NCBI GenBank assembly: GCA_937146645.1
Contig: CAKZRQ010000017.1
Coordinates: forward strand, 62,001 to 126,000
Length of the DNA: 64,000 bases
Origin: an uncultured Cyclobacteriaceae bacterium
GTDB lineage: Bacteria; Bacteroidota; Bacteroidia; Cytophagales; Cyclobacteriaceae
Direction: 5' to 3'
The notes below the pieces were generated by a model. It did not search any database and was not told where the DNA came from. It worked only from the letters and a program-made list of their open reading frames with translations. This document shows, piece by piece, positions 1-64,000 of the stretch. Positions within the stretch are counted from its first letter, which is position 1. The number at the start of each line of letters is the position of its first letter. A program made the translations under genes and the position numbers.

Positions 1-386
1 TGAAACCAATCCACTTTGACTCCAAAAGAAACTATGCCTAGCTGATTGGAATATCCTACTCCGAGGCTTTGTTGATTGAAGAGCTTACCGCCAAAGCGAC
101 TGATACCAAATCCTATTTGGCCAATCTTGATTGGGATATTACCAGCTAATGAAACCGTTCGGAGTTCTTTTAAGCCGAATCGAGAATCATATCCTACGGA
201 AATACCACTGTCTTCAGTTCTCGCGAGTGAACCAATATTATTAAAATATGACCATGAATCAGGAAGGTTTAATCTGATCGTGCCCATTCCCTGACTTCTA
301 GCTCCTTGAGATTGGGTCGGAAGGTAGCTTTGTCCGAAGGACAAAGAGATACATGAAAAAGTGCAGATGATAAAAAATAACCTCAT
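1..386 (-). CDS. Outer-membrane beta-barrel protein, PorV/PorQ-like (3' part missing)
   Basis: This is a minus-strand reading frame that runs off the left edge, so only about 128 N-terminal residues are visible. It opens with MRLFFII, a hydrophobic stretch and SLSFGQS, which is a typical Bacteroidota signal peptide. Next comes QGARSQGMGTI and a segment about a missing or present 'NNIGSLA', which resembles the N-terminus of PorV/PorQ/UPF0164 barrels (ARxxAMGGA...NPAGLA). The remainder alternates glycine and aromatic residues (ISVGYDSRFGL, IGFGISRFGGKLF) as expected of outer-membrane strands. Family knowledge places such proteins in the outer membrane, some as type IX secretion accessories; that role is an inference here. 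The start at 386 is chosen because it gives the signal peptide; a start at 393 is in another frame. Confidence 0.6.
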   Translation of the reverse strand, partial: MRLFFIICTFSCISLSFGQSYLPTQSQGARSQGMGTIRLNLPDSWSYFNNIGSLARTEDSGISVGYDSRFGLKELRTVSLAGNIPIKIGQIGFGISRFGGKLFNQQSLGVGYSNQLGIVSFGVKVDWF

Positions 387-459
387 CCTCCATCAAAAAA
401 TAAAAAGAGAATTTAGTTATAAAACCTCAAAAAAGAAAGTGTAGTTGAACTTAGAGTAT

Positions 460-1923
460 TTAGAATGGAGCTCTGATGTTCAGAAAGAAATTACTCTCGC
501 CCTGATTATTGAAGGATAATTCAAATCGGAAAACTGCATCGTATAAACCAACCAAATCAACACCAGTTCCATACCCAAATAGGTAAGTGTTGGCTAATCT
601 TGCATTTTCCGGGATATTATTACGGTCTTTGACATAGCCATGATCAAAGTTTGCACTCCAGTACAGCTTAATAGGAATGACTGAAAACTGATCAAGTGGA
701 ATGAGTTTACTGATGTCTAGCTGCCAATCAAGGAACTTCCATCTGAAGCTATTTTTATGCGTATAAAGCTGCTGACCTTCGATTACATTCAATTCATATC
801 CTCGAATGAAATAGGGCTGATAGCCAATACCTCTTACTAATGTATAGGGCTGCGTTTGACTTAAAAACCAATTCGCAGCCAGTCCGGTATTGAAATGGAA
901 TTTGTCATTGATTTTCCAATATTTATTCGCGGTGATGCTTACCTCCACTTCATCTAATTCGTCGACAAAGAAGATTCCATATTTGGTAGCAGAAATCTGA
1001 AGGAATTCCCCATCTGTTGCATATGCCACATTATCTCTTCTGTCATGTCGGAACGAATAGGTAGCAAAAAGATACCTGAGCTTGGTATTATCAGTCTGAA
1101 AATAATCGGGATTCTCAACAAGGACATCAGCACTTATTGTTGTATTGTTATACCCTAGCGTGAAAAAGTGAAAATTGTAGAAACTTCGCCTGTAGGTGTA
1201 GGTCAATGAAGTCAGGAAGTTCTGCCTAAGGACATCCTCATTATCATTAGTGTAGAAGACTTGTCGATTAAATGCCGATCGAATAGGAATAGTCTTCTGT
1301 TCTGCGAAGTTTAGCCGGAATGCTAGTCCATGCTTCTGATTTTTATCGATATAGGGTTTGCTATATCTGAAGTCTAAGGCTCTGGTAAATCCTAATTGAC
1401 CAGCAAATCGGAGCTTTTCATTCCGTCCTCCTACATTTCCATGACTTAATCGAAGGCCGTAATTAACTCTGGAAAAGTCTCTACCCTGGTTGGTCCACCA
1501 TTCGGCAAAGTTTCTATCCGCCAACCTGAAGATGATGGATGGAACTATATACCACCTTTCTCGAACCGTGATTAGAATTTCTACTTCATTTTCGGTGAGG
1601 AAAAGAGGTGATATTTCTACACTCGTAAAGAGCCTTAGATTATAGATCTTTTGTTGATCTGCGATAAGAATCTCTATAAAGGTATTCCAGTCATAGTCAT
1701 AGTTTGTAGTAAAATCAAGTTCTCTGAGGATTATGCTTTTTCGTGTCTTTTCATTCCCGATGACATAGATATTATTTACCCTAACCATCTCAGGGGGATT
1801 GCTGGGAGTAACTATTTCTGGTAAAGCCTCTTCATCCTGTGCAAAAGCCACAGGTTGCCACATTGCCAGGATTAAAAATCCTATCAACCCAATTTTGGTG
1901 ATATGTAGGAAGCTGAGCTTCAA
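460..1923 (-). CDS. Omp85/TamA-like outer-membrane protein with one POTRA domain
   Basis: The 487-residue protein begins with a signal peptide ending near AFAQD (about residue 29). One POTRA-like repeat lies at about residues 48-124 (VNNIYVIGNEKTRKSIILREL then a beta-strand EVEILITVRERW). The rest, from about 145, reads as a surface-antigen barrel of alternating aromatic strands and ends in phenylalanine, as barrels recognised by BamA do. Known relatives insert or assemble outer-membrane proteins or lipoproteins; with one POTRA domain it is smaller than BamA (five) and more like the short Omp85 paralogues common in Bacteroidota. It sits 73 bases upstream of the truncated barrel gene on the same strand and diverges from yidD. 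The family is fairly sure, the exact substrate unknown. Confidence 0.75.
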   Translation of the reverse strand: MKLSFLHITKIGLIGFLILAMWQPVAFAQDEEALPEIVTPSNPPEMVRVNNIYVIGNEKTRKSIILRELDFTTNYDYDWNTFIEILIADQQKIYNLRLFTSVEISPLFLTENEVEILITVRERWYIVPSIIFRLADRNFAEWWTNQGRDFSRVNYGLRLSHGNVGGRNEKLRFAGQLGFTRALDFRYSKPYIDKNQKHGLAFRLNFAEQKTIPIRSAFNRQVFYTNDNEDVLRQNFLTSLTYTYRRSFYNFHFFTLGYNNTTISADVLVENPDYFQTDNTKLRYLFATYSFRHDRRDNVAYATDGEFLQISATKYGIFFVDELDEVEVSITANKYWKINDKFHFNTGLAANWFLSQTQPYTLVRGIGYQPYFIRGYELNVIEGQQLYTHKNSFRWKFLDWQLDISKLIPLDQFSVIPIKLYWSANFDHGYVKDRNNIPENARLANTYLFGYGTGVDLVGLYDAVFRFELSFNNQGESNFFLNIRAPF

Positions 1924-1941
1924 ATTCGAATTCTTTATTTA

Positions 1942-1949
1942 TACTTTTG
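1942..1949 (+). promoter_or_regulatory. Possible -7 promoter element for yidD
   Basis: TACTTTTG matches the Bacteroidota -7 consensus TAnnTTTG and lies 26 bases upstream of the yidD ATG in the divergent spacer. I see no clear -33 TTTG partner, so this is tentative. Confidence 0.35.
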
Positions 1950-1975
1950 TTATACGGTCTCGTTAACTATTCCTA

Positions 1976-2203
1976 ATGACTATCCAATCAGTTTTACGAC
2001 AAGTAGCGATTTTTCCAGTGACGATTTATCAATATCTCATTTCTCCGCTATTTCCCTCCAGCTGTAGGTTCACTCCGACTTGTAGTCAATACATGAAAGA
2101 AGCCATAATGAAGCATGGTGTCTGGAAGGGTGGTAAACTTGGGATTAAGCGTATTTCGAGATGTCATCCTTGGGGCGGACATGGTCATGATCCGGTTCCT
2201 TAA
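1976..2203 (+). CDS. yidD: Membrane protein insertion efficiency factor YidD
   Basis: This 75-residue protein carries the whole YidD signature: an amphipathic N-terminus ([13 protein letters not shown]), the paired-cysteine segment [11 protein letters not shown] at about residues 29-39, a basic stretch and the closing [12 protein letters not shown]. YidD is a small inner-membrane-associated protein that assists YidC in inserting membrane proteins. It is transcribed alone, divergent from the Omp85 gene and convergent with lgt (one base between stop codons). In many bacteria it sits between rnpA and yidC; here it has been separated from them. Confidence 0.93.
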
Positions 2204-2204
2204 A

Positions 2205-3305
2205 TCACACTTCTTCGCCTAAGCCTTTTCTCATTGCTCTTACAATGAGGATAATCCCAATTATTACCAAAGGAATACTCAAGAGCTGCCCCATATTGTA
2301 TTGAAGAGAATCTTCAAACTCTACCTGATTTTCTTTGAAAAACTCCCAAACGAATCGCATTCCAAACACGGTAACTAGAAATATTCCCAGCAAAATTCCT
2401 TCAGGCAATCGAGCTTTGTATTTATACCATAATCCAAAAAGGATCAGAAATATGACAAAATAGGTTATGGACTCGTAGATCTGGGTGGGATATTTTACTC
2501 GACCGACTGTTCTTACTGTGGCCAAATAGAAGCTCCCTTTATCTTCAATTATCAGGTCAAGAGGTGTCTCAGCTGGTTCAGCAAAGTATTGCTTGCTAGA
2601 CTCGAATTTGGTTAGTGCATATTTAAGATCCCTATTTAGAGTGGTTTCCAGATCATCTAGAGAATAGCTGCCTTTATTAATCTCTATAGCAATGTTAACA
2701 GGGACAATCCCATTCCCAGTAAGCTCTCCCTGGCGATCTGCTGGCTTATATGGGTCAATAGAATTTACGGGTACTTTTAAAGAAGAAAGCAATTCCTCGG
2801 TGTGCCACGCATAAACTATCCCAGAATCTGAACCGGAATCCATTCCTCCAATTTCAGAATTCATCAAGTTTCCAAACCGAATGAAGGCTCCTGTCAGAGC
2901 TGTTACAATCACGATCCTATCCACTACCCAGAGATAGTTTTGTCCAGGGGTCTTTTTAGCATAAAGCCAAAGAGCAAAAAGGATTCCTATAGCAGCTCCA
3001 TGGGAAGCAAGCCCGCCTTCCCAGACCTTGAGAATATCTATTGGATTACTGAAATATCTAGCTGGTTCATAGAATAGCACATGACCTAGCCTAGCACCAA
3101 TAATGGTGGCGAGTACCATATAAACCGTCAACCTATCTACGAGCTCAGGCTTATGACCTTCTTTCTTAAAGAAATAGATCATAAACTGCTGAGATACAAT
3201 AAAGCCGGCTGCAAATAAAATACTATACCATGGGGGTCTACTCCATCCAGGAATCACAGAAGGGTCTGGATCCCAAACGAAATAGGATATTATGAATTCA
3301 AGCAT
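2205..3305 (-). CDS. lgt: Prolipoprotein diacylglyceryl transferase with internal insertion
   Basis: Lgt transfers diacylglycerol from phosphatidylglycerol to the lipobox cysteine of prolipoproteins in the inner membrane. Supporting motifs are GARLGHVLFYE (about residues 70-80), EGGLASHGAAIG (about 95-106) and the signature RFGNLMNSEIGG (about 143-154), with YPTQIYES resuming the family pattern near 269. Several hydrophobic helices are evident on both sides. At 366 residues it is longer than the roughly 290-residue E. coli enzyme: about 85-110 extra residues lie between NSEIGG and YPTQIYE, in the region that faces the periplasm. The next gene upstream, nadE, ends 5 bases away. Many predicted lipoproteins in this window would be its substrates. 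Confidence 0.93.
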   Translation of the reverse strand: MLEFIISYFVWDPDPSVIPGWSRPPWYSILFAAGFIVSQQFMIYFFKKEGHKPELVDRLTVYMVLATIIGARLGHVLFYEPARYFSNPIDILKVWEGGLASHGAAIGILFALWLYAKKTPGQNYLWVVDRIVIVTALTGAFIRFGNLMNSEIGGMDSGSDSGIVYAWHTEELLSSLKVPVNSIDPYKPADRQGELTGNGIVPVNIAIEINKGSYSLDDLETTLNRDLKYALTKFESSKQYFAEPAETPLDLIIEDKGSFYLATVRTVGRVKYPTQIYESITYFVIFLILFGLWYKYKARLPEGILLGIFLVTVFGMRFVWEFFKENQVEFEDSLQYNMGQLLSIPLVIIGIILIVRAMRKGLGEEV

Positions 3306-3310
3306 GCTGT

Positions 3311-5143
3311 TTAGTTGAAATTTTCGAGTTCATTTAGTTCCTCCACATAACCAGCGGAAAGAATGGGGAATCGATACCATGTCTTTGGATCGACATTGAA
3401 CTCATCCAGGTGAAATGATGGAGCAAGCCTTTCCCGCTTCCATTGATTTCTAGCCCAAAGTTGGTAGAATTTTTTGATATATCCCTTTAATGTTTCTGTG
3501 TCGATAGTTAATTCTTCTTTCAGAATCAGATATACGTCAATGGGTGATTTTTGATCTCGAATAGCGAGTTTTTCTATTTCTAGTAAAACCGGATAGGGCA
3601 TGAGGTCTTTTTCATCGGTTTGAGTGCTTTCTAGTGGTCTTAACTCTGCAGTAGGCTGCAATGAGTTCACTCTGGCTAGGCCAGACTGGCCAAGGTTCTT
3701 TTCGGCCCAATTGAGCCAATGGATGATAAAATCCTTACTAACTGCCGCAATAGGAGAGATGCTTCCACTGGTGTCACCATCCATGGTAGTATATCCTACA
3801 TCTCCTTCGCTTCTGTTTGAAGTGGCCATTAGAAGGGCATTATTCAGGTTTGACAGCATCCAAATGATGGGTGATCTGGCTCGCGCCTGAATATTTTGAA
3901 GGGTTATGTCATCCTGTTCCCATGTAAGCTCACGACCAATCGCATTTTCGATTTTATTTCGATAAGAATTTACCTCCTCATCTATCTCCCAATGATAAAA
4001 TCTGGCCCCTATACTTTCTGCCAATTCTTTCGCACTTAAAAAGGTGTCATCAGAAGAATTCTTAGTTCCCTGATAAGCAGTGGTCAAGAGTTTATTCACT
4101 ATTTGCTTTTCTGAATCAAAAGACCCCTTTAAACCTGCTTTTGCTAAAAACTTTTCCTGCCCAAGTTCAGCAATTCCTCTTTTTACCATTTCGGAAACCA
4201 GAATGGCGCAGGTGGAGGAATCTGCTCCACCACTTAAAGAAAGTACAAAGCCGGTACTTCGACTTTTTCGCATGTAATCAAAAATTGCTAAAGCTGCAGC
4301 TTGTACAAATTCTTCTTCTTTCGGATTTACAGGTGCTTGTTTTTGTTCCTTGGGAGCAAGTTCGAAATATGTGGTAACAACATCTTTAAATGATAAAAGA
4401 GGAGATCGTCCAAGAATTTCGCCTTTATTAGCCAACATGCTCTCGCCATCAAAAATCATCCTGCCAGATTCATTTCCAAGGAGGTTTACATAGCAATAAA
4501 AACAATCAAAAATCTCTGAGCTTTCTTTCATCAAGTCAATTCTCTCTTGGGTTTTTCCCATGGCAAAATGACTAGCACTAGGATTCAAGATTAAATCAAC
4601 CTTACGATCTTTCAGTCGATAACCTGGACGCGCTTTTCCCCTCCATGCGTCTTCACATATCTCAAAACCATATTTAATTCCTTTAAGCTGAAAAATTTGA
4701 TCTCCAAATGGGATCTTTTTTCCAAAAAAATCAAACTGGGTAAGTTCTCTACACGGCCATGGAGTAAACCACCGGAATTCATAATGGACTCCATCGATGG
4801 CCATGAACTGCTTGGGAACAAAGCCGATGAGCTCTCCATTTTCTATAACTGCAACAGTGTTATATACCTTGTTTGAGATTCTGACCGGTAATCCAACAGC
4901 GACAGTTAACCCTATGGTATGAGGAATAAGGGTTTTTAGCTTTTCCAGGGACTTAGCAGGATACCAATGACTCAAGAATAAATCTTCACTTCCATACCCA
5001 CATATAGACAGCTCAGGGAAGCAAGCAAAATCAGCTCCTTCTTCTTTAGCCTCATTTATCCCGGCAATAATCCTCGCCAAATTTCCTTCCCAATCCAAAG
5101 GAGTTTGGTTGACAGAGATAGCTGCTATTTTTAGATTTTTCAT
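3311..5143 (-). CDS. nadE: Glutamine-dependent NAD+ synthetase
   Basis: The enzyme amidates nicotinic acid adenine dinucleotide to NAD+ with glutamine as ammonia donor, the last step of NAD synthesis. It is the two-domain form (610 residues). The N-terminal nitrilase-fold glutaminase has the catalytic Glu in FPELSICGYG (E44), a Lys in FVPKQF and the Cys in GFEICEDAW (about 162). The C-terminal synthetase has the ATP-binding P-loop SGGADSS near residue 300 and downstream NRSEGDVGYTTMDGD. It follows rnc (35 bases) and precedes lgt on the same strand, so a run from acpP to lgt may be partly co-transcribed. Confidence 0.95.
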   Translation of the reverse strand: MKNLKIAAISVNQTPLDWEGNLARIIAGINEAKEEGADFACFPELSICGYGSEDLFLSHWYPAKSLEKLKTLIPHTIGLTVAVGLPVRISNKVYNTVAVIENGELIGFVPKQFMAIDGVHYEFRWFTPWPCRELTQFDFFGKKIPFGDQIFQLKGIKYGFEICEDAWRGKARPGYRLKDRKVDLILNPSASHFAMGKTQERIDLMKESSEIFDCFYCYVNLLGNESGRMIFDGESMLANKGEILGRSPLLSFKDVVTTYFELAPKEQKQAPVNPKEEEFVQAAALAIFDYMRKSRSTGFVLSLSGGADSSTCAILVSEMVKRGIAELGQEKFLAKAGLKGSFDSEKQIVNKLLTTAYQGTKNSSDDTFLSAKELAESIGARFYHWEIDEEVNSYRNKIENAIGRELTWEQDDITLQNIQARARSPIIWMLSNLNNALLMATSNRSEGDVGYTTMDGDTSGSISPIAAVSKDFIIHWLNWAEKNLGQSGLARVNSLQPTAELRPLESTQTDEKDLMPYPVLLEIEKLAIRDQKSPIDVYLILKEELTIDTETLKGYIKKFYQLWARNQWKRERLAPSFHLDEFNVDPKTWYRFPILSAGYVEELNELENFN

Positions 5144-5178
5144 CGGGGTGATATTGAATGCGAAATTATCCTTTAAGA

Positions 5179-5913
5179 CTAAATATTCAGCACTTTACAT
5201 GCATTTTCGCATGCCTCTTGCTCAGCCTTCTTTTTGTTCGGGCCCTTGCCTTGAGAAATTTCTTTTTGATCGATTTCCAAACTTATCGTGAACTCTTTGA
5301 AACGTTGATTTCCACTGACGTTCATAAGCTTAAATTCGACGTTTTTACCTTCTTTTTGTGACCACTCAATTATCTTACTTTTGTAATTCACTGTGGTCTT
5401 GATCGCCTCATCAATATCTATGTGAATCAAAAGCCTCTCGAGAATATATTTTTTGCTAAATGCGTATCCTCGATCCAGGTATACCGCTCCAATCAATGCT
5501 TCGAGCATATCCCCATAAAGAGATTTTCCCTGAATCAGATTTCGACCATCTAATTCTTCAGTGAATATTTTTTTGAGACCTACCTTAATTCCAACCTCAT
5601 GTAAGGTCTCTCTGTTTACGATTTTGGACCTTGTTTCGGTTAGGAAACCTTCATTGCGGTATGGGTATTTTATGTAGAGGTAATCAGCGACTACAGAGCC
5701 TAGGACTGCATCACCAAGAAATTCTAATCTTTCGTTTGAAATGGCCACACCTTTCGCATTTGAATCTCCTAATCCGGCGGGTGTAAGGGCAAGTCGATAC
5801 AGGGATAAACTTAAAGGCTTGCTTCCAGTCATCATTTTGACGTTGGAGGCAAGCCTTTTGTCTTTTTTGTTGAAAAATATCTTCTGAACTCCGAGTCTTT
5901 GAAAAATGCTCAA
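5179..5913 (-). CDS. rnc: Ribonuclease III
   Basis: RNase III cuts double-stranded RNA during rRNA maturation and mRNA turnover. The signature NERLEFLGDAVL is at residues 60-71 and the second metal-site segment GDMLEALIGAVYLDRG at about 134-149. A double-stranded-RNA-binding domain fills about 175-244 (KSKIIEWSQKEGK ... KKKAEQEACENA). The length of 244 residues is normal. The stop of fabF is 8 bases upstream, giving the acpP-fabF-rnc order frequent in Bacteroidota. Confidence 0.95.
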   Translation of the reverse strand: MSIFQRLGVQKIFFNKKDKRLASNVKMMTGSKPLSLSLYRLALTPAGLGDSNAKGVAISNERLEFLGDAVLGSVVADYLYIKYPYRNEGFLTETRSKIVNRETLHEVGIKVGLKKIFTEELDGRNLIQGKSLYGDMLEALIGAVYLDRGYAFSKKYILERLLIHIDIDEAIKTTVNYKSKIIEWSQKEGKNVEFKLMNVSGNQRFKEFTISLEIDQKEISQGKGPNKKKAEQEACENACKVLNI

Positions 5914-5921
5914 AATTCAGT

Positions 5922-7172
5922 TTAGCTATGTTTTTTGAAGATTACGGAACAGTTGTGTCCACCAAATCCAAAGGTGTTGCTTAATGCATAATTTAAATCT
6001 CTCTTCTGCGCTTTGTTAAACGTTAAGTTTAGCTCAGGATCAAGATTTTCATCATCTGTGAAATGATTAATAGTCGGTGGCACAAGGCCATCCTGTAAAG
6101 CAAAAATACTCGCGAGAGCTTCCACAGCTCCTGCGGCACCGAGCAAGTGACCAGTCATAGACTTGGTACTACTTATATTTAGTTTGTAAGCATGCTCTCC
6201 AAAGACATTTTGGATTGCTTTAGTTTCGCTCACATCCCCAAGCGGAGTAGAAGTACCATGAACATTGATGTAATCAATTGCATCAGGACTCAATCCAGCA
6301 TCTTCTAATGCTAATTTCATTACACTACTCGCCCCAAGTCCTTCAGGGTGTGGAGCTGTCATGTGATATGCATCGGCAGACATTCCACCACCTACAATTT
6401 CTGCGTAGATTTTGGCACCTCTTGCGACAGCATGATCATATTCTTCGAGGATCAATGCTCCAGCACCTTCACCCAGTACGAAACCGTCTCTGTCCTTGTC
6501 AAAAGGCCTTGAAGCCGTTTCAGGTGAATCGTTTCTTTGGGATAAGGCTTTCATAGCATTAAATCCGCCTATCCCTGCCTCAGTCACAGCTGCTTCAGAA
6601 CCACCACTGATAAAAATATCAGCTTTGCCTAATCTGATGTAATTAAAGGCATCTATCAATGCATTAGTGGCAGAAGCACAAGCGGAAACTGTTACGAAGT
6701 TTGGTCCTCTAAAACCATACTTAATGGAAATAAATCCTGCGCTTATATCAGCAATCATTTTAGGGATGAAAAACGGATTGAATCTTGGATGACCATCTCC
6801 ATTGGCGAAGCCAGTGACTTCATCCTGGAAGGTCCTCAATCCACCGATTCCCGATCCCCAAATAACTCCTGCCCTTGACAGATCTATTTTTTCTAGATCA
6901 AGCCCAGAGTCTTTCATGGCCTCTTCCACGGTAACCATGGCGTATTGCGTGAAAGGATCCATTTTTCGGGCTTCCTTTCTGTCAATGAAATCCTGGACGT
7001 TGAAATTCTTTACCTCACAGGCAAATTGGGTTTTAAAAAGTGACGCATCAAAGTGAGTAATAGGGGCAGCACCACTTACACCACTAACCAACGCCTTCCT
7101 GAAATCTTCAGAGGAATTGCCTATTGGTGTAAGTGCACCGGTTCCCGTTACTACAACTCTTTTTAAATTCAT
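5922..7172 (-). CDS. fabF: 3-oxoacyl-ACP synthase II
   Basis: FabF condenses malonyl-ACP with acyl-ACP in fatty acid elongation. The Cys-His-His triad is visible: the nucleophile in VSACASATNAL (about residue 165), then VHGTSTPLGD (about 305) and GHLLGAAGAVEA (about 342). The C-terminal NTFGFGGHNCSVIF is also conserved. At 416 residues it has the family's usual size. It is 19 bases downstream of acpP, whose product carries its substrates, and 8 bases upstream of rnc. Confidence 0.96.
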   Translation of the reverse strand: MNLKRVVVTGTGALTPIGNSSEDFRKALVSGVSGAAPITHFDASLFKTQFACEVKNFNVQDFIDRKEARKMDPFTQYAMVTVEEAMKDSGLDLEKIDLSRAGVIWGSGIGGLRTFQDEVTGFANGDGHPRFNPFFIPKMIADISAGFISIKYGFRGPNFVTVSACASATNALIDAFNYIRLGKADIFISGGSEAAVTEAGIGGFNAMKALSQRNDSPETASRPFDKDRDGFVLGEGAGALILEEYDHAVARGAKIYAEIVGGGMSADAYHMTAPHPEGLGASSVMKLALEDAGLSPDAIDYINVHGTSTPLGDVSETKAIQNVFGEHAYKLNISSTKSMTGHLLGAAGAVEALASIFALQDGLVPPTINHFTDDENLDPELNLTFNKAQKRDLNYALSNTFGFGGHNCSVIFKKHS

Positions 7173-7191
7173 AAAATGAATTTATCAGTTC

Positions 7192-7428
7192 TTATTTTAC
7201 GTTCGCTTCAAGGTAAGATACAGCTTGACCTACTGTACCGATTTGCTCTGCCTGATCATCTGGGATGGAAAGGTTGAACTCTTTTTCAAATTCCATGATC
7301 AATTCTACAGTGTCAAGAGAGTCAGCTCCCAAATCGTTGGTAAAGCTTGCTTCCATAGTTACTTCAGACTCTTCTACGCCTAGTTTGTCAACAATAATGG
7401 CTTTTACTTTTTCTGCAATTTCAGACAT
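7192..7428 (-). CDS. acpP: Acyl carrier protein
   Basis: This 78-residue acidic helical protein carries the phosphopantetheine attachment site [10 protein letters not shown], with the modified serine at S37. It shuttles acyl chains in fatty acid synthesis and is the first gene of acpP-fabF-rnc. The upstream 150-base spacer is shared with the divergent IPExxxVDY gene and must hold both promoters. Confidence 0.97.
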
Positions 7429-7550
7429 TTTATGATCAGTTTATTGATTAATACTGCACAAAGAAATGTATTTAATAGCTAATTGACAAAATATTGATTC
7501 AAGTTAATTTTAGGGCTTGTTTTAGCGCTCTCGAGAACGGTTTTAATTTT

Positions 7551-7558
7551 TAACTTTG
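7551..7558 (+). promoter_or_regulatory. Possible -7 promoter element for the IPExxxVDY-pyk pair
   Basis: TAACTTTG is an exact match to TAnnTTTG and lies 20 bases upstream of the ATG at 7579, in the acpP divergent spacer. A -33 element is not obvious. Confidence 0.4.
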
Positions 7559-7578
7559 CATTTCATGCTTCTTCCCCA

Positions 7579-8007
7579 ATGAAGAAAACCAAACTACTTG
7601 TAGAGCATTCATACGATTTTGATCTTCTGGGCTTCGTGGCTCCTATTAAGGATTATAAGCTCGCCTGGATAATTAATAAGAGTCTGGGGATAGACCTGGA
7701 AAAAGAGGATGATCTGGAAATTGAGTTTCTTAAAGCACCAATTCTAAAAATCTCTCAATATTTCCTTTCTTTGCCCTTCGGATATGTGCAGCTATTAAGG
7801 AATAAGTCTTTAACTTCTGCTGAGCAAATCTCATATTTGATCCCTGAATTGAAGAATGTGGATTTCTTTTTAATCATCCAGGATGAAACCACAGAACTTA
7901 CAGCAGATCTTTTTCTGGAGCATCTTTCAGGGGAACCACATATTCAAAATGTGATCAAATTAGATGTGAATAAGATTAAGTCGAGAGAGAACCTTTTAAC
8001 CTATTAA
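7579..8007 (+). CDS. IPExxxVDY family protein
   Basis: This 142-residue protein of unknown function has the motif IPELKNVDF at residues 88-96, matching the family signature IPExxxVDY with Phe in place of the final Tyr. No signal peptide or membrane segment is seen, so it is probably cytosolic. In Bacteroidota this family is regularly placed directly upstream of pyk, as here (8 bases apart), and often next to acpP/fabF/rnc. That suggests a link to glycolysis or lipid metabolism, but I can assign no activity. Confidence 0.8.
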   Translation: MKKTKLLVEHSYDFDLLGFVAPIKDYKLAWIINKSLGIDLEKEDDLEIEFLKAPILKISQYFLSLPFGYVQLLRNKSLTSAEQISYLIPELKNVDFFLIIQDETTELTADLFLEHLSGEPHIQNVIKLDVNKIKSRENLLTY

Positions 8008-8015
8008 ATTAACCT

Positions 8016-9446
8016 ATGAACCCGATCGTTTTTAATAAAACAAAGATACTTGCTACCATTGGTCCAGCCTCTAATAACCTGGATATGATTAAGAACCTCG
8101 CAATGGCAGGTGCAGATGTGTTCAGATTAAATTTTTCACATGGGACCCATGATATTCATGAAGAGGTAGTTGGATTTATAAGAAAGATAAACAAGGACAA
8201 TGGTTTGAATCTGGGAATCCTTCAAGATCTGCAGGGTCCAAAGATTCGGGTAGGAGAGGTTGAAAATAATGGTGTGGAGATCGTGCCTGGCCAGAAAATT
8301 ACTATTACCAATGAGCCTCTCTTAGGAACTAGTCACTTGGTGAGTACCGTTTATCAGAATCTGCCTCAGGATGTAGTGCCTGGAGATAGAATACTTATTG
8401 ACGATGGTAACCTAGAGCTTTCAGTTTTGGATACCGATGGAAAAAATGTGAATTGCACGGTAATCCATGGCGGTATTTTAAAGTCCAGAAAGGGTATAAA
8501 CCTTCCAAATACCAAAGTAAGTGCTCCTTCGCTTACAGAAAAAGACATCAAAGATCTTGAGTTTGGCTTATCTATGGATGTGGATTGGATAGCCTTATCT
8601 TTCGTGCGTTCAGCGGAAGATATTCTTGATTTAAGAGATAGAATAAAAAAAGCTGGCAAGGATTGTAAAATTGTCGCTAAAATCGAAAAACCAGAAGCAC
8701 TTGAGAATATCGACGCTATTATTGAGGCAACTGATGCGATAATGGTCGCAAGAGGTGATTTGGGTGTGGAAGTTCCTCAGGAAATTGTTCCGCTTTGGCA
8801 GAAAAAAATGGTGGAGAAGTGTAAGCTTGCCTGCAAGCCAGTAATTATTGCTACTCAGATGATGGAGAGTATGATTACTAATCCTCGTCCTACAAGAGCT
8901 GAGACTAATGATGTAGCCAATGCTGTTTTGGACGGGGCAGATGCGGTAATGCTTTCTGCAGAAACAGCTTCCGGTAATTATCCGGTAAATGCTGTAAAGG
9001 CAATGACTAGTATTATTTCTTACCTCGAGGATAATGCAGAAATCTATAATCATCTCTATAAGATTCCAGAGTCTGATGAAACTTTCCTCAGTAATAACTT
9101 GATCCTAATGGCATCAAGGCTTTCCAGGAATGTAAAAGCAAAAGCAATTGTAGGAATTACTTCGTCAGGATTCACAGGATTTAGAATTGCATCCCATAGA
9201 CCCTTCGCTAATATCTTCATATTCACCAGAAATGAAAAGCTACTCACTCAAATGAGCTTGGTATGGGGGGTAAGAGCCTATTTCTATGAAAATCAAGTGA
9301 GTACAGACGCCACTTTTACAGATATAGAAAACACACTGAAGAAAGATGGACACATCAATAGTGGTGACATTATTATTAATACGGCGAGTATGCCTCTGAA
9401 ACAAAAAGGCAGGACCAACATGTTGAAAATTCATATTGCAAGCTAA
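8016..9446 (+). CDS. pyk: Pyruvate kinase
   Basis: Pyruvate kinase transfers phosphate from phosphoenolpyruvate to ADP, the last step of glycolysis. Seen are the N-terminal KILATIGPAS and FRLNFSHG, the catalytic-lysine segment AKIEKPEALENID (about residue 222) followed by MVARGDLGVEVP, and the signature TQMMESMITNPRPTRAE. A C-terminal allosteric domain follows and the length of 476 is usual. It is co-oriented with the IPExxxVDY gene and is followed by a strong terminator hairpin. Confidence 0.97.
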   Translation: MNPIVFNKTKILATIGPASNNLDMIKNLAMAGADVFRLNFSHGTHDIHEEVVGFIRKINKDNGLNLGILQDLQGPKIRVGEVENNGVEIVPGQKITITNEPLLGTSHLVSTVYQNLPQDVVPGDRILIDDGNLELSVLDTDGKNVNCTVIHGGILKSRKGINLPNTKVSAPSLTEKDIKDLEFGLSMDVDWIALSFVRSAEDILDLRDRIKKAGKDCKIVAKIEKPEALENIDAIIEATDAIMVARGDLGVEVPQEIVPLWQKKMVEKCKLACKPVIIATQMMESMITNPRPTRAETNDVANAVLDGADAVMLSAETASGNYPVNAVKAMTSIISYLEDNAEIYNHLYKIPESDETFLSNNLILMASRLSRNVKAKAIVGITSSGFTGFRIASHRPFANIFIFTRNEKLLTQMSLVWGVRAYFYENQVSTDATFTDIENTLKKDGHINSGDIIINTASMPLKQKGRTNMLKIHIAS

Positions 9447-9462
9447 ACCGCTTGAAACAATT

Positions 9463-9489
9463 AAAAACCTCCCAGTCCGGAGGTTTTTT
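9463..9489 (+). terminator. Rho-independent terminator after pyk
   Basis: The stem AAAACCTCC / GGAGGTTTT around the loop CAGTCC is followed by a T run. The flanking A run also makes it usable by the convergent RqcH operon, whose last stop codon is at 9492. Confidence 0.85.
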
Positions 9490-9491
9490 TA

Positions 9492-11054
9492 TTATCCAAA
9501 AATAACTTCTGGCCCCTTTGGTTCTACCATAATCACTTTCTCCTTATCAACAACTACGGATCCAGGTGGACTTCCTTTTACCTTTCTCACAAACTTAGCT
9601 TGTGTGTAAATTACAGGAGCTAAGGTTTGAGACTTGGCTTTTGAATAGAATGCTGCGAGAGAACCAGCGATTTCAAGTATTTCCTGTGATGGTTCAGTCA
9701 TTCCTTGCCATTTAATGATCACATGGGAACCAGCTACATTCCTTGCGTGCAGCCAATAATCATTCTTTTTGGAATAATTTCGAAGCATTTCATCGTTAGC
9801 TTTGGCTGACTTACCCACCCATAGAGGATAGCCTTTGTAAATAAACTCTTTGAAGGGGAGGGTCTCAGAATCCTTTTTGCTACTCGGATGAACCTCTTTT
9901 GATTTTAGGAATTTCTTGAGACTTCGATAGTCTTCAATGGATTCAATTTCCTCTAAAGTTGATTGGGTCTGCTCAAGTAGGCCTTTTTTATGTTTGATGT
10001 TTTTCTCGAGCTGTTCCCATTCCAACTTTCGATTCTTATTCTTCTTGTAAAGCTTCTCTGCGTAGCCCTGAGGTTTCTGGTTTGAAGGAATAGAAATGAG
10101 TACTTCCTCCTGATTATAGAAATCAAATACCCTTGCTTTTCCATTATTGAATTGGTGTAGATTAGCCATGATCACATCTGCCAACTGAGAGGGTGGAGGA
10201 CTAGCTTTTAATTCCTCAAGTTTGACTCTAGCCTTTTGAATGAAACTCTCAGTCTTTTTGATTTGAGCATTTTGCTCTCTGATTAAGCGCTCCTTTCCTA
10301 TTTCGAATTGAGATTTAATTACACCAAAATAGAATAGCTCATTAGCGGCTTGAAGGGGATCGTCAAATTCTCTCAGGGTTTGATCATCAGCCTCCGGCAA
10401 AAGACTTAATTCATAGGATTGTCCTGATCTAATAATTCGATAATGAGGAGTGTCAAGAATATCCCTGAGCTCCTCAAGTAGATCCCATTTTGCAGGAAGA
10501 TCTAGGTCCGGGTAATTCCTTTCTTTCAGCCATTGCCTTGGGATTTTTCCGAGGGTTGGGATGAATCGGGAAGCATTGCCGTCAAGGCAGACGAAGTTTT
10601 CATAAGACAGATCCAGATCCTTTTCTAAATCAGAAACCTTTAGACTTAAATCGTCCTTTAATCTTCTGATAAATAATTCATTAGGATATTCTTGATTAGG
10701 TAAATATAGAAGACAATTACTCCGATTTCCATGAAGTTTAAATACGATTCTAGAGCCTGACTCAAAAGTGATTTGGAAGGATCGGTCATTTGAGATCACC
10801 TGAATTATTGAAATTTTCTGGCCATAAATGTCCTGAAAAATATCTCGGGTATTATTCTTGGCTCGACTCAGATTTTCGGGAAAAGAAAAGAAAACTCGAG
10901 GCGCATCAATCAGTAGTTTGAGATGCAAGTTTCCCTCCATTTCAAATTGAATTTCTCTGTCCTTATGAGTATAGCAGGAAAGAAGGGTTTTTCCCTGCAG
11001 CTTTGCCTCCATGGCAGGGCAGAGAAATTTGAAATAGTGGTAATTGAGATGCAT
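9492..11054 (-). CDS. rqcH: RqcH/Rqc2 homologue (NFACT family)
   Basis: NFACT proteins bind peptidyl-tRNA-blocked large ribosomal subunits and, in Bacillus RqcH, add C-terminal alanine tails that mark stalled proteins for decay. The 520-residue order fits: an NFACT-N domain (about 1-170) with the Asp-Arg pair D90-R91 and the segment LHGNRSN (108-113) that parallel residues needed for tailing, a helical coiled-coil middle (about 250-370) and a C-terminal NFACT-R/DUF814 domain with DYWLHARNVAGSHV. Its ATG overlaps the stop of the MBL gene as TAATG, so translation is probably coupled. Older annotations call such genes fibronectin-binding protein. The family is clear; tailing activity is inferred. 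Confidence 0.88.
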   Translation of the reverse strand: MHLNYHYFKFLCPAMEAKLQGKTLLSCYTHKDREIQFEMEGNLHLKLLIDAPRVFFSFPENLSRAKNNTRDIFQDIYGQKISIIQVISNDRSFQITFESGSRIVFKLHGNRSNCLLYLPNQEYPNELFIRRLKDDLSLKVSDLEKDLDLSYENFVCLDGNASRFIPTLGKIPRQWLKERNYPDLDLPAKWDLLEELRDILDTPHYRIIRSGQSYELSLLPEADDQTLREFDDPLQAANELFYFGVIKSQFEIGKERLIREQNAQIKKTESFIQKARVKLEELKASPPPSQLADVIMANLHQFNNGKARVFDFYNQEEVLISIPSNQKPQGYAEKLYKKNKNRKLEWEQLEKNIKHKKGLLEQTQSTLEEIESIEDYRSLKKFLKSKEVHPSSKKDSETLPFKEFIYKGYPLWVGKSAKANDEMLRNYSKKNDYWLHARNVAGSHVIIKWQGMTEPSQEILEIAGSLAAFYSKAKSQTLAPVIYTQAKFVRKVKGSPPGSVVVDKEKVIMVEPKGPEVIFG

Positions 11055-11818
11055 TAGTCCAAAGATAGGACCAGTCCGTCATATGCTAAAGATATACCAT
11101 CTTCAAGGGATTCATCGACTTCGGCATGTAATCCTAGCTTATGAGAGATATGAGTGAAATAGGTTTGTTTTGCACCAATTTTTTTGGCCATGTCAATAGC
11201 CTCTTCAAGAGTGAAATGTGAGATATGTGGAGTTTTTTGCAAAGCATTTAGAACCAAGACTTTTACTCCATCCAGCCTCTGAATAGTTTCTTCAGGGATG
11301 GAATTCGCATCTGTGATGTAGGCAAAGTCCTTAATTCGAAAGCCAAAAACAGGCAGTTTATAATGCCAGACTGGAAGGGGGGTAATAGTCAATCCTTCTA
11401 CCTCGAAAGGTTCATCATCGATTTCGATACGATTTATTTGCGGAACACCTGGATATTTTCGTGGGCTGAACACATAAGCAAACTCTGTTGATATCTGCTC
11501 AAGGACTTGCTTTCGACCATAGATCGGCATGTCCTTCTTTTGCTTAAAATTGAAGGGTCGAATATCATCCAGACCGGCTGTATGATCCTTATGCTCATGG
11601 GTGAACAAGATGGCATCTAATTTTTTCACCTGGTTTTGCAGCATTTGCATGCGGAAATCAGGTCCTGTGTCCACTACCAGATTTAGTCCATCCACTTCAA
11701 TAAAAATGGATGATCTGGTTCTTTTATCTCTGAAATCAAGGGAGGTGCAAACTTCACAGTCACAGCCGATCACCGGTACACCCTGAGAAGTGCCTGTACC
11801 TAGGAAAGTTACTTTCAA
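11054..11818 (-). CDS. MBL-fold metallo-hydrolase, PhnP-like
   Basis: The protein starts FLGTGTSQGVPVIGCDCEVC, with a cysteine pair typical of PhnP-type phosphodiesterases, then carries the metal site HEHKDH (about residues 75-80) and later VWHYKLP and THISHKLG histidines. PhnP relatives cleave cyclic phosphodiesters; other members act on RNA or nucleotides. The substrate here is unknown. The gene overlaps the upstream 92-residue gene by 4 bases and the downstream rqcH by 1 base, so it is locked into the same operon. A role in releasing or processing tRNA ends during ribosome rescue is speculation. Confidence 0.82.
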   Translation of the reverse strand: MKVTFLGTGTSQGVPVIGCDCEVCTSLDFRDKRTRSSIFIEVDGLNLVVDTGPDFRMQMLQNQVKKLDAILFTHEHKDHTAGLDDIRPFNFKQKKDMPIYGRKQVLEQISTEFAYVFSPRKYPGVPQINRIEIDDEPFEVEGLTITPLPVWHYKLPVFGFRIKDFAYITDANSIPEETIQRLDGVKVLVLNALQKTPHISHFTLEEAIDMAKKIGAKQTYFTHISHKLGLHAEVDESLEDGISLAYDGLVLSLD

Positions 11819-12093
11819 AATTTTAGGGTGGTTTGGCCTAATTTTTCAAGAAAATCCTGGTCGGCTTTGTTGGCGAAATCCTGAGGGTTTAACTGCAGTT
11901 CGGAAAGAATATCAATAAGTGCATTGATCTTCCCGTCGAGCGGAAAATACTTATTGATTATGACGATTTTGGTATCTCTTAAAATACAGTAGCCAGACTT
12001 GAAATTGCCTTTTTCGTAGCGGAGAACATACTCTGACCCGGCAAATAGGTTTTCTAATTTATCAAGAAAGTGCTTCGTGTATTTTACAGTCAT
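11815..12093 (-). CDS. Conserved small protein of unknown function
   Basis: This 92-residue soluble protein is not assigned to a named domain. It begins MTVKYTKHFLDKLENLF, contains YEKGNFKSGYCIL and a central hydrophobic strand KIVIINKYFPLDGK, and ends in a charged helical tail. No signal peptide or membrane helix is present. It is one base downstream of the single-domain response regulator and overlaps the MBL gene by 4 bases (ATGA), so all are read together. I cannot assign a function. Confidence 0.7.
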   Translation of the reverse strand: MTVKYTKHFLDKLENLFAGSEYVLRYEKGNFKSGYCILRDTKIVIINKYFPLDGKINALIDILSELQLNPQDFANKADQDFLEKLGQTTLKF

Positions 12094-12474
12094 CTACTTA
12101 TTTATGGTGTTCTTCACCGTAGCTAAAAGCAGATCATAATTTAATGGTTTTTGAAGAAAATCAGTAAATCCCATGGCCTTATATTCTTCTTTGGTGAAGT
12201 TTTTCAAATTGCCGGTAATTGCGATGATTGGAATGGATGACTTTTCTTCATTCGGAAGATTTCTGATGGCAGCAGTACATTCGATTCCATCCATTTTTGG
12301 CATTGAAATATCCATCAAAATGAGATCAAAATGCTCTTTCTCCAGGAGACTCAGAACCTTAGTCCCGTCTTTGGCTGGGGTAATTTCATAGTTTTCGAAT
12401 GACAGAACGTTTTTGGTCAAATTTATAATGACCGAGCTGTCTTCACCTACCAATATTTTCTTAGTGCTATTCAT
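12094..12474 (-). CDS. Single-domain response regulator
   Basis: It consists of only a receiver domain (126 residues from the chosen start). The acidic pair is in KILVGEDSSVI, the phosphorylated Asp is in LILMDISMPKMDG and the conserved Lys in FLQKPL; no output domain follows. I start it at the ATG at 12474 (MNSTKKILV) because an ATG at 12498 would add a non-homologous MRAQLYLL extension inside the upstream gene. The chosen start overlaps the stop of the receiver-HPt gene by 8 bases, a sign of translational coupling. It probably exchanges phosphate with that HPt domain; no kinase is nearby. Confidence 0.85.
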   Translation of the reverse strand: MNSTKKILVGEDSSVIINLTKNVLSFENYEITPAKDGTKVLSLLEKEHFDLILMDISMPKMDGIECTAAIRNLPNEEKSSIPIIAITGNLKNFTKEEYKAMGFTDFLQKPLNYDLLLATVKNTINK

Positions 12475-13210
12475 TAGTAAATATAGTTGGGCTCGCAAGT
12501 AGCATCTCTAAAACGTCTACTTCCTTGCGAATTTTGGGGATAAATGTTTGGGCCTCTTCTGGGTTGTTTTCGCGTGCAAACTCCTGAGCTTTAGAGCTTA
12601 GATCATGAATTTTTACGGCCCCCAAAGTTCCGGAATTTCCCTTTATGGTGTGAAAGGTCTCCGCTAAATTTTGTTGACTATTGTCAATTAAAGAACCATC
12701 AATCTGATTCAATAAGTCTCTGGTTTCTAATATGAAATCATTGAAAATGGACTTTAATTTTTCTTCTGAATTAAATCCTAATAATTCCTCAGTGATCTTA
12801 GTGCTAAGAGCTGGTGCATTATTCTTAGACCGCAATTGCTGTGGCGTTTCATTCAGAGCTCGATGTACTTCAGATAAGGTCTCTCTTGCAGCAGCTGGTT
12901 TTTTTATAAATCCACTGAAACCGAATTCCTGATATCCTGAAATGGTCATATCCACTGACGCACTCGTGGCGATAATTGGAATAGTGAGCGAGGGATATTC
13001 AAGGCAACTTCTTCCGTCAAAACCATCCACATGGATGTCCATAACCATCAAATCAGGATTATCCGTTTCTAGTATTTGGGTCGCTTCAACTAGTGTTTCT
13101 GTCATGAACAGGTCGTAAGTTCTGCTTAGAAGATTCTCAAATATTTTCTGATGCAAAGGCTGATCCTCAATGATCAGTATCTTTTTTCTCGAGGTCTGAT
13201 TATTTTGCAT
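12467..13210 (-). CDS. Receiver-HPt phosphorelay protein
   Basis: The 247-residue protein joins a CheY-like receiver (about 10-120; acidic site IEDQ, phospho-acceptor D58 in MVMDIHVDG, Lys in FIKKPA) to a C-terminal histidine phosphotransfer domain with the site FHTIKGNSGTLG (H187). It can therefore both receive and pass on phosphate, as in multistep relays, but it has neither a sensor nor a DNA-binding domain. It is first in the operon that ends in rqcH and diverges from miaA by 17 bases. The partner kinase must be encoded elsewhere. Confidence 0.87.
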   Translation of the reverse strand: MQNNQTSRKKILIIEDQPLHQKIFENLLSRTYDLFMTETLVEATQILETDNPDLMVMDIHVDGFDGRSCLEYPSLTIPIIATSASVDMTISGYQEFGFSGFIKKPAAARETLSEVHRALNETPQQLRSKNNAPALSTKITEELLGFNSEEKLKSIFNDFILETRDLLNQIDGSLIDNSQQNLAETFHTIKGNSGTLGAVKIHDLSSKAQEFARENNPEEAQTFIPKIRKEVDVLEMLLASPTIFTNE

Positions 13211-13227
13211 TTCAAGACGGATTAAAA

Positions 13228-14148
13228 GTGACTTTTATCAAGCCCAAAAAGTATCTAATTATGATAGTCGGTCCTACAGCAGTAGGAAAGACTTCACTCT
13301 CTATAAAAATAGCTAAAAATCTGCATACAGAGATAGTGTCTTGCGATAGCAGGCAATTTTATCGTGAGCTTGAAATAGGTACCGCGAAGCCCAACCAGGA
13401 AGAATTAAATGAGGTCCCTCATCACCTTATCAACAGTAGGTCCATTCATCATCCATATGACGTAAGGAAATTTGAGTTTGACGCTCTCAAGATCCTTACT
13501 CAGCTTTTTGAAAAACATGATTATGTCGTCATGACTGGTGGCTCAGGGCTTTTTGCTGATGCTGTCACGAAAGGCTTTGACCCTATTCCTGAAATAGAAA
13601 AAGATATTCGGGAGGAAATTATTAAAGAGTATGAAGAAAAGGGCTTAGTCTTTCTTCAGGAGGAGCTTCGCAAAGCAGATCCAGTATTTATGGAGACGGC
13701 AGATATTCAAAACCCCCAAAGGCTAATGCGGGCTCTTGAAGTTTACAGAGGAACAGGCAAGCCCTTTAGCACTTTTCGCAATAAGTCTATCGTAAAAAGA
13801 GATTTTGAAGTGATTCAGATCGGAATAGAAATGGATCGGGATAAGCTATATAATCGTATAGATCAAAGAATGGATTTGATGATCGAGAATGGTTTATTCG
13901 AGGAGGCGAAGAAGTTCTTTCCTTATAGAAATTTGAACGCTCTTCAAACTGTGGGCTATTCTGAAATATTCGGATATATGGAGGGCGAATACGATCGGGA
14001 AGAAGCTATACGGCTTTTGAAACGTAATTCCCGGAGATACGCCAAGCGCCAACTGACATGGTTTAGACGTAATGCGGAGATAAAGTGGTTTGAGGGAGGA
14101 AAGGAAGGGGACGTACTTGAGTATGTTAAATCTCAATTGATAGATTGA
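13228..14148 (+). CDS. miaA: tRNA dimethylallyltransferase
   Basis: MiaA isopentenylates A37 of tRNAs that read UNN codons. The P-loop IVGPTAVGKTSLSI (about residues 13-26), VSCDSRQFYRELEIGTAKP and the late segment LQTVGYSEIFGYMEG with KRNSRRYAKRQLTWFR are all conserved. The length of 306 is usual. The product i6A37 is the substrate of MiaB, encoded at 31882-33363. Its 3' end overlaps a convergent small gene by 16 bases. Confidence 0.95.
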   Translation: MTFIKPKKYLIMIVGPTAVGKTSLSIKIAKNLHTEIVSCDSRQFYRELEIGTAKPNQEELNEVPHHLINSRSIHHPYDVRKFEFDALKILTQLFEKHDYVVMTGGSGLFADAVTKGFDPIPEIEKDIREEIIKEYEEKGLVFLQEELRKADPVFMETADIQNPQRLMRALEVYRGTGKPFSTFRNKSIVKRDFEVIQIGIEMDRDKLYNRIDQRMDLMIENGLFEEAKKFFPYRNLNALQTVGYSEIFGYMEGEYDREEAIRLLKRNSRRYAKRQLTWFRRNAEIKWFEGGKEGDVLEYVKSQLID

Positions 14149-14468
14149 AACCCGCTGAGTTTCGCCACCCAGTTATAAGGGGCTTTTTTAATCAGCTGGT
14201 TGAATTGAACTCGATTTATCTTTAGATCACGAATTTTTTGCTTTGCCCCAGCATCCAAATCAAGACTCTTTCCTTCACTTTTGATTTTGGTCAGGAAGAT
14301 TTCAACCGTCTCGCTTTGGTCAACCAGTTCCTTTAATTTTTCTATCCCTTTTAGCTCTTGCCGCAATTCCAAATGTCTATTATACTTCCGCTGCATGGAA
14401 TTTCGGACCGTCAGAAAAAATAAGAGGCAAGCGCCTCCCATTGTTAGAAAAATAGGAATAAAGCCCAT
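14133..14468 (-). CDS. Small membrane-anchored protein, unknown
   Basis: This 111-residue protein has one N-terminal hydrophobic helix (about residues 3-20) followed by basic, then charged helical sequence with coiled-coil character (RQELKGIEKLKELVDQ) and a short C-terminal AKLSGF. I recognise no family. It starts one base after the pfkA stop, so it is probably co-transcribed with it. Its tail overlaps the end of miaA on the other strand by 16 bases. Confidence 0.6.
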   Translation of the reverse strand: MGFIPIFLTMGGACLLFFLTVRNSMQRKYNRHLELRQELKGIEKLKELVDQSETVEIFLTKIKSEGKSLDLDAGAKQKIRDLKINRVQFNQLIKKAPYNWVAKLSGFQSIN

Positions 14469-14469
14469 C

Positions 14470-15444
14470 TTAGATACTTAGGATTTTAATCAGTTCTAAA
14501 TGATCAGGAATGATTGGCTTTTCTCTTCCAATGCAATCTCCGAAAGGAGTGTAAACCACCTCCTGATTAGTTACTCCCGCCATGCAATTTTGTTCACCTG
14601 CTAATAAACCGTCTACAGCAGCCATGCCACATCGACTGGCCAGAACTCTGTCCCGAGCCGTAGGATTGCCTCCCCGCTGAATATGCCCAAGAGTCGTCAC
14701 CTTGAATTCCTTGCTGTCATCATTCAGCATGTTTTCCACTTTTTCCATGATGACTTCTGCACTTCCTGCATCATCGCCCTCTGCCACCACGATGACACTT
14801 GAAGTTTTTGATTTTCTGAGATTCTTGAGATCCTTGACTACGGAGTCTAAATCCGTTTTGGTTTCAGGAACCATCACGAACTCCGCTCCACCACCGATCC
14901 CACATTCGATGGCAATAAAACCTGCGTCTCGACCCATCACTTCGATGAAGAAGATTCTATCGTGAGCTGCTGCAGTATCTCGAATTTTATCAATGGCTTC
15001 CAAGGCTGAATTCACAGCCGTATCAAACCCAATGGTGTAATCTGTTCCATAGATATCATTGTCAATGGTACCTGGGCAGCCAATCGTAGGGATACCAAAT
15101 TCTTCGAAAAAAATCTTAGCCCCTGTGAAGGTTCCATCCCCGCCGATAGCCACAATTCCCTCGATGCCAAGTTTGGTGAGATTTTCGTAGGCCTTCTTTC
15201 TGCCTTCTGGCGTCATGAATTCCTTCGATCTGGCTGATTTTAGCATGGTTCCACCCCTCTGAACAATGTTACTTACAGAGTGAGTATACATTCTTTCAAT
15301 ATCCCCATCGATCATTCCCTCATAACCTCGATATATTCCGTAAACTTCCAGCCCCTTATAAATCGCAGTTCTCACTACCGCTCTTAAACAGGCATTCATC
15401 CCTGGACTATCTCCCCCTGAGGTAAATACAGCAATCTTCTTCAT
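14470..15444 (-). CDS. pfkA: ATP-dependent 6-phosphofructokinase
   Basis: Phosphofructokinase commits fructose 6-phosphate to glycolysis. The glycine-rich nucleotide site FTSGGDSPGMNACLRAVVR opens the protein, GGDGTFTGA is near residue 103, the catalytic GTIDNDIYGTDYTIG near 126, and IEVMGRDAGFIA follows. At 324 residues it matches the bacterial PfkA size. It is followed immediately by a small membrane protein gene and diverges from the aldo/keto reductase. Confidence 0.96.
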   Translation of the reverse strand: MKKIAVFTSGGDSPGMNACLRAVVRTAIYKGLEVYGIYRGYEGMIDGDIERMYTHSVSNIVQRGGTMLKSARSKEFMTPEGRKKAYENLTKLGIEGIVAIGGDGTFTGAKIFFEEFGIPTIGCPGTIDNDIYGTDYTIGFDTAVNSALEAIDKIRDTAAAHDRIFFIEVMGRDAGFIAIECGIGGGAEFVMVPETKTDLDSVVKDLKNLRKSKTSSVIVVAEGDDAGSAEVIMEKVENMLNDDSKEFKVTTLGHIQRGGNPTARDRVLASRCGMAAVDGLLAGEQNCMAGVTNQEVVYTPFGDCIGREKPIIPDHLELIKILSI

Positions 15445-15555
15445 TTGAATAGGTTTAGGTATGTAAAAGTAAGCTAATCTAGTACCATTTTAGCTTAAAT
15501 TGATGTTTTTAAATGGTTAAAATATTCGGCTATTTTTAGGTCTAAAGCTTAGCCA

Positions 15556-16446
15556 ATGGATTACTGTCAGCTTCAAAACTCAGATTTGTCAATCTCCAAA
15601 ATTTCCTTGGGAACCATGTCTTTTTCGAATGATCTGTCGGAGGTCTCCAAGATGATTGATTTTTGCCAAGAGCAAAAAGTGAATCTTTTGGATACCGCTG
15701 ACTTGTATGAAAAAGGGGAGATAGAGAAACTCTTGGGCAAAGCTATGACAGGAAAACGAGATCAGTTTGTGGTTGCGAGCAAAGTAGGTAATGTGTGGAA
15801 TTCAGATGGATCCTCCTGGCATTGGGACCCTAGTCCAAAGCATATTCGTCAAGGTTTAGAACAGAGTCTGAATAGACTCAATACGGATTATCTTGATCTT
15901 TACCAGCTTCATGGAGGAACCATTGAAGACCCTTGGGATGACATTTTTTCCACTTTTGAGGACTTGAAGGCAGAGGGAAAAATAAGAGCCTACGGAGTTT
16001 CTTCGATTCGACCGAATGTAGTCCGGATCGTTTCGGAGAAATCAAATGCTTCTACGATTATGTCCCAATATTCACCTTTGGACAGAAGACCTGAGGAAAA
16101 CATATTTCCGTTGGCAGATGAAGCTGGAATTAAGATTCTGGCTCGTGGAGTTTTTGCAAAGGGCCTGTTGATCAATAAACCTTCAAAGCCCTACCTTAAT
16201 CATGGAGAAGCAGGAGTAGCTTCAGCTAAAAGACTGATAAACTCTTATGAATATTCCCCAGAGTCAATACTGATCCGCTTTGCGCAAGCACAAAAAGCAA
16301 TAGGAAGTCTGGTCATCGGTGCTCGAACTCTTGATCAATTAAAAGCCACTCTTCAAGGCTTCCTTGAATCTAAGGCTATACCTGATGATTTGATTGAAGA
16401 TTTGCAGTCAAAATTACCTGTAAACGTCTATGAGTCCCATCGATAA
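15556..16446 (+). CDS. Aldo/keto reductase
   Basis: This NAD(P)H-dependent oxidoreductase has the TIM-barrel family tetrad: Asp and Tyr in DTADLYEKGEIEKLLG (about 47-62), Lys in VVASKVG and His in YQLHGG. The C-terminal cofactor segment is AIGSLVIGARTLDQL. Its length of 296 is usual. The substrate is not predictable; relatives act on sugars and aldehydes. It is 63 bases upstream of the likely start of a secreted penicillin-acylase-type gene. Confidence 0.88.
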   Translation: MDYCQLQNSDLSISKISLGTMSFSNDLSEVSKMIDFCQEQKVNLLDTADLYEKGEIEKLLGKAMTGKRDQFVVASKVGNVWNSDGSSWHWDPSPKHIRQGLEQSLNRLNTDYLDLYQLHGGTIEDPWDDIFSTFEDLKAEGKIRAYGVSSIRPNVVRIVSEKSNASTIMSQYSPLDRRPEENIFPLADEAGIKILARGVFAKGLLINKPSKPYLNHGEAGVASAKRLINSYEYSPESILIRFAQAQKAIGSLVIGARTLDQLKATLQGFLESKAIPDDLIEDLQSKLPVNVYESHR

Positions 16447-16509
16447 ATAGCGGCTTTGATTTCCGTGAATATTTCTCATTCTTTGAACCTAACACCAATA
16501 TTTATCCTG

Positions 16510-18687
16510 ATGAGACAATCGTCTATTTTATTCTTTTTTGCTGTTCTTTTCATTGCGGCTTGTCAACCTCAAAAAGATCCAGAGCTCCAAAAATGGGAGG
16601 AGCAAGCGTCTCGAGTGGAGATTATTCGAGATGATTTTGGAGTTCCGCATATCTATGGAGAAACTGATGCCGATGCGGTTTTTGGTTTGCTCTATGCACA
16701 GTGTGAGGATGATTTTAGACGAGTGGAGCGTAATTATGTCTGGGCGACGGGGAGACTTGCCGAGCTGCTTGGCGAAGAGGCGATCTATTCTGACGTGCGA
16801 GCGAATATGTACATGACCGAAGCGGAGGCGATTGCGGCTTTTGAATCAGCACCGGAATGGCTCCAGGAGCTATGTCAGGCTTTTGCCGATGGGGTGAATT
16901 ATTATTTAGCAACTCATCCGGAAGTGACCCCGCAGGTGATCACGCGGTATGAGCCTTGGATGCCTATGTTTTTCAGTGAGGGATCCATCGGAGGTGATAT
17001 CGAACAGATTCCAACTCGCAGAATTCAGGCTTTTTATGAGAATGAGCCAGTTATGGCTTCTCATGAAAGCGATGAGGTTTGGAAGTCTCCAGAGTTAATG
17101 GAAGAACCGGCTGGATCGAACGGGATTGCTTTATCCGGTGAACTTACCCAATCAGGAAATGCCATGTTGCTGATCAATCCGCATACCTCCTTTTATTTCC
17201 GACCCGAAGTTCATGTGGTGAGTAATGAAGGACTTGATGCCTATGGTGCGGTGACCTGGGGTCAGTTCTTTGTTTACCAGGGATTCAATGAAAAGACAGG
17301 CTGGATTCATACTTCGACCCGAGTGGATTTCATCGACGAATTTGTTGAGGACGTGAAGGAAAGCAGTGATGGGAAATTGGTTTATCAGTATGGTGAAGAG
17401 GAGAGGCCTGTGGAGTCTTTTGATATTTCTCTGAAGTACAAAACTGATGATGGAGTAGTGAGTAAGGACTTTACTATTTACAGAACTCATCATGGCCCAA
17501 TTACTCATAAGATTGGAGATGATTGGGTATCCACTAAAATTAATTGGGACCCTGTGAATGCGCTATCGCAAAGCTACAGCCGAACCAAGCTGGCAAACTA
17601 CGATGAGTTCCGAGAGATGATGAACATCCGAACAAACTCTTCAAACAATACAGTTTTCGCGGATGCGGAAGGAAACATCGCCTATTTCCATGGCAACTTC
17701 ATCCCGAAAAGAAATACGGAATTCGACTTTAGCAGACCCGTGGATGGAAGTGATCCGGCCACCGACTGGCAGGGGCTTCACACTGTAGATGAAAGTATCG
17801 TCATTAAAAACCCAGGAACGAATTGGATTCAAAACTGTAATTCCACCCCTTTCACTGCAGCTGGGGAATTTTCTCCAAAGCGAGAGGATTATCCTTTTTA
17901 CATGGCTCCGGATCAGGAGAATTTTCGTGGGGTTCATGCGGTTCAGGTTTTAGCTGATGCCCAGGATATGACCTTGGATAGTTTTATTCAGATGGCATAT
18001 GACCCATCCCTTCCAGCTTTCGCAAAGCTTATTCCTGAGCTGGTGCAGGCCTATGATCAAAGTGGAGGTGAGAATTCTGAGGCAATAGAAGTTTTGAGAA
18101 ACTGGGATTATCGAACCGGAGTCGATTCAGAGGCTATGACTTTGGCTCATTTTTACGGGATGACTTATGCGAGAACGGTCGGTTCTCTCAATCGGTTTAT
18201 AGATCACCCAACTATTCGTGGTGAGTTTGAAACACCACAAAACACTCAAATCGTGGTTGCTTTTGATAGAACCATTACTCAGCTGAATGAGGATTTCGGA
18301 ACCTGGCAAATTCCATGGGGAGAGGTGAATCGCTTCCAGCGACTGAGTGGTGAAATCAATGCTGACTTTGATGATGATCAGGAGTACATTCCGGTCGGAC
18401 TTGCATCTGGCAGGTGGGGAGCACTTGCTGCTTATGGTTCTCGTGCTACTGAGAATACGAAGCGATTATATGGCTATCGTGGAAATAGCTTTGTGGCTGT
18501 GGTGGAATTTGGTGAGAAAGTGAAAGCGAAGAGTCTTTTGGCCGGTGGCCAAAGCGGAGATCCCAACTCTCCTCACTTTACTGACCAGGCTCAGATGTAT
18601 GCCGATGAGCAGTTTAAAGATGTGGCGTACTATCGGGAGGATGTGGAGAAAAGAATGAAAGAGAAGTATACTCCTGGACAGAGATAA
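16510..18687 (+). CDS. Penicillin acylase family Ntn hydrolase (lipoprotein)
   Basis: This family cleaves amide bonds such as those of acyl-homoserine lactones or beta-lactams after self-processing into two chains. I start it at 16510 because MRQSSILFFFAVLFIAAC is a lipoprotein signal with lipobox cysteine; an upstream start at 16456 would bury it. The chain begins VEIIRDDFGVPHIYGET, the family opening. The nucleophile of the mature beta chain is probably the Ser in AGSNGIAL (about residue 203), followed by LLINPHTSF. Length (725) is typical. The natural substrate is unknown; quorum-signal or acyl-amide scavenging are candidates. A terminator follows at once. Confidence 0.87.
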   Translation: MRQSSILFFFAVLFIAACQPQKDPELQKWEEQASRVEIIRDDFGVPHIYGETDADAVFGLLYAQCEDDFRRVERNYVWATGRLAELLGEEAIYSDVRANMYMTEAEAIAAFESAPEWLQELCQAFADGVNYYLATHPEVTPQVITRYEPWMPMFFSEGSIGGDIEQIPTRRIQAFYENEPVMASHESDEVWKSPELMEEPAGSNGIALSGELTQSGNAMLLINPHTSFYFRPEVHVVSNEGLDAYGAVTWGQFFVYQGFNEKTGWIHTSTRVDFIDEFVEDVKESSDGKLVYQYGEEERPVESFDISLKYKTDDGVVSKDFTIYRTHHGPITHKIGDDWVSTKINWDPVNALSQSYSRTKLANYDEFREMMNIRTNSSNNTVFADAEGNIAYFHGNFIPKRNTEFDFSRPVDGSDPATDWQGLHTVDESIVIKNPGTNWIQNCNSTPFTAAGEFSPKREDYPFYMAPDQENFRGVHAVQVLADAQDMTLDSFIQMAYDPSLPAFAKLIPELVQAYDQSGGENSEAIEVLRNWDYRTGVDSEAMTLAHFYGMTYARTVGSLNRFIDHPTIRGEFETPQNTQIVVAFDRTITQLNEDFGTWQIPWGEVNRFQRLSGEINADFDDDQEYIPVGLASGRWGALAAYGSRATENTKRLYGYRGNSFVAVVEFGEKVKAKSLLAGGQSGDPNSPHFTDQAQMYADEQFKDVAYYREDVEKRMKEKYTPGQR

Positions 18688-18724
18688 AAAAAAGCCGGAA
18701 TCGTTTTCGATTCTGGCTTTTTTC
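18688..18724. terminator. Bidirectional terminator between acylase gene and ssb
   Basis: The stem AAGCCGGAATCG / CGATTCTGGCTT (one G-T pair) closes a TTTT loop and has an A run before and a T run after, so it can serve both convergent genes. Confidence 0.88.
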
Positions 18725-18739
18725 TTGATCAATTTGAAT

Positions 18740-19114
18740 TTAAAAAGGCAGGTCAGCCTCTGCTTCCTGAACTTTGGTTTTTCTTTCTCCCATTAGCAAG
18801 AGATCATTAATTACGATCTCAGTGACATATCGCTTGATGCCGTCTTTATCGTCATACGATCTATTTGTGATCTTACCTTCAACGGCGATTTCAGAACCTT
18901 TCTCGGTGTACTTTTCCATGATCTCAGCAAGCTTTCCCCAAGCCACGATATTGTGCCAGGTGGTTTCTTCTACGCGCTCGCCTTTCTGATTTTTATACAC
19001 TTCATTCGTGGCGAGACTCACACGTCCAAGAGATTTACCACTCTCTAATTTTTTGATTTCTACTGCGTTTCCAAGGCGTCCAATTAGCTGTACTTTGTTT
19101 CTTAATGCATTCAT
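18740..19114 (-). CDS. ssb: Single-stranded DNA-binding protein
   Basis: The OB-fold SSB protects and organises single-stranded DNA in replication and repair. The start MNALRNKVQLIGRLG at 19114 is chosen; an upstream in-frame ATG at 19195 would add 27 residues that do not fit the family. ETTWHNIVAWGKLAEIMEKYTEKGSEIAVEGKI is the core split here as ETTWHNIVAW, WGKLAEIM and GSEIAVEGKI. The C-terminus EAEADLPF is the acidic hook that recruits partner proteins. At 124 residues it is a short SSB with almost no linker. Confidence 0.93.
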   Translation of the reverse strand: MNALRNKVQLIGRLGNAVEIKKLESGKSLGRVSLATNEVYKNQKGERVEETTWHNIVAWGKLAEIMEKYTEKGSEIAVEGKITNRSYDDKDGIKRYVTEIVINDLLLMGERKTKVQEAEADLPF

Positions 19115-19404
19115 GATGTTATAGATTTTAGTTAGAATTTTTGAATGATGATTTTCTGTTTCGAAAACCTTTGATCCAAAGTTGTGGGAATGCATTGGGG
19201 CAAGTCGGGAGAGAAATATTTGTATCCGTTTGTTGTCGTTTGTTGTCGAATAAAGTCCCTCTATTTCTGATTAAGGCTGATTTTAATTTGAATAAAATAT
19301 ATAGTTTAGGAGTGGTTTTAAATACAGTTGTACAAGATTCTATTTTTTCTGATGTCCTTATCTTTACTATCTACAATGCCTAAAAAGAATTTCAAAAACA
19401 AATT
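19115..19404. other. 290-base spacer between ssb and the mogA-like gene
   Basis: This divergent spacer holds the promoters of ssb and the mogA-like gene. It contains one 10-base tandem duplication (19227-19248). I see no RNA gene; an 80-codon frame at 19141-19383 has no protein-like features. Confidence 0.5.
19227..19248. repeat. Two tandem copies of CGTTTGTTGT
   Basis: The decamer occurs twice in direct succession and is followed by CG. It lies in the divergent ssb spacer. It may be an operator or chance slippage. Confidence 0.6.
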
Positions 19405-19938
19405 ATGACCAAAGCCAAAATCGGAATAGTAACTGTAAGCGATAGAGCCAGTGCGGGAGTATATGAAGATGCCAGTGGAAAGGCGATTATCGATACGCTA
19501 AATGACTATTTAGTTTCTGGATGGGAGGAATCGTATAAGATCATCCCCGATGAACAAGAGTTGATCGAAAAGACGCTTATCGATATGGTGGATCAGGAAG
19601 GCTGTTGCCTTGTGATCACAACAGGAGGAACGGGTCCAGCCAAGAGGGATGTGACCCCTGAAGCCACCGAAGCCGTGTGTGATCGAATGATGCCAGGGTT
19701 TGGAGAACTAATGCGAATGGAGTCCCTGAAGTTCGTGCCTACGGCGATTCTCTCTAGACAGACAGCAGGTTTAAGAAATACCAGCTTGATTTTAAATCTT
19801 CCGGGAAAACCCAAGTCCATTCGGGAATGTCTGGATGCTGTTTTTCCAGCGATTCCTTACTGCATAGACCTGATGGAAGGTCCGTATCTTGAATGTAATG
19901 AGGAGGTGATTAAGCCTTTTCGACCGAAGAAGAAGTAG
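19405..19938 (+). CDS. Molybdenum cofactor protein, MogA/MoaB type
   Basis: Members bind molybdopterin and adenylate it (MogA) before molybdate insertion. The MPT-binding signature TTGGTGPAKRDVTPEAT sits at about residues 72-88 and the C-terminal LPGKPKSIRECLDAV is also typical. At 177 residues it matches MogA. No other moa/moe gene lies in the window, so its partners are elsewhere. It is followed by an intergenic hairpin repeat. Confidence 0.88.
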   Translation: MTKAKIGIVTVSDRASAGVYEDASGKAIIDTLNDYLVSGWEESYKIIPDEQELIEKTLIDMVDQEGCCLVITTGGTGPAKRDVTPEATEAVCDRMMPGFGELMRMESLKFVPTAILSRQTAGLRNTSLILNLPGKPKSIRECLDAVFPAIPYCIDLMEGPYLECNEEVIKPFRPKKK

Positions 19939-19941
19939 TTT

Positions 19942-19988
19942 CAGTTGGCAGCCTGCCTGCCGAAGGTAGGTTGGCAGTTGACAGTTGG
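19942..19988. repeat. REP-like hairpin with CAGTTG repeats
   Basis: The segment combines a stem-loop, GCCTGCCTGCC / GGTAGGTTGGC around GAA (one mismatch and wobble pairs), with flanking copies of CAGTTGGCAG, TTGGCAGTTG and ACAGTTGG. It lies just after the mogA-like stop. Similar CAGTTGGCAG-rich intergenic repeats occur in Cytophagales genomes as far as I recall, so it is probably one copy of a dispersed element. Confidence 0.55.
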
Positions 19989-20044
19989 TGCACTTTGCCT
20001 TTCAACTATGAATTTTGGCCGAGAGGCCGTATCTTTTTAAACTA

Positions 20045-20419
20045 ATGAATACTCAGTCAGCAGATCGGAAATGTTTGAATTGCGGAGAGCCGCTAAAAGG
20101 ACGGATCGATAAAAAGTTCTGCGATGATCAGTGCCGGAATAATTTCAACAATGCTCAAAAGGCAACCACTACCAATCTGATCCGAAACATTAATAATGCA
20201 CTCAAAAAGAATCGTGTGATTCTTCAGGGCTTTATCCCGGAGGGAGAGAATCTAGGCAAAACTACGAAGGATAGGATGCTAAGGGCTGGCTTTCAATTCA
20301 AGTATTTTACCCATACCTATGAAAACAAAAAAGGGAATCAATACTTTTATTGCTATGACTTTGGATACCTGGAATTGGACGGCGACTGGTTTTTGGTGGT
20401 CAAAGGCAAAGACTCTTAA
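20045..20419 (+). CDS. Zinc-ribbon protein, DUF2116-like
   Basis: The 124-residue protein has one N-terminal zinc ribbon with cysteines at about 10, 13, 26 and 30 (CLNC ... FCDDQC), the pattern of DUF2116-type proteins. A helical middle (ATTTNLIRNINNALKKN) and an aromatic-rich C-terminus (YENKKGNQYFYCYDFGYLEL) follow. I start at the ATG at 20045; a frame opening with TTG at 20015 would add ten unlikely residues. Function is unknown; nucleic-acid binding is possible. It is 10 bases upstream of a small GNAT gene. Confidence 0.75.
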   Translation: MNTQSADRKCLNCGEPLKGRIDKKFCDDQCRNNFNNAQKATTTNLIRNINNALKKNRVILQGFIPEGENLGKTTKDRMLRAGFQFKYFTHTYENKKGNQYFYCYDFGYLELDGDWFLVVKGKDS

Positions 20420-20429
20420 CCTATAACAC

Positions 20430-20711
20430 ATGGAAATCAAGCATCAATCCGATGGGCATCGAGGCTCATTTTACACGGGGACTTTGGAAGATAAAAAAGC
20501 TGAAATGGTTTATGTAATGGCAGGTACTTCCAAAATGATTATTGAACACACTGAGGTGAGTGATGAGCTGAGAGGACAGGGGGTAGGTATGAAACTTTTG
20601 GAAGCACTGGTCGAAGAAGTGAGACAAAGAGAAGTTCGGGTTCTTCCCTTATGTCCTTTTGCCAAAGCCAGTTTCCTGAAAAGAAAGGACCTGCAGGATG
20701 TCCTGGTATAG
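20430..20711 (+). CDS. Small GNAT-family N-acetyltransferase
   Basis: This 93-residue protein is of the single-domain YidJ/Gtn type. It has the acetyl-CoA pyrophosphate loop RGQGVGMKLLEAL (about 50-62) and the closing VLPLCPFAKASFLKR typical of this short clade. Acceptor substrates of the clade are not known. It follows the zinc-ribbon gene closely and probably shares its transcript. Confidence 0.87.
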   Translation: MEIKHQSDGHRGSFYTGTLEDKKAEMVYVMAGTSKMIIEHTEVSDELRGQGVGMKLLEALVEEVRQREVRVLPLCPFAKASFLKRKDLQDVLV

Positions 20712-20759
20712 TCTTTCCTCTGAGATTCAGTATTTTTCATTCCATCAAGTTATCTCCCC

Positions 20760-21503
20760 TTGATCCTAGGCCTTAGCGCATTTCAGTTTTCCATTTTGGC
20801 CCTTGCAGCCTTTATCCTTGGCTTATCCAAATCGGGAATTAAAGGAATCAGCATAATCATCGTGGCTATGCTGGTCTTTATTTTTGGTGCCAAAGAATCC
20901 ACAGGAATCCTTCTCCCCATGTTGATCGTCGGAGATATCTTCGCAGTCATCTATTACAATCGACACGCCCAATGGCGATTCCTTTGGAGGCTTCTTCCTT
21001 CTATGGCCGTTGGGGTGATTTTAGGAACCTGGGTAGGAGAGATTATTCCCGAAGAGGCATTTAGAAAAAGTATGGCGGCCATCATCTTGATTTCGATCAT
21101 AATGATGGTTTGGTGGGAGAAAAGGGCGTCTAAATCAGTTCCTGATAATTTGGGTTTTGCCAGTGCATTGGGTCTGACAGCTGGATTCACCACAATGGTT
21201 GGAAATCTTGCCGGTTCATTTGCGAATCTCTATTTCCTGGCCATGCGATTGCCAAAAAATGCCTTCATTGGTACCACAGCCTGGCTATTCTTAATCATCA
21301 ATGTGTTCAAAGTTCCCTTTCATATTTTCAGCTGGGAAACCATCAATGGGGATTCTATTCTGATCAGCTTGATCACGGTGCCCTTTATTTTCCTGGGGCT
21401 TTTTTCAGGGGTAAAGATTTTAAAACGAGTGAATGAGAAGTTTTTTCGAAACTTCATTTTTCTCGCTACGGCAGTGGGAGCGATTTTGATATTCTTTACC
21501 TAG
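20760..21503 (+). CDS. TauE/SafE family permease
   Basis: This is a 247-residue integral membrane protein with about eight hydrophobic helices and the repeated family segments LGLSKSGIKG (near residue 20) and AGFTTMVGNLAGS (near 140). Members export or import sulfite, sulfonates or sulfoacetate; the substrate here is unknown. No ATG lies near the start, and TTG at 20760 (MILGLSAF) is the best candidate. It is convergent with the next small gene, with 2 bases between stops. Confidence 0.85.
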   Translation: MILGLSAFQFSILALAAFILGLSKSGIKGISIIIVAMLVFIFGAKESTGILLPMLIVGDIFAVIYYNRHAQWRFLWRLLPSMAVGVILGTWVGEIIPEEAFRKSMAAIILISIIMMVWWEKRASKSVPDNLGFASALGLTAGFTTMVGNLAGSFANLYFLAMRLPKNAFIGTTAWLFLIINVFKVPFHIFSWETINGDSILISLITVPFIFLGLFSGVKILKRVNEKFFRNFIFLATAVGAILIFFT

Positions 21504-21505
21504 AA

Positions 21506-21784
21506 TTAAAAGGTTGCCAGCATCATCACCAGAACAAAAACGATCACGAAGATGAGCGGAATGAGCCACCGGATTCTTCGCTCTTGTTCTCGTCTGTCAT
21601 TCAGAATATCCAGGTTTTCCGAGAGTTTTTCTGGGTCCTGAGGGTCTCGTGGTGGAAAAGTTGAATTGCTGGCTCGCTCCCGGACCTTTCCTAAATTATG
21701 ATTCTCTTTAAATGAGTTACTCGCGTTCTTGCTAAATCCTGCTCCTCCTGTCATTTTAAGTGCTGTTTGATTGAAAGTAACCAT
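21506..21784 (-). CDS. Small tail-anchored membrane protein, unknown
   Basis: The 92-residue protein is polar and charged for about 65 residues (NASNSFKENHNL, RDPQDPEKLSENLD) and ends in one hydrophobic helix (about 72-90, LIPLIFVIVFVLVMML) preceded by RREQERRIRW. That is the layout of a tail-anchored inner-membrane protein with its body in the cytoplasm. I recognise no family. It sits alone between the TauE gene and the S10 peptidase. Confidence 0.55.
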   Translation of the reverse strand: MVTFNQTALKMTGGAGFSKNASNSFKENHNLGKVRERASNSTFPPRDPQDPEKLSENLDILNDRREQERRIRWLIPLIFVIVFVLVMMLATF

Positions 21785-21878
21785 TCATTAGTTGTTTGGA
21801 AATAGAATATTGATGAATGGAATTACTCACTTTTCTTTTGGTCTGATTTACCTATATTCCTAAACCAAAACACCAATC

Positions 21879-23399
21879 ATGAAAAATCTACGAACATATC
21901 TTTTATGCTTTCTGATTATTGGAGTCACCCAATTTGCCCAAGCTCAGGAAGAAGAAAAATCCATGAAAGCCGAGGATCCAAAAGCTGAGGTTTTTGAAAG
22001 TCAACAATCGGTAACCATCGATGGACAGACCATCAACCTTAAAACGATGGCCGGGACCATGGAGCTGAAGGATGAAAACAATAAGCCCATTGCTCTTTTT
22101 GGTTTCACCGCTTACTTCAAAGAAAATGCGGGAAAGGATAGACCCATCATTTTTTCCTATAACGGAGGACCAGGTTCTTCATCTTACTGGCTGCATATGG
22201 GAATTATGGGTCCAAAACGAATTGTGGTAGATGATCCGAATTATAACCAGGCAGCGCCCTATGAGCTAGCCAACAATGAATTTTCGATTTTGGATGTGGC
22301 TGATGTCGTGATGATGGATCCGGTAGGAACTGGATTGAGTGTGCCAATAGGGGAGGCCAAAGGCAAGGATTTCTGGGGAGTGGATCAGGATATTCGAAGT
22401 GTAAGCCTATTCATCATGCAATTTTTGAAGGAGCATGATCGATTGAATTCTCCAAAATACATTCTTGGTGAGAGTTACGGAACCTTTAGAAACGCGGGGG
22501 TCATGAATTACCTATTGGGTAAAGGGTATGCCTTGAATGGAGTCGTGATGGTTTCAGCAGTTTTTGATTTGCGCACTTTGTTTTTTGAGCCCTATGAGGA
22601 TATTTCCTATATCGTGTTTTTTCCAACCATGGCAGCTACAGCCTGGTATCATGATCAGCTAGCTCAAAAGACGGAAGACTTTGAGGCATTCATTGATGAA
22701 GTCAGAACCTTCACAGAAATGGAATACACCCCAGCTTTATTTAAAGGAAACCGGCTTTCGGAAAGTGAAAAGGCTCAGGTAGCTCAAAATCTAGAAAAGT
22801 ATACCGGAGTTTCGGCGGATGTTTGGCAGAGAGCGGATTTAAAAATCGAGGCGGGTGAGTTTTTTCAGGAACTGCTCAGAGATGAGGAGAACACGGTCGG
22901 TCGATTAGATTCCAGATATAAAGGCATTAATATTGACCCAATGTCAATGGATTCATTTACTGATCCACAAAGTGATGCCATTTCCCCGGCTTATACCATG
23001 GGTTTTCTGGATTATTTCCACGGTGATTTGGGTGTGAGTAAAGATTGGAATTATTCGACTTCAGCATATACTAAGGAAGGTTTTAACTGGGATTGGTCTC
23101 GAGGTGGAGGAAATAGCTTTGGAGCCACTCCTTCTATTTCTACACTTCCTGATATGGCTACAGCCCTGAGTCAGGATCCAAATGTGAAAATTCTCATCAT
23201 GAATGGTTACTATGATCTTGCCACTGTGTTTTATGGTGTGGAACATTCCATCTCTCGATTGGATTTACCTCAGTCTGCTTTGGATCGAATTATTATGACC
23301 TACTACGAGGCGGGACATATGATGTACACGGATTTGCCTTCTGCACAGAAGTTCAGAGATGATCTGAAAGCTTTTATTGAAGACACGCTACGAAAGTAA
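21879..23399 (+). CDS. S10 family serine carboxypeptidase, exported
   Basis: The 506-residue protein has a signal peptide ending near AQAQ (about residue 23). The oxyanion segment SYNGGPGSSSYWLHMG, the nucleophile elbow GESYGTF, the Asp in MNGYYDLATVF and the His in EAGHMMY form the alpha/beta-hydrolase triad of family S10. It would remove C-terminal residues from peptides in the periplasm. It is 6 bases upstream of a second secreted hydrolase gene, so the two probably form a small peptide-scavenging operon. Confidence 0.9.
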   Translation: MKNLRTYLLCFLIIGVTQFAQAQEEEKSMKAEDPKAEVFESQQSVTIDGQTINLKTMAGTMELKDENNKPIALFGFTAYFKENAGKDRPIIFSYNGGPGSSSYWLHMGIMGPKRIVVDDPNYNQAAPYELANNEFSILDVADVVMMDPVGTGLSVPIGEAKGKDFWGVDQDIRSVSLFIMQFLKEHDRLNSPKYILGESYGTFRNAGVMNYLLGKGYALNGVVMVSAVFDLRTLFFEPYEDISYIVFFPTMAATAWYHDQLAQKTEDFEAFIDEVRTFTEMEYTPALFKGNRLSESEKAQVAQNLEKYTGVSADVWQRADLKIEAGEFFQELLRDEENTVGRLDSRYKGINIDPMSMDSFTDPQSDAISPAYTMGFLDYFHGDLGVSKDWNYSTSAYTKEGFNWDWSRGGGNSFGATPSISTLPDMATALSQDPNVKILIMNGYYDLATVFYGVEHSISRLDLPQSALDRIIMTYYEAGHMMYTDLPSAQKFRDDLKAFIEDTLRK

Positions 23400-23405
23400 T
23401 CCTGG

Positions 23406-24482
23406 ATGAAGTCAATTGCAAAGAGGCTGTTTCTAGGTCTTTTCCTCTTGTTTCCTTTGGGCCTTTCGGCCCAAAGCTCTCCCTATTTCCCACCAATTGA
23501 CTCAGAAGAGTGGTCGAAAAAAGACCTGAATAGTTTGGGTTGGGATGATCGGGAGCTTGCTCAATTTCTCGAGTGGTTACCCTCTCAGGGAACCCGTTCC
23601 TTTATGATTCTTAAGGATGGTGAAATCGTTGTAGAAGAATATTGGGGAGCAAAGTTGACGGGTCTTGGAAATATGGATAAGGATGCTCTCTGGTATTGGG
23701 CATCGGCTGGCAAAACTCTTACAGCCAGTTTGATTGGAATCGCTGAAGATCAAAAGCTCCTGAAGGTAAAGCATAGCACTTCCAGATACCTGGGTGAAGG
23801 CTGGACTTCACTTCCCGAAAAGCGAGAAAAGGAAATAAGGATTAGCCATCAGTTATCGATGACCACCGGTCTTGATGAAAGGATTGAAAGTCCGGATAAC
23901 ACCGACCCCGATAATCTGAAATTTTTCTCATTAGTGGATAAAAGATGGGCCTATCACAATGCTCCCTACACTTTGCTGACAAAGGTGATTTCGGAGGCAT
24001 CCGGAAAATCTCTAACAGAGTATTTTCGAACGAATCTAGGGGATAAAATTGGGATGACTGGGACCTGGCAAAATGTGGGCGAGAACAAAGTCTTCTATAG
24101 CAACGCACGTTCCATGGCCCGCTTTGGATTATTCCTTTTGAATAAAGGAAAATGGCAGGGGGAAGAATTGCTAAGCTCCAAGTATTTTGAAGCCATGACC
24201 AGCTCCAGTAGTTCTGATAATCCGTCGTATGGTTACTTAACCTGGTTAAACTCTGAGGATGGATTCAAAGTACCAGGCATTCAAAGAAAGTTCAAAGGTA
24301 AACCTATCGCCAATGCTCCAGAAGATATGATAATGGCTTTGGGAAGAAATGGGCAGATGCTTTTGGTAGTGCCTTCTCAAAATTTGGTCATTGTAAGGAT
24401 GGGAGCCTCATCAAGTGAAATCCTTTTCCCAAGACAGTTTGTGAATCAGCTTTGGGATAGATTGGATGGGGTGATGGAATAA
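23406..24482 (+). CDS. Beta-lactamase-fold serine hydrolase, exported
   Basis: The 358-residue protein has a signal peptide (LFPLGLSAQSS, about residue 23). The class C-type motif SxxK is SAGK (about 99-102) and YxN is YHN (about 182), both at expected spacing. This family includes esterases, D-amino-peptidases and transpeptidase-like enzymes. The exact substrate is unknown. It follows the S10 carboxypeptidase gene by 6 bases and ends 5 bases from a convergent response regulator gene. Confidence 0.88.
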   Translation: MKSIAKRLFLGLFLLFPLGLSAQSSPYFPPIDSEEWSKKDLNSLGWDDRELAQFLEWLPSQGTRSFMILKDGEIVVEEYWGAKLTGLGNMDKDALWYWASAGKTLTASLIGIAEDQKLLKVKHSTSRYLGEGWTSLPEKREKEIRISHQLSMTTGLDERIESPDNTDPDNLKFFSLVDKRWAYHNAPYTLLTKVISEASGKSLTEYFRTNLGDKIGMTGTWQNVGENKVFYSNARSMARFGLFLLNKGKWQGEELLSSKYFEAMTSSSSSDNPSYGYLTWLNSEDGFKVPGIQRKFKGKPIANAPEDMIMALGRNGQMLLVVPSQNLVIVRMGASSSEILFPRQFVNQLWDRLDGVME

Positions 24483-24487
24483 AGGGC

Positions 24488-24871
24488 TCAGAGAGAATCA
24501 ATTTGCTCAGAGAGCTTCTCTATTGTCAGTGGCTTCTCCAGAAATCCCGAAACGATAGCATAATCCTGAGCTTTGATCCTATCTAAAAAGTCGATAGAGC
24601 TGGATAGAATTACGATCACATCATTTCTATGTGGATATTTTTCCTGGTAGTGATTTAAAAACTCCCAACCATTCATAATGGGCATATTGATATCCAGCAG
24701 GATGAGAGATTTATCTTCCGCATTCAGACTGTCTAAAAATTCCAAAGCCTCAGCTCCTGAAAGGAACTCCCGGGTTTCTTCTCCCAGCTCTACTTTAGAT
24801 ATCAGTCTTTGATTGATGAGATTATTTATGGGGTCGTCATCAACCAACAATATGTTTTTAAAATGCGCCAT
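24488..24871 (-). CDS. Orphan single-domain response regulator
   Basis: This is a 127-residue CheY-like receiver with acidic residues in LLVDDDPINN, the phospho-acceptor D60 in LILLDINMPIMNG and Lys in FLEKPL. It has no output domain, and no kinase lies nearby. It is of the subtype common in Bacteroidota (VDDDxxNN), often paired with hybrid histidine kinases encoded elsewhere. Confidence 0.87.
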   Translation of the reverse strand: MAHFKNILLVDDDPINNLINQRLISKVELGEETREFLSGAEALEFLDSLNAEDKSLILLDINMPIMNGWEFLNHYQEKYPHRNDVIVILSSSIDFLDRIKAQDYAIVSGFLEKPLTIEKLSEQIDSL

Positions 24872-24960
24872 TAAGGCTGAAAAGTGCGTTAAGTTGTTTC
24901 AAAGTACAACTTTAATCAGAGCTTCAATAAGATTTTCAACCATTTTTATAACTGGTTAAA

Positions 24961-24991
24961 AAAAAAGAGAAACCGTTAGGTTTCTCTTTTT
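24961..24991 (-). terminator. Rho-independent terminator after groEL
   Basis: A perfect 11-bp stem (AAAGAGAAACC / GGTTTCTCTTT) closes a GTTA loop, with a long A run on the plus strand that becomes the U tract of the groEL transcript. Confidence 0.9.
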
Positions 24992-25011
24992 AATAATTGC
25001 GTTGGTTGGAA

Positions 25012-26655
<1,644 letters not shown>

Positions 26656-26683
26656 TTATTTTTTGGGTTAAATTTTTGATTGA

Positions 26684-26962
26684 TTAAAGTACCGCGAAGA
26701 TGTCAGACTCTCTCATGATGAGGTAGTCGTTTCCTTCTACACTAAGTTCAGTTCCGGAATACTTTCCGTATAAAACGTTGTCGCCAACTTTTACTGTAAG
26801 TGGCTCATCTTTTTTACCATTTCCTACTGCAACTACTACACCTTTTTGAGGCTTTTCTTTTGCAGTATCAGGAATGTAAAGACCTGAAGCAGTCTTTTCT
26901 TCAGCAGCTGCAGGCTGTACCAAAACCCGATCTGCTAGTGGCTTGATGTTCACGTTTGACAT
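26684..26962 (-). CDS. groS: Co-chaperonin GroES
   Basis: The 92-residue lid of the chaperonin opens [19 protein letters not shown] and includes the mobile loop [16 protein letters not shown] and [14 protein letters not shown]. It is the first gene of groES-groEL. No CIRCE sequence is visible upstream; instead there is an array of CTGNCA-like hexamers. Confidence 0.97.
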
Positions 26963-27043
26963 AGTTTATTTTTATTTAAGGTTAGATTAAAATGCATCTG
27001 CTTCATAGCAGTTCTCATGCCAAGCGAATTTATGGAAAAAACC

Positions 27044-27132
27044 CTGACAAATCGGCTGAAAATTGCTGTCAGATCGATTTAGACTGACGCTTTTCTCTTT
27101 TTCAGACTGTCATCTTTTCGGCGCGATTGGCA
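27044..27132. promoter_or_regulatory. Array of five CTGNCA-like hexamers upstream of groES
   Basis: CTGACA (27044), CTGTCA (27066), CTGACG (27084), CTGTCA (27107) and the weaker TTGGCA (27127) recur at 18-23-base steps, about two helical turns. Overlapping inverted pairs are present, for example CTGACA-N17-TGTCAG. The array lies between divergent groES and an unknown gene, so it may bind a heat-shock regulator or an unusual sigma factor. The regulator is unidentified. Confidence 0.4.
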
Positions 27133-27174
27133 GTTTTTGATATAAAGTTTTATCTTCTAGAACAAACCTAGCCT

Positions 27175-27894
27175 ATGAAGACATTACCTAAGAACTGGAT
27201 TACTGAGGGAACAATTGATTTTGAATACAAAAAATACCAGCTACTGGCTTACTTAAAAGCCTCTGGAGAATCCTTCCAATCCATGAAACTCTATCCGCCA
27301 CTTGCTGACTTGGTGGATCACCATCAAAACCTCACTGAGCTTAAGTCAAGTGCAGATAGTGTGAGGGCTTTGTTCCCTAAAAGGATCAGCAAGATCGATT
27401 TGAAAACGGGGAGTATGGATTACTCAGAAGTTTTTGGGGATAATGAAGTCATAAAGGAGATTCATGAAATCGCTGAATTTGCGAGACCAAAATTCAAAGA
27501 GAAAATAGAAGAGGGGATAGAAATCTTTGAATTCATAAAGGATAAAATAGAATTCGAACCTGTTGGAATCCTTCCGATTTATAAGCGCGAAGGATATGTT
27601 CTTCTTACTCGGGAGACCAGACCCGAAGTTTCCGTATTTCGATTTCAATCAAGTCTCCTAGAGCATGCAGGAGATAGGTTCAGAAGTATATCTATTTGGC
27701 TGATCAAGACACTGAAGAAGACGATATTTCAGACTATGGAACAGATTAAGCTAAGTCTGATTAAAGAAATCAAGGAGCTGCCTAATCCTGCTACTTGGAG
27801 AATTCATAGCGAGTATGATGTTCCCATTCAGGAGACGCTTTTGCCGATTAGTAAAAGATTGATCTTGAAAACAGTGGCCGAAGAAGATATCTAA
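27175..27894 (+). CDS. Conserved protein of unknown function
   Basis: This 239-residue soluble protein has no signal peptide. It begins MKTLPKNWITEGTIDFEYKK, is rich in charged helices, and has a central IDKIEF-like stretch (FEFIKDKIEFEPVGILPIYK) followed by GYVLLTRETRPEVSVF. I do not recognise a domain. It diverges from groES across the hexamer array, which raises the possibility of shared stress control. Its last 4 bases overlap the end of the convergent hydroxylase-family gene. Confidence 0.6.
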   Translation: MKTLPKNWITEGTIDFEYKKYQLLAYLKASGESFQSMKLYPPLADLVDHHQNLTELKSSADSVRALFPKRISKIDLKTGSMDYSEVFGDNEVIKEIHEIAEFARPKFKEKIEEGIEIFEFIKDKIEFEPVGILPIYKREGYVLLTRETRPEVSVFRFQSSLLEHAGDRFRSISIWLIKTLKKTIFQTMEQIKLSLIKEIKELPNPATWRIHSEYDVPIQETLLPISKRLILKTVAEEDI

Positions 27895-28832
27895 GCCATA
27901 GGAACTGATTCCTGCTCCTCCTTCTCTATTTCTGCTTGAGGTACAGTTTCAAGGGCTTCTTTAATTTTCCTGTTTTTAATAACCTCAGCTGATGGTCGAC
28001 CAAATAAAATTAGTCGAGCTTCACGAAATGACTTTGCCTGCAATAGGTCTCTGACAATGTCATTCCACTCATGAAACACCAAATAAACAGGGTTGTAAGA
28101 GGTCACCGGTTTGGTAATTCCATATGTTGGCCTTTCTGCCTCAGGCATAAATGTTCCGAACATCCGATCCCAGATGATGAATGTAGAACCGTAGTTCTTG
28201 TCTAGGTAATGCTCATCGCTGGCATGATGGACTCTATGGTGTGACGGGGTAGTGAAGAAGTATTCGATCGGTCTTGGAAGTTTTGTAATGTATTCTGTAT
28301 GAATCCAAAACTGATAAAGAACTGCTATCTGGTGACAAATGAAGAACACAAATGGATCAAAACCCATCAGCATAACAGGAATGAAAAAGACAATTTTAAT
28401 ATGCTGAGTCCATCCTAATCGGAAGGACACACTTAGGTTGTACTTCTTCGAATTATGATGGGTGATATGAGTTGCCCACCAGAATCTCTGCTCATGGGCT
28501 ATTCTATGTGCCCAATATCTTGCAAAGTCAATCGCGAAGAAGCAGAGAATAAAAGACCACCAGGTAGCCGGAATTTTAAAAGGAGCAAGGTTGTAGAAAA
28601 ACAAAGCTGTTCCGAATGTGGCAAGCTTGATCAAAGCAGAAATTCCCACATTCACCAACCCAATAGTGGATGCGGCCAGAAAATCCTTTTTGTCGTAAGT
28701 GTCTTTCTTCTGATAAAGGCTAATGCCCCACTCTAAAAAAACAAGGGCGAACATAATTGGAGCAGCCCATAAAATAATATTTGGCCAGGACTCGATGTTT
28801 AAGTCCTCTAGCGTCAACGCGGAATCGAACAT
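27891..28832 (-). CDS. Fatty acid hydroxylase / sterol desaturase family membrane protein
   Basis: The 313-residue protein has several membrane helices and the di-iron histidine clusters of this superfamily: HRIAHEQRFWWATHITHHNS (about 115-134), HTEY and HRVHHASDEHYLD. Members hydroxylate or desaturate lipids with oxygen. The substrate is unknown; bacterial versions act on sphingoid bases, sterols or fatty acids. It is transcribed alone on the minus strand downstream of the secG terminator. Confidence 0.85.
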   Translation of the reverse strand: MFDSALTLEDLNIESWPNIILWAAPIMFALVFLEWGISLYQKKDTYDKKDFLAASTIGLVNVGISALIKLATFGTALFFYNLAPFKIPATWWSFILCFFAIDFARYWAHRIAHEQRFWWATHITHHNSKKYNLSVSFRLGWTQHIKIVFFIPVMLMGFDPFVFFICHQIAVLYQFWIHTEYITKLPRPIEYFFTTPSHHRVHHASDEHYLDKNYGSTFIIWDRMFGTFMPEAERPTYGITKPVTSYNPVYLVFHEWNDIVRDLLQAKSFREARLILFGRPSAEVIKNRKIKEALETVPQAEIEKEEQESVPMA

Positions 28833-28911
28833 AAATAGGTTTTAGGGTGGTTTTGTACTTTACCTAAAAACCTAATGTACCCCGAAATATTTTAAAACTA
28901 GCCTAAAAAAT

Positions 28912-28939
28912 AAAAAACCTGCCAGAGGCAGGTTTTTTT
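28912..28939. terminator. Terminator after the miaB-secG operon
   Basis: A stem of AAAAAACCTGCC / GGCAGGTTTTTT closes an AGA loop, with an A run and a T run on either side. It follows secG and precedes the hydroxylase gene on the same strand. Confidence 0.9.
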
Positions 28940-28956
28940 AATGTCTTATGTCAATC

Positions 28957-29325
28957 TTAATTCTCCGTAGAATCAGGGAGAGTTAGCTCAGGTACCTCTT
29001 CAGTTTCTGTAGGTAGAAGACTTTCATCATCACCAAATGCTGGTGCCACCACTTGTTGATTTGCACTCTCGATATTTGGAGAAGAGAACTGATTAGCTTC
29101 TGGATTAGTGTAGAATGCAGATGAAACTAAAGAAAGAACAAGAATGGCAATGGATAGAACCCAAGTGGCTTTCTCCAACACATTACCCGTTCTGGTCACA
29201 CCCATGATTTGCGAAGCGCTACCACCAAAAGCAGCTCCAACTCCACCTTTTGAGTTCTGGCCAAGAATCACCAAAATCAGCAATACAGCCAAAATCATGA
29301 TCACGGATATAAGAAATACAAACAT
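28957..29325 (-). CDS. secG: Preprotein translocase subunit SecG
   Basis: SecG is the small accessory subunit of SecYEG. Two hydrophobic helices flank the conserved cytoplasmic loop QNSKGGVGAAFGGSASQIMG (about 23-42), followed by GNVLEKATWVL. A longer acidic C-terminal tail is usual in Bacteroidota. It is last in the miaB, sigma-54 activator, lptE, TPR-like, secG operon. Confidence 0.94.
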   Translation of the reverse strand: MFVFLISVIMILAVLLILVILGQNSKGGVGAAFGGSASQIMGVTRTGNVLEKATWVLSIAILVLSLVSSAFYTNPEANQFSSPNIESANQQVVAPAFGDDESLLPTETEEVPELTLPDSTEN

Positions 29326-29336
29326 ATTATTGGGTG

Positions 29337-30059
29337 TTAATCTTTCAGATTTTCAATTAAGTCCGCAAAGTAAGCCTTTTTCTCTGGGAATTTCAACTGA
29401 AGTTTCTTATAAATTTTTATCGCATCAGCCTTTTTGCCTTGGTTGATCATTAGCTTTGCCAGAGGCTCAGAAATAAGGTCAGTATTCACACTGGTACTGC
29501 TTTCCGCCAGGTTTTCATTGTTCTGATTTGATTCAATTTCCTTAATCGTAGCTAGCTTGATGGACTTTTTACTGAACGCTTTGATCAGATCTCTCTGCTC
29601 AATTAGCTTGGCATCATCCACCTTCTTCTTTTCTCTCTTTTTGATGTTCTCAATGAGCTCATCATTTTGAGATTTCCGTCTTCTGGTTTTTGTAGGGACA
29701 GGTTTACTGGTTCCTTTGATGTCTTCATCCAGCTTTCGAAGCGATTGAGTCCTTTCGGCAGATTTAACACTTGTGCTTGCCTCCGGCAAAAGATCAGCAT
29801 TCTTTGCTTCCGTCGCTTTGGTATTTTGGCTGCCAGTAAGAATTTCTTTGAGTCTAGCCCTATTTGAGGTGTTTACAGCGGAAAACCCAAGTGATTCTGT
29901 ATCCTCAGGATTTCCTTTGCCCATTTCAAACTTGGTGGCTAAAACATGAGGAATCAGGAAATAAGGAAAAGCTTCCTGAAGCTTTGCTGTCTTTAGATAG
30001 TCAGCTTTGCTCACAGATTCATTACTCTTGACAAGGGTCAGAAATTGATTTGCGTTCAT
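29337..30059 (-). CDS. Operon protein with C-terminal TPR-like repeat, unknown
   Basis: The 240-residue protein has a folded N-terminal part (about 1-60, FLTLVKSNESVSKADYLKT, FPYFLIPHVLA), a long lysine- and serine-rich low-complexity middle and a C-terminal helical pair (LMINQGKKADAIKIYKKL, KKAYFADLIENL) that reads as a single tetratricopeptide unit. No signal peptide is present. It is regularly placed between lptE and secG in Bacteroidota. Its role is unknown; a link to envelope assembly is inferred only from position. Confidence 0.65.
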   Translation of the reverse strand: MNANQFLTLVKSNESVSKADYLKTAKLQEAFPYFLIPHVLATKFEMGKGNPEDTESLGFSAVNTSNRARLKEILTGSQNTKATEAKNADLLPEASTSVKSAERTQSLRKLDEDIKGTSKPVPTKTRRRKSQNDELIENIKKREKKKVDDAKLIEQRDLIKAFSKKSIKLATIKEIESNQNNENLAESSTSVNTDLISEPLAKLMINQGKKADAIKIYKKLQLKFPEKKAYFADLIENLKD

Positions 30060-30069
30060 TCAGACTGGT

Positions 30070-30609
30070 TTACCAATTGGCAACGGTGGCGGTGAAAACA
30101 TCTTGCAATATGTTTTCGAAAATTTCTTCCACCAGTTGATTTTCTACATCAAGCAAGGTAACAGATCTCGGGTCATAATCCTGAAAAAAGGAGAATGTTC
30201 TCGTTAGATTTTCTTCCTCATTTGAGGTGTTAATGTAATCTACTTCTACTGCGATGGTCAGTCTCATCTGACCTGCACGATCTGGGAGATTTGGATCACC
30301 ACTGGAAACAGCCGACTGAGGAGTTAAAGAATACCTAGTGATGGCTCCTGCAAATTGGAGGTCTCCATTGTTTTGCACCAGCTCAAGTCGGGTATTCCGC
30401 TGATAGAATTCTTTCAACGCCTCAGTGAACCTTTGCTCCATATTGGCAGGGCCTCCTCCGGAGTCATTGTAGAAGTTTTCTGAAGAAAAGGTCTGCACGA
30501 TGTCATAGTTTATCGTGGTTCCACTGAAACCATATTGCACTGAGCACCCATGAAGAAATAGCAGAGAAGCGCAAATCAGAGCAAAGGCGATTTTATTGAT
30601 CAATCTCAT
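30070..30609 (-). CDS. lptE: LptE-like LPS-assembly lipoprotein
   Basis: LptE plugs the LptD barrel that places lipopolysaccharide in the outer membrane. The 179-residue protein has a lipobox (LFLHGC, Cys22) and continues YGFSGTTINYDIVQTFSSENF, the opening typical of Bacteroidota LptE, with a late EQLVEEIFENILQDVF-like helix (ENQLVEEIFENILQDVF). It overlaps the end of the upstream sigma-54 activator gene by 17 bases, so translation is coupled. Confidence 0.87.
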   Translation of the reverse strand: MRLINKIAFALICASLLFLHGCSVQYGFSGTTINYDIVQTFSSENFYNDSGGGPANMEQRFTEALKEFYQRNTRLELVQNNGDLQFAGAITRYSLTPQSAVSSGDPNLPDRAGQMRLTIAVEVDYINTSNEEENLTRTFSFFQDYDPRSVTLLDVENQLVEEIFENILQDVFTATVANW

Positions 30610-31885
30610 ACTGCTTGATTTTACGATAAAGCGTCCTTTCCGATATGCCTAAATCCTGTGCGGCGTACTTTCTCTTGTTATTGTGCTTAAGCAAAGCTTT
30701 GAGAATCATCTCTTTCTCCTTCTTTTCTAAGGACAAAGAATTATCATCTTCTTCATGGACAATATCCTGAATGGATTCTTCCTGATAATTTCCTTCCTCA
30801 GTTGGGGTAGGCTTATTCTGCTCGATAACTAGTGGAACAGGAATGTTGGGTATGGTAGGATCCGACTTCACGGTCAGATTCGTATTATCCAAATCCTCGA
30901 ATAGGTCCTGATGCTTGTTGATGATGCTTTGGCTTAGTCCTCCATTCTGGTAGGTTTCCAGGACCATCTTCTTCAGCTCATTCATGTCCTTTTTCATATC
31001 GAAAAGGACTTTATAAAGAAGATCTCTCTCGGAGAAATCAGAAGAATCACTTGAATTTGACTTACCAGTCAAAGCCATTGGAAGGTTGGAGCGATCAGCT
31101 GGAAGATACTTCGAAAGGGTAGCGGCATCCACATTCCTGTCTTGTTCCAGAAGAGAGATTTGCTCTGCAATATTTTTCAGTTGACGAATATTGCCTGGGA
31201 AGGCATAGCTCATCAAAAGCTGCTGTGCATCATGATCAAGGGTAATCGGCTTCACCTTATATTTTTCGGAAAAATCAGAAGTGAATTTTCTGAATAGAAG
31301 CACAATATCTTCTCCTCGTTCTCGAAGCGGTGGAACGAAAATAGGAACTGTATTTAATCGATAGTATAAATCCTCTCGGAACTTACCTTTTTCTACTGCT
31401 TTGATCAGGTTCACGTTGGTCGCAGTGATGACGCGAACATCAGTTTTAAGGACTTTGGAAGAACCAACCTTTATAAATTCACCATTTTCTAGTACTCTCA
31501 AAAGTCTGGATTGAGTTCCTAAAGGCATTTCTCCTATCTCATCCAGAAAAATGGATCCTCCATTAGTTACCTCAAAGTAACCTTTGCGAGCTTCGTGAGC
31601 TCCTGTAAAAGCTCCCTTTTCATGTCCGAAAAGCTCAGAATCAATTGTTCCTTCGGGGATGGCTCCACAGTTAATAGCGATGAATTTACCATGCTTTCGA
31701 AGACTGAGGGAGTGAATGATTTTGGAGAAACTCTCCTTACCCGATCCACTTTCCCCGGTAATCAAAACGGTCATGTCCGTAGGAGCAGCTTGAATGGCCA
31801 CTTGGATAGCATGATTTAAAAGAGGACTATTTCCAATAATCCCATAGCGCTGCTTCACACTTTGAATTTCGGCAGCTGTGATCAT
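30593..31885 (-). CDS. Sigma-54-dependent transcriptional activator
   Basis: The 430-residue protein starts almost directly with the AAA+ domain: Walker A GESGSGKE (about 44-51), the sigma-54 contact loop GAFTGA (91-96) and Walker [12 protein letters not shown] (about 111-121). A Fis-type helix-turn-helix closes it ([20 protein letters not shown], about 400-419). There is no N-terminal receiver, PAS or GAF domain, so how it is switched on is not visible; a 90-residue acidic linker separates ATPase and HTH. It overlaps miaB by 4 bases and lptE by 17. Confidence 0.93.
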
Positions 31886-33363
31886 ATGTGAGTTGGGTTA
31901 ATTTCTAGAATTTCCCCGAAAAGGGTAGCAGCAGTGCAATCTGTGATTTTTACTTTCACATAGTCGCCTTTTCCATAGTCCCCTTTAGGAATGATGACCA
32001 TTTTATTCGCAGAAGTTCTTCCCTTGAACTGCTCATCCGATCTTTTCGAAGTTCCTTCTATCAGAATTACTTGCTCCGTTCCAACATCGAGTTTATTTCG
32101 CTCAAGCGAAAGCTCATTTTGTCTTGCAATGATTTCAGAAAGCCTTCTCTTTTTGATATCTAAAGGAATGTCATCCTCATACTTTTTCGCTGCGAGGGTT
32201 CCAGGTCTTTCCGAATAAAAGAACATGTATGAAAAATCGTATTTCACGATATCCATCATGGTCAAAGTCTCCTTATGTTCTTCTTCTGTCTCTGTACAGA
32301 AACCTGCGATCATGTCAGAAGAAATACCACAAGATTCGCCAAGGATTTCCCTGATTTTACTGACTCTTTCCAGATACCATTCTCGATCGTAGGTTCTATT
32401 CATGAGTTTAAGCACTCTTGAATTTCCGCTTTGCACCGGTAGGTGAATGTACTTACAGATATTATCATACTTCTTCATAGTGTGAAGCACTTCATCCGTA
32501 ATATCCTTCGGGTGAGAAGTAGAAAATCTCACTCTTAGCTTTGGATCGACTTTGGCGACCATTTCAAGAAGGTTAGCAAAATTAAAAACCTCCGAAACAT
32601 CATCCTTTCGATTGAGTCTTGCCTTATTATTTTCTTCAGGAGACCATTTGTAGCTATCTACATTTTGCCCCAAGAGAGTCACTTCTTTGTAGCCTTTGGC
32701 AAAAAGCTCCTGAGCTTCTTTCACAATTGAATATGGGTCCCGACTTCTTTCTCTCCCTCTAGTGAAAGGAACCACACAGAAAGAACACATATTATCGCAT
32801 CCACGCATAATGGATATGAAAGCGGTAACTCCATTGGAATTCAATCTTACTGGTGCAATGTCTGCGTAAGTCTCTTCTCGGGAAAGGAAGGTGTTTACTC
32901 CTTTGCTTCCTTCTTCCGCCTGACTGACCAGGTTAGGCAAGTCTCGATAAGCATCAGGCCCTACTACAACATCTACGATTTTCTCTTCTTCCAGAAGCTT
33001 ATCTTTTAGTCTCTCGGCCATGCAACCTAGGACACCAATGGTCATTTCAGGCTTGGTGTTTTTGATGGTATTGAACTGAGTTAATCTTTTTCTTACCGTT
33101 TGCTCTGCCTTATCTCGAATAGAGCAGGTATTAAGGAAAATAACATCTGCCTCCTCATAGGTGGACGTAGTGTCAAAGCCATTTTCCTTCATAATCGAAG
33201 CTACGATCTCCGAATCCGAAAAATTCATTTGACATCCATAGCTCTCTATGTAGAGCTTCTTGCTTTTGCCAGTGGATTCGTCTTCTGTGGTCTTGAAATC
33301 GCAAGCCTGAGCCTCTTCTGCAGTAATTATATCTATATCCTTGATTAAGTTTTCCATTCCCAT
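31882..33363 (-). CDS. miaB: tRNA-2-methylthio-N6-dimethylallyladenosine synthase
   Basis: MiaB adds the methylthio group to i6A37 made by MiaA (encoded at 13228). The N-terminal UPF0004 domain has cluster cysteines in [21 protein letters not shown] and LGCMAERLK. The radical-SAM cluster motif is CDNMCSFC (CxxxCxxC) in [17 protein letters not shown], and a TRAM domain ends the protein (about 425-490). The length of 493 is usual. A second Met two codons in is an alternative start. It heads the operon ending in secG. Confidence 0.95.
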
Positions 33364-33422
33364 AGGTTCATTGCGGATGCGAAATTAATAAAATACCGAC
33401 AAAATGGCAGTCTTGATTTTGA

Positions 33423-34520
33423 TTATTTCGCTTCTTCAGTTGGCTCGAAAGGTAAATCCAATTGTTTGCCAAAGTGAATTCGTTCTTCGGTCAGGTTGAG
33501 ATTAGAAACTCCTGCTCCGAGTAATCTTGCAGGCATTTTCAAAGGCTCCTGATTTAGCAATTCGAAGCTGATTTTTCGTAGTGTTTCGAAGTCAGGGTAC
33601 TGGTCAATCGTCCGACTCCTTGTGTGAATGCTGTAGTCTGAATATTTGATTTTGATAGAGACGGTTCTACCGTTTATTCCACTCTTTTTCAATCTTCTGA
33701 TCAGTTCATCTAGAATCTTAGAAAGGGCCTCCTTGACCTCTTTCGTCTCAAAAACGTCTTTGTCGAAGGTGTTTTCTGCACTTACGGATTTGCGAATTCT
33801 ATTAGGCTGTACTTCGGATAAATGAACTCCTCGAACGATGTTGAAATAATGAAGGCCTGATTTGCCGAATTTGGAAGTTAGGAACTGTAAGGAGAATTGC
33901 TTTAGGTCTGCTCCAGAATGGATTCCATAAGAGTGCATTTTTTCAGCGGTCACCTTTCCAATTCCAAAGAATTTTTCAATTGGAAGTTTTTCTAAAAAAT
34001 CTTCAGCATCATCCGGGAGTATGACAGCTTGACCATTTGGCTTATTAAGATCCGAGGCTATCTTTGCTAAGAATTTATTGTAAGAAACGCCCGCTGAAGC
34101 ATTTAATCCTGTCTTCTCTTTTATCTCTTCGCGGATTTTCCTCGCGATTAAAATAGCTGATTTGAGTCCCTTTTTATTTTCGGTTACATCTAGAAAAGCC
34201 TCGTCCAGGGACAGTGGTTCTACTAAGTCTGTGTATTCGTGAAAAATTTCCTGGATTTGCTTACTGATTTCTTTGTATCGATCGAAACGACCTTTTGCGA
34301 AGATTAAATGAGGACATTTCTTTACTGCGAGCATGGAAGACATTGCAGACCTGATTCCATATTTCCTTGCCTCATAACTAGCCGCAGCAATCACACCTCG
34401 CTCTGCATTGCCACCTACCACCAATGGTTTCCCCCGCCACTCGGGATGGTCCAGTTGCTCTACGGATGCGTAAAATGCATCCATATCCACGTGAATAATC
34501 TTTCTTTTGTCGGTATTCAA
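33423..34520 (-). CDS. dinB: DNA polymerase IV
   Basis: This Y-family translesion polymerase (365 residues) has the metal-site segments HVDMDAFYASVEQ (about 10-22) and LSLDEAFLDVT (about 103-113), the thumb helix-hairpin-helix FFGIGKVTAEKMH and a little-finger domain with NTFDKDVF. The C-terminus QLDLPFEP is a probable beta-clamp-binding motif. It stands alone on the minus strand after the YceI gene terminator. Confidence 0.95.
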   Translation of the reverse strand: MNTDKRKIIHVDMDAFYASVEQLDHPEWRGKPLVVGGNAERGVIAAASYEARKYGIRSAMSSMLAVKKCPHLIFAKGRFDRYKEISKQIQEIFHEYTDLVEPLSLDEAFLDVTENKKGLKSAILIARKIREEIKEKTGLNASAGVSYNKFLAKIASDLNKPNGQAVILPDDAEDFLEKLPIEKFFGIGKVTAEKMHSYGIHSGADLKQFSLQFLTSKFGKSGLHYFNIVRGVHLSEVQPNRIRKSVSAENTFDKDVFETKEVKEALSKILDELIRRLKKSGINGRTVSIKIKYSDYSIHTRSRTIDQYPDFETLRKISFELLNQEPLKMPARLLGAGVSNLNLTEERIHFGKQLDLPFEPTEEAK

Positions 34521-34567
34521 AACTCAGCTTTGGCTCAGCTTTTATCAAGGTACAATTCGCCAAGGGC

Positions 34568-34597
34568 AAAAAAAAAGCGATGAGAAATCTCACCGCC
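34568..34597 (-). terminator. Rho-independent terminator after the YceI gene
   Basis: On the minus strand the stem GCGGTGAG / CTCATCGC (one mismatch) is followed by nine T residues. Confidence 0.82.
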
Positions 34598-34625
34598 TTT
34601 TCATTCATTGGGTAGTGTTAAGTTT

Positions 34626-35351
34626 TTATTGTGCTCTGAAGTCTAGTTCTACAGATACAGTATTGTAGATGAACTGATCTTTTGCTTTATCGACAGCATT
34701 GGACTCGTCACCATATGACAAACCCCACTCGGTTCTGTCGATATTGAATCCAGCCTTAGCCATTACAGCCCCATCTGCCATAGAAACAGCCGCTGGAAAT
34801 TTAATGTTTTTGGTTGTTCCTCTCATAGTAAGGTTACCACTGATCCAGTGAGTTGGAGAATCTGGAGATAAAGCTGAAGAAGCCATAGGAGTATTATCAG
34901 TTTCGAATTGCTCCATGTCTTCAACCATGTCACCAGCACCGAATTCCTCTACGCCTGTGATTTCAAAAGTGGCAGTTGGAAAATTCGCCGCATCGAAGAA
35001 GTCGTCAGACTGAAGGTGGCCATAAAGCTTACCATAGTTTTCAGATCCCTCTTCAAGGTCCTCAATTTTCAAACCTGCAATGTCGAAAGTGAATGTTCCT
35101 CCAGTAATGTCAGAACCGGCAACCGCAATTGAGCCTTCAGTTGCTGGAATTTTACCATAATGCTGCCCTGTTGGCTTGTAACCTCTCCATGCAATTGAAG
35201 TGGCTGCAGCATCAATATTCAAAGTCTTTCCTTCTGCTTCTGCTACTTCCTGAGCTTCAGAAGTTTCTACGGTAGATTCTGTGGACTGACCGCAGGCAAA
35301 AACAAGCATTGCTGCTGCAAGGAAAAGTCCTGATTGTTTTAAGAATTTCAT
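34626..35351 (-). CDS. YceI-family lipoprotein
   Basis: YceI proteins are lipocalin-like beta-barrels that bind polyisoprenoids or similar amphiphiles. I start it at 35351, where MKFLKQSGLFLAAAMLVFAC gives a lipobox (Cys20); the longer in-frame start at 35417 would precede it with an unlikely extension. Domain features are ATSIAWRGYKPTGQHYGKI, FTFDIAGLKIEDL, LQSDDFFDAANFPTATFEITG and FNIDRTEWGLSYG. A 30-residue acidic Ser/Thr/Glu linker follows the lipid anchor. It diverges from the carbonic-anhydrase-like gene. Confidence 0.9.
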   Translation of the reverse strand: MKFLKQSGLFLAAAMLVFACGQSTESTVETSEAQEVAEAEGKTLNIDAAATSIAWRGYKPTGQHYGKIPATEGSIAVAGSDITGGTFTFDIAGLKIEDLEEGSENYGKLYGHLQSDDFFDAANFPTATFEITGVEEFGAGDMVEDMEQFETDNTPMASSALSPDSPTHWISGNLTMRGTTKNIKFPAAVSMADGAVMAKAGFNIDRTEWGLSYGDESNAVDKAKDQFIYNTVSVELDFRAQ

Positions 35352-35466
35352 GATTTTGATTGTTTTCTTGAGATTGATGTATAGACATGAAAACCAGTAA
35401 TTTTTGAAAAAGTTCATGTTTGTGAAAAAAAATATAACTTTTGGTAAACTCCTTTATTCAAACATT

Positions 35467-35988
35467 ATGGCATTAATAAAAAGTGTTCTTGGTAAGAGTC
35501 CGGAATTTGGAACAGATTGTTGGTTGGCTGAGAATGCAACAGTAGTAGGGGATGTGGTGCTTGGAAATAATTGTACCGTTTGGTTTAATGCTGTGGTTAG
35601 AGGGGATGTTCATGAAATTAGGGTAGGGGATGACAGTAACATCCAGGATGGAGCGGTTATTCATTGTACTTATAAGAAGGCTGGGACTTACATAGGAAAG
35701 AGAGTCTCTATAGCTCATAATGCCGTAGTTCATGGATGTACAATTCATGATGATGTTCTGATTGGGATGGGAGCTATCGTTATGGATGGAGCTGTTATCG
35801 AATCGAATTCCATAATCGCGGCGGGAGCCGTGGTTTTAGCAAATACCCATGTTCCCTCGGGTACTATTTTCGCCGGTATGCCGGCAAAGGAGGTAAAAGA
35901 AATAGGTGAGGAGATGAGAGCGGTAATCGATCGAACTGCGAGGAATTACCCCAAATACGCAAAATGGTTTCAGGGAGGAGGTGAATAA
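35467..35988 (+). CDS. Gamma-carbonic anhydrase / LbH-family protein
   Basis: The 173-residue protein is a left-handed beta-helix of hexapeptide repeats (ENATVVGDVVLGNNCTVWFNA). It carries the metal-ligand histidines of the YrdA/gamma-CA family in VIHCTYKKAG and IAHNAVVHGCTI. I start it at the ATG at 35467 (MALIKSVLGKSPEFG); the in-frame ATG at 35404 lies within the divergent YceI leader. It may be a zinc or iron carbonic anhydrase, but many such proteins lack measured activity. Confidence 0.87.
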   Translation: MALIKSVLGKSPEFGTDCWLAENATVVGDVVLGNNCTVWFNAVVRGDVHEIRVGDDSNIQDGAVIHCTYKKAGTYIGKRVSIAHNAVVHGCTIHDDVLIGMGAIVMDGAVIESNSIIAAGAVVLANTHVPSGTIFAGMPAKEVKEIGEEMRAVIDRTARNYPKYAKWFQGGGE

Positions 35989-36043
35989 GTATTTTTTTAA
36001 ATCTAAAAATGCTCGACAAATTCATTTTTTTTGATTTTTAACT

Positions 36044-36051
36044 TACTTTTG
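36044..36051 (+). promoter_or_regulatory. Possible -7 promoter element
   Basis: TACTTTTG matches TAnnTTTG and lies 56 bases upstream of the membrane protein gene at 36108. The preceding sequence is very T-rich; no clear -33 element is seen. Confidence 0.35.
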
Positions 36052-36107
36052 TACAACATAGTCATTGATTCGTCGTAATCTGATTATGGGTTTTCTATAT
36101 TACTTTT

Positions 36108-36605
36108 ATGGCTCGAATTGATTTTTTTAAGGGCAGAGGACTCATCGGAGTATTAATTTTCCTTTTCATTCTCTTCAATGTGCTGTTGACACGCACTATG
36201 CCTGTGGGCTTAGTGTTGGATTTAAGGTTTCTTTATACGCCTGAAATTTTGCAGGAGTCCTTATCTCAAATGGGAGAAGTAGGAAGAGAACAATATTGGA
36301 AGGGAATCTTGTATTTGGATATGCCATACATCTTGGTGTATTCATACCTTTTCTGCAGGCTGATTAAGAACCTATGGTCAGGTACTCATCTTTATTATCT
36401 TACGATTGGTATTGCACTAGCGGATTTGTTTGAAAACCTTCTAATGCTGTACCATTTGCAGACCTTTCCTGAAATTTCTCACTTTCTAGCTTATTTGACT
36501 TCATTATTCACTTCAATGAAGTGGATAATGGTTGCCTCCTGGTTTGTCCTGGTGGTGATTGGCTTGATAAAGAAACTGTTTACAAGACAGCTAGAAGCAA
36601 GTTAA
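36108..36605 (+). CDS. Four-helix membrane protein of unknown function
   Basis: The 165-residue protein has about four hydrophobic helices (near 13-30, 68-88, 95-118 and 135-157) and a soluble loop after the first (TPEILQESLSQMGEVGREQYWKG split as TPEILQESLSQMGEVGREQ). I recognise no family. It precedes the amidoligase-like gene cluster by 99 bases on the same strand, but that spacing could hold a promoter, so membership is uncertain. Confidence 0.6.
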   Translation: MARIDFFKGRGLIGVLIFLFILFNVLLTRTMPVGLVLDLRFLYTPEILQESLSQMGEVGREQYWKGILYLDMPYILVYSYLFCRLIKNLWSGTHLYYLTIGIALADLFENLLMLYHLQTFPEISHFLAYLTSLFTSMKWIMVASWFVLVVIGLIKKLFTRQLEAS

Positions 36606-36704
36606 TTTTCTAAGTATTTTTCTTCTTGGTATTGTAAAGTCTGGAGAAAAGTAGACCTTTGCAAACTTATTCATATTCACGGATTTAGGCTTAGAAAAAA
36701 ACGC

Positions 36705-37418
36705 ATGAAAGAGGAGTATTTTAAGTGGTTTTCTCCACATCTTCAAAGAGACGTTCAGATGCTTGCTTTCGGGCATGCAGGATACCCGGTGATTGTATTC
36801 CCGACTTCAAAAGGATCATTTCATGAGAACCGGGACATGGGCCTGATTGATTCAGCTCGTTGGTTCATCGAACAGGGCCTGGTAAGGATTTACTGTCCGG
36901 AGAGCAATGATGCTCAAAGCTTATACAATAGAAATATTCATCCTCATGATAGAATTCAGGGTCACGTTGCCTACGATAAAATGATCTGTCATGAAATCGT
37001 GGAAAGAGTGAGATTGGATACCGCAGTCGCCAAGGTAGTGGTTGCCGGAGGTAGCTTTGGTGGCTATCATGCCGCTAACTTCGCTTTCAGACATCCTGGG
37101 TACGTGAGCCATATGTTCAGCATGTCTGGAGCTTTTGACATCCGGAGCTTCATGGATGGATATAATCACGATGATGTTTACTACAATAGCCCACTTGAGT
37201 TTCTTCCAAATCTTCAAGATCAAGAGCTTTGGAACATGGATATCGTATTAGGAACATCTAACTGGGACATTTGCTATGATGCAAACCTGAAGCTTCATGA
37301 AGTACTGAAGGCAAAAGGTCTACCACACTGGCTGGATGTGAGACAGGATCGAGAACATGACTGGCCAGTTTGGAAGGAAATGTTTCCTCATTATTTATCA
37401 AGAATAAAGTTTGATTAA
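36705..37418 (+). CDS. Alpha/beta-hydrolase esterase family protein (cluster gene 1)
   Basis: This 237-residue cytosolic protein has the nucleophile elbow GGSFGG (S117) and a late His in REHDWPVW (H218), consistent with an esterase/peptidase triad (COG4947-like). It has no signal peptide, unlike the other esterases in this window. It is 38 bases upstream of an ATP-grasp gene and begins a run of five co-directional genes that otherwise encode peptide- or amide-forming enzymes. A role in releasing, trimming or proofreading the product is inferred from context. Confidence 0.82.
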   Translation: MKEEYFKWFSPHLQRDVQMLAFGHAGYPVIVFPTSKGSFHENRDMGLIDSARWFIEQGLVRIYCPESNDAQSLYNRNIHPHDRIQGHVAYDKMICHEIVERVRLDTAVAKVVVAGGSFGGYHAANFAFRHPGYVSHMFSMSGAFDIRSFMDGYNHDDVYYNSPLEFLPNLQDQELWNMDIVLGTSNWDICYDANLKLHEVLKAKGLPHWLDVRQDREHDWPVWKEMFPHYLSRIKFD

Positions 37419-37456
37419 TCAGCAATAAGAACACGAACATTTTATATTAGCAGACT

Positions 37457-38413
37457 ATGAAAAAAGTTGGAATACTCTTTGGCATGGAGGATACTTTTCC
37501 TCAGGCATTTATCGATCGAGTGAACGAGCTGGATGGTAAGAAAATCGTAGCAGAGGCGGTGCAAATTGATAAGGTGGTTCAAAACCAGCTTTCGGAGTAT
37601 TCGGTAATTATTGACCGAATTTCTCAAGATGTACCTTTTTATCGCGCATATCTTAAAAATGCGGCCTTGACTGGAACAGCGGTGATTAACAATCCATTTT
37701 GGTGGAGTGCGGATGATAAGTTTTTTAACAATGCATTGGCGGACCAGCTAGGTGTACCTCTTCCAAAAACGGTGCTTCTGCCATCTTCTGAGCATCCGGA
37801 CGATACTTCAGCGAAATCTTTCAGAAATCTGAAAGCTCCTTTGGATTGGGATGGAATGTTTGAATACATCGGGTTCCCGGCATACATGAAACCATACGCT
37901 GGTGGTGGCTGGAAGAATGTCTACAGACTTGAGAATAAAGAGGAATTTTTTGCGAAGCATCCTGAAACTGGACAGCTAGTGATGCTTCTTCAGGAAGAGA
38001 TCGTATTCGATGAGTATTTCCGAGTGTATTGCCTTGGCGGCAAAGCGGTCAGAATCATGGAATATGAGCCAAGAAATCCTCATCATTTAAGATATGTAGT
38101 GGATCGTGCACCTTCTTCAAAGAAGCTGCTTTCCATGGTGACTAAGTATACTAAATCGCTCTGCCAGGGTCTTGGGTATGATTTCAATACCGTAGAATTT
38201 GCAGTACGCGATGGTATTCCATATGCTATTGATTTTGGTAATCCAGCGCCTGATGCAGATGTAAATTCTGTAGGTCAGGAGAATTTTGACTGGGTGGTTG
38301 AAGAAGCAGCTAAGATGGCTATTCGCTATGCGAAAGCCCAGAAACCAGGACAGATCAATTTGACCTGGGGTACTTTCATGCGTGATGCGGTTGAGCAGAC
38401 CAAGCGATTTTGA
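37457..38413 (+). CDS. ATP-grasp ligase (cluster gene 2)
   Basis: ATP-grasp ligases activate a carboxylate as acyl-phosphate and join it to an amine or thiol. In this 318-residue protein the nucleotide site is YMKPYAGGGWKNVY (K145, glycines 149-151), the hinge acids are QEEIVFDEYFRVY (about 179-191) and metal ligands lie in VEFAVRDGIPYAIDFGNP (E247, D259, N262). The N-terminus KVGILFGMEDTFPQAF is the pre-ATP-grasp fold. It resembles glutathione- or RimK-like enzymes in layout but has no clear assignment. It is 24 bases upstream of the GCS2-family gene. Confidence 0.83.
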   Translation: MKKVGILFGMEDTFPQAFIDRVNELDGKKIVAEAVQIDKVVQNQLSEYSVIIDRISQDVPFYRAYLKNAALTGTAVINNPFWWSADDKFFNNALADQLGVPLPKTVLLPSSEHPDDTSAKSFRNLKAPLDWDGMFEYIGFPAYMKPYAGGGWKNVYRLENKEEFFAKHPETGQLVMLLQEEIVFDEYFRVYCLGGKAVRIMEYEPRNPHHLRYVVDRAPSSKKLLSMVTKYTKSLCQGLGYDFNTVEFAVRDGIPYAIDFGNPAPDADVNSVGQENFDWVVEEAAKMAIRYAKAQKPGQINLTWGTFMRDAVEQTKRF

Positions 38414-38437
38414 TTTTTATCACTGAATAGCGGATTT

Positions 38438-39553
38438 ATGAAATCTGTTAAAAAACTTCCAGTATTTACCCTCGGTGTAGAAGAGGAATATCAGATCATC
38501 GACCCGAAAACACGGGACATGCGATCTCATATGTCTAAAATCGTAGAGGGTGGAAAGATTCATCTTCGAGAGCAGGTGAAAGCTGAAATGCACCAATCGG
38601 TGGTTGAAGTGGGGACGAACATTTGTCAAAATGTAGCAGAGGCTAGAAAGGAAGTTGGCTTTTTACGTCAGCAAGTTGGAGAGCTAGCGGCAAGACAAAA
38701 CCTTTTGGTTGGTTCTTCAGGAACTCATCCTTTTTCGAAGTGGCAAGATCAGCAGATTACAGATGAGGAGAGGTATCACCACATCGTGAATGAGTTGAAA
38801 GACATTGCGAGATCCAATTTAATTTTTGGTCTGCATGTTCACGTGGGAATTGATGATAGGCAAACTGCTTTGCAGCTGATGAATCAGGCCTGTTATTTTC
38901 TTCCGCATTTATACGCCCTATCGGCAAACAGTCCTTTCTGGGAGGGAAGAGATACAGGGTTTAAAGCTTTCAGAGCAAAGGTTTTTGCGAAGTTTCCAAG
39001 GACAGGTCTTCCAGAGTACTTTGATTCTGTGGCCTCTTATGATAATTATTTGGAGACTTTGGTCAAGACCAAATGCATAGACAACCCTAAGAAAATCTGG
39101 TGGGATTTGAGGATGCACCCATTCTTCAGTACCATAGAGTTTAGGATTTGTGATGTTTGTCTGACAGTAGATGAGACCATTTGTATCACGGCCTTGATCC
39201 AGGCTGTCGTTGCAAAGCTTTACAAGCTTATGATGAGCAACACGGGATTCAATATTTACAGGATTGCCTTGATACGGGAAAATAAGTTTAGAGCTGCCAG
39301 ATATGGTTTGGATGGACAGATGATCGACTTCGGTAAAAAAGAGGAAGTTCCCACCAAAGATCTAATCATGGAGCTGCTAGATTTCGTAGATGATGTAGTA
39401 GATGAGCTGGGAAGCCGAGAGGAAGTGAACTATGTTCATGAAATTCTGAAAAACGGAACAGGGGCAGATCAGCAGCTGAAAGTTTATGAGGAGACTCAGG
39501 ACTTGACCAAGGTGGTCGATTATATCACAGATAAGTTTAAGCAGGGGATTTGA
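38438..39553 (+). CDS. GCS2-family carboxylate-amine ligase (YbdK-like, cluster gene 3)
   Basis: The family joins a carboxylate (often the glutamate gamma-carboxyl) to an amine by an acyl-phosphate, like glutamate-cysteine ligase. The signature TLGVEEEYQIID is at residues 11-22, GLHVHVGID at about 131-139 and a basic/metal segment FFSTIEFRICDVCLT near 229. Length (371) is usual. The amine partner is unknown: these YbdK-like enzymes often have only weak glutamate-cysteine ligase activity. Its place between two ATP-grasp genes and a glutamine amidotransferase suggests a dedicated pathway. Confidence 0.88.
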   Translation: MKSVKKLPVFTLGVEEEYQIIDPKTRDMRSHMSKIVEGGKIHLREQVKAEMHQSVVEVGTNICQNVAEARKEVGFLRQQVGELAARQNLLVGSSGTHPFSKWQDQQITDEERYHHIVNELKDIARSNLIFGLHVHVGIDDRQTALQLMNQACYFLPHLYALSANSPFWEGRDTGFKAFRAKVFAKFPRTGLPEYFDSVASYDNYLETLVKTKCIDNPKKIWWDLRMHPFFSTIEFRICDVCLTVDETICITALIQAVVAKLYKLMMSNTGFNIYRIALIRENKFRAARYGLDGQMIDFGKKEEVPTKDLIMELLDFVDDVVDELGSREEVNYVHEILKNGTGADQQLKVYEETQDLTKVVDYITDKFKQGI

Positions 39554-39570
39554 TTCGAATTCCAAAGCAG

Positions 39571-39576
39571 AAGGAG
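39571..39576 (+). promoter_or_regulatory. Shine-Dalgarno site for the GTG-started amidotransferase gene
   Basis: AAGGAG lies 8 bases before the GTG at 39585. Strong sites of this kind are uncommon in this window, and it supports the GTG start. Confidence 0.6.
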
Positions 39577-39584
39577 TTATAAAA

Positions 39585-40415
39585 GTGAGTAGTAAAAAAA
39601 TAAAGTTGGCGATTTTGGATATGTATGATGGCGAGCCCAATCAGGGTATGCGTTGCATCATTGATATCGTAAATCGATTTGAGACCGATCTTGAGTTTAA
39701 GATATTTGATGTTAGGGGTAAAGCCGAAATACCTGAGATCAGAGATTACGAGATGTTTATCTCTACGGGAGGACCAGGAAACCCTCTTGAAGGTGATAAT
39801 GACTGGGACCTCAAATTCTTTGATTTTCTAGATCAGATCTGGATCTGGAATCAAAATCACCATCAGAAAAAGCACATTCTATTCATTTGTCACTCCTTCC
39901 AAATGGCCTGTAAGCATTTTGGTTTAGGTGAAATTTCTAAGAGAAAGTCAACCTCATTCGGTGTGATGTCGGTCCATAAGACTCCGGAAGGAATGGATGA
40001 TCCACTTTTAGAGAATCTGGATAACCCTTTCTGGGCGGTGGATAGCCGGGATTACCAAGTGCTGCAGCCGAATAAGAAAAAGTTTAAGCTTTTGGGAGCC
40101 AAAGTAATTTCTTTGGAGAAAATTAGGGACCATGTTCAATACGAACGTGCACTTATGGCCATTCGCTTTTCGGATGAAATGGTCGGAACACAATTCCATC
40201 CAGAAGCAGATCCTGTAAGCTTTTTGGCGCATTTGAAAAAGCCTGAGGTCAGGGAAAAAATCATTGAGTCTAAGGGTAAAACCAAGTTCAGGTCTATGCT
40301 TGAGCATCTCGTAGATGAAAACAAAATCTACAGAACCAATGAAACTTTGATCCCGAATTTTTTGAAAAATGCTATTAGCCGGATTAGAGAAACCAGCGAA
40401 AAAGCTTTGATCTAA
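39585..40415 (+). CDS. Class I glutamine amidotransferase-like protein (cluster gene 4)
   Basis: The 276-residue protein has the class I triad: Cys102 in LFICHSFQMA, and His205-Glu207 in GTQFHPEADP; STGGPGNPLEG (about 60-70) forms the oxyanion region. The elbow is odd: the usual GxCxG glycines are replaced by Phe and Ser. A C-terminal extension (about 225-276) goes beyond the domain. It could free ammonia for the neighbouring ligases, or hydrolyse a gamma-glutamyl bond. It starts with GTG, supported by AAGGAG, and is 31 bases after the GCS2 gene and 5 before the last gene. Confidence 0.82.
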   Translation: MSSKKIKLAILDMYDGEPNQGMRCIIDIVNRFETDLEFKIFDVRGKAEIPEIRDYEMFISTGGPGNPLEGDNDWDLKFFDFLDQIWIWNQNHHQKKHILFICHSFQMACKHFGLGEISKRKSTSFGVMSVHKTPEGMDDPLLENLDNPFWAVDSRDYQVLQPNKKKFKLLGAKVISLEKIRDHVQYERALMAIRFSDEMVGTQFHPEADPVSFLAHLKKPEVREKIIESKGKTKFRSMLEHLVDENKIYRTNETLIPNFLKNAISRIRETSEKALI

Positions 40416-40420
40416 AGACG

Positions 40421-41614
40421 ATGATCTCCAAACATAGAGAAGAATTCAATAAGGCATTTTCGGCTGAAAAGTATCAAGCTATGCTGGATAGAATAGCAGC
40501 TGACTTTGATCACTATCCCACTTTCAGAGTTGCTGAGTCGCCGCTTTTCGTGGATAATAAACTACGCGATCAACTTCTAGAAGCTACAGATCAGATCGTT
40601 GATTTTGTGACCCAGTCAGACTTTAAAGCGCTGACCCAACCTGCTCTGGATCTAACTATGGATATGGAAGGAGAGGGTGAGCATACGAAGTTTCTAGCTG
40701 TAGATTTTGGAATCTGTAAAGGAGAAAACGGCGAGATCATCCCAAAACTCATAGAGGTACAAGGTTTCCCCACCATTTTTAATTTTCAGAAAAGCCTTTT
40801 CGAGAAGTTTAAAATTACATACCCTATGCTTGAGAACTTCACTCCATATCTAAATGGGCATGACTCAGAATCCTATTCTGAAGTGCTTCGGAAGATTGTA
40901 TTAAAGGACCATAATCCGGATGAGGTTGTCCTTTTAGAAATTGATCCGAAGAACCAGAATACGAGAATAGATTTCGACTATGCAGAGCGAGATTTAGGAA
41001 TCGCTGTCGTTTGTGTTACAGAAGTAATTAAGGAGGGCGATAAGTTATTTTACTTAAATAAGGAAGGTGATAAAACGAGGATAAAGAGGGTTTACAACCG
41101 GGTGATTTTTGATGAGCTGCAAGCGCGGACCGATCTGGAATTGAACTTTAGTTTTACAGATTCCTTGGATGTGGAATGGGTAGGCCATCCAAATTGGTAC
41201 AATAGAATTTCGAAGTTTATTCTACCATATCTGGAAGGACCTTATTTTATCGAGTCCAAACTACTCAGTGAAATCACCACTATCCCTGAAGACCTCGAGA
41301 ATTACGTATTGAAACCCCTGTTTAGTTTCTCAGGATCTGGAGTGATTTTTCATGTAACACCCGAACACTTGAGAACCGTAAAACACCCTGATCAGTATAT
41401 GCTTCAGCGAAAGGTGGAATATGTTCCAATCCTTAAATCTCCTACCGGAGGTGTTAAAGCTGAAATCAGAATCTTTGCCATGTGGCCTGATGGAGACGAC
41501 AAACCATCAATCGTAGGTAATCTCGTTCGACTAAGCCGTGGGGAAATGATCGGCGTGAAGTTCAATAAGGATAAAGACTGGGTGGGTGGTACGATCGGAG
41601 TTTTCGAGAAGTAA
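40421..41614 (+). CDS. Circularly permuted ATP-grasp-like protein (cluster gene 5)
   Basis: In this 397-residue protein the metal-site-like segment (LAVDFGICKG and KLIEVQGFPT, D95 and E112) comes before the nucleotide-site-like segment NYVLKPLFSFSGSGVIF (K298, glycines 305 and 307). That order is the reverse of the normal ATP-grasp order and matches permuted enzymes such as glutathionylspermidine synthetase. KRVYNRVIFDEL and EIRIFAMW are further conserved-looking blocks. It ends the cluster and is convergent with pyrE (3 bases apart). A ligase role is inferred; the substrates are unknown. Confidence 0.7.
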   Translation: MISKHREEFNKAFSAEKYQAMLDRIAADFDHYPTFRVAESPLFVDNKLRDQLLEATDQIVDFVTQSDFKALTQPALDLTMDMEGEGEHTKFLAVDFGICKGENGEIIPKLIEVQGFPTIFNFQKSLFEKFKITYPMLENFTPYLNGHDSESYSEVLRKIVLKDHNPDEVVLLEIDPKNQNTRIDFDYAERDLGIAVVCVTEVIKEGDKLFYLNKEGDKTRIKRVYNRVIFDELQARTDLELNFSFTDSLDVEWVGHPNWYNRISKFILPYLEGPYFIESKLLSEITTIPEDLENYVLKPLFSFSGSGVIFHVTPEHLRTVKHPDQYMLQRKVEYVPILKSPTGGVKAEIRIFAMWPDGDDKPSIVGNLVRLSRGEMIGVKFNKDKDWVGGTIGVFEK

Positions 41615-41617
41615 TCC

Positions 41618-42268
41618 TTAACCTTCAGGATTCCACGCTCCTGGATCTTTTCTCCATTCGCTCAAAGAAGTCATTGCCTTTTCATCTATGTATTCACGAG
41701 CTACCGCTCTTGGAAGCATGGCTTCGTAATGACATAGGCAGACTAAATCGATTCCCGCCTCTTCAAAATTTCTTGCTGCCAGATCAAATCCATAGCTGAA
41801 AATAGCTACCATTCCTAATACCTCGAAACCTGCATTTTTTAGATCCTGAGCCGCTTTGAGGGAGCTTCCTCCCGTAGAAACTAAATCTTCAACCACCACT
41901 ACTTTTTGTCCTGGGGTTACTTTTCCTTCGATCATATTCTCCATTCCATGACCCTTTGGCTTAGAACGAACATAGATGAATGGAAGATCAAGATCATTTG
42001 AGATAAGTGCTCCCTGAGGAATTCCGGCAGTGGCTACACCCGCTATTCCTTCCGCTTTTGGGAAAAAGTGCTGCACTGCTTTGACTAGATTATCCTTGAT
42101 TAGATCCCGGACTGGCGGGAAAGAAAGTGACAATCTATTGTCACAATAGATAGGGGATTTCCATCCAGAAGCCCATGTAAACGGCTGCTCCGGTTGAAGT
42201 CTGATGGCTTCTATTTCTAGTAATTTATCAGCTACCTCGGCAGCGACATTCTCATCTAAAATTTGCAT
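41618..42268 (-). CDS. pyrE: Orotate phosphoribosyltransferase
   Basis: PyrE makes orotidine 5'-phosphate from orotate and PRPP in pyrimidine synthesis. The PRPP site is KVVVVEDLVSTGGSSLKA (about 118-134 from the chosen start), preceded by YVRSKPKGHG with catalytic lysines. I start it at 42268 (MQILDENVAAEVADK, 216 residues); an ATG at 42313 adds a hydrophobic leader that does not fit. It diverges from a NUDIX gene 97 bases away. Confidence 0.94.
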   Translation of the reverse strand: MQILDENVAAEVADKLLEIEAIRLQPEQPFTWASGWKSPIYCDNRLSLSFPPVRDLIKDNLVKAVQHFFPKAEGIAGVATAGIPQGALISNDLDLPFIYVRSKPKGHGMENMIEGKVTPGQKVVVVEDLVSTGGSSLKAAQDLKNAGFEVLGMVAIFSYGFDLAARNFEEAGIDLVCLCHYEAMLPRAVAREYIDEKAMTSLSEWRKDPGAWNPEG

Positions 42269-42365
42269 GCTCAAAAATAAAAGAATATGACTTCTGATCT
42301 TTTGTGAGGTCATTATTTTTTATGCATTTTTGGTTAGCTCCAAACCATGAATACAGCACCTGATT

Positions 42366-43040
42366 ATGCGGATTTTCGTTAATGACAAACCTCTGGATAT
42401 TGTCAGTCACAAGAAGCTCGATACTTCTAAAAAATTTGTCAAAGGAAAACCCATAGAAGAATATACTCCAGAGAGTTTGGAGCTTCGTAATCATCTACTT
42501 TTTAAAGATCCTAGCGAAGATGAGGTCATTCGGATTTTGTATGCTTTGCGCACTGGTCGGCTTAAGAAATTGAAATCAGTCACTATCGCATCCGCGGAGA
42601 AAAGAAAGACCATTGATTTTATCAAAAGCCGCTTTCAGATCATTAAAGCTGCGGGCGGAGTGGTTCAGGATGAGAAAAAAGGCTTCCTTCTTATTTATAG
42701 GTTAGGAAAATGGGATTTTCCAAAAGGGAAGTTTGAAAAGGGAGAAAGCCCAAAAGAATGTGCTATTCGTGAAGTAGAGGAGGAGTGCGCTATAAAAGTG
42801 AGTGCGCATGAAAGAATTTGCAAGACCTGGCATACTTATACTAAAGACCGTAAAAGCATCCTCAAACTCACGTACTGGTATGACATGAGTTGTGATTCAG
42901 ATAAAGGAATGAAACCTCAAAAAGAAGAGGGAATCGACGATATTCAATGGATGAATAAGAAAGAGGCTAAGACGGCACTGAAGAGTTCTTATCCCTCTAT
43001 GCGTTACCTTTTCAGTCGTGTGACTGGAGAAAGTTACTAA
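42366..43040 (+). CDS. NUDIX hydrolase with extra N-terminal domain
   Basis: The 224-residue protein has about 95 N-terminal residues that I do not recognise (KLDTSKKFVKGKPIEEYT, DEVIRILYALRTGRLKKLKS) and then a NUDIX domain. The NUDIX box is GKFEKGESPKECAIREVEEE, followed by CAI in place of the usual xGU, with all acidic ligands present. NUDIX enzymes cleave nucleoside diphosphates linked to other groups. The substrate is unknown. Its stop overlaps the convergent coaD stop by 4 bases. Confidence 0.83.
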   Translation: MRIFVNDKPLDIVSHKKLDTSKKFVKGKPIEEYTPESLELRNHLLFKDPSEDEVIRILYALRTGRLKKLKSVTIASAEKRKTIDFIKSRFQIIKAAGGVVQDEKKGFLLIYRLGKWDFPKGKFEKGESPKECAIREVEEECAIKVSAHERICKTWHTYTKDRKSILKLTYWYDMSCDSDKGMKPQKEEGIDDIQWMNKKEAKTALKSSYPSMRYLFSRVTGESY

Positions 43041-43498
43041 AGGTCGTAAGGAAGAAATTCCGCCACATCACCGCCGTAGCGATGAACTTCTCTGATAATG
43101 GTTGAGCTGATAGCAGCATATTCCGGAGAAGTAATCAAGAACACCGTTTCCAATTCTTCATTCAGAAACCTGTTCATTTGACTGATGGTGTTCTCGTATT
43201 CGAAATCCGTGGTATTTCGGAGTCCTCTGACGAGAAACTGAGCTCCTTTCTCTTTTGACACTCGTGAAGTCAAGTCATTATAGACCAAAACCTCCACTTC
43301 AGGAATATCCTTATAAACGGATTCGATCTTCTTCACCATCATATCGATGTCAAAGTATCGATTCTTCTTTGTAGAGTTGTAGCCGATTCCGATGATCACT
43401 TTATCGAAAAGATCCAGACTTCTCATCACAATATCATGATGCCCTTTCGTGTATGGATCAAATGAACCTGGGAAAATCGCTACCTTTTTCATGCTCAA
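43037..43498 (-). CDS. coaD: Phosphopantetheine adenylyltransferase
   Basis: CoaD adenylates 4'-phosphopantetheine, the penultimate step of coenzyme A synthesis. The nucleotidyltransferase motif FPGSFDPYTKGHHDIV is at 9-24 and the second motif ISSTIIREVH near 131. It is 153 residues long, as expected. It overlaps the upstream DUF3822 gene by 4 bases. Confidence 0.95.
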   Translation of the reverse strand: MSMKKVAIFPGSFDPYTKGHHDIVMRSLDLFDKVIIGIGYNSTKKNRYFDIDMMVKKIESVYKDIPEVEVLVYNDLTSRVSKEKGAQFLVRGLRNTTDFEYENTISQMNRFLNEELETVFLITSPEYAAISSTIIREVHRYGGDVAEFLPYDL

Positions 43499-44307
43499 TT
43501 AAATTGCCAAAAAGCTTCCAGGAAACCAAAATCTCTCACGGACTCCAATCCGCTCACCAGGTTTTGATTGGGCTTGGGTTTCATTTCTGAGTAATGTTGG
43601 AAGAACTGTTTTCCCCATTCTACAGAAGAATCTATTCCTTCACTTTTCCCTATCACATTGACTCTGGCATGGATTGGGTTATAGCCATGCTGAGTGATCA
43701 AAGCTCTGGGATATTTAATAAGATCTTCTTGTTCGTTTAAATCAAAAACTCCAAAAGAAACCAACTCCTGATCGGTAAAACATGCCGCATACATCTGATT
43801 GTCCGCTAGGTAAAGGATAACTTCCTGACCTAAGAGATTTGCCTTTTCATTCATCACAAAGTCCAAGAAACTGGACCCGCCATGATGGAAGGAAACCTCA
43901 TTGAATCGGTTAGAAATGGCTTTCTCCAAATCTTCTGAAACAGACCCAACCAGATGCATTCTACCTCCCTGAATTGCTGAAGCAAAGGAATGTTGACCCT
44001 CAGCTTCCTCGCTAAACATCAAATAGTTAGACTCTTCCCCTTTGACATAAAGGGAGCCCGGTACCAAGACGAAATTGGAAAGGTGAGTAAATAGATGAAT
44101 TGGAACGTTCAGGCTATTGATTGGACTTTGATCAAGCTGAGCCATTAAGTCTGAACCATTATTAGGAAAACCAAACACGGCTTGGGTTGCTTGGTTTTTA
44201 TCCTTTGCAAAAACCCAGATGGTTTTTGGGTACAAAAAAAGTGATAAGCTTTCTGTATCTGCTACATCAAACTTATCACTTTTGAATTCTGTGAAAGAGG
44301 CTTCCAA
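43495..44307 (-). CDS. DUF3822 family protein
   Basis: The 270-residue protein of unknown function has no signal peptide and reads as a divergent actin/hexokinase-like fold in two halves (SLSLFLYPKTIWVFAKDK; EVILYLADNQMYAACFT). DUF3822 genes lie directly upstream of coaD in many Bacteroidota, as here with a 4-base ATGA overlap. That constant link suggests a role connected to coenzyme A supply or to the neighbouring envelope protein, but no activity is known to me. Confidence 0.78.
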   Translation of the reverse strand: MEASFTEFKSDKFDVADTESLSLFLYPKTIWVFAKDKNQATQAVFGFPNNGSDLMAQLDQSPINSLNVPIHLFTHLSNFVLVPGSLYVKGEESNYLMFSEEAEGQHSFASAIQGGRMHLVGSVSEDLEKAISNRFNEVSFHHGGSSFLDFVMNEKANLLGQEVILYLADNQMYAACFTDQELVSFGVFDLNEQEDLIKYPRALITQHGYNPIHARVNVIGKSEGIDSSVEWGKQFFQHYSEMKPKPNQNLVSGLESVRDFGFLEAFWQFN

Positions 44308-44318
44308 TGTCCTGGAGT

Positions 44319-44900
44319 TTATTTCCAGTTACCTTCGGTAGAAGCGTCAGTTCGAGATCCCACCTTAAGCGCTTTCTCGTTGTTATTCAGCTGTCTCTCA
44401 GGATTGATTGGAGCAGGGTCTCTAATTTCAAAAACGTTTACATCGTATGAGTTTCTTTCGATTTTGTCAGCAAAGAACTCAAACATTTTTCCTCCAGAAG
44501 CCGGAACTACAGCCAATGCCTCAAGATTGAAATCAGGATATTTTGTCTCATTGAATAGTGAATCCATTACAGCTACAGAGCCAAGGGTATCAAATTCAAC
44601 AGTGATTTCTTCTTTACCGTATTCCAGAAGTTTAGTCGTCTCAGTTCTTTGGACGATCCAAATCTCACCAGTTTCGATGAAAGTCTTCAGTGAATCCCAT
44701 GTGCTGGAGTATTTGCCATTGGACGCTTGATAAGCTAATTGTGCATCTCTCAGCATTTGGAGTTTTTCGATAATCGCGGCTTCGATCAAAGCAATTCTCT
44801 TCTCTTCTTCAACGACATCATTTACACCTTTCCATAATAGGTATCCAAGGCCAAGGGCCACTACTAAGAAAACAAGGGATAAAACTTTACTAAGGTTCAT
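44319..44900 (-). CDS. Single-pass envelope protein with pseudopilin-like layout
   Basis: This 193-residue protein has one N-terminal membrane helix (about 5-24) continuing into a long amphipathic helix (EEEKRIALIEAAIIEKLQ) and RDAQLAYQASNGKYSSTWDS, a sequence that resembles the helix-to-loop passage of type II pseudopilins. A globular C-terminal part follows. I see no prepilin-peptidase cleavage motif (no Gly before Phe-Thr-Leu-x-Glu). It is 11 bases upstream of the DUF3822 gene and probably in the coaD operon. Function unknown. Confidence 0.6.
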   Translation of the reverse strand: MNLSKVLSLVFLVVALGLGYLLWKGVNDVVEEEKRIALIEAAIIEKLQMLRDAQLAYQASNGKYSSTWDSLKTFIETGEIWIVQRTETTKLLEYGKEEITVEFDTLGSVAVMDSLFNETKYPDFNLEALAVVPASGGKMFEFFADKIERNSYDVNVFEIRDPAPINPERQLNNNEKALKVGSRTDASTEGNWK

Positions 44901-44948
44901 TTCGATTGATGTTTAAAATCTTGGTGGGTTGCGGTTTTTTAGAACGTG

Positions 44949-45458
44949 CTATTTTATAGAAATATTCTCAAAATTAAAATATCCTTTCCACTTTCCTATC
45001 TCCTCCAAGGATTTAATTCCCCAAAACATCTGATGCAAGTTGATTTTTGGGATAGTTTTTAGCTCCGCAAAGCTCATCCATCGTAAGTCAAGAAGAATCT
45101 GCTCATTCTTTCCAAGTTCAGGATCAAAGCCCAAAACAGGGTTTCCATCAATTAATTCTACTTCGAAAAAATGCTCCATGGCATGAAGTGGAGGCTGTAG
45201 AAATTCATGCACACAGAGATATTTCCCAACCTTGACCTTTAATCTTGTCTCTTCTAGAAATTCTCTTTTCAGGTTATCTGGAGCACTTTGGCCATAGTTC
45301 ATCCCACCTCCAGGAACTGACCAAAACTCCCTTTCGTCACTCATTTTATGATTGATCATGAGAATTTTTCCTTCATGAATCAAAACCCCATTCACTCTAC
45401 TTCTAAGCTGATGGCCAAATTTCGATTCGATTTTCCTTCCTATGTTATCTTCAGCCAT
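44949..45458 (-). CDS. NUDIX hydrolase
   Basis: The 169-residue protein has a NUDIX domain with PGGGMNYGQSAPDNLKREFL then EETRLKV. The catalytic REFLEE core is intact, but the upstream Glu of the G-x5-E element is Gln, so the box is slightly degenerate. The substrate is unknown. It diverges from the helicase gene with 14 bases between start codons. Confidence 0.82.
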   Translation of the reverse strand: MAEDNIGRKIESKFGHQLRSRVNGVLIHEGKILMINHKMSDEREFWSVPGGGMNYGQSAPDNLKREFLEETRLKVKVGKYLCVHEFLQPPLHAMEHFFEVELIDGNPVLGFDPELGKNEQILLDLRWMSFAELKTIPKINLHQMFWGIKSLEEIGKWKGYFNFENISIK

Positions 45459-45472
45459 TTACCTTCGTGATC

Positions 45473-46912
45473 ATGTCTAAAGATAGGGAACCATATGATT
45501 TGCCTTCGGCTCATTTGAGGAAAAAGTTCCCATTTAGTCCCACCACAGGACAAAACAGGTTTTTCAAAGCCATGGATGAATTCCTGACTTTAGATCCAAA
45601 GGAAAAGCCTACGTTTATTCTTCGAGGATATGCGGGTACGGGAAAAACCACACTGATTTCTGCTTTGGTGCAGACGCTTTCTCGATTTCAGATTCGTCCT
45701 ATGCTCTTGGCCCCTACAGGCCGTGCAGCCAAAGTCATGAGTAATTACAGTGGACGAGGGGCATTTACCATCCATAAAATCATCTATAAACCCATGGGGG
45801 AGGATGGAAGCCTGGCATCTGGTTTCACCCTTCAAAAGAACTACTATAAAAAGACACTTTTCATAGTGGATGAATCATCCATGCTTTCTGATGATGGAGG
45901 GATGTCTGGATCATTATTGAGTGATCTGATTCGATATGTATTCATGGGAGAAGATAACCGATTGCTTTTGGTAGGAGACCTCGCTCAGCTCCCTCCTGTA
46001 GGTTCTACCCTCAGTCCGGCTTTGGATTCCGACTATCTGAATAGGCAATTCAGACTGAAAGCCGAGCAAATGGAATTATCTGAGGTCATGCGCCAGCGGT
46101 TGGAGTCCGGTGTTTTAGCAAACGCGACCGATTTAAGGAATGAGCTTTCTAATGAACCTCCGAATATCTCGCTTAAGACTAGAGGTTTTCAGGATATTTT
46201 CCGGATGACTGGAGAGAGATTGGAAGATGGGCTTCGCTATGCCTATGATAAATATGGAAACGAAAATACCGTCATAGTCACTCGGTCAAATAAAGCAGCG
46301 GTCCAATACAATCAATATATCCGAAGACAGATTCATTTTTTTGATGAGGAGATTGATAGTGGTGACTTGATCATGATCGTCAAGAATAACTATACGTACA
46401 TGGAGGAATCAGATCGAGTGAGTTTCCTGGCTAATGGTGATATGGCGGAGGTCATGAAGATTCGAAGGTTTGAGGAATTGTATGATTTACGCTTTGCTAC
46501 TTTAGAGCTGAGACTTTTGGATTATCCTGATGAGCCTCATTTTGAAGCGAAGGTAATTCTGGATACTCTTTACAGCGCTTCACCTGCTTTGACAGTGGAA
46601 CAGTATAGAAGTCTCTATAAGCAAGTTTCTGAGGATTATGCAGATGTAGAAAGCAAAACTGAAAGGAAACAGCTCATTCGAAAAGATCCCTACTTAAATG
46701 CTTTACAGATCAAGTTTGCTTATGCCCTGACATGCCATAAAGCCCAAGGTGGACAATGGGATGCTGTTTTTGTTGATCAGGGCTATGTCCCTAAAGAACA
46801 GGTAGATGCAGATTTTATAAGATGGCTCTATACGGCTACTACTCGAGCTAAGGAAGAACTATTCCTTGTTAATTTTGCCCCAATCTTTTTTCAGGAAGGC
46901 CAAAATCATTGA
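45473..46912 (+). CDS. RecD-like superfamily 1 DNA helicase
   Basis: The about 479-residue protein has Walker A in GYAGTGKTTLISALVQ (about 53-68), APTGRAAKVM, Walker B in IVDESSMLSD (about 136-145), LVGDLAQLPPVG and the C-terminal motif TCHKAQGGQWDAVFVD followed by YTATTRA. It is shorter than RecD2 and lacks its N-terminal region, so it resembles Dda or Pif1-like single-motor helicases. A GTG at 45467 precedes the ATG at 45473 by two codons; ATG is preferred. A role in repair or replication is inferred. Confidence 0.87.
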   Translation: MSKDREPYDLPSAHLRKKFPFSPTTGQNRFFKAMDEFLTLDPKEKPTFILRGYAGTGKTTLISALVQTLSRFQIRPMLLAPTGRAAKVMSNYSGRGAFTIHKIIYKPMGEDGSLASGFTLQKNYYKKTLFIVDESSMLSDDGGMSGSLLSDLIRYVFMGEDNRLLLVGDLAQLPPVGSTLSPALDSDYLNRQFRLKAEQMELSEVMRQRLESGVLANATDLRNELSNEPPNISLKTRGFQDIFRMTGERLEDGLRYAYDKYGNENTVIVTRSNKAAVQYNQYIRRQIHFFDEEIDSGDLIMIVKNNYTYMEESDRVSFLANGDMAEVMKIRRFEELYDLRFATLELRLLDYPDEPHFEAKVILDTLYSASPALTVEQYRSLYKQVSEDYADVESKTERKQLIRKDPYLNALQIKFAYALTCHKAQGGQWDAVFVDQGYVPKEQVDADFIRWLYTATTRAKEELFLVNFAPIFFQEGQNH

Positions 46913-47016
46913 TTAAGGGACTTTAACATTGGAATTTGAGACTCTCTGGCAGGGTTTCTGTTATTTTGAACAAAGCTGAAAAAGTTGAATATTTGAATTA
47001 TTAAAGAAGACAAGCC

Positions 47017-47415
47017 ATGAAAAAAATAGCTCTATTTCTATCATTAATTGCTTTCGCTGTAATTGTGAGTGCTAATGCGCAAGAGGCCTCAACAGGTGCA
47101 GTGATAAGCTTCGAAGAGAAATCCAAGGACTTTGGAGACATAACCCAAGGTGATAAAGTTTCTCATACATTTACTTTGACCAATTCTGGATCAGCACCTT
47201 TGATAATTTCGAACGTTGCTGCTACTTGTGGATGTACGGTACCCAAGTGGCCAAAGGAACCTATTGCTCCGGGTGAAACTGCTCAGGTAGAAGTATCCTT
47301 TAACTCTAGAGGTAAGATGGGTAAGCAAAATTCGGTAGTTCGTATTTATTCAAATGCTTCAGAACCCATTGAAAAGATTTCATTGATTTCAAATGTTCTT
47401 CCGAAGTCTGAATAA
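47017..47415 (+). CDS. DUF1573 domain exported protein
   Basis: The 132-residue protein has a signal peptide cut near ANAQ (about residue 22) and one immunoglobulin-like DUF1573 domain with DFGDITQGDKVSHTFTLTN, AATCGCTVPKWP and VEVSFNSRGKMG. Such domains resemble ASPM/SPD-2/Hydin modules. It is probably periplasmic; function unknown. A terminator follows. Confidence 0.87.
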   Translation: MKKIALFLSLIAFAVIVSANAQEASTGAVISFEEKSKDFGDITQGDKVSHTFTLTNSGSAPLIISNVAATCGCTVPKWPKEPIAPGETAQVEVSFNSRGKMGKQNSVVRIYSNASEPIEKISLISNVLPKSE

Positions 47416-47432
47416 GAATTAAAACTCATTGT

Positions 47433-47463
47433 AAAGCCTCGGCCATTTGGTCGGGGCTTTTTT
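47433..47463 (+). terminator. Rho-independent terminator after the DUF1573 gene
   Basis: The stem AAAGCCTCGGCC / GGTCGGGGCTTT (with wobble positions) closes an ATTT loop and is followed by a T run. Confidence 0.82.
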
Positions 47464-47539
47464 GTTGTAGCCCGTTAGATAAAAATGCGAGAATTGAACC
47501 TCACTCACTTCGAAGTGGTTTTGCTTAAAACCCAACAAC

Positions 47540-49285
47540 ATGTCTGAAAAGAAACAACGAAAAGTAACCATAGGAAAGGTCTTCAAGACCATCATTTGGC
47601 CGAGAAGGAAACACCTATTTCTTGGGCTAATTCTTATTGTTATAAGTAGGCTTGCGAGTCTGGTACTTCCTGGAGCTAGTAAGATTCTGATCGATGAAGT
47701 AATCCCCTCAAACGATGTGACCATGCTCAAATGGCTTATCGGTGGGGTGGTACTTGCCATCGTCATTCAAGCCAGTACTTCCTACGCATTGACTCAGATT
47801 CTCAGTGTAGAGGCTCAAAATCTAATTTCCAAGCTTCGCGCACAGGTTCAGGCCCATATCATCAAGCTTCCTATTCGATTTTTTGATAATGCAAAAACTG
47901 GGGAACTCGTTTCGCGCATCATGACTGATGTAGAAGGAGTAAGAAATCTTGTGGGTACAGGCTTCGCCCAAATGATTGGCGGGGTATTGACGGCTATAAT
48001 TTCTCTCTTTTTATTGATCAATATTAGTCCGCTGATGACTCTTTATGTGTTGGTTCCGGTGATCATTTTTGGATTGGTATCACTTAAAGCTTTTGGCCGG
48101 ATAAGGCCTATATTCAGAGAAAGAGGAAAGCTCAATGCTGAAGTGACCGGAAGACTTACTGAAACATTGGGAGGAATCAGGGTCATTAAAGGTTTCAACG
48201 CCGAGGAGCAAGAAGTCAAAATCTTCGAAGGTGGGGTAGAACGGCTTTTCCAAAATGTAAAATCGAGTCTCACCGCAACAAGTCTAGTGACTTCTGCTGG
48301 AGCTTTACTTTTAGGTTTGGCTTCCGCAGGAATAATGGGAATCGGTGGTTATATGATTATGCAGGGAGATTTGACTTTTGGTGATTTTCTGGCATTTACG
48401 CTTTATCTAGGTTTTATGATTGCACCCATCGTGCAAATGTCGAACATCGGTAGTCAGCTTACTGAAGCTTTTGCTGGCCTTGATCGAACAGAAGAAATCA
48501 TGAATACCCCGCTCGAATTTGACGATAATGAGAGAGTCAATGACCTAAGTGAATTCAAAGGAGATATACGCTTTCAGAACGTTTCCTTTGCCTATGAGGA
48601 AGGGAAAGAAGTGGTTAAAGGGATTAGCTTTGACGCTCCGTCGGGTTCGGTGAATGCCTTAGTGGGTTCTTCTGGTTCTGGGAAGACCACGATAGCAGGT
48701 CTTGCTGCATCCTTTCTTAATCCTGATGGAGGGACTGTTTATTTGGATGGAGTCGATTTAAGTACGGTTACTTTAGAATCCTATCGTTCACATCTTGGGG
48801 TGGTACTTCAGGACGATTTCCTTTTCGAAGGAACCATTCGTGAAAACATCCTTTTTCCAAGACCCAATGCCACAGATGAACAATTAGATAATGCGGTCAA
48901 GTCTGCCTACGTAAATGAATTCACAGATCGATTTGATAAGGGTTTAGACACTTTAATTGGTGAGCGAGGGGTTAAGCTTTCAGGTGGACAAAGGCAAAGA
49001 ATTGCCATAGCCAGGGCAATTTTGGCTGACCCAAAGATTTTGATCCTGGATGAGGCAACTTCAAACTTAGATACTGAATCAGAGACATTGATTCAGGCTT
49101 CTTTGACTGAACTTATGAAGGGTAGGACTACCTTCGTAATTGCCCACAGACTCAGTACCATTAGACAGGCGGATCAGATATTTGTAATTGAGCAAGGCAA
49201 GATCGCCGAGACTGGAAATCACGATGAGCTCATCGAGAGGAAAGGCAGATACTATCAGCTTTATACCTATCAGGCTCGTATTTGA
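47540..49285 (+). CDS. MsbA-like ABC exporter (membrane + ATPase)
   Basis: This 581-residue half-transporter has six predicted membrane helices (about 1-320) and a nucleotide-binding domain with Walker A GSSGSGKTTIAG (about 376), LSGGQRQRIAIARA and Walker B ILILDEATSNLD. It would work as a homodimer in the inner membrane; relatives move lipids, lipid A or drugs. The substrate cannot be told from sequence. It is alone on the plus strand and convergent with the HAD gene (5 bases). Confidence 0.9.
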   Translation: MSEKKQRKVTIGKVFKTIIWPRRKHLFLGLILIVISRLASLVLPGASKILIDEVIPSNDVTMLKWLIGGVVLAIVIQASTSYALTQILSVEAQNLISKLRAQVQAHIIKLPIRFFDNAKTGELVSRIMTDVEGVRNLVGTGFAQMIGGVLTAIISLFLLINISPLMTLYVLVPVIIFGLVSLKAFGRIRPIFRERGKLNAEVTGRLTETLGGIRVIKGFNAEEQEVKIFEGGVERLFQNVKSSLTATSLVTSAGALLLGLASAGIMGIGGYMIMQGDLTFGDFLAFTLYLGFMIAPIVQMSNIGSQLTEAFAGLDRTEEIMNTPLEFDDNERVNDLSEFKGDIRFQNVSFAYEEGKEVVKGISFDAPSGSVNALVGSSGSGKTTIAGLAASFLNPDGGTVYLDGVDLSTVTLESYRSHLGVVLQDDFLFEGTIRENILFPRPNATDEQLDNAVKSAYVNEFTDRFDKGLDTLIGERGVKLSGGQRQRIAIARAILADPKILILDEATSNLDTESETLIQASLTELMKGRTTFVIAHRLSTIRQADQIFVIEQGKIAETGNHDELIERKGRYYQLYTYQARI

Positions 49286-49290
49286 TAGGC

Positions 49291-49989
49291 CTACTGGTTT
49301 AACTCAGCCAAAAGATTTTCAACTTCAGAAATCTTTTCGGCCTTCCTAAAATTTGGATGCTCTACCTCATGTTCAATTCGCTCATGTACCCAGGTGATGT
49401 GAAAAGGAATATGAATAGCATTTCCACCTAGATCAAGGACCGGAAGTATATCGGATTTGAGACTATTGCCGACCATCAGAAACTCCTCTGGGGCGATGTC
49501 TAAATGCTTTATGAGTTTTTGGAAATCATTTGTTTTCTTCTCACTCATGATTTCAATATGATGGAAATGACTTTCAAGCCCTGATTTATTGAGCTTCCTT
49601 TCCTGGTCAAGGAGATCTCCTTTTGTGGCCAAAACAATTCGATAGTCCCCATTTAGATTTTGAAGCACTTCTTCTACTCCCGGTAATAGCTCCACGGGCT
49701 TAGCAAGCATATCGCGGCCTATCTGAATGATGCTCGGAACCATTTGATCAGGCAGATTATTGGAAGTGATCTCCATTGCAGTTTCAATCATCGAAAGCAT
49801 GAACCCTTTGATCCCGTATCCATAAACCGGAAGGTTTTCCAATTCCTGTTTATACAATTCTTTCAGAGTAGAATGGGCTGGGAGATAATCCTCAAGAAGA
49901 GAGGCGAATTTCTCCTCTGCCTCTCGAAAATATGGCTCATTAACCCAAAGGGTATCATCCGCATCAAATGCAATGGTTTTAATTTTCAT
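49291..49989 (-). CDS. HAD-superfamily hydrolase
   Basis: The 232-residue phosphatase-like protein has the catalytic motif AFDADDTLW (D9, D11), a helical cap, ATKGD as motif II, a Lys in SEKKTNDFQKL and motif IV MVGNSLKSDILP. The substrate is not predictable. It is last in the long minus-strand run that contains the sugar-catabolic genes (13 bases after the esterase stop-start spacing), which hints at a sugar phosphate or simple co-transcription. Confidence 0.83.
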   Translation of the reverse strand: MKIKTIAFDADDTLWVNEPYFREAEEKFASLLEDYLPAHSTLKELYKQELENLPVYGYGIKGFMLSMIETAMEITSNNLPDQMVPSIIQIGRDMLAKPVELLPGVEEVLQNLNGDYRIVLATKGDLLDQERKLNKSGLESHFHHIEIMSEKKTNDFQKLIKHLDIAPEEFLMVGNSLKSDILPVLDLGGNAIHIPFHITWVHERIEHEVEHPNFRKAEKISEVENLLAELNQ

Positions 49990-50002
49990 ATAATTCTTGG
50001 GT

Positions 50003-50911
50003 CTATTTCTTTAACCAGGAAATCAATTCCGAACGCCAGTTCTCAACATTTCCTTTTCCTATGCCGAAGGCAAAGCCATGACCCCCTGATGGGTATAAAT
50101 GCATTGCAGCCGGAACTTCATGTTCTACGAGTGCTTCATAATAAAGCAGGCTGTTTTTGACGGGAACACCTAAGTCATCTTGTGCATGGACAAGGAAGGT
50201 TGGGGGAGTTTGGTCATTAACATTAAGCTCTCCGGAAAAGCGATCAGTTAATTCATCGCTGGCGTTCTTGCCGATGAGAGCTTCTCTTGATCCTGAATGA
50301 GCTGCAGCATCGCGAAATGAAATGACCGGATAGACTAAAATTGAAAAATCTGGTCTCGCAGAAAGCTTATCAACTTCATCCATCTCTCTTTCTATTGCAT
50401 GATCATATTGAGTGCTGAGGGTACTCGCTAGGTGCCCTCCGGCAGAGAATCCCATCACGCCGATATTTTCAGGATCTATTCCCCATTCTTTGGCATGTTG
50501 CCTTACTAGACGTATTGCTCTCTGAGCATCCAAAAGAGGTACTTCCTTTGGATCAGATTGAGACTTGCCTTCAGGTAATCTATATTTCAAAACGATACCC
50601 GTAATTCCTTCAGAATTAAACCATTTGGCGAAATCAGTACCTTCCCAATCGTAGGCCAGAATTCTATAACCACCTCCGGGAAGAATAACCACGGCTTGCC
50701 CATTTAGGATTTGTTTGGTGGGGAAGTAAACTTCGATTTCCGGAATTTGAACATCGCTGATCCTCAAAATGCCTTCGCGCACATGTTTCTCCTCGGTATC
50801 CGTATTGCTTTGAAGTGGAGGGATTCCATCCCAAAGCGGAAGTTTCAAGTCTTGGCTGTAAGTGCTCAAAATCAGAGAATTAAGCAATAAAATGAGTAAT
50901 GAACTTCGCAT
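50003..50911 (-). CDS. Exported alpha/beta-hydrolase (acetyl-esterase-like)
   Basis: The 302-residue protein has a signal peptide (ending near TYSQ, residue 20). The oxyanion site LPGGGYRIL, the nucleophile GFSAGGHLA and the closing HAQDDLGVPV and SGGHGFAFG supply the Ser-Asp-His triad of xylan/sugar acetyl esterase-like (BD-FAE) proteins. Its position 7 bases after fucP suggests it removes acyl groups from fucose-containing glycans before uptake. Confidence 0.83.
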   Translation of the reverse strand: MRSSLLILLLNSLILSTYSQDLKLPLWDGIPPLQSNTDTEEKHVREGILRISDVQIPEIEVYFPTKQILNGQAVVILPGGGYRILAYDWEGTDFAKWFNSEGITGIVLKYRLPEGKSQSDPKEVPLLDAQRAIRLVRQHAKEWGIDPENIGVMGFSAGGHLASTLSTQYDHAIEREMDEVDKLSARPDFSILVYPVISFRDAAAHSGSREALIGKNASDELTDRFSGELNVNDQTPPTFLVHAQDDLGVPVKNSLLYYEALVEHEVPAAMHLYPSGGHGFAFGIGKGNVENWRSELISWLKK

Positions 50912-50918
50912 ATCCCAA

Positions 50919-52220
50919 TTAAACTTTTTTCACTCGTAAACTGAAAAGCAAAACCATGAAAAAGCAGAAGAAGGGTAAAATGAATGAGAAATTCACCTCT
51001 GGAACCCCCAAGATTTGTAGGTCATCATAGTTGCTTCCTCCTAAGTCCAGGATCATCCCCTGAAGGGTGGGCATGATAGCTCCTCCTACAATTGCCATAA
51101 CCAAAAATGCTGCGGCGAACTTAGAATCATCTCCCATACCTTCAAGTGCGATCCCATAAATGGTGGGGAACATTAAAGACATGGCAAAAGAGATTCCGAC
51201 CAGACTATAAAGCCCTGTCATTCCTGGGAGGAAAATAGCCCCAAGGGTAAAAGCCATTGCCATGATTGAAAAAATTGCCAATAGCTTTTTCGAAGAGATG
51301 AATCGAAGTAACCAGGTGCATATCCATCTTCCGATGAGAAATACCACCAAAGCGGCATAGCCATAATTTACAGCTGAAGCGTTTGAGATTCCGAGTACTT
51401 CAGCGTATTGGTAGATGTAGGTCCAAACCATGATTTGGGCTCCGACATAAAACATCTGAGCGAATGTCCCCTCTACAAAATTCCGATTCTTAAATAACCG
51501 TTTAATGGTAGGCCAGAAATCTATTCGTCCTCCATCCTCTTTATTTTCTGGCATTTTAACCAAGGCGATTACGACCAGAATCCCGATGACTACCAATCCC
51601 AAAATCACATAGGGGTTTCTGATGACCATCAGATCAGCGGCTCTGATTATGACTTTGGATGATTCATCCAAAGTTTCAAAAATGATAGCCCCATTTTCAT
51701 CGGTTGCATTGGATTGTAGAGAATTAAGGATGAATTGCTTTGCCACGAATAATCCAGCGAGAGCCCCCATGGGGTTAAATGCCTGTGCAAGATTCAATCG
51801 CTGGGTAGCCGTTTCTTCAGGCCCCATGGAAAGAATGTAAGGGTTGGCCGTTGTTTCAAGGAAGGCAAGTCCAAATGTAAGAATGTAAAGTGAGGCTAGA
51901 AAGAAACCATAGCTTTCCCAGGCTGCTGCAGGATAAAAAAGAAGTGCTCCGAAGCCATAAAGACCTAATCCGAGAAGGATACCGGTTTTGTAAGAGTATT
52001 TCTTGATGAATATTGCCGCAGGCAAAGCCATCGTGAAATAGCCACCATAAAAAGCCAATTGAACAAATGAGGCTTGGGTATTATTTAGCTCCAGTACCCT
52101 TTTGAAAGCTGCCACCATAGGATTGGTGATGTCATTAGCAAAGCCCCAAAGTGCAAAAAGGGAGGTGATAAGAATGAATGGAATTAGTAATTCCTTCGGG
52201 ACAAGGGTGGCTTTTTTCAT
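50919..52220 (-). CDS. fucP: FucP-like L-fucose:proton symporter (MFS)
   Basis: The 433-residue protein has about twelve membrane helices and FucP-family features: FALWGFANDITNPMVAAFKR near the start, LAFLETTANPYILSMG (about 120) and LNLAQAFNPMGALAG. FucP imports L-fucose with protons. It shares a 4-base ATGA overlap with the upstream SDR gene, so uptake and oxidation are co-expressed. Confidence 0.88.
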   Translation of the reverse strand: MKKATLVPKELLIPFILITSLFALWGFANDITNPMVAAFKRVLELNNTQASFVQLAFYGGYFTMALPAAIFIKKYSYKTGILLGLGLYGFGALLFYPAAAWESYGFFLASLYILTFGLAFLETTANPYILSMGPEETATQRLNLAQAFNPMGALAGLFVAKQFILNSLQSNATDENGAIIFETLDESSKVIIRAADLMVIRNPYVILGLVVIGILVVIALVKMPENKEDGGRIDFWPTIKRLFKNRNFVEGTFAQMFYVGAQIMVWTYIYQYAEVLGISNASAVNYGYAALVVFLIGRWICTWLLRFISSKKLLAIFSIMAMAFTLGAIFLPGMTGLYSLVGISFAMSLMFPTIYGIALEGMGDDSKFAAAFLVMAIVGGAIMPTLQGMILDLGGSNYDDLQILGVPEVNFSFILPFFCFFMVLLFSLRVKKV

Positions 52221-52978
52221 AATGATCGGTCAAGATGGGTATAGCCTCCATCCACAAAAATATGCTGTCCGGTGATGTGACTGGCTTTATCTGAAATCAG
52301 AAAACCTACTGTGGAGGCAATTTCCTCAGGTTTTGTGAGGCGATTTTCTAACGGGATATTGGAGGAAACTTCCTTTAATCTTTTATCAGGATTATCGAAT
52401 GAGTTCAGCCATTGCTGATAAAGAGGAGTATTAACCTCAGCGGGAATTACGGCATTCACGCGAATGGAATAGGGGAGAAGCTCAACCGCCCATTCTCTGG
52501 TCAAGGCGAGTAGTCCTCCCTTTGAGGCCGTATACCCGGAAGTCTTTCCCTGACCGGTCACGGCAGTTTTGCTGCTGATATTCACCACCGTGCCTTTGGC
52601 TTTTTTTAGATAAGGCAAAGCAAAGTGGACTAGATCATAACAATGCGTCAGATTCTTTTCCAGCGAAGATCGAAAAGCATTAGGGTTTCCCTCTTCCAGG
52701 CCAACCTGATCATTTATTCCCGCATTATTCACTATGGAATCAATTCGACCCAATTCAGAAACAACTTCAGAAATTGCACTTTCCGAATCCTCAGGATTGA
52801 CGAGTTTCTTTTTGATTAGCAACCCTTTTTTATCGGAAGTAATCGATTGATCACTACCATGCGGATCTATCACCACAGGGATTCCACCTTCCTCTAAAAC
52901 CATCTCAGTTATCGCTGCTCCAATACCCTGTGCACCACCTGTGATTACAATTACTTTATCCTTCAGTCCCAGATCCAT
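52217..52978 (-). CDS. SDR oxidoreductase, probable L-fucose dehydrogenase
   Basis: The 253-residue short-chain dehydrogenase has the Rossmann motif VITGGAQGIG (about 11-20), the NNAGIND stretch and the catalytic YTASKGG. It begins MDLGLKDKVIVITGG, as do Bacteroidota SDRs assigned to fucose oxidation. In the non-phosphorylating route, L-fucose is oxidised to a lactone. The substrate is inferred from the neighbours (fucP, lactonase); it could instead act on a later keto-deoxy intermediate. Confidence 0.75.
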   Translation of the reverse strand: MDLGLKDKVIVITGGAQGIGAAITEMVLEEGGIPVVIDPHGSDQSITSDKKGLLIKKKLVNPEDSESAISEVVSELGRIDSIVNNAGINDQVGLEEGNPNAFRSSLEKNLTHCYDLVHFALPYLKKAKGTVVNISSKTAVTGQGKTSGYTASKGGLLALTREWAVELLPYSIRVNAVIPAEVNTPLYQQWLNSFDNPDKRLKEVSSNIPLENRLTKPEEIASTVGFLISDKASHITGQHIFVDGGYTHLDRSL

Positions 52979-52980
52979 TT

Positions 52981-53817
52981 CTATTCCTTTGCTTCAATAT
53001 TGTAAAAGTCTTTTGCCGTCCCTCCGAAAATTGCTTCCTTTTCATCCTTTGAAAGCTGATCTGTGAATTGATCCACTGCATGGAAAACTTCAGGATAGCT
53101 TCCTGCCAGCTGACACACGGGCCAATCACTCCCAAACATTAGCCTTTCCGGACCAAATAGTTCCAGAGCAATTTCCATGTATGGATGCAACTGTTTTTTG
53201 GACCATTGAGCCCAATCTGCCTCGGTAACCATTCCAGATAACTTACAATAGAGATAGTCCCTTTCGGCAAATCTGCTGAGATTCTTTTTCCACTCCTTCC
53301 ATTCTCCGGCTTTGATTTTTGGCTTCGCCAAATGATCAATCACCATGGGTTTTTCAGGAACAGATTTTACCATTTGCAGAATGGATTCAAGCTGGTTTTC
53401 AAAAACTAAAATATCATACTTGTATCCAGAATTGAGAATTTTTTTCAATCCTTCGGTGAATCCTTCGGACAAGAAATAATCTGATTCTTTTGATTGTAAT
53501 ACCTCTCTAAAACCTTTTAAATCAGATAATTGATCGTATTTATCTAAAGTTATTTCAAGGTTTTGATCAGCGAGATTGAGCCAGCCCACTACGCCTAGAA
53601 CTTTTGAGTTTTCTCTGGCCAGAGCCAAAAGAAAGTCATTTTCCTCGAGGCTTTCTCTCGCTTGAACCGCGATGCTACCATCAAGATTACAATTGTCTAA
53701 ATGGGGTTTGAGGTCTTTGGGAAGAAAGGTCTTTGCGATCACCTTCATCTCTGAATTAATCCAATCATATTCGATAGGATCATAATTCCAGAAATGTTGA
53801 TGGGCATCTATTCTCAT
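52981..53817 (-). CDS. Amidohydrolase family, probable L-fucono-lactonase
   Basis: The 278-residue TIM-barrel hydrolase of the COG3618 type starts MRIDAHQHFWNY, has VIDHLAKPKI near 169 and FGSDWPVCQL near 228, which supply the His and Asp ligands of a single metal. COG3618 enzymes hydrolyse sugar lactones such as L-fucono-1,5-lactone and L-rhamnono-lactone. It overlaps the FAH-family gene by 4 bases and is 2 bases before the SDR gene. Confidence 0.82.
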   Translation of the reverse strand: MRIDAHQHFWNYDPIEYDWINSEMKVIAKTFLPKDLKPHLDNCNLDGSIAVQARESLEENDFLLALARENSKVLGVVGWLNLADQNLEITLDKYDQLSDLKGFREVLQSKESDYFLSEGFTEGLKKILNSGYKYDILVFENQLESILQMVKSVPEKPMVIDHLAKPKIKAGEWKEWKKNLSRFAERDYLYCKLSGMVTEADWAQWSKKQLHPYMEIALELFGPERLMFGSDWPVCQLAGSYPEVFHAVDQFTDQLSKDEKEAIFGGTAKDFYNIEAKE

Positions 53818-54674
53818 CCTTCTGGGTCTTCCATGGCAACTTGTCTCGCTTCGCCCAGCCCTTCAATTCCCAGTTCGATTACATCACCCTTTTGTAAATA
53901 GGTGGGAGGGTTAAGTCCCATACCTACGCCGGAGGGAGTTCCGGTAGAGATGATATCTCCAGGAAGTAGCGTCATATATTGACTCAGATGCTCGATAATC
54001 GTTGGTATGTCGAAAATTAAATCTGAGGTATTGCTATCCTGTAGCATTTTGCCATTGAGCTTTAGCCAAAGTCTCAGATTATGGGGGTCAGGAATTTCAT
54101 CTTTAGTGACTAAAACCGGTCCGATCGGAGCAAAGCTATCAGCACTTTTTCCTTTTACCCACTGACCCCCATGATTTAACTGAAAGTCCCTTTCACTTAC
54201 GTCATTATGCACGGCATAGCCAAGGACATGGTCCATCGCCTCTTCTTTAGAAACATACTTGGTGCGCTTCCCAATGATTACTGCTAGTTCAACTTCCCAA
54301 TCAGATTTCTCCGAATTTTTTGGAATTAGAATTGGATCAAAAGGACCTGAAAGGGAAGATGTTGCCTTCATGAATACGATAGGGATGGTAGGAACTTCCA
54401 TTCCAGCTTCCTTCGCATGCTTCAGGTAGTTTAGACCGATGCAGATTATCTTTGAAGGCCTAGCGATAGGAGAACCGATTCTCGCATTTGCAGGTACTTC
54501 TGGTAAGCTTTCTTTTTGGCTGGCAAGCCAATCCTTAAGTCTGTTCAGCCCATCACTGGTAAAAAAGTGTTCATTCCAATCCTCACCAAACGACGAGCAA
54601 TCAAGGTTTTTTCCATTTTCATCCTGTATTCCCGGTTGCTCTTGCCCGGCATCTCCAAAGCGAATAAACTTCAT
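53814..54674 (-). CDS. FAH-family hydrolase, probable 2,4-diketo-3-deoxy-L-fuconate hydrolase
   Basis: The 286-residue protein has the fumarylacetoacetase-fold markers GLNYLKHAKEAG, SDWEVELAVIIGK, GYAVHNDVSERDFQ and STGTPSGVGMG, with the acidic metal ligands. Members with the start KFIRFGDAGQEQPGI are assigned to 2,4-diketo-3-deoxy-L-fuconate cleavage to pyruvate and L-lactate. That reaction ends the pathway suggested by the neighbours. Confidence 0.82.
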   Translation of the reverse strand: MKFIRFGDAGQEQPGIQDENGKNLDCSSFGEDWNEHFFTSDGLNRLKDWLASQKESLPEVPANARIGSPIARPSKIICIGLNYLKHAKEAGMEVPTIPIVFMKATSSLSGPFDPILIPKNSEKSDWEVELAVIIGKRTKYVSKEEAMDHVLGYAVHNDVSERDFQLNHGGQWVKGKSADSFAPIGPVLVTKDEIPDPHNLRLWLKLNGKMLQDSNTSDLIFDIPTIIEHLSQYMTLLPGDIISTGTPSGVGMGLNPPTYLQKGDVIELGIEGLGEARQVAMEDPEG

Positions 54675-54690
54675 AGTGGTTGATTTAAAA

Positions 54691-55446
54691 TTATACTTTT
54701 AGCCCTTTGAATCCTCCATCAATATTGTAGTCAGCACCGGTTATGAATCCAGCCTGATCTGAACAGATAAAATAACCAAAGTCAGCAATTTCTTCCGGTT
54801 TGGCCATTCGGCCTATAGGCTGAGTTGCAGCTAATTTTTCAAACATTTCCTTTTCCCTTCTGGGATAATTTTTTGCGAGAAAACCGTCTACAAAAGGGGT
54901 GTGAACTCTTCCAGGTGACAGGCAATTACATCGAATGCCATGAGAGACATAGTCACGGGCAATACTCAGTGTCATAGACAGCATAGCCCCCTTTGTCATG
55001 GAATAGGCAAAGCGGTCTGGAAGACCCATGGTCGCGGCGACTGACGCCATATTCAATATCGAACCTCCATTTTGAATCATTTTTGGGATTACTGCTCTAG
55101 TGACCAAAAATGTCCCTTTCACATTTACTTGATATACCCTATCAAAATCTTCTTCAGAAGTACTGTCTACTTTCCCAATGTGCGAGATACCAGCATTGTT
55201 GATTAAAACATGAATTGTCTTGGGAGTTTTTGCGATTACTTTTTTTACTTGTTTAGAATCTGTGATATCGCATTTCAAAAACTCAATTTTAGAATCGTTT
55301 CCTTGGAGTTCCTGCTCTACCTTTTTTCCTTCATCTTCATTCAAGTCCAGAAAAAACACATTTGATCCTCTTTTGGCGAATTTCTTTACCATGGCTAAAC
55401 CAATTCCATTCGCTCCACCAGTGATTATGACATTTTTTCCTTTCAT
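54691..55446 (-). CDS. SDR oxidoreductase, probable 2-keto-3-deoxy-L-fuconate dehydrogenase
   Basis: The 251-residue SDR has the NAD motif IITGGANGIG, NNAGISHIG and the catalytic YSMTKGA. Oxidation of 2-keto-3-deoxy-L-fuconate at C4 would make the substrate for the FAH-family hydrolase encoded 16 bases downstream. The roles of the two SDRs in this cluster could be exchanged. Confidence 0.76.
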   Translation of the reverse strand: MKGKNVIITGGANGIGLAMVKKFAKRGSNVFFLDLNEDEGKKVEQELQGNDSKIEFLKCDITDSKQVKKVIAKTPKTIHVLINNAGISHIGKVDSTSEEDFDRVYQVNVKGTFLVTRAVIPKMIQNGGSILNMASVAATMGLPDRFAYSMTKGAMLSMTLSIARDYVSHGIRCNCLSPGRVHTPFVDGFLAKNYPRREKEMFEKLAATQPIGRMAKPEEIADFGYFICSDQAGFITGADYNIDGGFKGLKV

Positions 55447-55457
55447 GAGTCTTGGGT

Positions 55458-56537
55458 TTAAAGTAGTACGATTTGTCCCGTTTTTACAGATTCATCACAT
55501 GCGAAGGCGATTTTCAAACTATTTACAGCATCGTCGAGATGATCTGTTAGATCCACATCCTCGAGAATTGCCTTCAGGAAATAGGCTTGCTCTCGATCAC
55601 AGAGTTCTTGATGCCCTGGCTCATCCGTCATATCAATCCAGGTATCAGGTTTGGTGAAATTATTCTTATCATCGATCTCAGCATGATGTACCCGGATGGA
55701 TTCAGTCTTGGTGTGACTATCCACATCGTCCGACTTTCCAGAAGCTCCGGCATCTTTGGCCACAATAGAAACTGATCCCTTCGGCCCAAAAACATCCTTT
55801 ACGAAGAAGGCTGTCTCGCTAATCATCGGGCCCCATCCTGCCTCATACCAGCCAACAGATCCATCCTCAAAGCGAATTTGTAGTTGGCCATAATTGTAAT
55901 TATCCTCGGCTACATCCTCGCTAAGCCTGGCGCCAATTGCTGAAACCGAGACTGGCTTTGACCGAGTCATCTGACACATCACATCAATGTAATGAACGCC
56001 ACAATCCACGATTGGGCTTAGGCTCTTCATCAGGTTTCTATGCACATCCCACATAAAGCCCTGACTCTGCTGATTCAAATTCATTCTCATCACTAGTGGT
56101 TTGCCCAGGTTTTGAGATTCTTCGATAAATCGAATCCATGATGGGTGATGTCTGAGGATATAACCAACCACTACTTTCTTTCCGGTAGCTTTGGCAGCAT
56201 CTACTATTTTTTCGCATCCCTCAATGCTATCAGCAAGAGGTTTCTCGATGAAAATATGGTAGCCGGCTTCCAGGGCCTTTAGGGCAAAATCTTCATGCGT
56301 ATCAGGATAGGTGGAGATACAGACTGCATCAGGTTTGCTAAGTGCCAGGGCCTCATCATAGTCAGAGAACAAAGGGTAATTTGACCCCATCTTTTCATTT
56401 AATGCCTCTTTGCTTTTGCCTCTGGCTACTAAGCCACAAATTTCAAATTCGGGCATTTTATGATAGGCCTGGGCATGGGAAGCTCCCATATTTCCACATC
56501 CAACAATCAATATTCGAATAGGGGTATTAGTTGTCAT
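55458..56537 (-). CDS. Gfo/Idh/MocA family oxidoreductase
   Basis: The 359-residue protein opens with the Rossmann nucleotide site ILIVGCGNMGASHAQAY, then has the signature FIEKPLADS with the catalytic Lys, and DCGVHYIDVMCQM with the active-site His. Such enzymes oxidise or epimerise sugars. It is 11 bases upstream of the second SDR and probably works on the same sugar set, but the step is not obvious. Its start overlaps the end of the AsmA-like gene by 11 bases. Confidence 0.85.
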   Translation of the reverse strand: MTTNTPIRILIVGCGNMGASHAQAYHKMPEFEICGLVARGKSKEALNEKMGSNYPLFSDYDEALALSKPDAVCISTYPDTHEDFALKALEAGYHIFIEKPLADSIEGCEKIVDAAKATGKKVVVGYILRHHPSWIRFIEESQNLGKPLVMRMNLNQQSQGFMWDVHRNLMKSLSPIVDCGVHYIDVMCQMTRSKPVSVSAIGARLSEDVAEDNYNYGQLQIRFEDGSVGWYEAGWGPMISETAFFVKDVFGPKGSVSIVAKDAGASGKSDDVDSHTKTESIRVHHAEIDDKNNFTKPDTWIDMTDEPGHQELCDREQAYFLKAILEDVDLTDHLDDAVNSLKIAFACDESVKTGQIVLL

Positions 56538-59500
56538 TTTCAGTATTTTCTGTGGTTTCGCCAGATTTTATTTCTTTCTCCCACTCCTCATCCGTGATTT
56601 CTTGTAGTTCTTCCTTTTTTGTGACTTTTCCAATCCGCATATCATATTCCTCCATATTTCCGGTGATTTTCATGGGAATACCCAAAAGCCCGAAAGGAGG
56701 AAGGCCCAAACGAAGGTCAATTCGCATCTCACCATCCAGTCCAACTTGCCCTTCAAACCTTGGGCGGAAGCCAAAGATCTTCATCTTGGTTCTGGGAATG
56801 GTCATGATGTTATTATCGATGCTACTTTTTACAAATACATCACTTAGCTCAGGGTCGCGTAGTTCTTCGTTGTCTGTTTCCTTAGCAATGGAATTCATCA
56901 GCTTAAAACCTTTGAGCCGAACATTATCCATTCCTAAAACTCCCTCACCTTCCAAGGAAGGCATGATGGGATACATGTTGGCATCCAGCACCCCGCTGAG
57001 CTCGTAATCTACCGATGCTATGCCCTCGGAATACTCCGCAAAGCTTGCCATCTCCCGAAAGATCGTCACCTCATCATAGGCCCTCTTAATGTCGAATTGA
57101 TTTGCAATAATATGATAGTCAAAGTCTGCGCGATAAGGATCGGTAGCTCGATAGGACCCATCCATAGTCACATCTCCTCCAACCAATTCAAAAGAAGTAT
57201 CATTCAGCTGAAACTCTCGTGGAAGGGTTTTAATCTCTCCATCCAGATTGTAAATTTTGAGGCCACTGAAGTTGATAGAATCAACTTTGGCTCGGAAAGA
57301 GATATCCAGCTTTGCCGGTGGCAAAATCACCCCGGAAACCTGGCCCATGGAGTCTACCACGGCTGTTTCATCTTCGCTGAAAAACATCCATTTATCCAGG
57401 TCAACGTAATTTGACTGAAATTCAAGTTCACCTTGAATCAGGTCATCTGAAGCCACCATGTATTCCAGATAATTCGAAATGTACCCATCCAGTTGAACTT
57501 CGTTTCCAGCAAGGTTCGTTTGCACATCCGTGAGGACAATTCTTTCCTGGGTAAAATCTAATTGCCCTTTCTTGATAATGATAGGTTCAGGAAGGTACTC
57601 AGTGTCGATTCGAATATCCTCTGCAATGATAGAGCCTTCATTATTCAACTCCCTGTAACGACCTGAGGCTGCTGCACTTTGGCTACCTTCCAAAGTGACA
57701 TCAGTAATTAAATAACCATTTACATCGATGTTTTCAACGCCGAAGACAGAATAAAGCTTTCCGAGATCCAAGGTTCCTGCTGAGGTAACTTTATACTTCA
57801 GATCTTCAAAATCATCCAAATCGGCTTTGAAAGTAAAAGGATGATCGACAAATGTGAAGGAAACTGGCTTAAGGTCAAGTGATAAATCCCGGAGGGAAGC
57901 TTCATTACTCATAATGTCTAACTCAAGCTGAATGTCTTCAATGGGATCAGGATAATGCGGAGTTTTTATAAACCCATTTTCTAAGGTTAACGTGGTGTTC
58001 GTTACCGGCACTACTTTTTTCTTGGGAAAGAAATTTCCATCAGCCACCATTTCCATGTTTAGTTCTCCCCGCAACTGGTACCCCGAGTCAAGTGGGTAGA
58101 ATTTTTCGATATCCTCCAAATCGAAATGGCTTTCAAAAGCCGCTTCAATTCGATTTTCATTATTTCCATCGAAGCTTAGCCGTCCTGAAGAAATCTTATC
58201 CAGGAGCTTTAAATTGAAGTTTTCAACTGCGAATTTGATATCACTGATCTTGTCCTGATCGGTGCTCATCAGTAAATCAAAGCTGATATCCTCCATGGCT
58301 TCTGGAAGTCTGGCCCATTTCAGATATCCATTTCTAAAATTACTCTCAAGGTTAAATGCTGGAATAGTGACCCGATCAATTTTAGATGTCTTTGGGTCCT
58401 TTGGGTATTCTTCGTATGAGTAAATTCCATTTGCTTTGAAATAGGTTTCCAAAATCCCTGAATAATTCAGCTTTTGATTACCAAGTGCCTTGTCAAGAGC
58501 CCCTACATCCATTTGCATTTTAGCCTCAGTATCAATTTTCATAGGATTTTGACCTTCAATCGAAAGCCTTGAACGTAGATATCCATCGCCAATCTCGAAG
58601 CCTAAACTGTCTATGTCCAACTGCAACTTTTCCGCATCAAATCCAGGAATTAAGATATTGGTGCTTGTACGAATATTTTCTATTGCTTTTTCAGCTGCAC
58701 TATGGGAAATCATCCCATCCCGAAGTTGGAAGTTAAGGGCCATGGATGGCATGAGATTCTGTTCTGGCATATACTCCCCTTGGAGAGAAAAAACAATGTC
58801 TCCTTCACCTCCAAAAGACATCTCATTTATGGCAGGAAAGTATTCTTCGGGTAAAATAGACGCAATCTGTTCCAATGAAGAGCCGAAGGATTCAAGAATA
58901 AAATTCATATCGTAGCCTCCGGGAAGAAAAACTAGCACTCCTTTGAAATCTACCGGCAGCTCGTTTAGAACTAGGTCATTCCTACGGAAATTTAGGGTGG
59001 TTGACTCGGTGTTTATTTCCGTCAGTAGCTCTGCCTGGACACGATCTCTCTGAAGCCATGGCACTCCTGCATAATCAAGCTCAAAAAGTCCAATTTGAAC
59101 CTGACTGTTGAGTTCCACATTTTTATCAACAAACACCCCATTTCCTGCATACTCGATTTCATGTGCAAGAATGAGAATATCTAATGAGGTGTCCTCATAA
59201 GTGAAATCCGTGTCTTCAAAAACTATCTTGGTAATTTCTATTCCAAATTCGTCCTTAGGTAATGAGTCTTGTTCAACCTCTTCGGGTTTCGATTTCATCA
59301 CATCGAAATTTGAGTTCCCAACGACATCTCTTCTGATATTGATGGTGGCATTATTCAGAAAAAGCTCATTGATATTTGGATATTCTCTGGCAAGCGAAAT
59401 TAGACTGATTCCTACTGAGAAGTCCTCAGCATAAAACAAGGTATCTCCTTCAAATGGACTTGAACCTTCTACATACAGGTCATCCGCACTCAAAGTAAGA

Positions 59501-59694
59501 GAAGGAAAATGCTTAAAAAAAGTTAGTCGAATCTCGGTGAAGGAGGCATCAGAAACAAGTTGGTTTTCTAGCGTCTTTCTGAATTTCTCTTCAATTTTTT
59601 CTTGAAATACAATGGGAAGAAAATATAGTAATAACAAAGACCCGAAAAGAAGGCCAAAAATGATTTTTACCGCCTTTGATTTGAAAAAATTCAT
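56527..59694 (-). CDS. Giant AsmA-like membrane-anchored protein
   Basis: This 1055-residue protein has one N-terminal helix (about 9-27) and then a very long periplasmic beta-rich chain. It opens like an AsmA domain (FTEIRLTFFKHFPSLTLSADDL, split as TEIRLTFFKHFPSLTL) and ends in an AsmA-C-terminal part with PFGLLGIPMKITGN near 1010. AsmA-like proteins form bridge-like grooves that carry phospholipids between membranes. The C-terminus is acidic and Glu/Thr-rich. It sits between a secreted cyclophilin gene (13 bases) and the Gfo/Idh gene. Confidence 0.85.
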   Translation of the reverse strand: MNFFKSKAVKIIFGLLFGSLLLLYFLPIVFQEKIEEKFRKTLENQLVSDASFTEIRLTFFKHFPSLTLSADDLYVEGSSPFEGDTLFYAEDFSVGISLISLAREYPNINELFLNNATINIRRDVVGNSNFDVMKSKPEEVEQDSLPKDEFGIEITKIVFEDTDFTYEDTSLDILILAHEIEYAGNGVFVDKNVELNSQVQIGLFELDYAGVPWLQRDRVQAELLTEINTESTTLNFRRNDLVLNELPVDFKGVLVFLPGGYDMNFILESFGSSLEQIASILPEEYFPAINEMSFGGEGDIVFSLQGEYMPEQNLMPSMALNFQLRDGMISHSAAEKAIENIRTSTNILIPGFDAEKLQLDIDSLGFEIGDGYLRSRLSIEGQNPMKIDTEAKMQMDVGALDKALGNQKLNYSGILETYFKANGIYSYEEYPKDPKTSKIDRVTIPAFNLESNFRNGYLKWARLPEAMEDISFDLLMSTDQDKISDIKFAVENFNLKLLDKISSGRLSFDGNNENRIEAAFESHFDLEDIEKFYPLDSGYQLRGELNMEMVADGNFFPKKKVVPVTNTTLTLENGFIKTPHYPDPIEDIQLELDIMSNEASLRDLSLDLKPVSFTFVDHPFTFKADLDDFEDLKYKVTSAGTLDLGKLYSVFGVENIDVNGYLITDVTLEGSQSAAASGRYRELNNEGSIIAEDIRIDTEYLPEPIIIKKGQLDFTQERIVLTDVQTNLAGNEVQLDGYISNYLEYMVASDDLIQGELEFQSNYVDLDKWMFFSEDETAVVDSMGQVSGVILPPAKLDISFRAKVDSINFSGLKIYNLDGEIKTLPREFQLNDTSFELVGGDVTMDGSYRATDPYRADFDYHIIANQFDIKRAYDEVTIFREMASFAEYSEGIASVDYELSGVLDANMYPIMPSLEGEGVLGMDNVRLKGFKLMNSIAKETDNEELRDPELSDVFVKSSIDNNIMTIPRTKMKIFGFRPRFEGQVGLDGEMRIDLRLGLPPFGLLGIPMKITGNMEEYDMRIGKVTKKEELQEITDEEWEKEIKSGETTENTENDN

Positions 59695-59707
59695 AAACGG
59701 AATTTAA

Positions 59708-60277
59708 TTAATTCTGCCCGTCTATTTCTTCCGAAGTAAGATAAATAATATTAACATCCAGAGTAATGGTTTTAGTAGGCTCGTCAATGTCATCCCGAGG
59801 AACATTCACAATCTGATCCACGATATGCATACCCTTAATCACTTGTCCAAAAACCGTGTAATCTCCATCTAGCCTAGCCAAGCCATCTTTATTCTGTACG
59901 ATGTAAAATTGGCATCGGGCAGATAATTTATCCGGATTGCCATCTCTTCCAGCACCCACCGCACCGTAAATATGCTTTAGCTCTGGATGAAACTCAGGGG
60001 CGAGTAAATACTCTGGGTCATTGAATCCTTCCGGGGTATCCGGGCAGCCTCCCTGAGCAACGAAATCCGGAATTACCCGATTGAAACTCAAGGAATCCCA
60101 ATAACCAGCTTCTGCAAGTTCGATAAAGCTAGCCTTATGGTTAGGGGTCCTCTCATCCAGCTCGATCCATATTTCTCCAAGCGGAGTGATGATCTGACCT
60201 ATGGGGTTCTTGTCCTGGGACAAAGCTGATAGCGAGACCAAAAAACAGAAAGTGATAGAAAAGAGATTCTTTTTCAT
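59708..60277 (-). CDS. Exported cyclophilin-type peptidyl-prolyl isomerase
   Basis: The 189-residue protein has a signal peptide (ending near SALSQD) and a short cyclophilin domain: GEIWIELDERTPNH, FNRVIPDFVAQGG with the catalytic Arg, and FYIVQNKDGLARLDGDYTVF, split as CQFYIVQNKDG and DGDYTVFGQVI. It would speed prolyl bond rotation in periplasmic or outer-membrane proteins. It overlaps the acyltransferase gene by 4 bases. Confidence 0.9.
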   Translation of the reverse strand: MKKNLFSITFCFLVSLSALSQDKNPIGQIITPLGEIWIELDERTPNHKASFIELAEAGYWDSLSFNRVIPDFVAQGGCPDTPEGFNDPEYLLAPEFHPELKHIYGAVGAGRDGNPDKLSARCQFYIVQNKDGLARLDGDYTVFGQVIKGMHIVDQIVNVPRDDIDEPTKTITLDVNIIYLTSEEIDGQN

Positions 60278-61413
60278 AGGCTTGGGTTCGTCAGTTTTTC
60301 CTTATTCACCACAGGGTTGGCGTACATCGAAAGGAAATTAGATCGGGTGACCGGGTCATCTGTTTTCACCTTCTCTTCAAATCTCTTCATGAAAGCATCC
60401 TTTTCTTCGGCCGTGTAATGCTCTGAATATCGATCCGTCTCATTAAGTAGATCGTAAGCGATGAACTTGCTAGGCCATAGCCTGTAGCCTTGCCAGATGT
60501 ACTCGTCGATGACTTTGGAAAGCTGGGTAAGTTTTTCGGGCAGATTTGTGCCTTCCCGCTCTATTCTATCCAGATCCTCTTCAATCGTGCCATGAACGTG
60601 AATATGGATTTGCTTTTTGGTACCACTGATTCCCCTGAGCAAGTTCAGGAAATCCTCATTTTCCTTTTTGATGTACTTTTCTCCCAATGACTTTGCGATC
60701 AGCTCGGGAAGCTTCAATATATCCGTAGGATCATATTCATAAGAAATGGAAATCGGAACTAGCTTCAGTTCTTTGAAGGTGTCAAATGGGTTTTGGCCTT
60801 CATGGGCCAAAGTCAACATCTTTAAAACTCCCTTTTGAGTAAGATCATTTCCATCCTTACTTCGGCCTTCCCGTTGCGCTGTCCAAACACTTCGGTTTTC
60901 ATGAAGGATGGAATTATGTACATAAGAAGAAACGAGATTGGAGTTCTCCAAAAGCTTTCTGCCCTGAGCTCCTCGCTCGATGACAAAGTTTCTGTTCAAT
61001 CGGCTCAGGGTGTTTAGGAAAGGACGTTTGACTAGATTATCGCCGATGGCCGAGGTGGTCATCACCAGTCCATTTTCATAGAGACAGCTGTTCAAGAGGG
61101 AAGTATCCAATACAATATCTCTATGGTTTGAGACAAAGAGATACGCCGTGTTTGGTTCCAGCTTTTCAAAGCCAGAATAAGTCAATCCATCAGAGCTTTT
61201 TTCCAAAACTCTTTTCAGCCCCGGATAAATGAAGTTTATCTGGAAATCACGCAGTGAATGCGTGTGAAGCATGAGAAGCTTCCAAGTCATGTCCAAATCG
61301 TCTGGAAAGGTAAAGGTCATCATCGCCTCCAGCATGGGGTCATTGATGATGGACTGAATGGCCTGATTTACCTCAGAATCATAATATGGCCGAATAGAAT
61401 CAAATTGGTGCAT
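60274..61413 (-). CDS. PlsC-type acyltransferase with unusual HRDIVLD motif
   Basis: The 379-residue protein carries a glycerolipid acyltransferase domain: VSNHRDIVLDTSLL (about 110-123), NFVIERG (about 152) and a ligand-binding Glu-Gly segment REGRSKDGN with later LVPISISYEYDP. The expected catalytic motif HX4D is here HRDIVLD, with Asp at +2 or +6. I recall this spelling being shared by Bacteroidota relatives, so it is a family variant rather than a lesion. It may acylate lysophosphatidate or another lipid. It overlaps the cyclophilin gene. Confidence 0.8.
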   Translation of the reverse strand: MHQFDSIRPYYDSEVNQAIQSIINDPMLEAMMTFTFPDDLDMTWKLLMLHTHSLRDFQINFIYPGLKRVLEKSSDGLTYSGFEKLEPNTAYLFVSNHRDIVLDTSLLNSCLYENGLVMTTSAIGDNLVKRPFLNTLSRLNRNFVIERGAQGRKLLENSNLVSSYVHNSILHENRSVWTAQREGRSKDGNDLTQKGVLKMLTLAHEGQNPFDTFKELKLVPISISYEYDPTDILKLPELIAKSLGEKYIKKENEDFLNLLRGISGTKKQIHIHVHGTIEEDLDRIEREGTNLPEKLTQLSKVIDEYIWQGYRLWPSKFIAYDLLNETDRYSEHYTAEEKDAFMKRFEEKVKTDDPVTRSNFLSMYANPVVNKEKLTNPSL

Positions 61414-61474
61414 GGGTGATTTTGCAATAGAGCCCTGAAAATAGAGGCTGCGAACAAAATATGGGTAAGTGAGC

Positions 61475-62329
61475 CTAGTTTCTTTTCAAATACTTATCAA
61501 AAAACATCATTTGTACAGGTAAGGCTTCTGTCCAATAAGGCCAGGTATGAGCTCCAGGCCGTTCGATGTACTCGTGATCGATTTTTTTATCCAAGAGCAA
61601 TTTATGCATCTGTCGATTAGTTTCGATAAGGAAATCATCCACACCACAGTCGATGATTATCGCGAGATCGGCTTTCTCCAATTCAGGTACCAGACCGACG
61701 GCCGTGTATTTAGAAAATGGAGCGTCATATTGAATTTTCCCAAGCATGGCTGCCTGTTGTCCTTGTCTACGCTTTCTGAAATTATCTGGGACCTTCCACA
61801 TGCGGGTGTCGATATTCATTACCCCGCTCATGGATCCAGCTGCGATGAAAAGCTTTGGATTCTTTGCGGCTAGAGTAATTGCCCCATGACCTCCCATGGA
61901 TAGTCCTGCTATGGCTCTGGATTCCCTTTGTGCAAGCGTCCTGTATTTTTTGTCAATGAAAGGGATAAGCTCCTTGATAATGTAGGTGGCGTACTGAACA
62001 GAATCCATCAGAGGGCTATCGAAATAATAGCTGGATGGACCCACACCCGGAGTCACGATAATCAGATCGTGCTCATTCGCCATTCGCTGAACCAGGCCTT
62101 TTTCGGTTACTTTTTTATGCCAATCGCTGAAAGAACCGCTTCCTCCGTGGAGGAGATAAAGTACTGGAAATCTGTCTTTACTTTTCTCATAACCATCTGG
62201 AAAAGTAATGGCAGCCATAAGCTTTTTATCCATTACGCTACTAGCGATGGGTAAGCTATCCGTACCAAATTGCCCAAAACAGACGAGGCTGATAAATAGG
62301 CAGACAAGAGTTAATTGTATTTTTTTCAT
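61475..62329 (-). CDS. Exported esterase (esterase D/Ag85-like)
   Basis: The 284-residue protein has a signal peptide (ending VCFGQ, residue 20), the oxyanion segment LYLLHGGSGSFSDW, the nucleophile GLSMGGHGA (about 143-151), and Asp/His in IIDCGVDDFL and HTWPYWTEALP. Family members cleave acyl, feruloyl or related esters; the substrate is unknown. It overlaps the next exported esterase gene by 4 bases, so the pair is co-translated. Confidence 0.85.
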   Translation of the reverse strand: MKKIQLTLVCLFISLVCFGQFGTDSLPIASSVMDKKLMAAITFPDGYEKSKDRFPVLYLLHGGSGSFSDWHKKVTEKGLVQRMANEHDLIIVTPGVGPSSYYFDSPLMDSVQYATYIIKELIPFIDKKYRTLAQRESRAIAGLSMGGHGAITLAAKNPKLFIAAGSMSGVMNIDTRMWKVPDNFRKRRQGQQAAMLGKIQYDAPFSKYTAVGLVPELEKADLAIIIDCGVDDFLIETNRQMHKLLLDKKIDHEYIERPGAHTWPYWTEALPVQMMFFDKYLKRN

Positions 62330-63987
62330 CGTAAAGTCACTATTCCGTTTGAACCTAGTGCCTCTTTATGTTCTTCGGAAAGAGACCAGTTATTATCAAA
62401 AAAACCTGAGGCCACAGGGGTTTGCATAGATCCTTTGAAGAGCATAAAATCTTCAAAGTTTGGTAAAACCCGATGTGTCATTGCCACGAAAGGATAACCT
62501 GTTTCCTCAAGGTTCGACCACCAGCTTAAACCAGAGTTTACCACGATATAATTATTTCCCTGAGGATATATGTAAATCAGTCCATGCTCGCCGTCATTCT
62601 CATTCAAATGCATGGGCAAAACCTCTTTCATCCCTGAGATGATGGAATTAGAATTGGCATCCCCAAAGAGAATCAAATTTGCATCTTCCAGATCACTTGG
62701 CCGAACTTCTTTATCTGAAATAACCCTTGGGAAAAACATGATCCTTCCCAAAAACTCACCGCGATAATTTGACCAATTGGCGGCTTCTAACGCCGTGGCT
62801 CTTCTGGCTGCGAGTTCCTCCTCTGATGGATTGTCCATAGTACCAAAGACGTAAACATGCCTTTGAGCAAAGGCATCAAATACAGGGCCCTCTAATCCAG
62901 ACTTTTTTGTCATGACTCTGGATTCCCTGATACCAGGTTTCCATTCTCCATTTTCCTTGTAGAAATGAAATTCTGGTGCTGCAGGTAGCTGGTGATCCTT
63001 GCCATCAAGGGCCAGATTCAGGGGCTGAGAATCGTTGTAATTTGGATGCTTTGCGAGGTCAAGTGAAAAGGCGTTTAGATTTTTTGTATCGATTTTCAGG
63101 TTTCCCTCAAAATCAAAGGTGGCTTCAATCTCGGCTAATTCACCTGATTCAATTTCGGTAATTTCTACCCAATACGCGCCATCGTATTTTAGTTGACGGG
63201 TAGCAAATTTCACCTTCTGGGGATATGGATTTTTAGTAAAGTTGTCGAACCAATCGAAGATAAATCCACCTTCATAAGCATTCACCCAGCTATCGTGAAG
63301 AACACCTGGATATTCTGCATAGCTAACTTTTGTACCATTGGCCTCCATCGCTTTGATCATTCTTTGAGTTCCAGCCACTGGAACTACCGGATCTGCATCC
63401 CCATGGAAAAAATGAACGGGATAATTAAAGCTATTTTGCATAAGCTCTAAAGCTTGAGTAGGAGGGGCCGGGCAAACCGGGGCTATGGCCGCCCAGATAT
63501 CTGGTTGTGTTAATCCGATCCAAAGTGTTCCTCCACCACCCATGGAGAGTCCGGTCAAATACATGCGATTTTCATCAATAGTGAACCGTTCCTTCACATC
63601 CTCAATCACTTGCATCACATCAGTTTCGGGTACTCCTTGATAACCGGCTGTTCCTCGGGCATAAGGTGCAACTACGATATAGTTCACATCATCCCATTCG
63701 GGGAAATAGCGACTTGCTTCTACATCATTTTCTCCTTCAAGATTTGATTTGCCAAAAACTCGTCTTAATGCCAGCCTATGATTAGAACCAGCGCCGTGAA
63801 GCATAACCACCAAAGGATAGGCGTTCATTTCATTGTAATCTTTTGGTAGGTACAATGCATAGGGTTGCTCGGTATCATCCAAATCAGAGTGAACAGTAAG
63901 TACCTGAGGACCGGATTCTAATTTTTGTCCTATAGAACTTCCCCACATTAAAAATAAGAGGATAAAGGGGATGAGAATTTTTTTCAT
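62326..63987 (-). CDS. Exported prolyl-oligopeptidase/PHB-depolymerase-like esterase with C-terminal domain
   Basis: The 553-residue protein has a signal peptide (MKKILIPFILLFLMWGSSIG) and an N-terminal alpha/beta-hydrolase (VVMLHGAGSNHRLA; nucleophile GLSMGGGGTLWIG; Asp in FHGDADPVVP; His in YPGVLHDSW), spanning about 30-260. A C-terminal region of about 290 residues (YVFGTMDNPSEEELAARR, LLFGDANSNS-like LILFGDANSNSIIS) has a Rossmann-like look and no assigned activity. Such fusions in Bacteroidota are linked to polysaccharide esterases. It is the first visible gene of the long minus-strand run. Confidence 0.8.
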   Translation of the reverse strand: MKKILIPFILLFLMWGSSIGQKLESGPQVLTVHSDLDDTEQPYALYLPKDYNEMNAYPLVVMLHGAGSNHRLALRRVFGKSNLEGENDVEASRYFPEWDDVNYIVVAPYARGTAGYQGVPETDVMQVIEDVKERFTIDENRMYLTGLSMGGGGTLWIGLTQPDIWAAIAPVCPAPPTQALELMQNSFNYPVHFFHGDADPVVPVAGTQRMIKAMEANGTKVSYAEYPGVLHDSWVNAYEGGFIFDWFDNFTKNPYPQKVKFATRQLKYDGAYWVEITEIESGELAEIEATFDFEGNLKIDTKNLNAFSLDLAKHPNYNDSQPLNLALDGKDHQLPAAPEFHFYKENGEWKPGIRESRVMTKKSGLEGPVFDAFAQRHVYVFGTMDNPSEEELAARRATALEAANWSNYRGEFLGRIMFFPRVISDKEVRPSDLEDANLILFGDANSNSIISGMKEVLPMHLNENDGEHGLIYIYPQGNNYIVVNSGLSWWSNLEETGYPFVAMTHRVLPNFEDFMLFKGSMQTPVASGFFDNNWSLSEEHKEALGSNGIVTLR

Positions 63988-64000
63988 AGTGATGTAAAAT

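Follow-up and report, generated by a model that had tools for sequence, protein, structure and literature searches.

Five adjacent genes (A to E) in the window, that is, the whole stretch of 64,000 nucleotides analyzed here, probably encode three ATP-driven bond makers and two cutters, whose joint product is likely to be a small peptide or amide resembling glutathione. The genes very probably serve one dedicated pathway, whose core is B together with E or, in other genomes, a stand-in for E named X. On balance we lean toward a dedicated Bacteroidota pathway, probably cytosolic, that would make a small non-ribosomal peptide or amide via successive ATP-driven amide bonds.

Locus Organization and Predicted Enzymes

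The five open reading frames are all on the + strand and are separated by spacers of 38, 24, 31, and 5 bases; the recomputed coordinates agree exactly with the five neighboring genes, single strand, and spacers described in the sequence-only reading. An Rfam scan of positions 34500-43000 detected no RNA switch or leader at the gathering score. A promoter scan for the sigma-70 type only found 9 candidates vs. 14.0 expected from shuffles, and 7 terminators vs. 4.7 expected came from the same scan. A role in anti-phage defence was ruled out, none of the five proteins matching PADLOC at E 0.001. Residue conservation was scored per gene in 111 (A), 153 (B), 131 (C), 126 (D), and 151 (E) aligned sequences, and predicted active-site residues are retained in all five proteins.

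Gene A (36705..37418, +) encodes a predicted alpha/beta-hydrolase of the PF00756 esterase family (27 bits vs. a cut-off of 22). D188 is invariant and S117 and H218 are at least 97% conserved, and from this motif Ser117-Asp188-His218 is the predicted catalytic triad. Gene D (39585..40415, +) encodes a class I glutamine-amidotransferase-like protein (PF00117, 31.4 bits vs. a cut-off of 22.8) with invariant C102, H205, and E207, and on this evidence it is predicted to have the class I glutamine amidotransferase fold. Its match to the homoserine O-succinyltransferase MetA (TIGR01001) is weak and covers part of the profile (26.2 bits vs. a cut-off of 495). In two genomes (L148 and L155) an M29-type peptidase gene is located between C and E.

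Gene B (37457..38413, +) encodes a putative ATP-grasp ligase of RimK/Ddl-like type. It reaches rimK_fam (TIGR00768, NCBIfam) at E 2.8e-8 with 33.5 bits vs. a cut-off of 143.4, which places it, by sequence, as a relative of the RimK family yet outside of it. Its fold looks like a Ddl/ArgX-type ATP-grasp in a weak model (pLDDT 63). A sequence search of the PDB gave three matches at E 0.33-0.36 and a profile search gave none. B is the most conserved member of the cassette (78-97% identity to the named relatives in the trees), and K145, E247, D259, and N262, whose roles are inferred, are at least 97% conserved. B matches no Pfam family at E up to 1 and hence has no PF02955 (GshB) domain; canonical glutathione synthesis was ruled out for lack of this glutathione-synthetase domain in B.

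Gene C (38438..39553, +) carries PF04107 (GCS2, 203.7 bits) and exceeds two curated cut-offs, those of NF010039 "carboxylate-amine ligase" (534.9 bits vs. 371) and TIGR02050 (296.5 vs. 176.4), so that by profile it is assigned to the YbdK-family carboxylate-amine ligases of the NF010039 group. The NF010039 cut-off was reached in 0/14 control genomes. Forty-two residues are invariant, including E15-E16-E17. C stays below the glutamate-cysteine ligase equivalog cut-offs, the best being NF010043 (364.5 vs. 409), with TIGR02048 at 67.5 vs. 249. Around E. coli ybdK none of the other four cassette genes is annotated (8 kb around the gene).

Gene E (40421..41614, +; 397 aa) has no meaningful Pfam or NCBIfam family (best E 0.15 and 0.045, respectively), and it is the AlphaFold model (pLDDT 85) that points to its type. 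Foldseek returned 24 matches at E 2.5e-14 to 3.0e-7, among them glutathione synthetases, E. coli GspS, and YgiC. A VIA comparison with YgiC gave Z 24.0 and rmsd 3.7 over 343 residues, and the first 26 VIA matches range from Z 24.0 to 18.9 over 312-369 residues with rmsd 3.5-5.7. The predicted E protein thus has the permuted ATP-grasp fold of glutathione synthetase, GspS, and YgiC along the whole chain, and the earlier label "permuted ATP-grasp-like" is right by fold. D95, E112, Q114, K298, G305, G307, R350, and R370 are invariant, with inferred roles. At the sequence level the likeness is near noise: the best PDB match in a profile search is YgiC at E 0.98 (chance level), and hhalign gave a match over 65 columns at probability 39 and none to Gss. 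Because E resembles YgiC/GspS by fold and hardly by sequence, its substrates may differ widely from theirs.

These structural neighbors bear on a special case of the proposed pathway, a peptide-polyamine conjugate, in which E or X would attach spermidine or homospermidine to the peptide that C and B make, and A or D would cleave the conjugate again. The top structural neighbors of E include YgiC, YjfC, and GspS; the RefSeq name of ygiC is "peptide--spermidine ligase", and YgiC and YjfC are termed peptidylpolyamine synthetases in PMC12568646. However, the glycine-adding glutathione synthetases match E within about 1-2 Z units, and E, at 397 aa vs. 619 for GspS, leaves no space for the amidase that is fused in the latter. 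We regard the polyamine conjugate as rather unlikely.

Conservation of Gene Order and Co-inheritance

The sequence-only reading had proposed that the same five-gene order across Bacteroidota, together with co-evolving gene trees, would support a pathway. In a scan with gene E, the order A-B-C-D-E is kept in 77/80 loci (the best 80 of 259 relatives), and the remaining three are interrupted by contig ends. Among 296 Bacteroidota genomes, E was found in 91, B in 107, and both in 88. Fifteen of the 19 genomes with B and without E possess X, a second type of permuted ATP-grasp from another subgroup than E, and E and X were found together in 0/296 genomes. E or X is present in 106 genomes, 103 of which also have B (Fisher p 1.6e-70, phylogeny ignored); counted the other way, 110 genomes have B or E/X and 103 of these have both. 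All 15 X genomes have X at a distance of no more than 12 kb from B, and 14 of the 15 have it that close to D. Since X sits near B and D and is a permuted ATP-grasp of another type, what is conserved appears to be the role of a second, permuted ATP-grasp.

Independent occurrence of the ligases, the outcome that would speak against a pathway, was looked for and is rare: three genomes have E and no B, low-scoring B (195-324 bits) occurs on its own in four genomes, and low-scoring C (245-335 bits) does so in nine. B is missing from G144 and G220, both of which retain C and E. In G154, C, D, and E adjoin on a 21.6-kb contig, and A and B are found neither there nor elsewhere in the genome; this is a true exception to the unit, the loss of B not being due to a contig end.

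C at 380 bits or above is present in 92/106 E-or-X genomes and missing from 5/91 E genomes and 9/15 X genomes, although one of the latter (G254) holds a 318-bit copy above the NF010039 cut-off. A GCS2 first step is therefore not obligatory. D was found in 70 genomes, all 70 of which have E or X, and is missing from 36 of the 106 E-or-X genomes. A-like proteins occur in 129/296 genomes and form a broad family, some of whose hosts lack the ligases. D and A are thus tied less strictly than the ligases, so that the "five-gene" set described earlier stands as the local form; what comes closest to a core is the pair of B and either E or X, in most cases accompanied by C.

B, C, and E are all retained in 21 genomes in which no pair of them lies within 12 kb, some of these "unlinked" genomes being fragmented drafts. 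In the 61 genomes tabulated by family, f1, f2, and f4 contain full and empty genomes and none that is partial for E, B, and C, while genomes of f8 are either empty or full except for C. As judged from these genomes, the genes behave as a single inherited unit. The cassette arrangement is far beyond chance, and unlinked genes merely adjoining by chance were ruled out by the shared order, co-occurrence, full-or-empty families, and retention when scattered.

The five gene trees are congruent, which the sequence-only reading had named as support for a pathway: in each of them the Algoriphagus-type and Flavobacterium-type copies form one clade (SH-aLRT 99-100). Outside this clade fall six rows, three of them belonging to different genera within the window's family and three to different genera within family f7. 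Block transfer would most simply account for this grouping. Plasmid carriage was ruled out: searched by tblastn at E 1e-5, 72,556 plasmid records yielded no match to B or E.

The scattered genomes also bear on whether the enzymes modify the tail of a protein or ribosomal peptide (RimK-like glutamylation, a graspetide, or Pup-like tagging) instead of making a free metabolite. B is RimK-like by sequence and ArgX/graspetide-ligase-like by fold in the weak model, and GCS2 is described as related to Pup ligase in PMC2588565. Yet with spacers of 5-38 bases there is no precursor gene among the five in the window, and retention of scattered genes (21 genomes) suits a diffusible product better, which makes tail modification very unlikely. 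Some small neighbor genes (ORFs of at least 70 codons considered) recur within single families.

Proposed Pathway and Comparison With Known Systems

The domain and fold data, the conserved order, and the congruent trees support that part of the earlier view which sees a small pathway combining three likely C-N ligases, each of its own type, with a glutamine-amidotransferase-like protein and a hydrolase. The step order and chemistry that we propose (C, then B, then E or X, with D and A auxiliary) are tentative, with chances a little short of even. C would activate glutamate, or an acid like it, at the gamma-carboxylate and couple it to an amine, GCS2-style; B would add an amino acid to this product; and E (or X elsewhere) would place an amino acid, ammonia, or a polyamine on the carboxyl end as a cap, like glutathione synthetase, GspS, and YgiC. 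D may hydrolyze an amide, either of glutamine or at a gamma-glutamyl bond for turnover, and A may remove or swap an ester or acyl group or degrade the product, so that the two would feed, trim, or recycle. Lineages without C (the four module genomes of family f8 and most X genomes) would take a preformed precursor as their starting compound.

The nearest working analogy would be the chain that leads from gamma-glutamylcysteine via glutathione to glutathionylspermidine, though built from different units. The glutathionylspermidine route (GshA, glutathione synthetase, and GspS), together with YgiC/YjfC, shares with the cassette a GCS-type ligase and a permuted ATP-grasp fold, and its stepwise addition of amide bonds to a small peptide is also what we propose here. 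In contrast to that route, the cassette has the extra Ddl/RimK-type ATP-grasp B without a GshB family match, an E that is remote in sequence and has no room for an amidase domain, glutamine-amidotransferase-like and esterase genes instead, and hosts nearly all of which, among those tested, carry bshC.

A low-molecular-weight thiol or redox buffer analogous to glutathione had been suggested from the sequence, and the pairing of GCS2 with a glutathione-synthetase fold is the classical one. Strong PF02955 (GshB-type) proteins are also rarer with the module (2/43 vs. 10/31, p 0.003, phylogeny ignored) in 74 hand-picked genomes, at a threshold of at least 160 bits chosen after the scores were known; at the family's own cut-off 45/74 genomes match. 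Of the 12 strong GshB-type loci retrieved, 11 have a nearby protein that belongs to one additional blast cluster, and three checked members of that cluster are N-formylglutamate amidohydrolase (one) and MATCAP (two). With such companions, the GshB-type proteins compared need not be glutathione synthetases. Moreover, C falls under the glutamate-cysteine ligase equivalog cut-offs, and bshC (bacillithiol) is found in almost every genome tested (73/74), whether or not the module is there. The thiol idea thus finds no support and a thiol role is not needed; we consider it quite improbable. A thiol replacing bacillithiol was ruled out, there being no complementarity with bshC.

The N-acetylglutaminylglutamine amide (NAGGN) system makes a small amidated peptide with an ATP-grasp ligase and an amidotransferase, gene types also found in the cassette. 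Its amidotransferase is of class II, the asparagine-synthetase type, and its ATP-grasp ligase is fused to a GNAT domain; the five proteins have no such Pfam domains, and D is class I-like. By this likeness the product could be a C-terminally amidated di- or tripeptide serving as compatible solute, the ATP-grasps building the peptide and D giving ammonia. The ligases accompanied by a protein with an invariant C-H-E set, and the M29-type peptidase gene in two genomes, fit such a solute. Against it, D is missing from a third or so of the E-or-X genomes as counted above, no acetyltransferase domain was found in the cluster (Pfam, five proteins), and the module is also present in many species of Flavobacterium, a genus not known to be tied to salt. 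We give the compatible solute little credence.

A related system is described in PMC2588565, where Iyer and co-workers predicted that neighborhoods of a carboxylate-amine ligase and a glutamine-amidotransferase-like gene make glutathione-like or related peptide metabolites. The gene pairing is the same as C plus D; those neighborhoods use another ligase family and occur in proteobacteria and firmicutes, whereas the cassette is from Bacteroidota and uses GCS2. A literature search, with most subscription journals outside its reach, returned no description of this cluster. The 2009 amidoligase survey of Iyer and co-workers may list it.

It is possible, if somewhat doubtful, that the product is a widespread and undescribed Bacteroidota metabolite, a gamma-glutamyl-peptide that bears an amine, ammonia, or a polyamine as its cap and is made by a two-ATP-grasp core, whose capping enzyme was swapped for a different permuted ATP-grasp in several lineages. 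With E or X present in 106/296, about one third of the Bacteroidota species sampled retain a ligase pathway for which we found no product. The joint presence pattern, the ligase swap, and the compact cassette make the product findable, and it would give a function to the E family, which is matched by no Pfam or NCBIfam model.

Gene order and genomic context

The five genes lie in the same orientation on the forward strand: A, an alpha/beta-hydrolase gene (36705-37418); B, an ATP-grasp ligase gene (37457-38413); C, a GCS2 ligase gene (38438-39553); D, a class I glutamine amidotransferase (GATase)-like gene (39585-40415); and E, a permuted ATP-grasp gene (40421-41614). The outer bounds, the shared direction and the spacers of 38, 24, 31 and 5 bases had been noted in the sequence-only reading and matched exactly on checking. 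The cluster is preceded by a gamma-carbonic-anhydrase-like gene (35467-35988), whose 145 bits fall short of the NCBIfam family cut-off, and by a short ORF of no assigned kind (36108-36605); downstream is a convergent gene (41618-42313) that we take to resemble orotate phosphoribosyltransferase. The literature searched, in which coverage was partial and the 2009 amidoligase survey was not included, held no earlier description of the five-gene cluster.

It is very probable that the genes serve one dedicated pathway, with B and E (or a stand-in for E) at its core. A scan of genome contigs with E yielded 259 relatives, and the best 80 were kept; they come from Algoriphagus and allied genera, from Flavobacterium and from several unnamed Bacteroidota. 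Conservation of the order in Bacteroidota had been proposed as a check on the pathway, and all five genes were found in the same order and direction in 77 of these 80. In the other three a contig end cuts the locus: A is missing from L036 and L056, and everything but E from L070. E was found in 32 of 40 genomes of the window's genus. In one uncultured Flavobacterium, gene A (L076:3156-3866) is interrupted by an in-frame stop, through either decay of the gene or an error in sequencing.

Co-occurrence, linkage and gene history

A profile of each gene was run against 296 Bacteroidota genomes, each from a different species and at least 90% complete. E was detected in 91, B in 107, C in 102 (92 of them scoring at least 380 bits), D in 73 (three below 20 bits) and A in 129. 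E and B occur together in 88 genomes, E only in 3 and B only in 19; 15 of these 19 carry X, another permuted ATP-grasp and putative stand-in for E, and no genome has both E and X. Among genomes with E or X, 103 have B and three (G144, G154 and G220) lack it, while in four genomes B occurs without either, always at a low score (195-324 bits). Each of the 70 genomes counted for D also has E or X. Nine of the ten low-scoring C matches fall where both E and X are absent, and the tenth, in the X genome G254, passes the NF010039 cut-off. Fisher p values for co-occurrence reach 1.6e-70 with a statistic that ignores phylogeny, which is countered by the pattern inside single families (61 genomes tabulated): f1, f2 and f4 each comprise genomes that have all of E, B and C and genomes that have none, with nothing in between. 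Family f7 is likewise full or empty with G154 as the sole partial genome, f8 genomes are empty or full except for C, and in one f5 genome the sole member is a low-scoring B. The exception in G154 is genuine, a partial cassette: in this Flavobacterium-type genome (L249, G154:C60:1-12000) C, D and E are adjacent on a contig of 21.6 kb that carries neither A nor B upstream of them.

Linkage does not account for the co-retention of the ligase genes. B and E lie no more than 12 kb apart in 49 of the 88 genomes having both. Of the 91 E genomes, 83 have B and C as well, and among these 83 are 21, some of them fragmented drafts, in which no pair lies within 12 kb. In G043, a single contig, the three are hundreds of kilobases from one another.

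Maximum-likelihood trees were built per gene (36-42 rows, "quick" method, SH-aLRT alone). The sequence-only reading had also looked to congruent gene trees, and these were recovered: in all five, Algoriphagus-type (11 rows) and Flavobacterium-type (7 rows) sequences form one clade with support of 99-100, and tree distances correlate at Pearson 0.73-0.90 (33 shared rows, without species-tree correction). Other genera of the window's family (3 rows) and of f7 (3 rows) fall outside this clade. The simplest reading is that the cassette may have been transferred as a block between the two lineages; differential loss after an ancient duplication of the cluster would explain the joint clade less simply. 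Inside the clade the E tree is poorly resolved (support of 28 for the Algoriphagus-type rows, Flavobacterium-type rows not monophyletic), and the trees therefore do not fix the direction of the putative block transfer. E and D are the most variable genes and B the least.

Variants of the gene set

B plus E or X is the nearest thing to a core of the module, as we call this ligase gene set. D is absent from 36 of 106 E-or-X genomes, and no C scoring 380 bits or more is present in G212, in 9 of 15 X genomes or in the four f8 module genomes. The latter (L170, L162-L165) keep B, D, E and an A-like gene, and the first amide bond there would therefore be made otherwise.

X is about 450 residues long, resembles PF14403 at a score below the threshold and matches 3n6x at 1.8e-8. 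B lies within 12 kb of X in 15/15 genomes and D in 14/15. Among 11 stretches retrieved around X, eight have A ahead of B, and in five a further PF00756-type esterase cluster comes after D. X adjoins B in place of the absent E in these genomes (15/296; L111-L120, L130).

A PF07969-type amidohydrolase cluster (two members checked with Pfam) directly precedes E in 9/9 f24 and 2/3 f27 genomes fetched, and lies near C or D in 3/5 f5 genomes. The amidohydrolase was seen ahead of E in L139, L141, L144 and L181-L188. In one genome each of two families (L148, L155), an M29-type peptidase gene sits between C and E. Both kinds of neighbor fit a peptide or amide that is made and then degraded.

Enzyme families and the proposed chemistry

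Family searches identified A as an esterase, C as a GCS2 "carboxylate-amine ligase" and D as class I GATase-like; weak RimK similarity was the sole family signal for B, and no family was matched by E. A model of E built from a 26-sequence alignment (pLDDT 85) matched eukaryotic glutathione synthetases, 3n6x (a putative glutathionylspermidine synthase), GspS, YgiC and YjfC in Foldseek, with VIA Z 24.0 to YgiC (rmsd 3.7 over 343 residues) and 22.7 to human glutathione synthetase (rmsd 3.9 over 355); at sequence level the tie of E to these fold relatives is close to noise. The low-confidence B model (pLDDT 63) matched D-Ala-D-Ala ligases, ArgX and biotin carboxylases. Expected ATP, metal and catalytic residues are invariant or at least 97% conserved in all five genes in wide alignments (E, 151 sequences; B, 153; C, 131; D, 126; A, 111), the putative roles of single residues being assigned from known relatives. 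Besides amidotransferases, D partly resembles homoserine O-succinyltransferase MetA, and an acyl-transfer role is therefore possible.

The thiol test covered 74 hand-picked genomes. The bacillithiol marker bshC was present in 73, with or without the module, and PF02955 (GshB-type) proteins scored above the family cut-off in 45. At 160 bits or more, a threshold chosen after scores were known, PF02955 was rarer with the module (2/43 genomes versus 10/31 others). Eleven of the 12 strong PF02955 loci (L237-L248) carry a neighbor from a single blast cluster; of its members, three were checked and proved to be one N-formylglutamate amidohydrolase and two MATCAP proteins. Because of these neighbors, the strong loci are another amidoligase cluster distinct from the module.

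The glutathione-to-glutathionylspermidine chain works in a like manner, but the pathway here stands outside it: in sequence tests for glutathione enzymes both B and C fall short, and E is remote in sequence. Our tentative proposal, which we rate at slightly under even, is that the module carries out small peptide or amide chemistry in the order C, B, then E or X. C would form the first amide bond, B the second, and E or X a capping bond, while D and A may feed or recycle.
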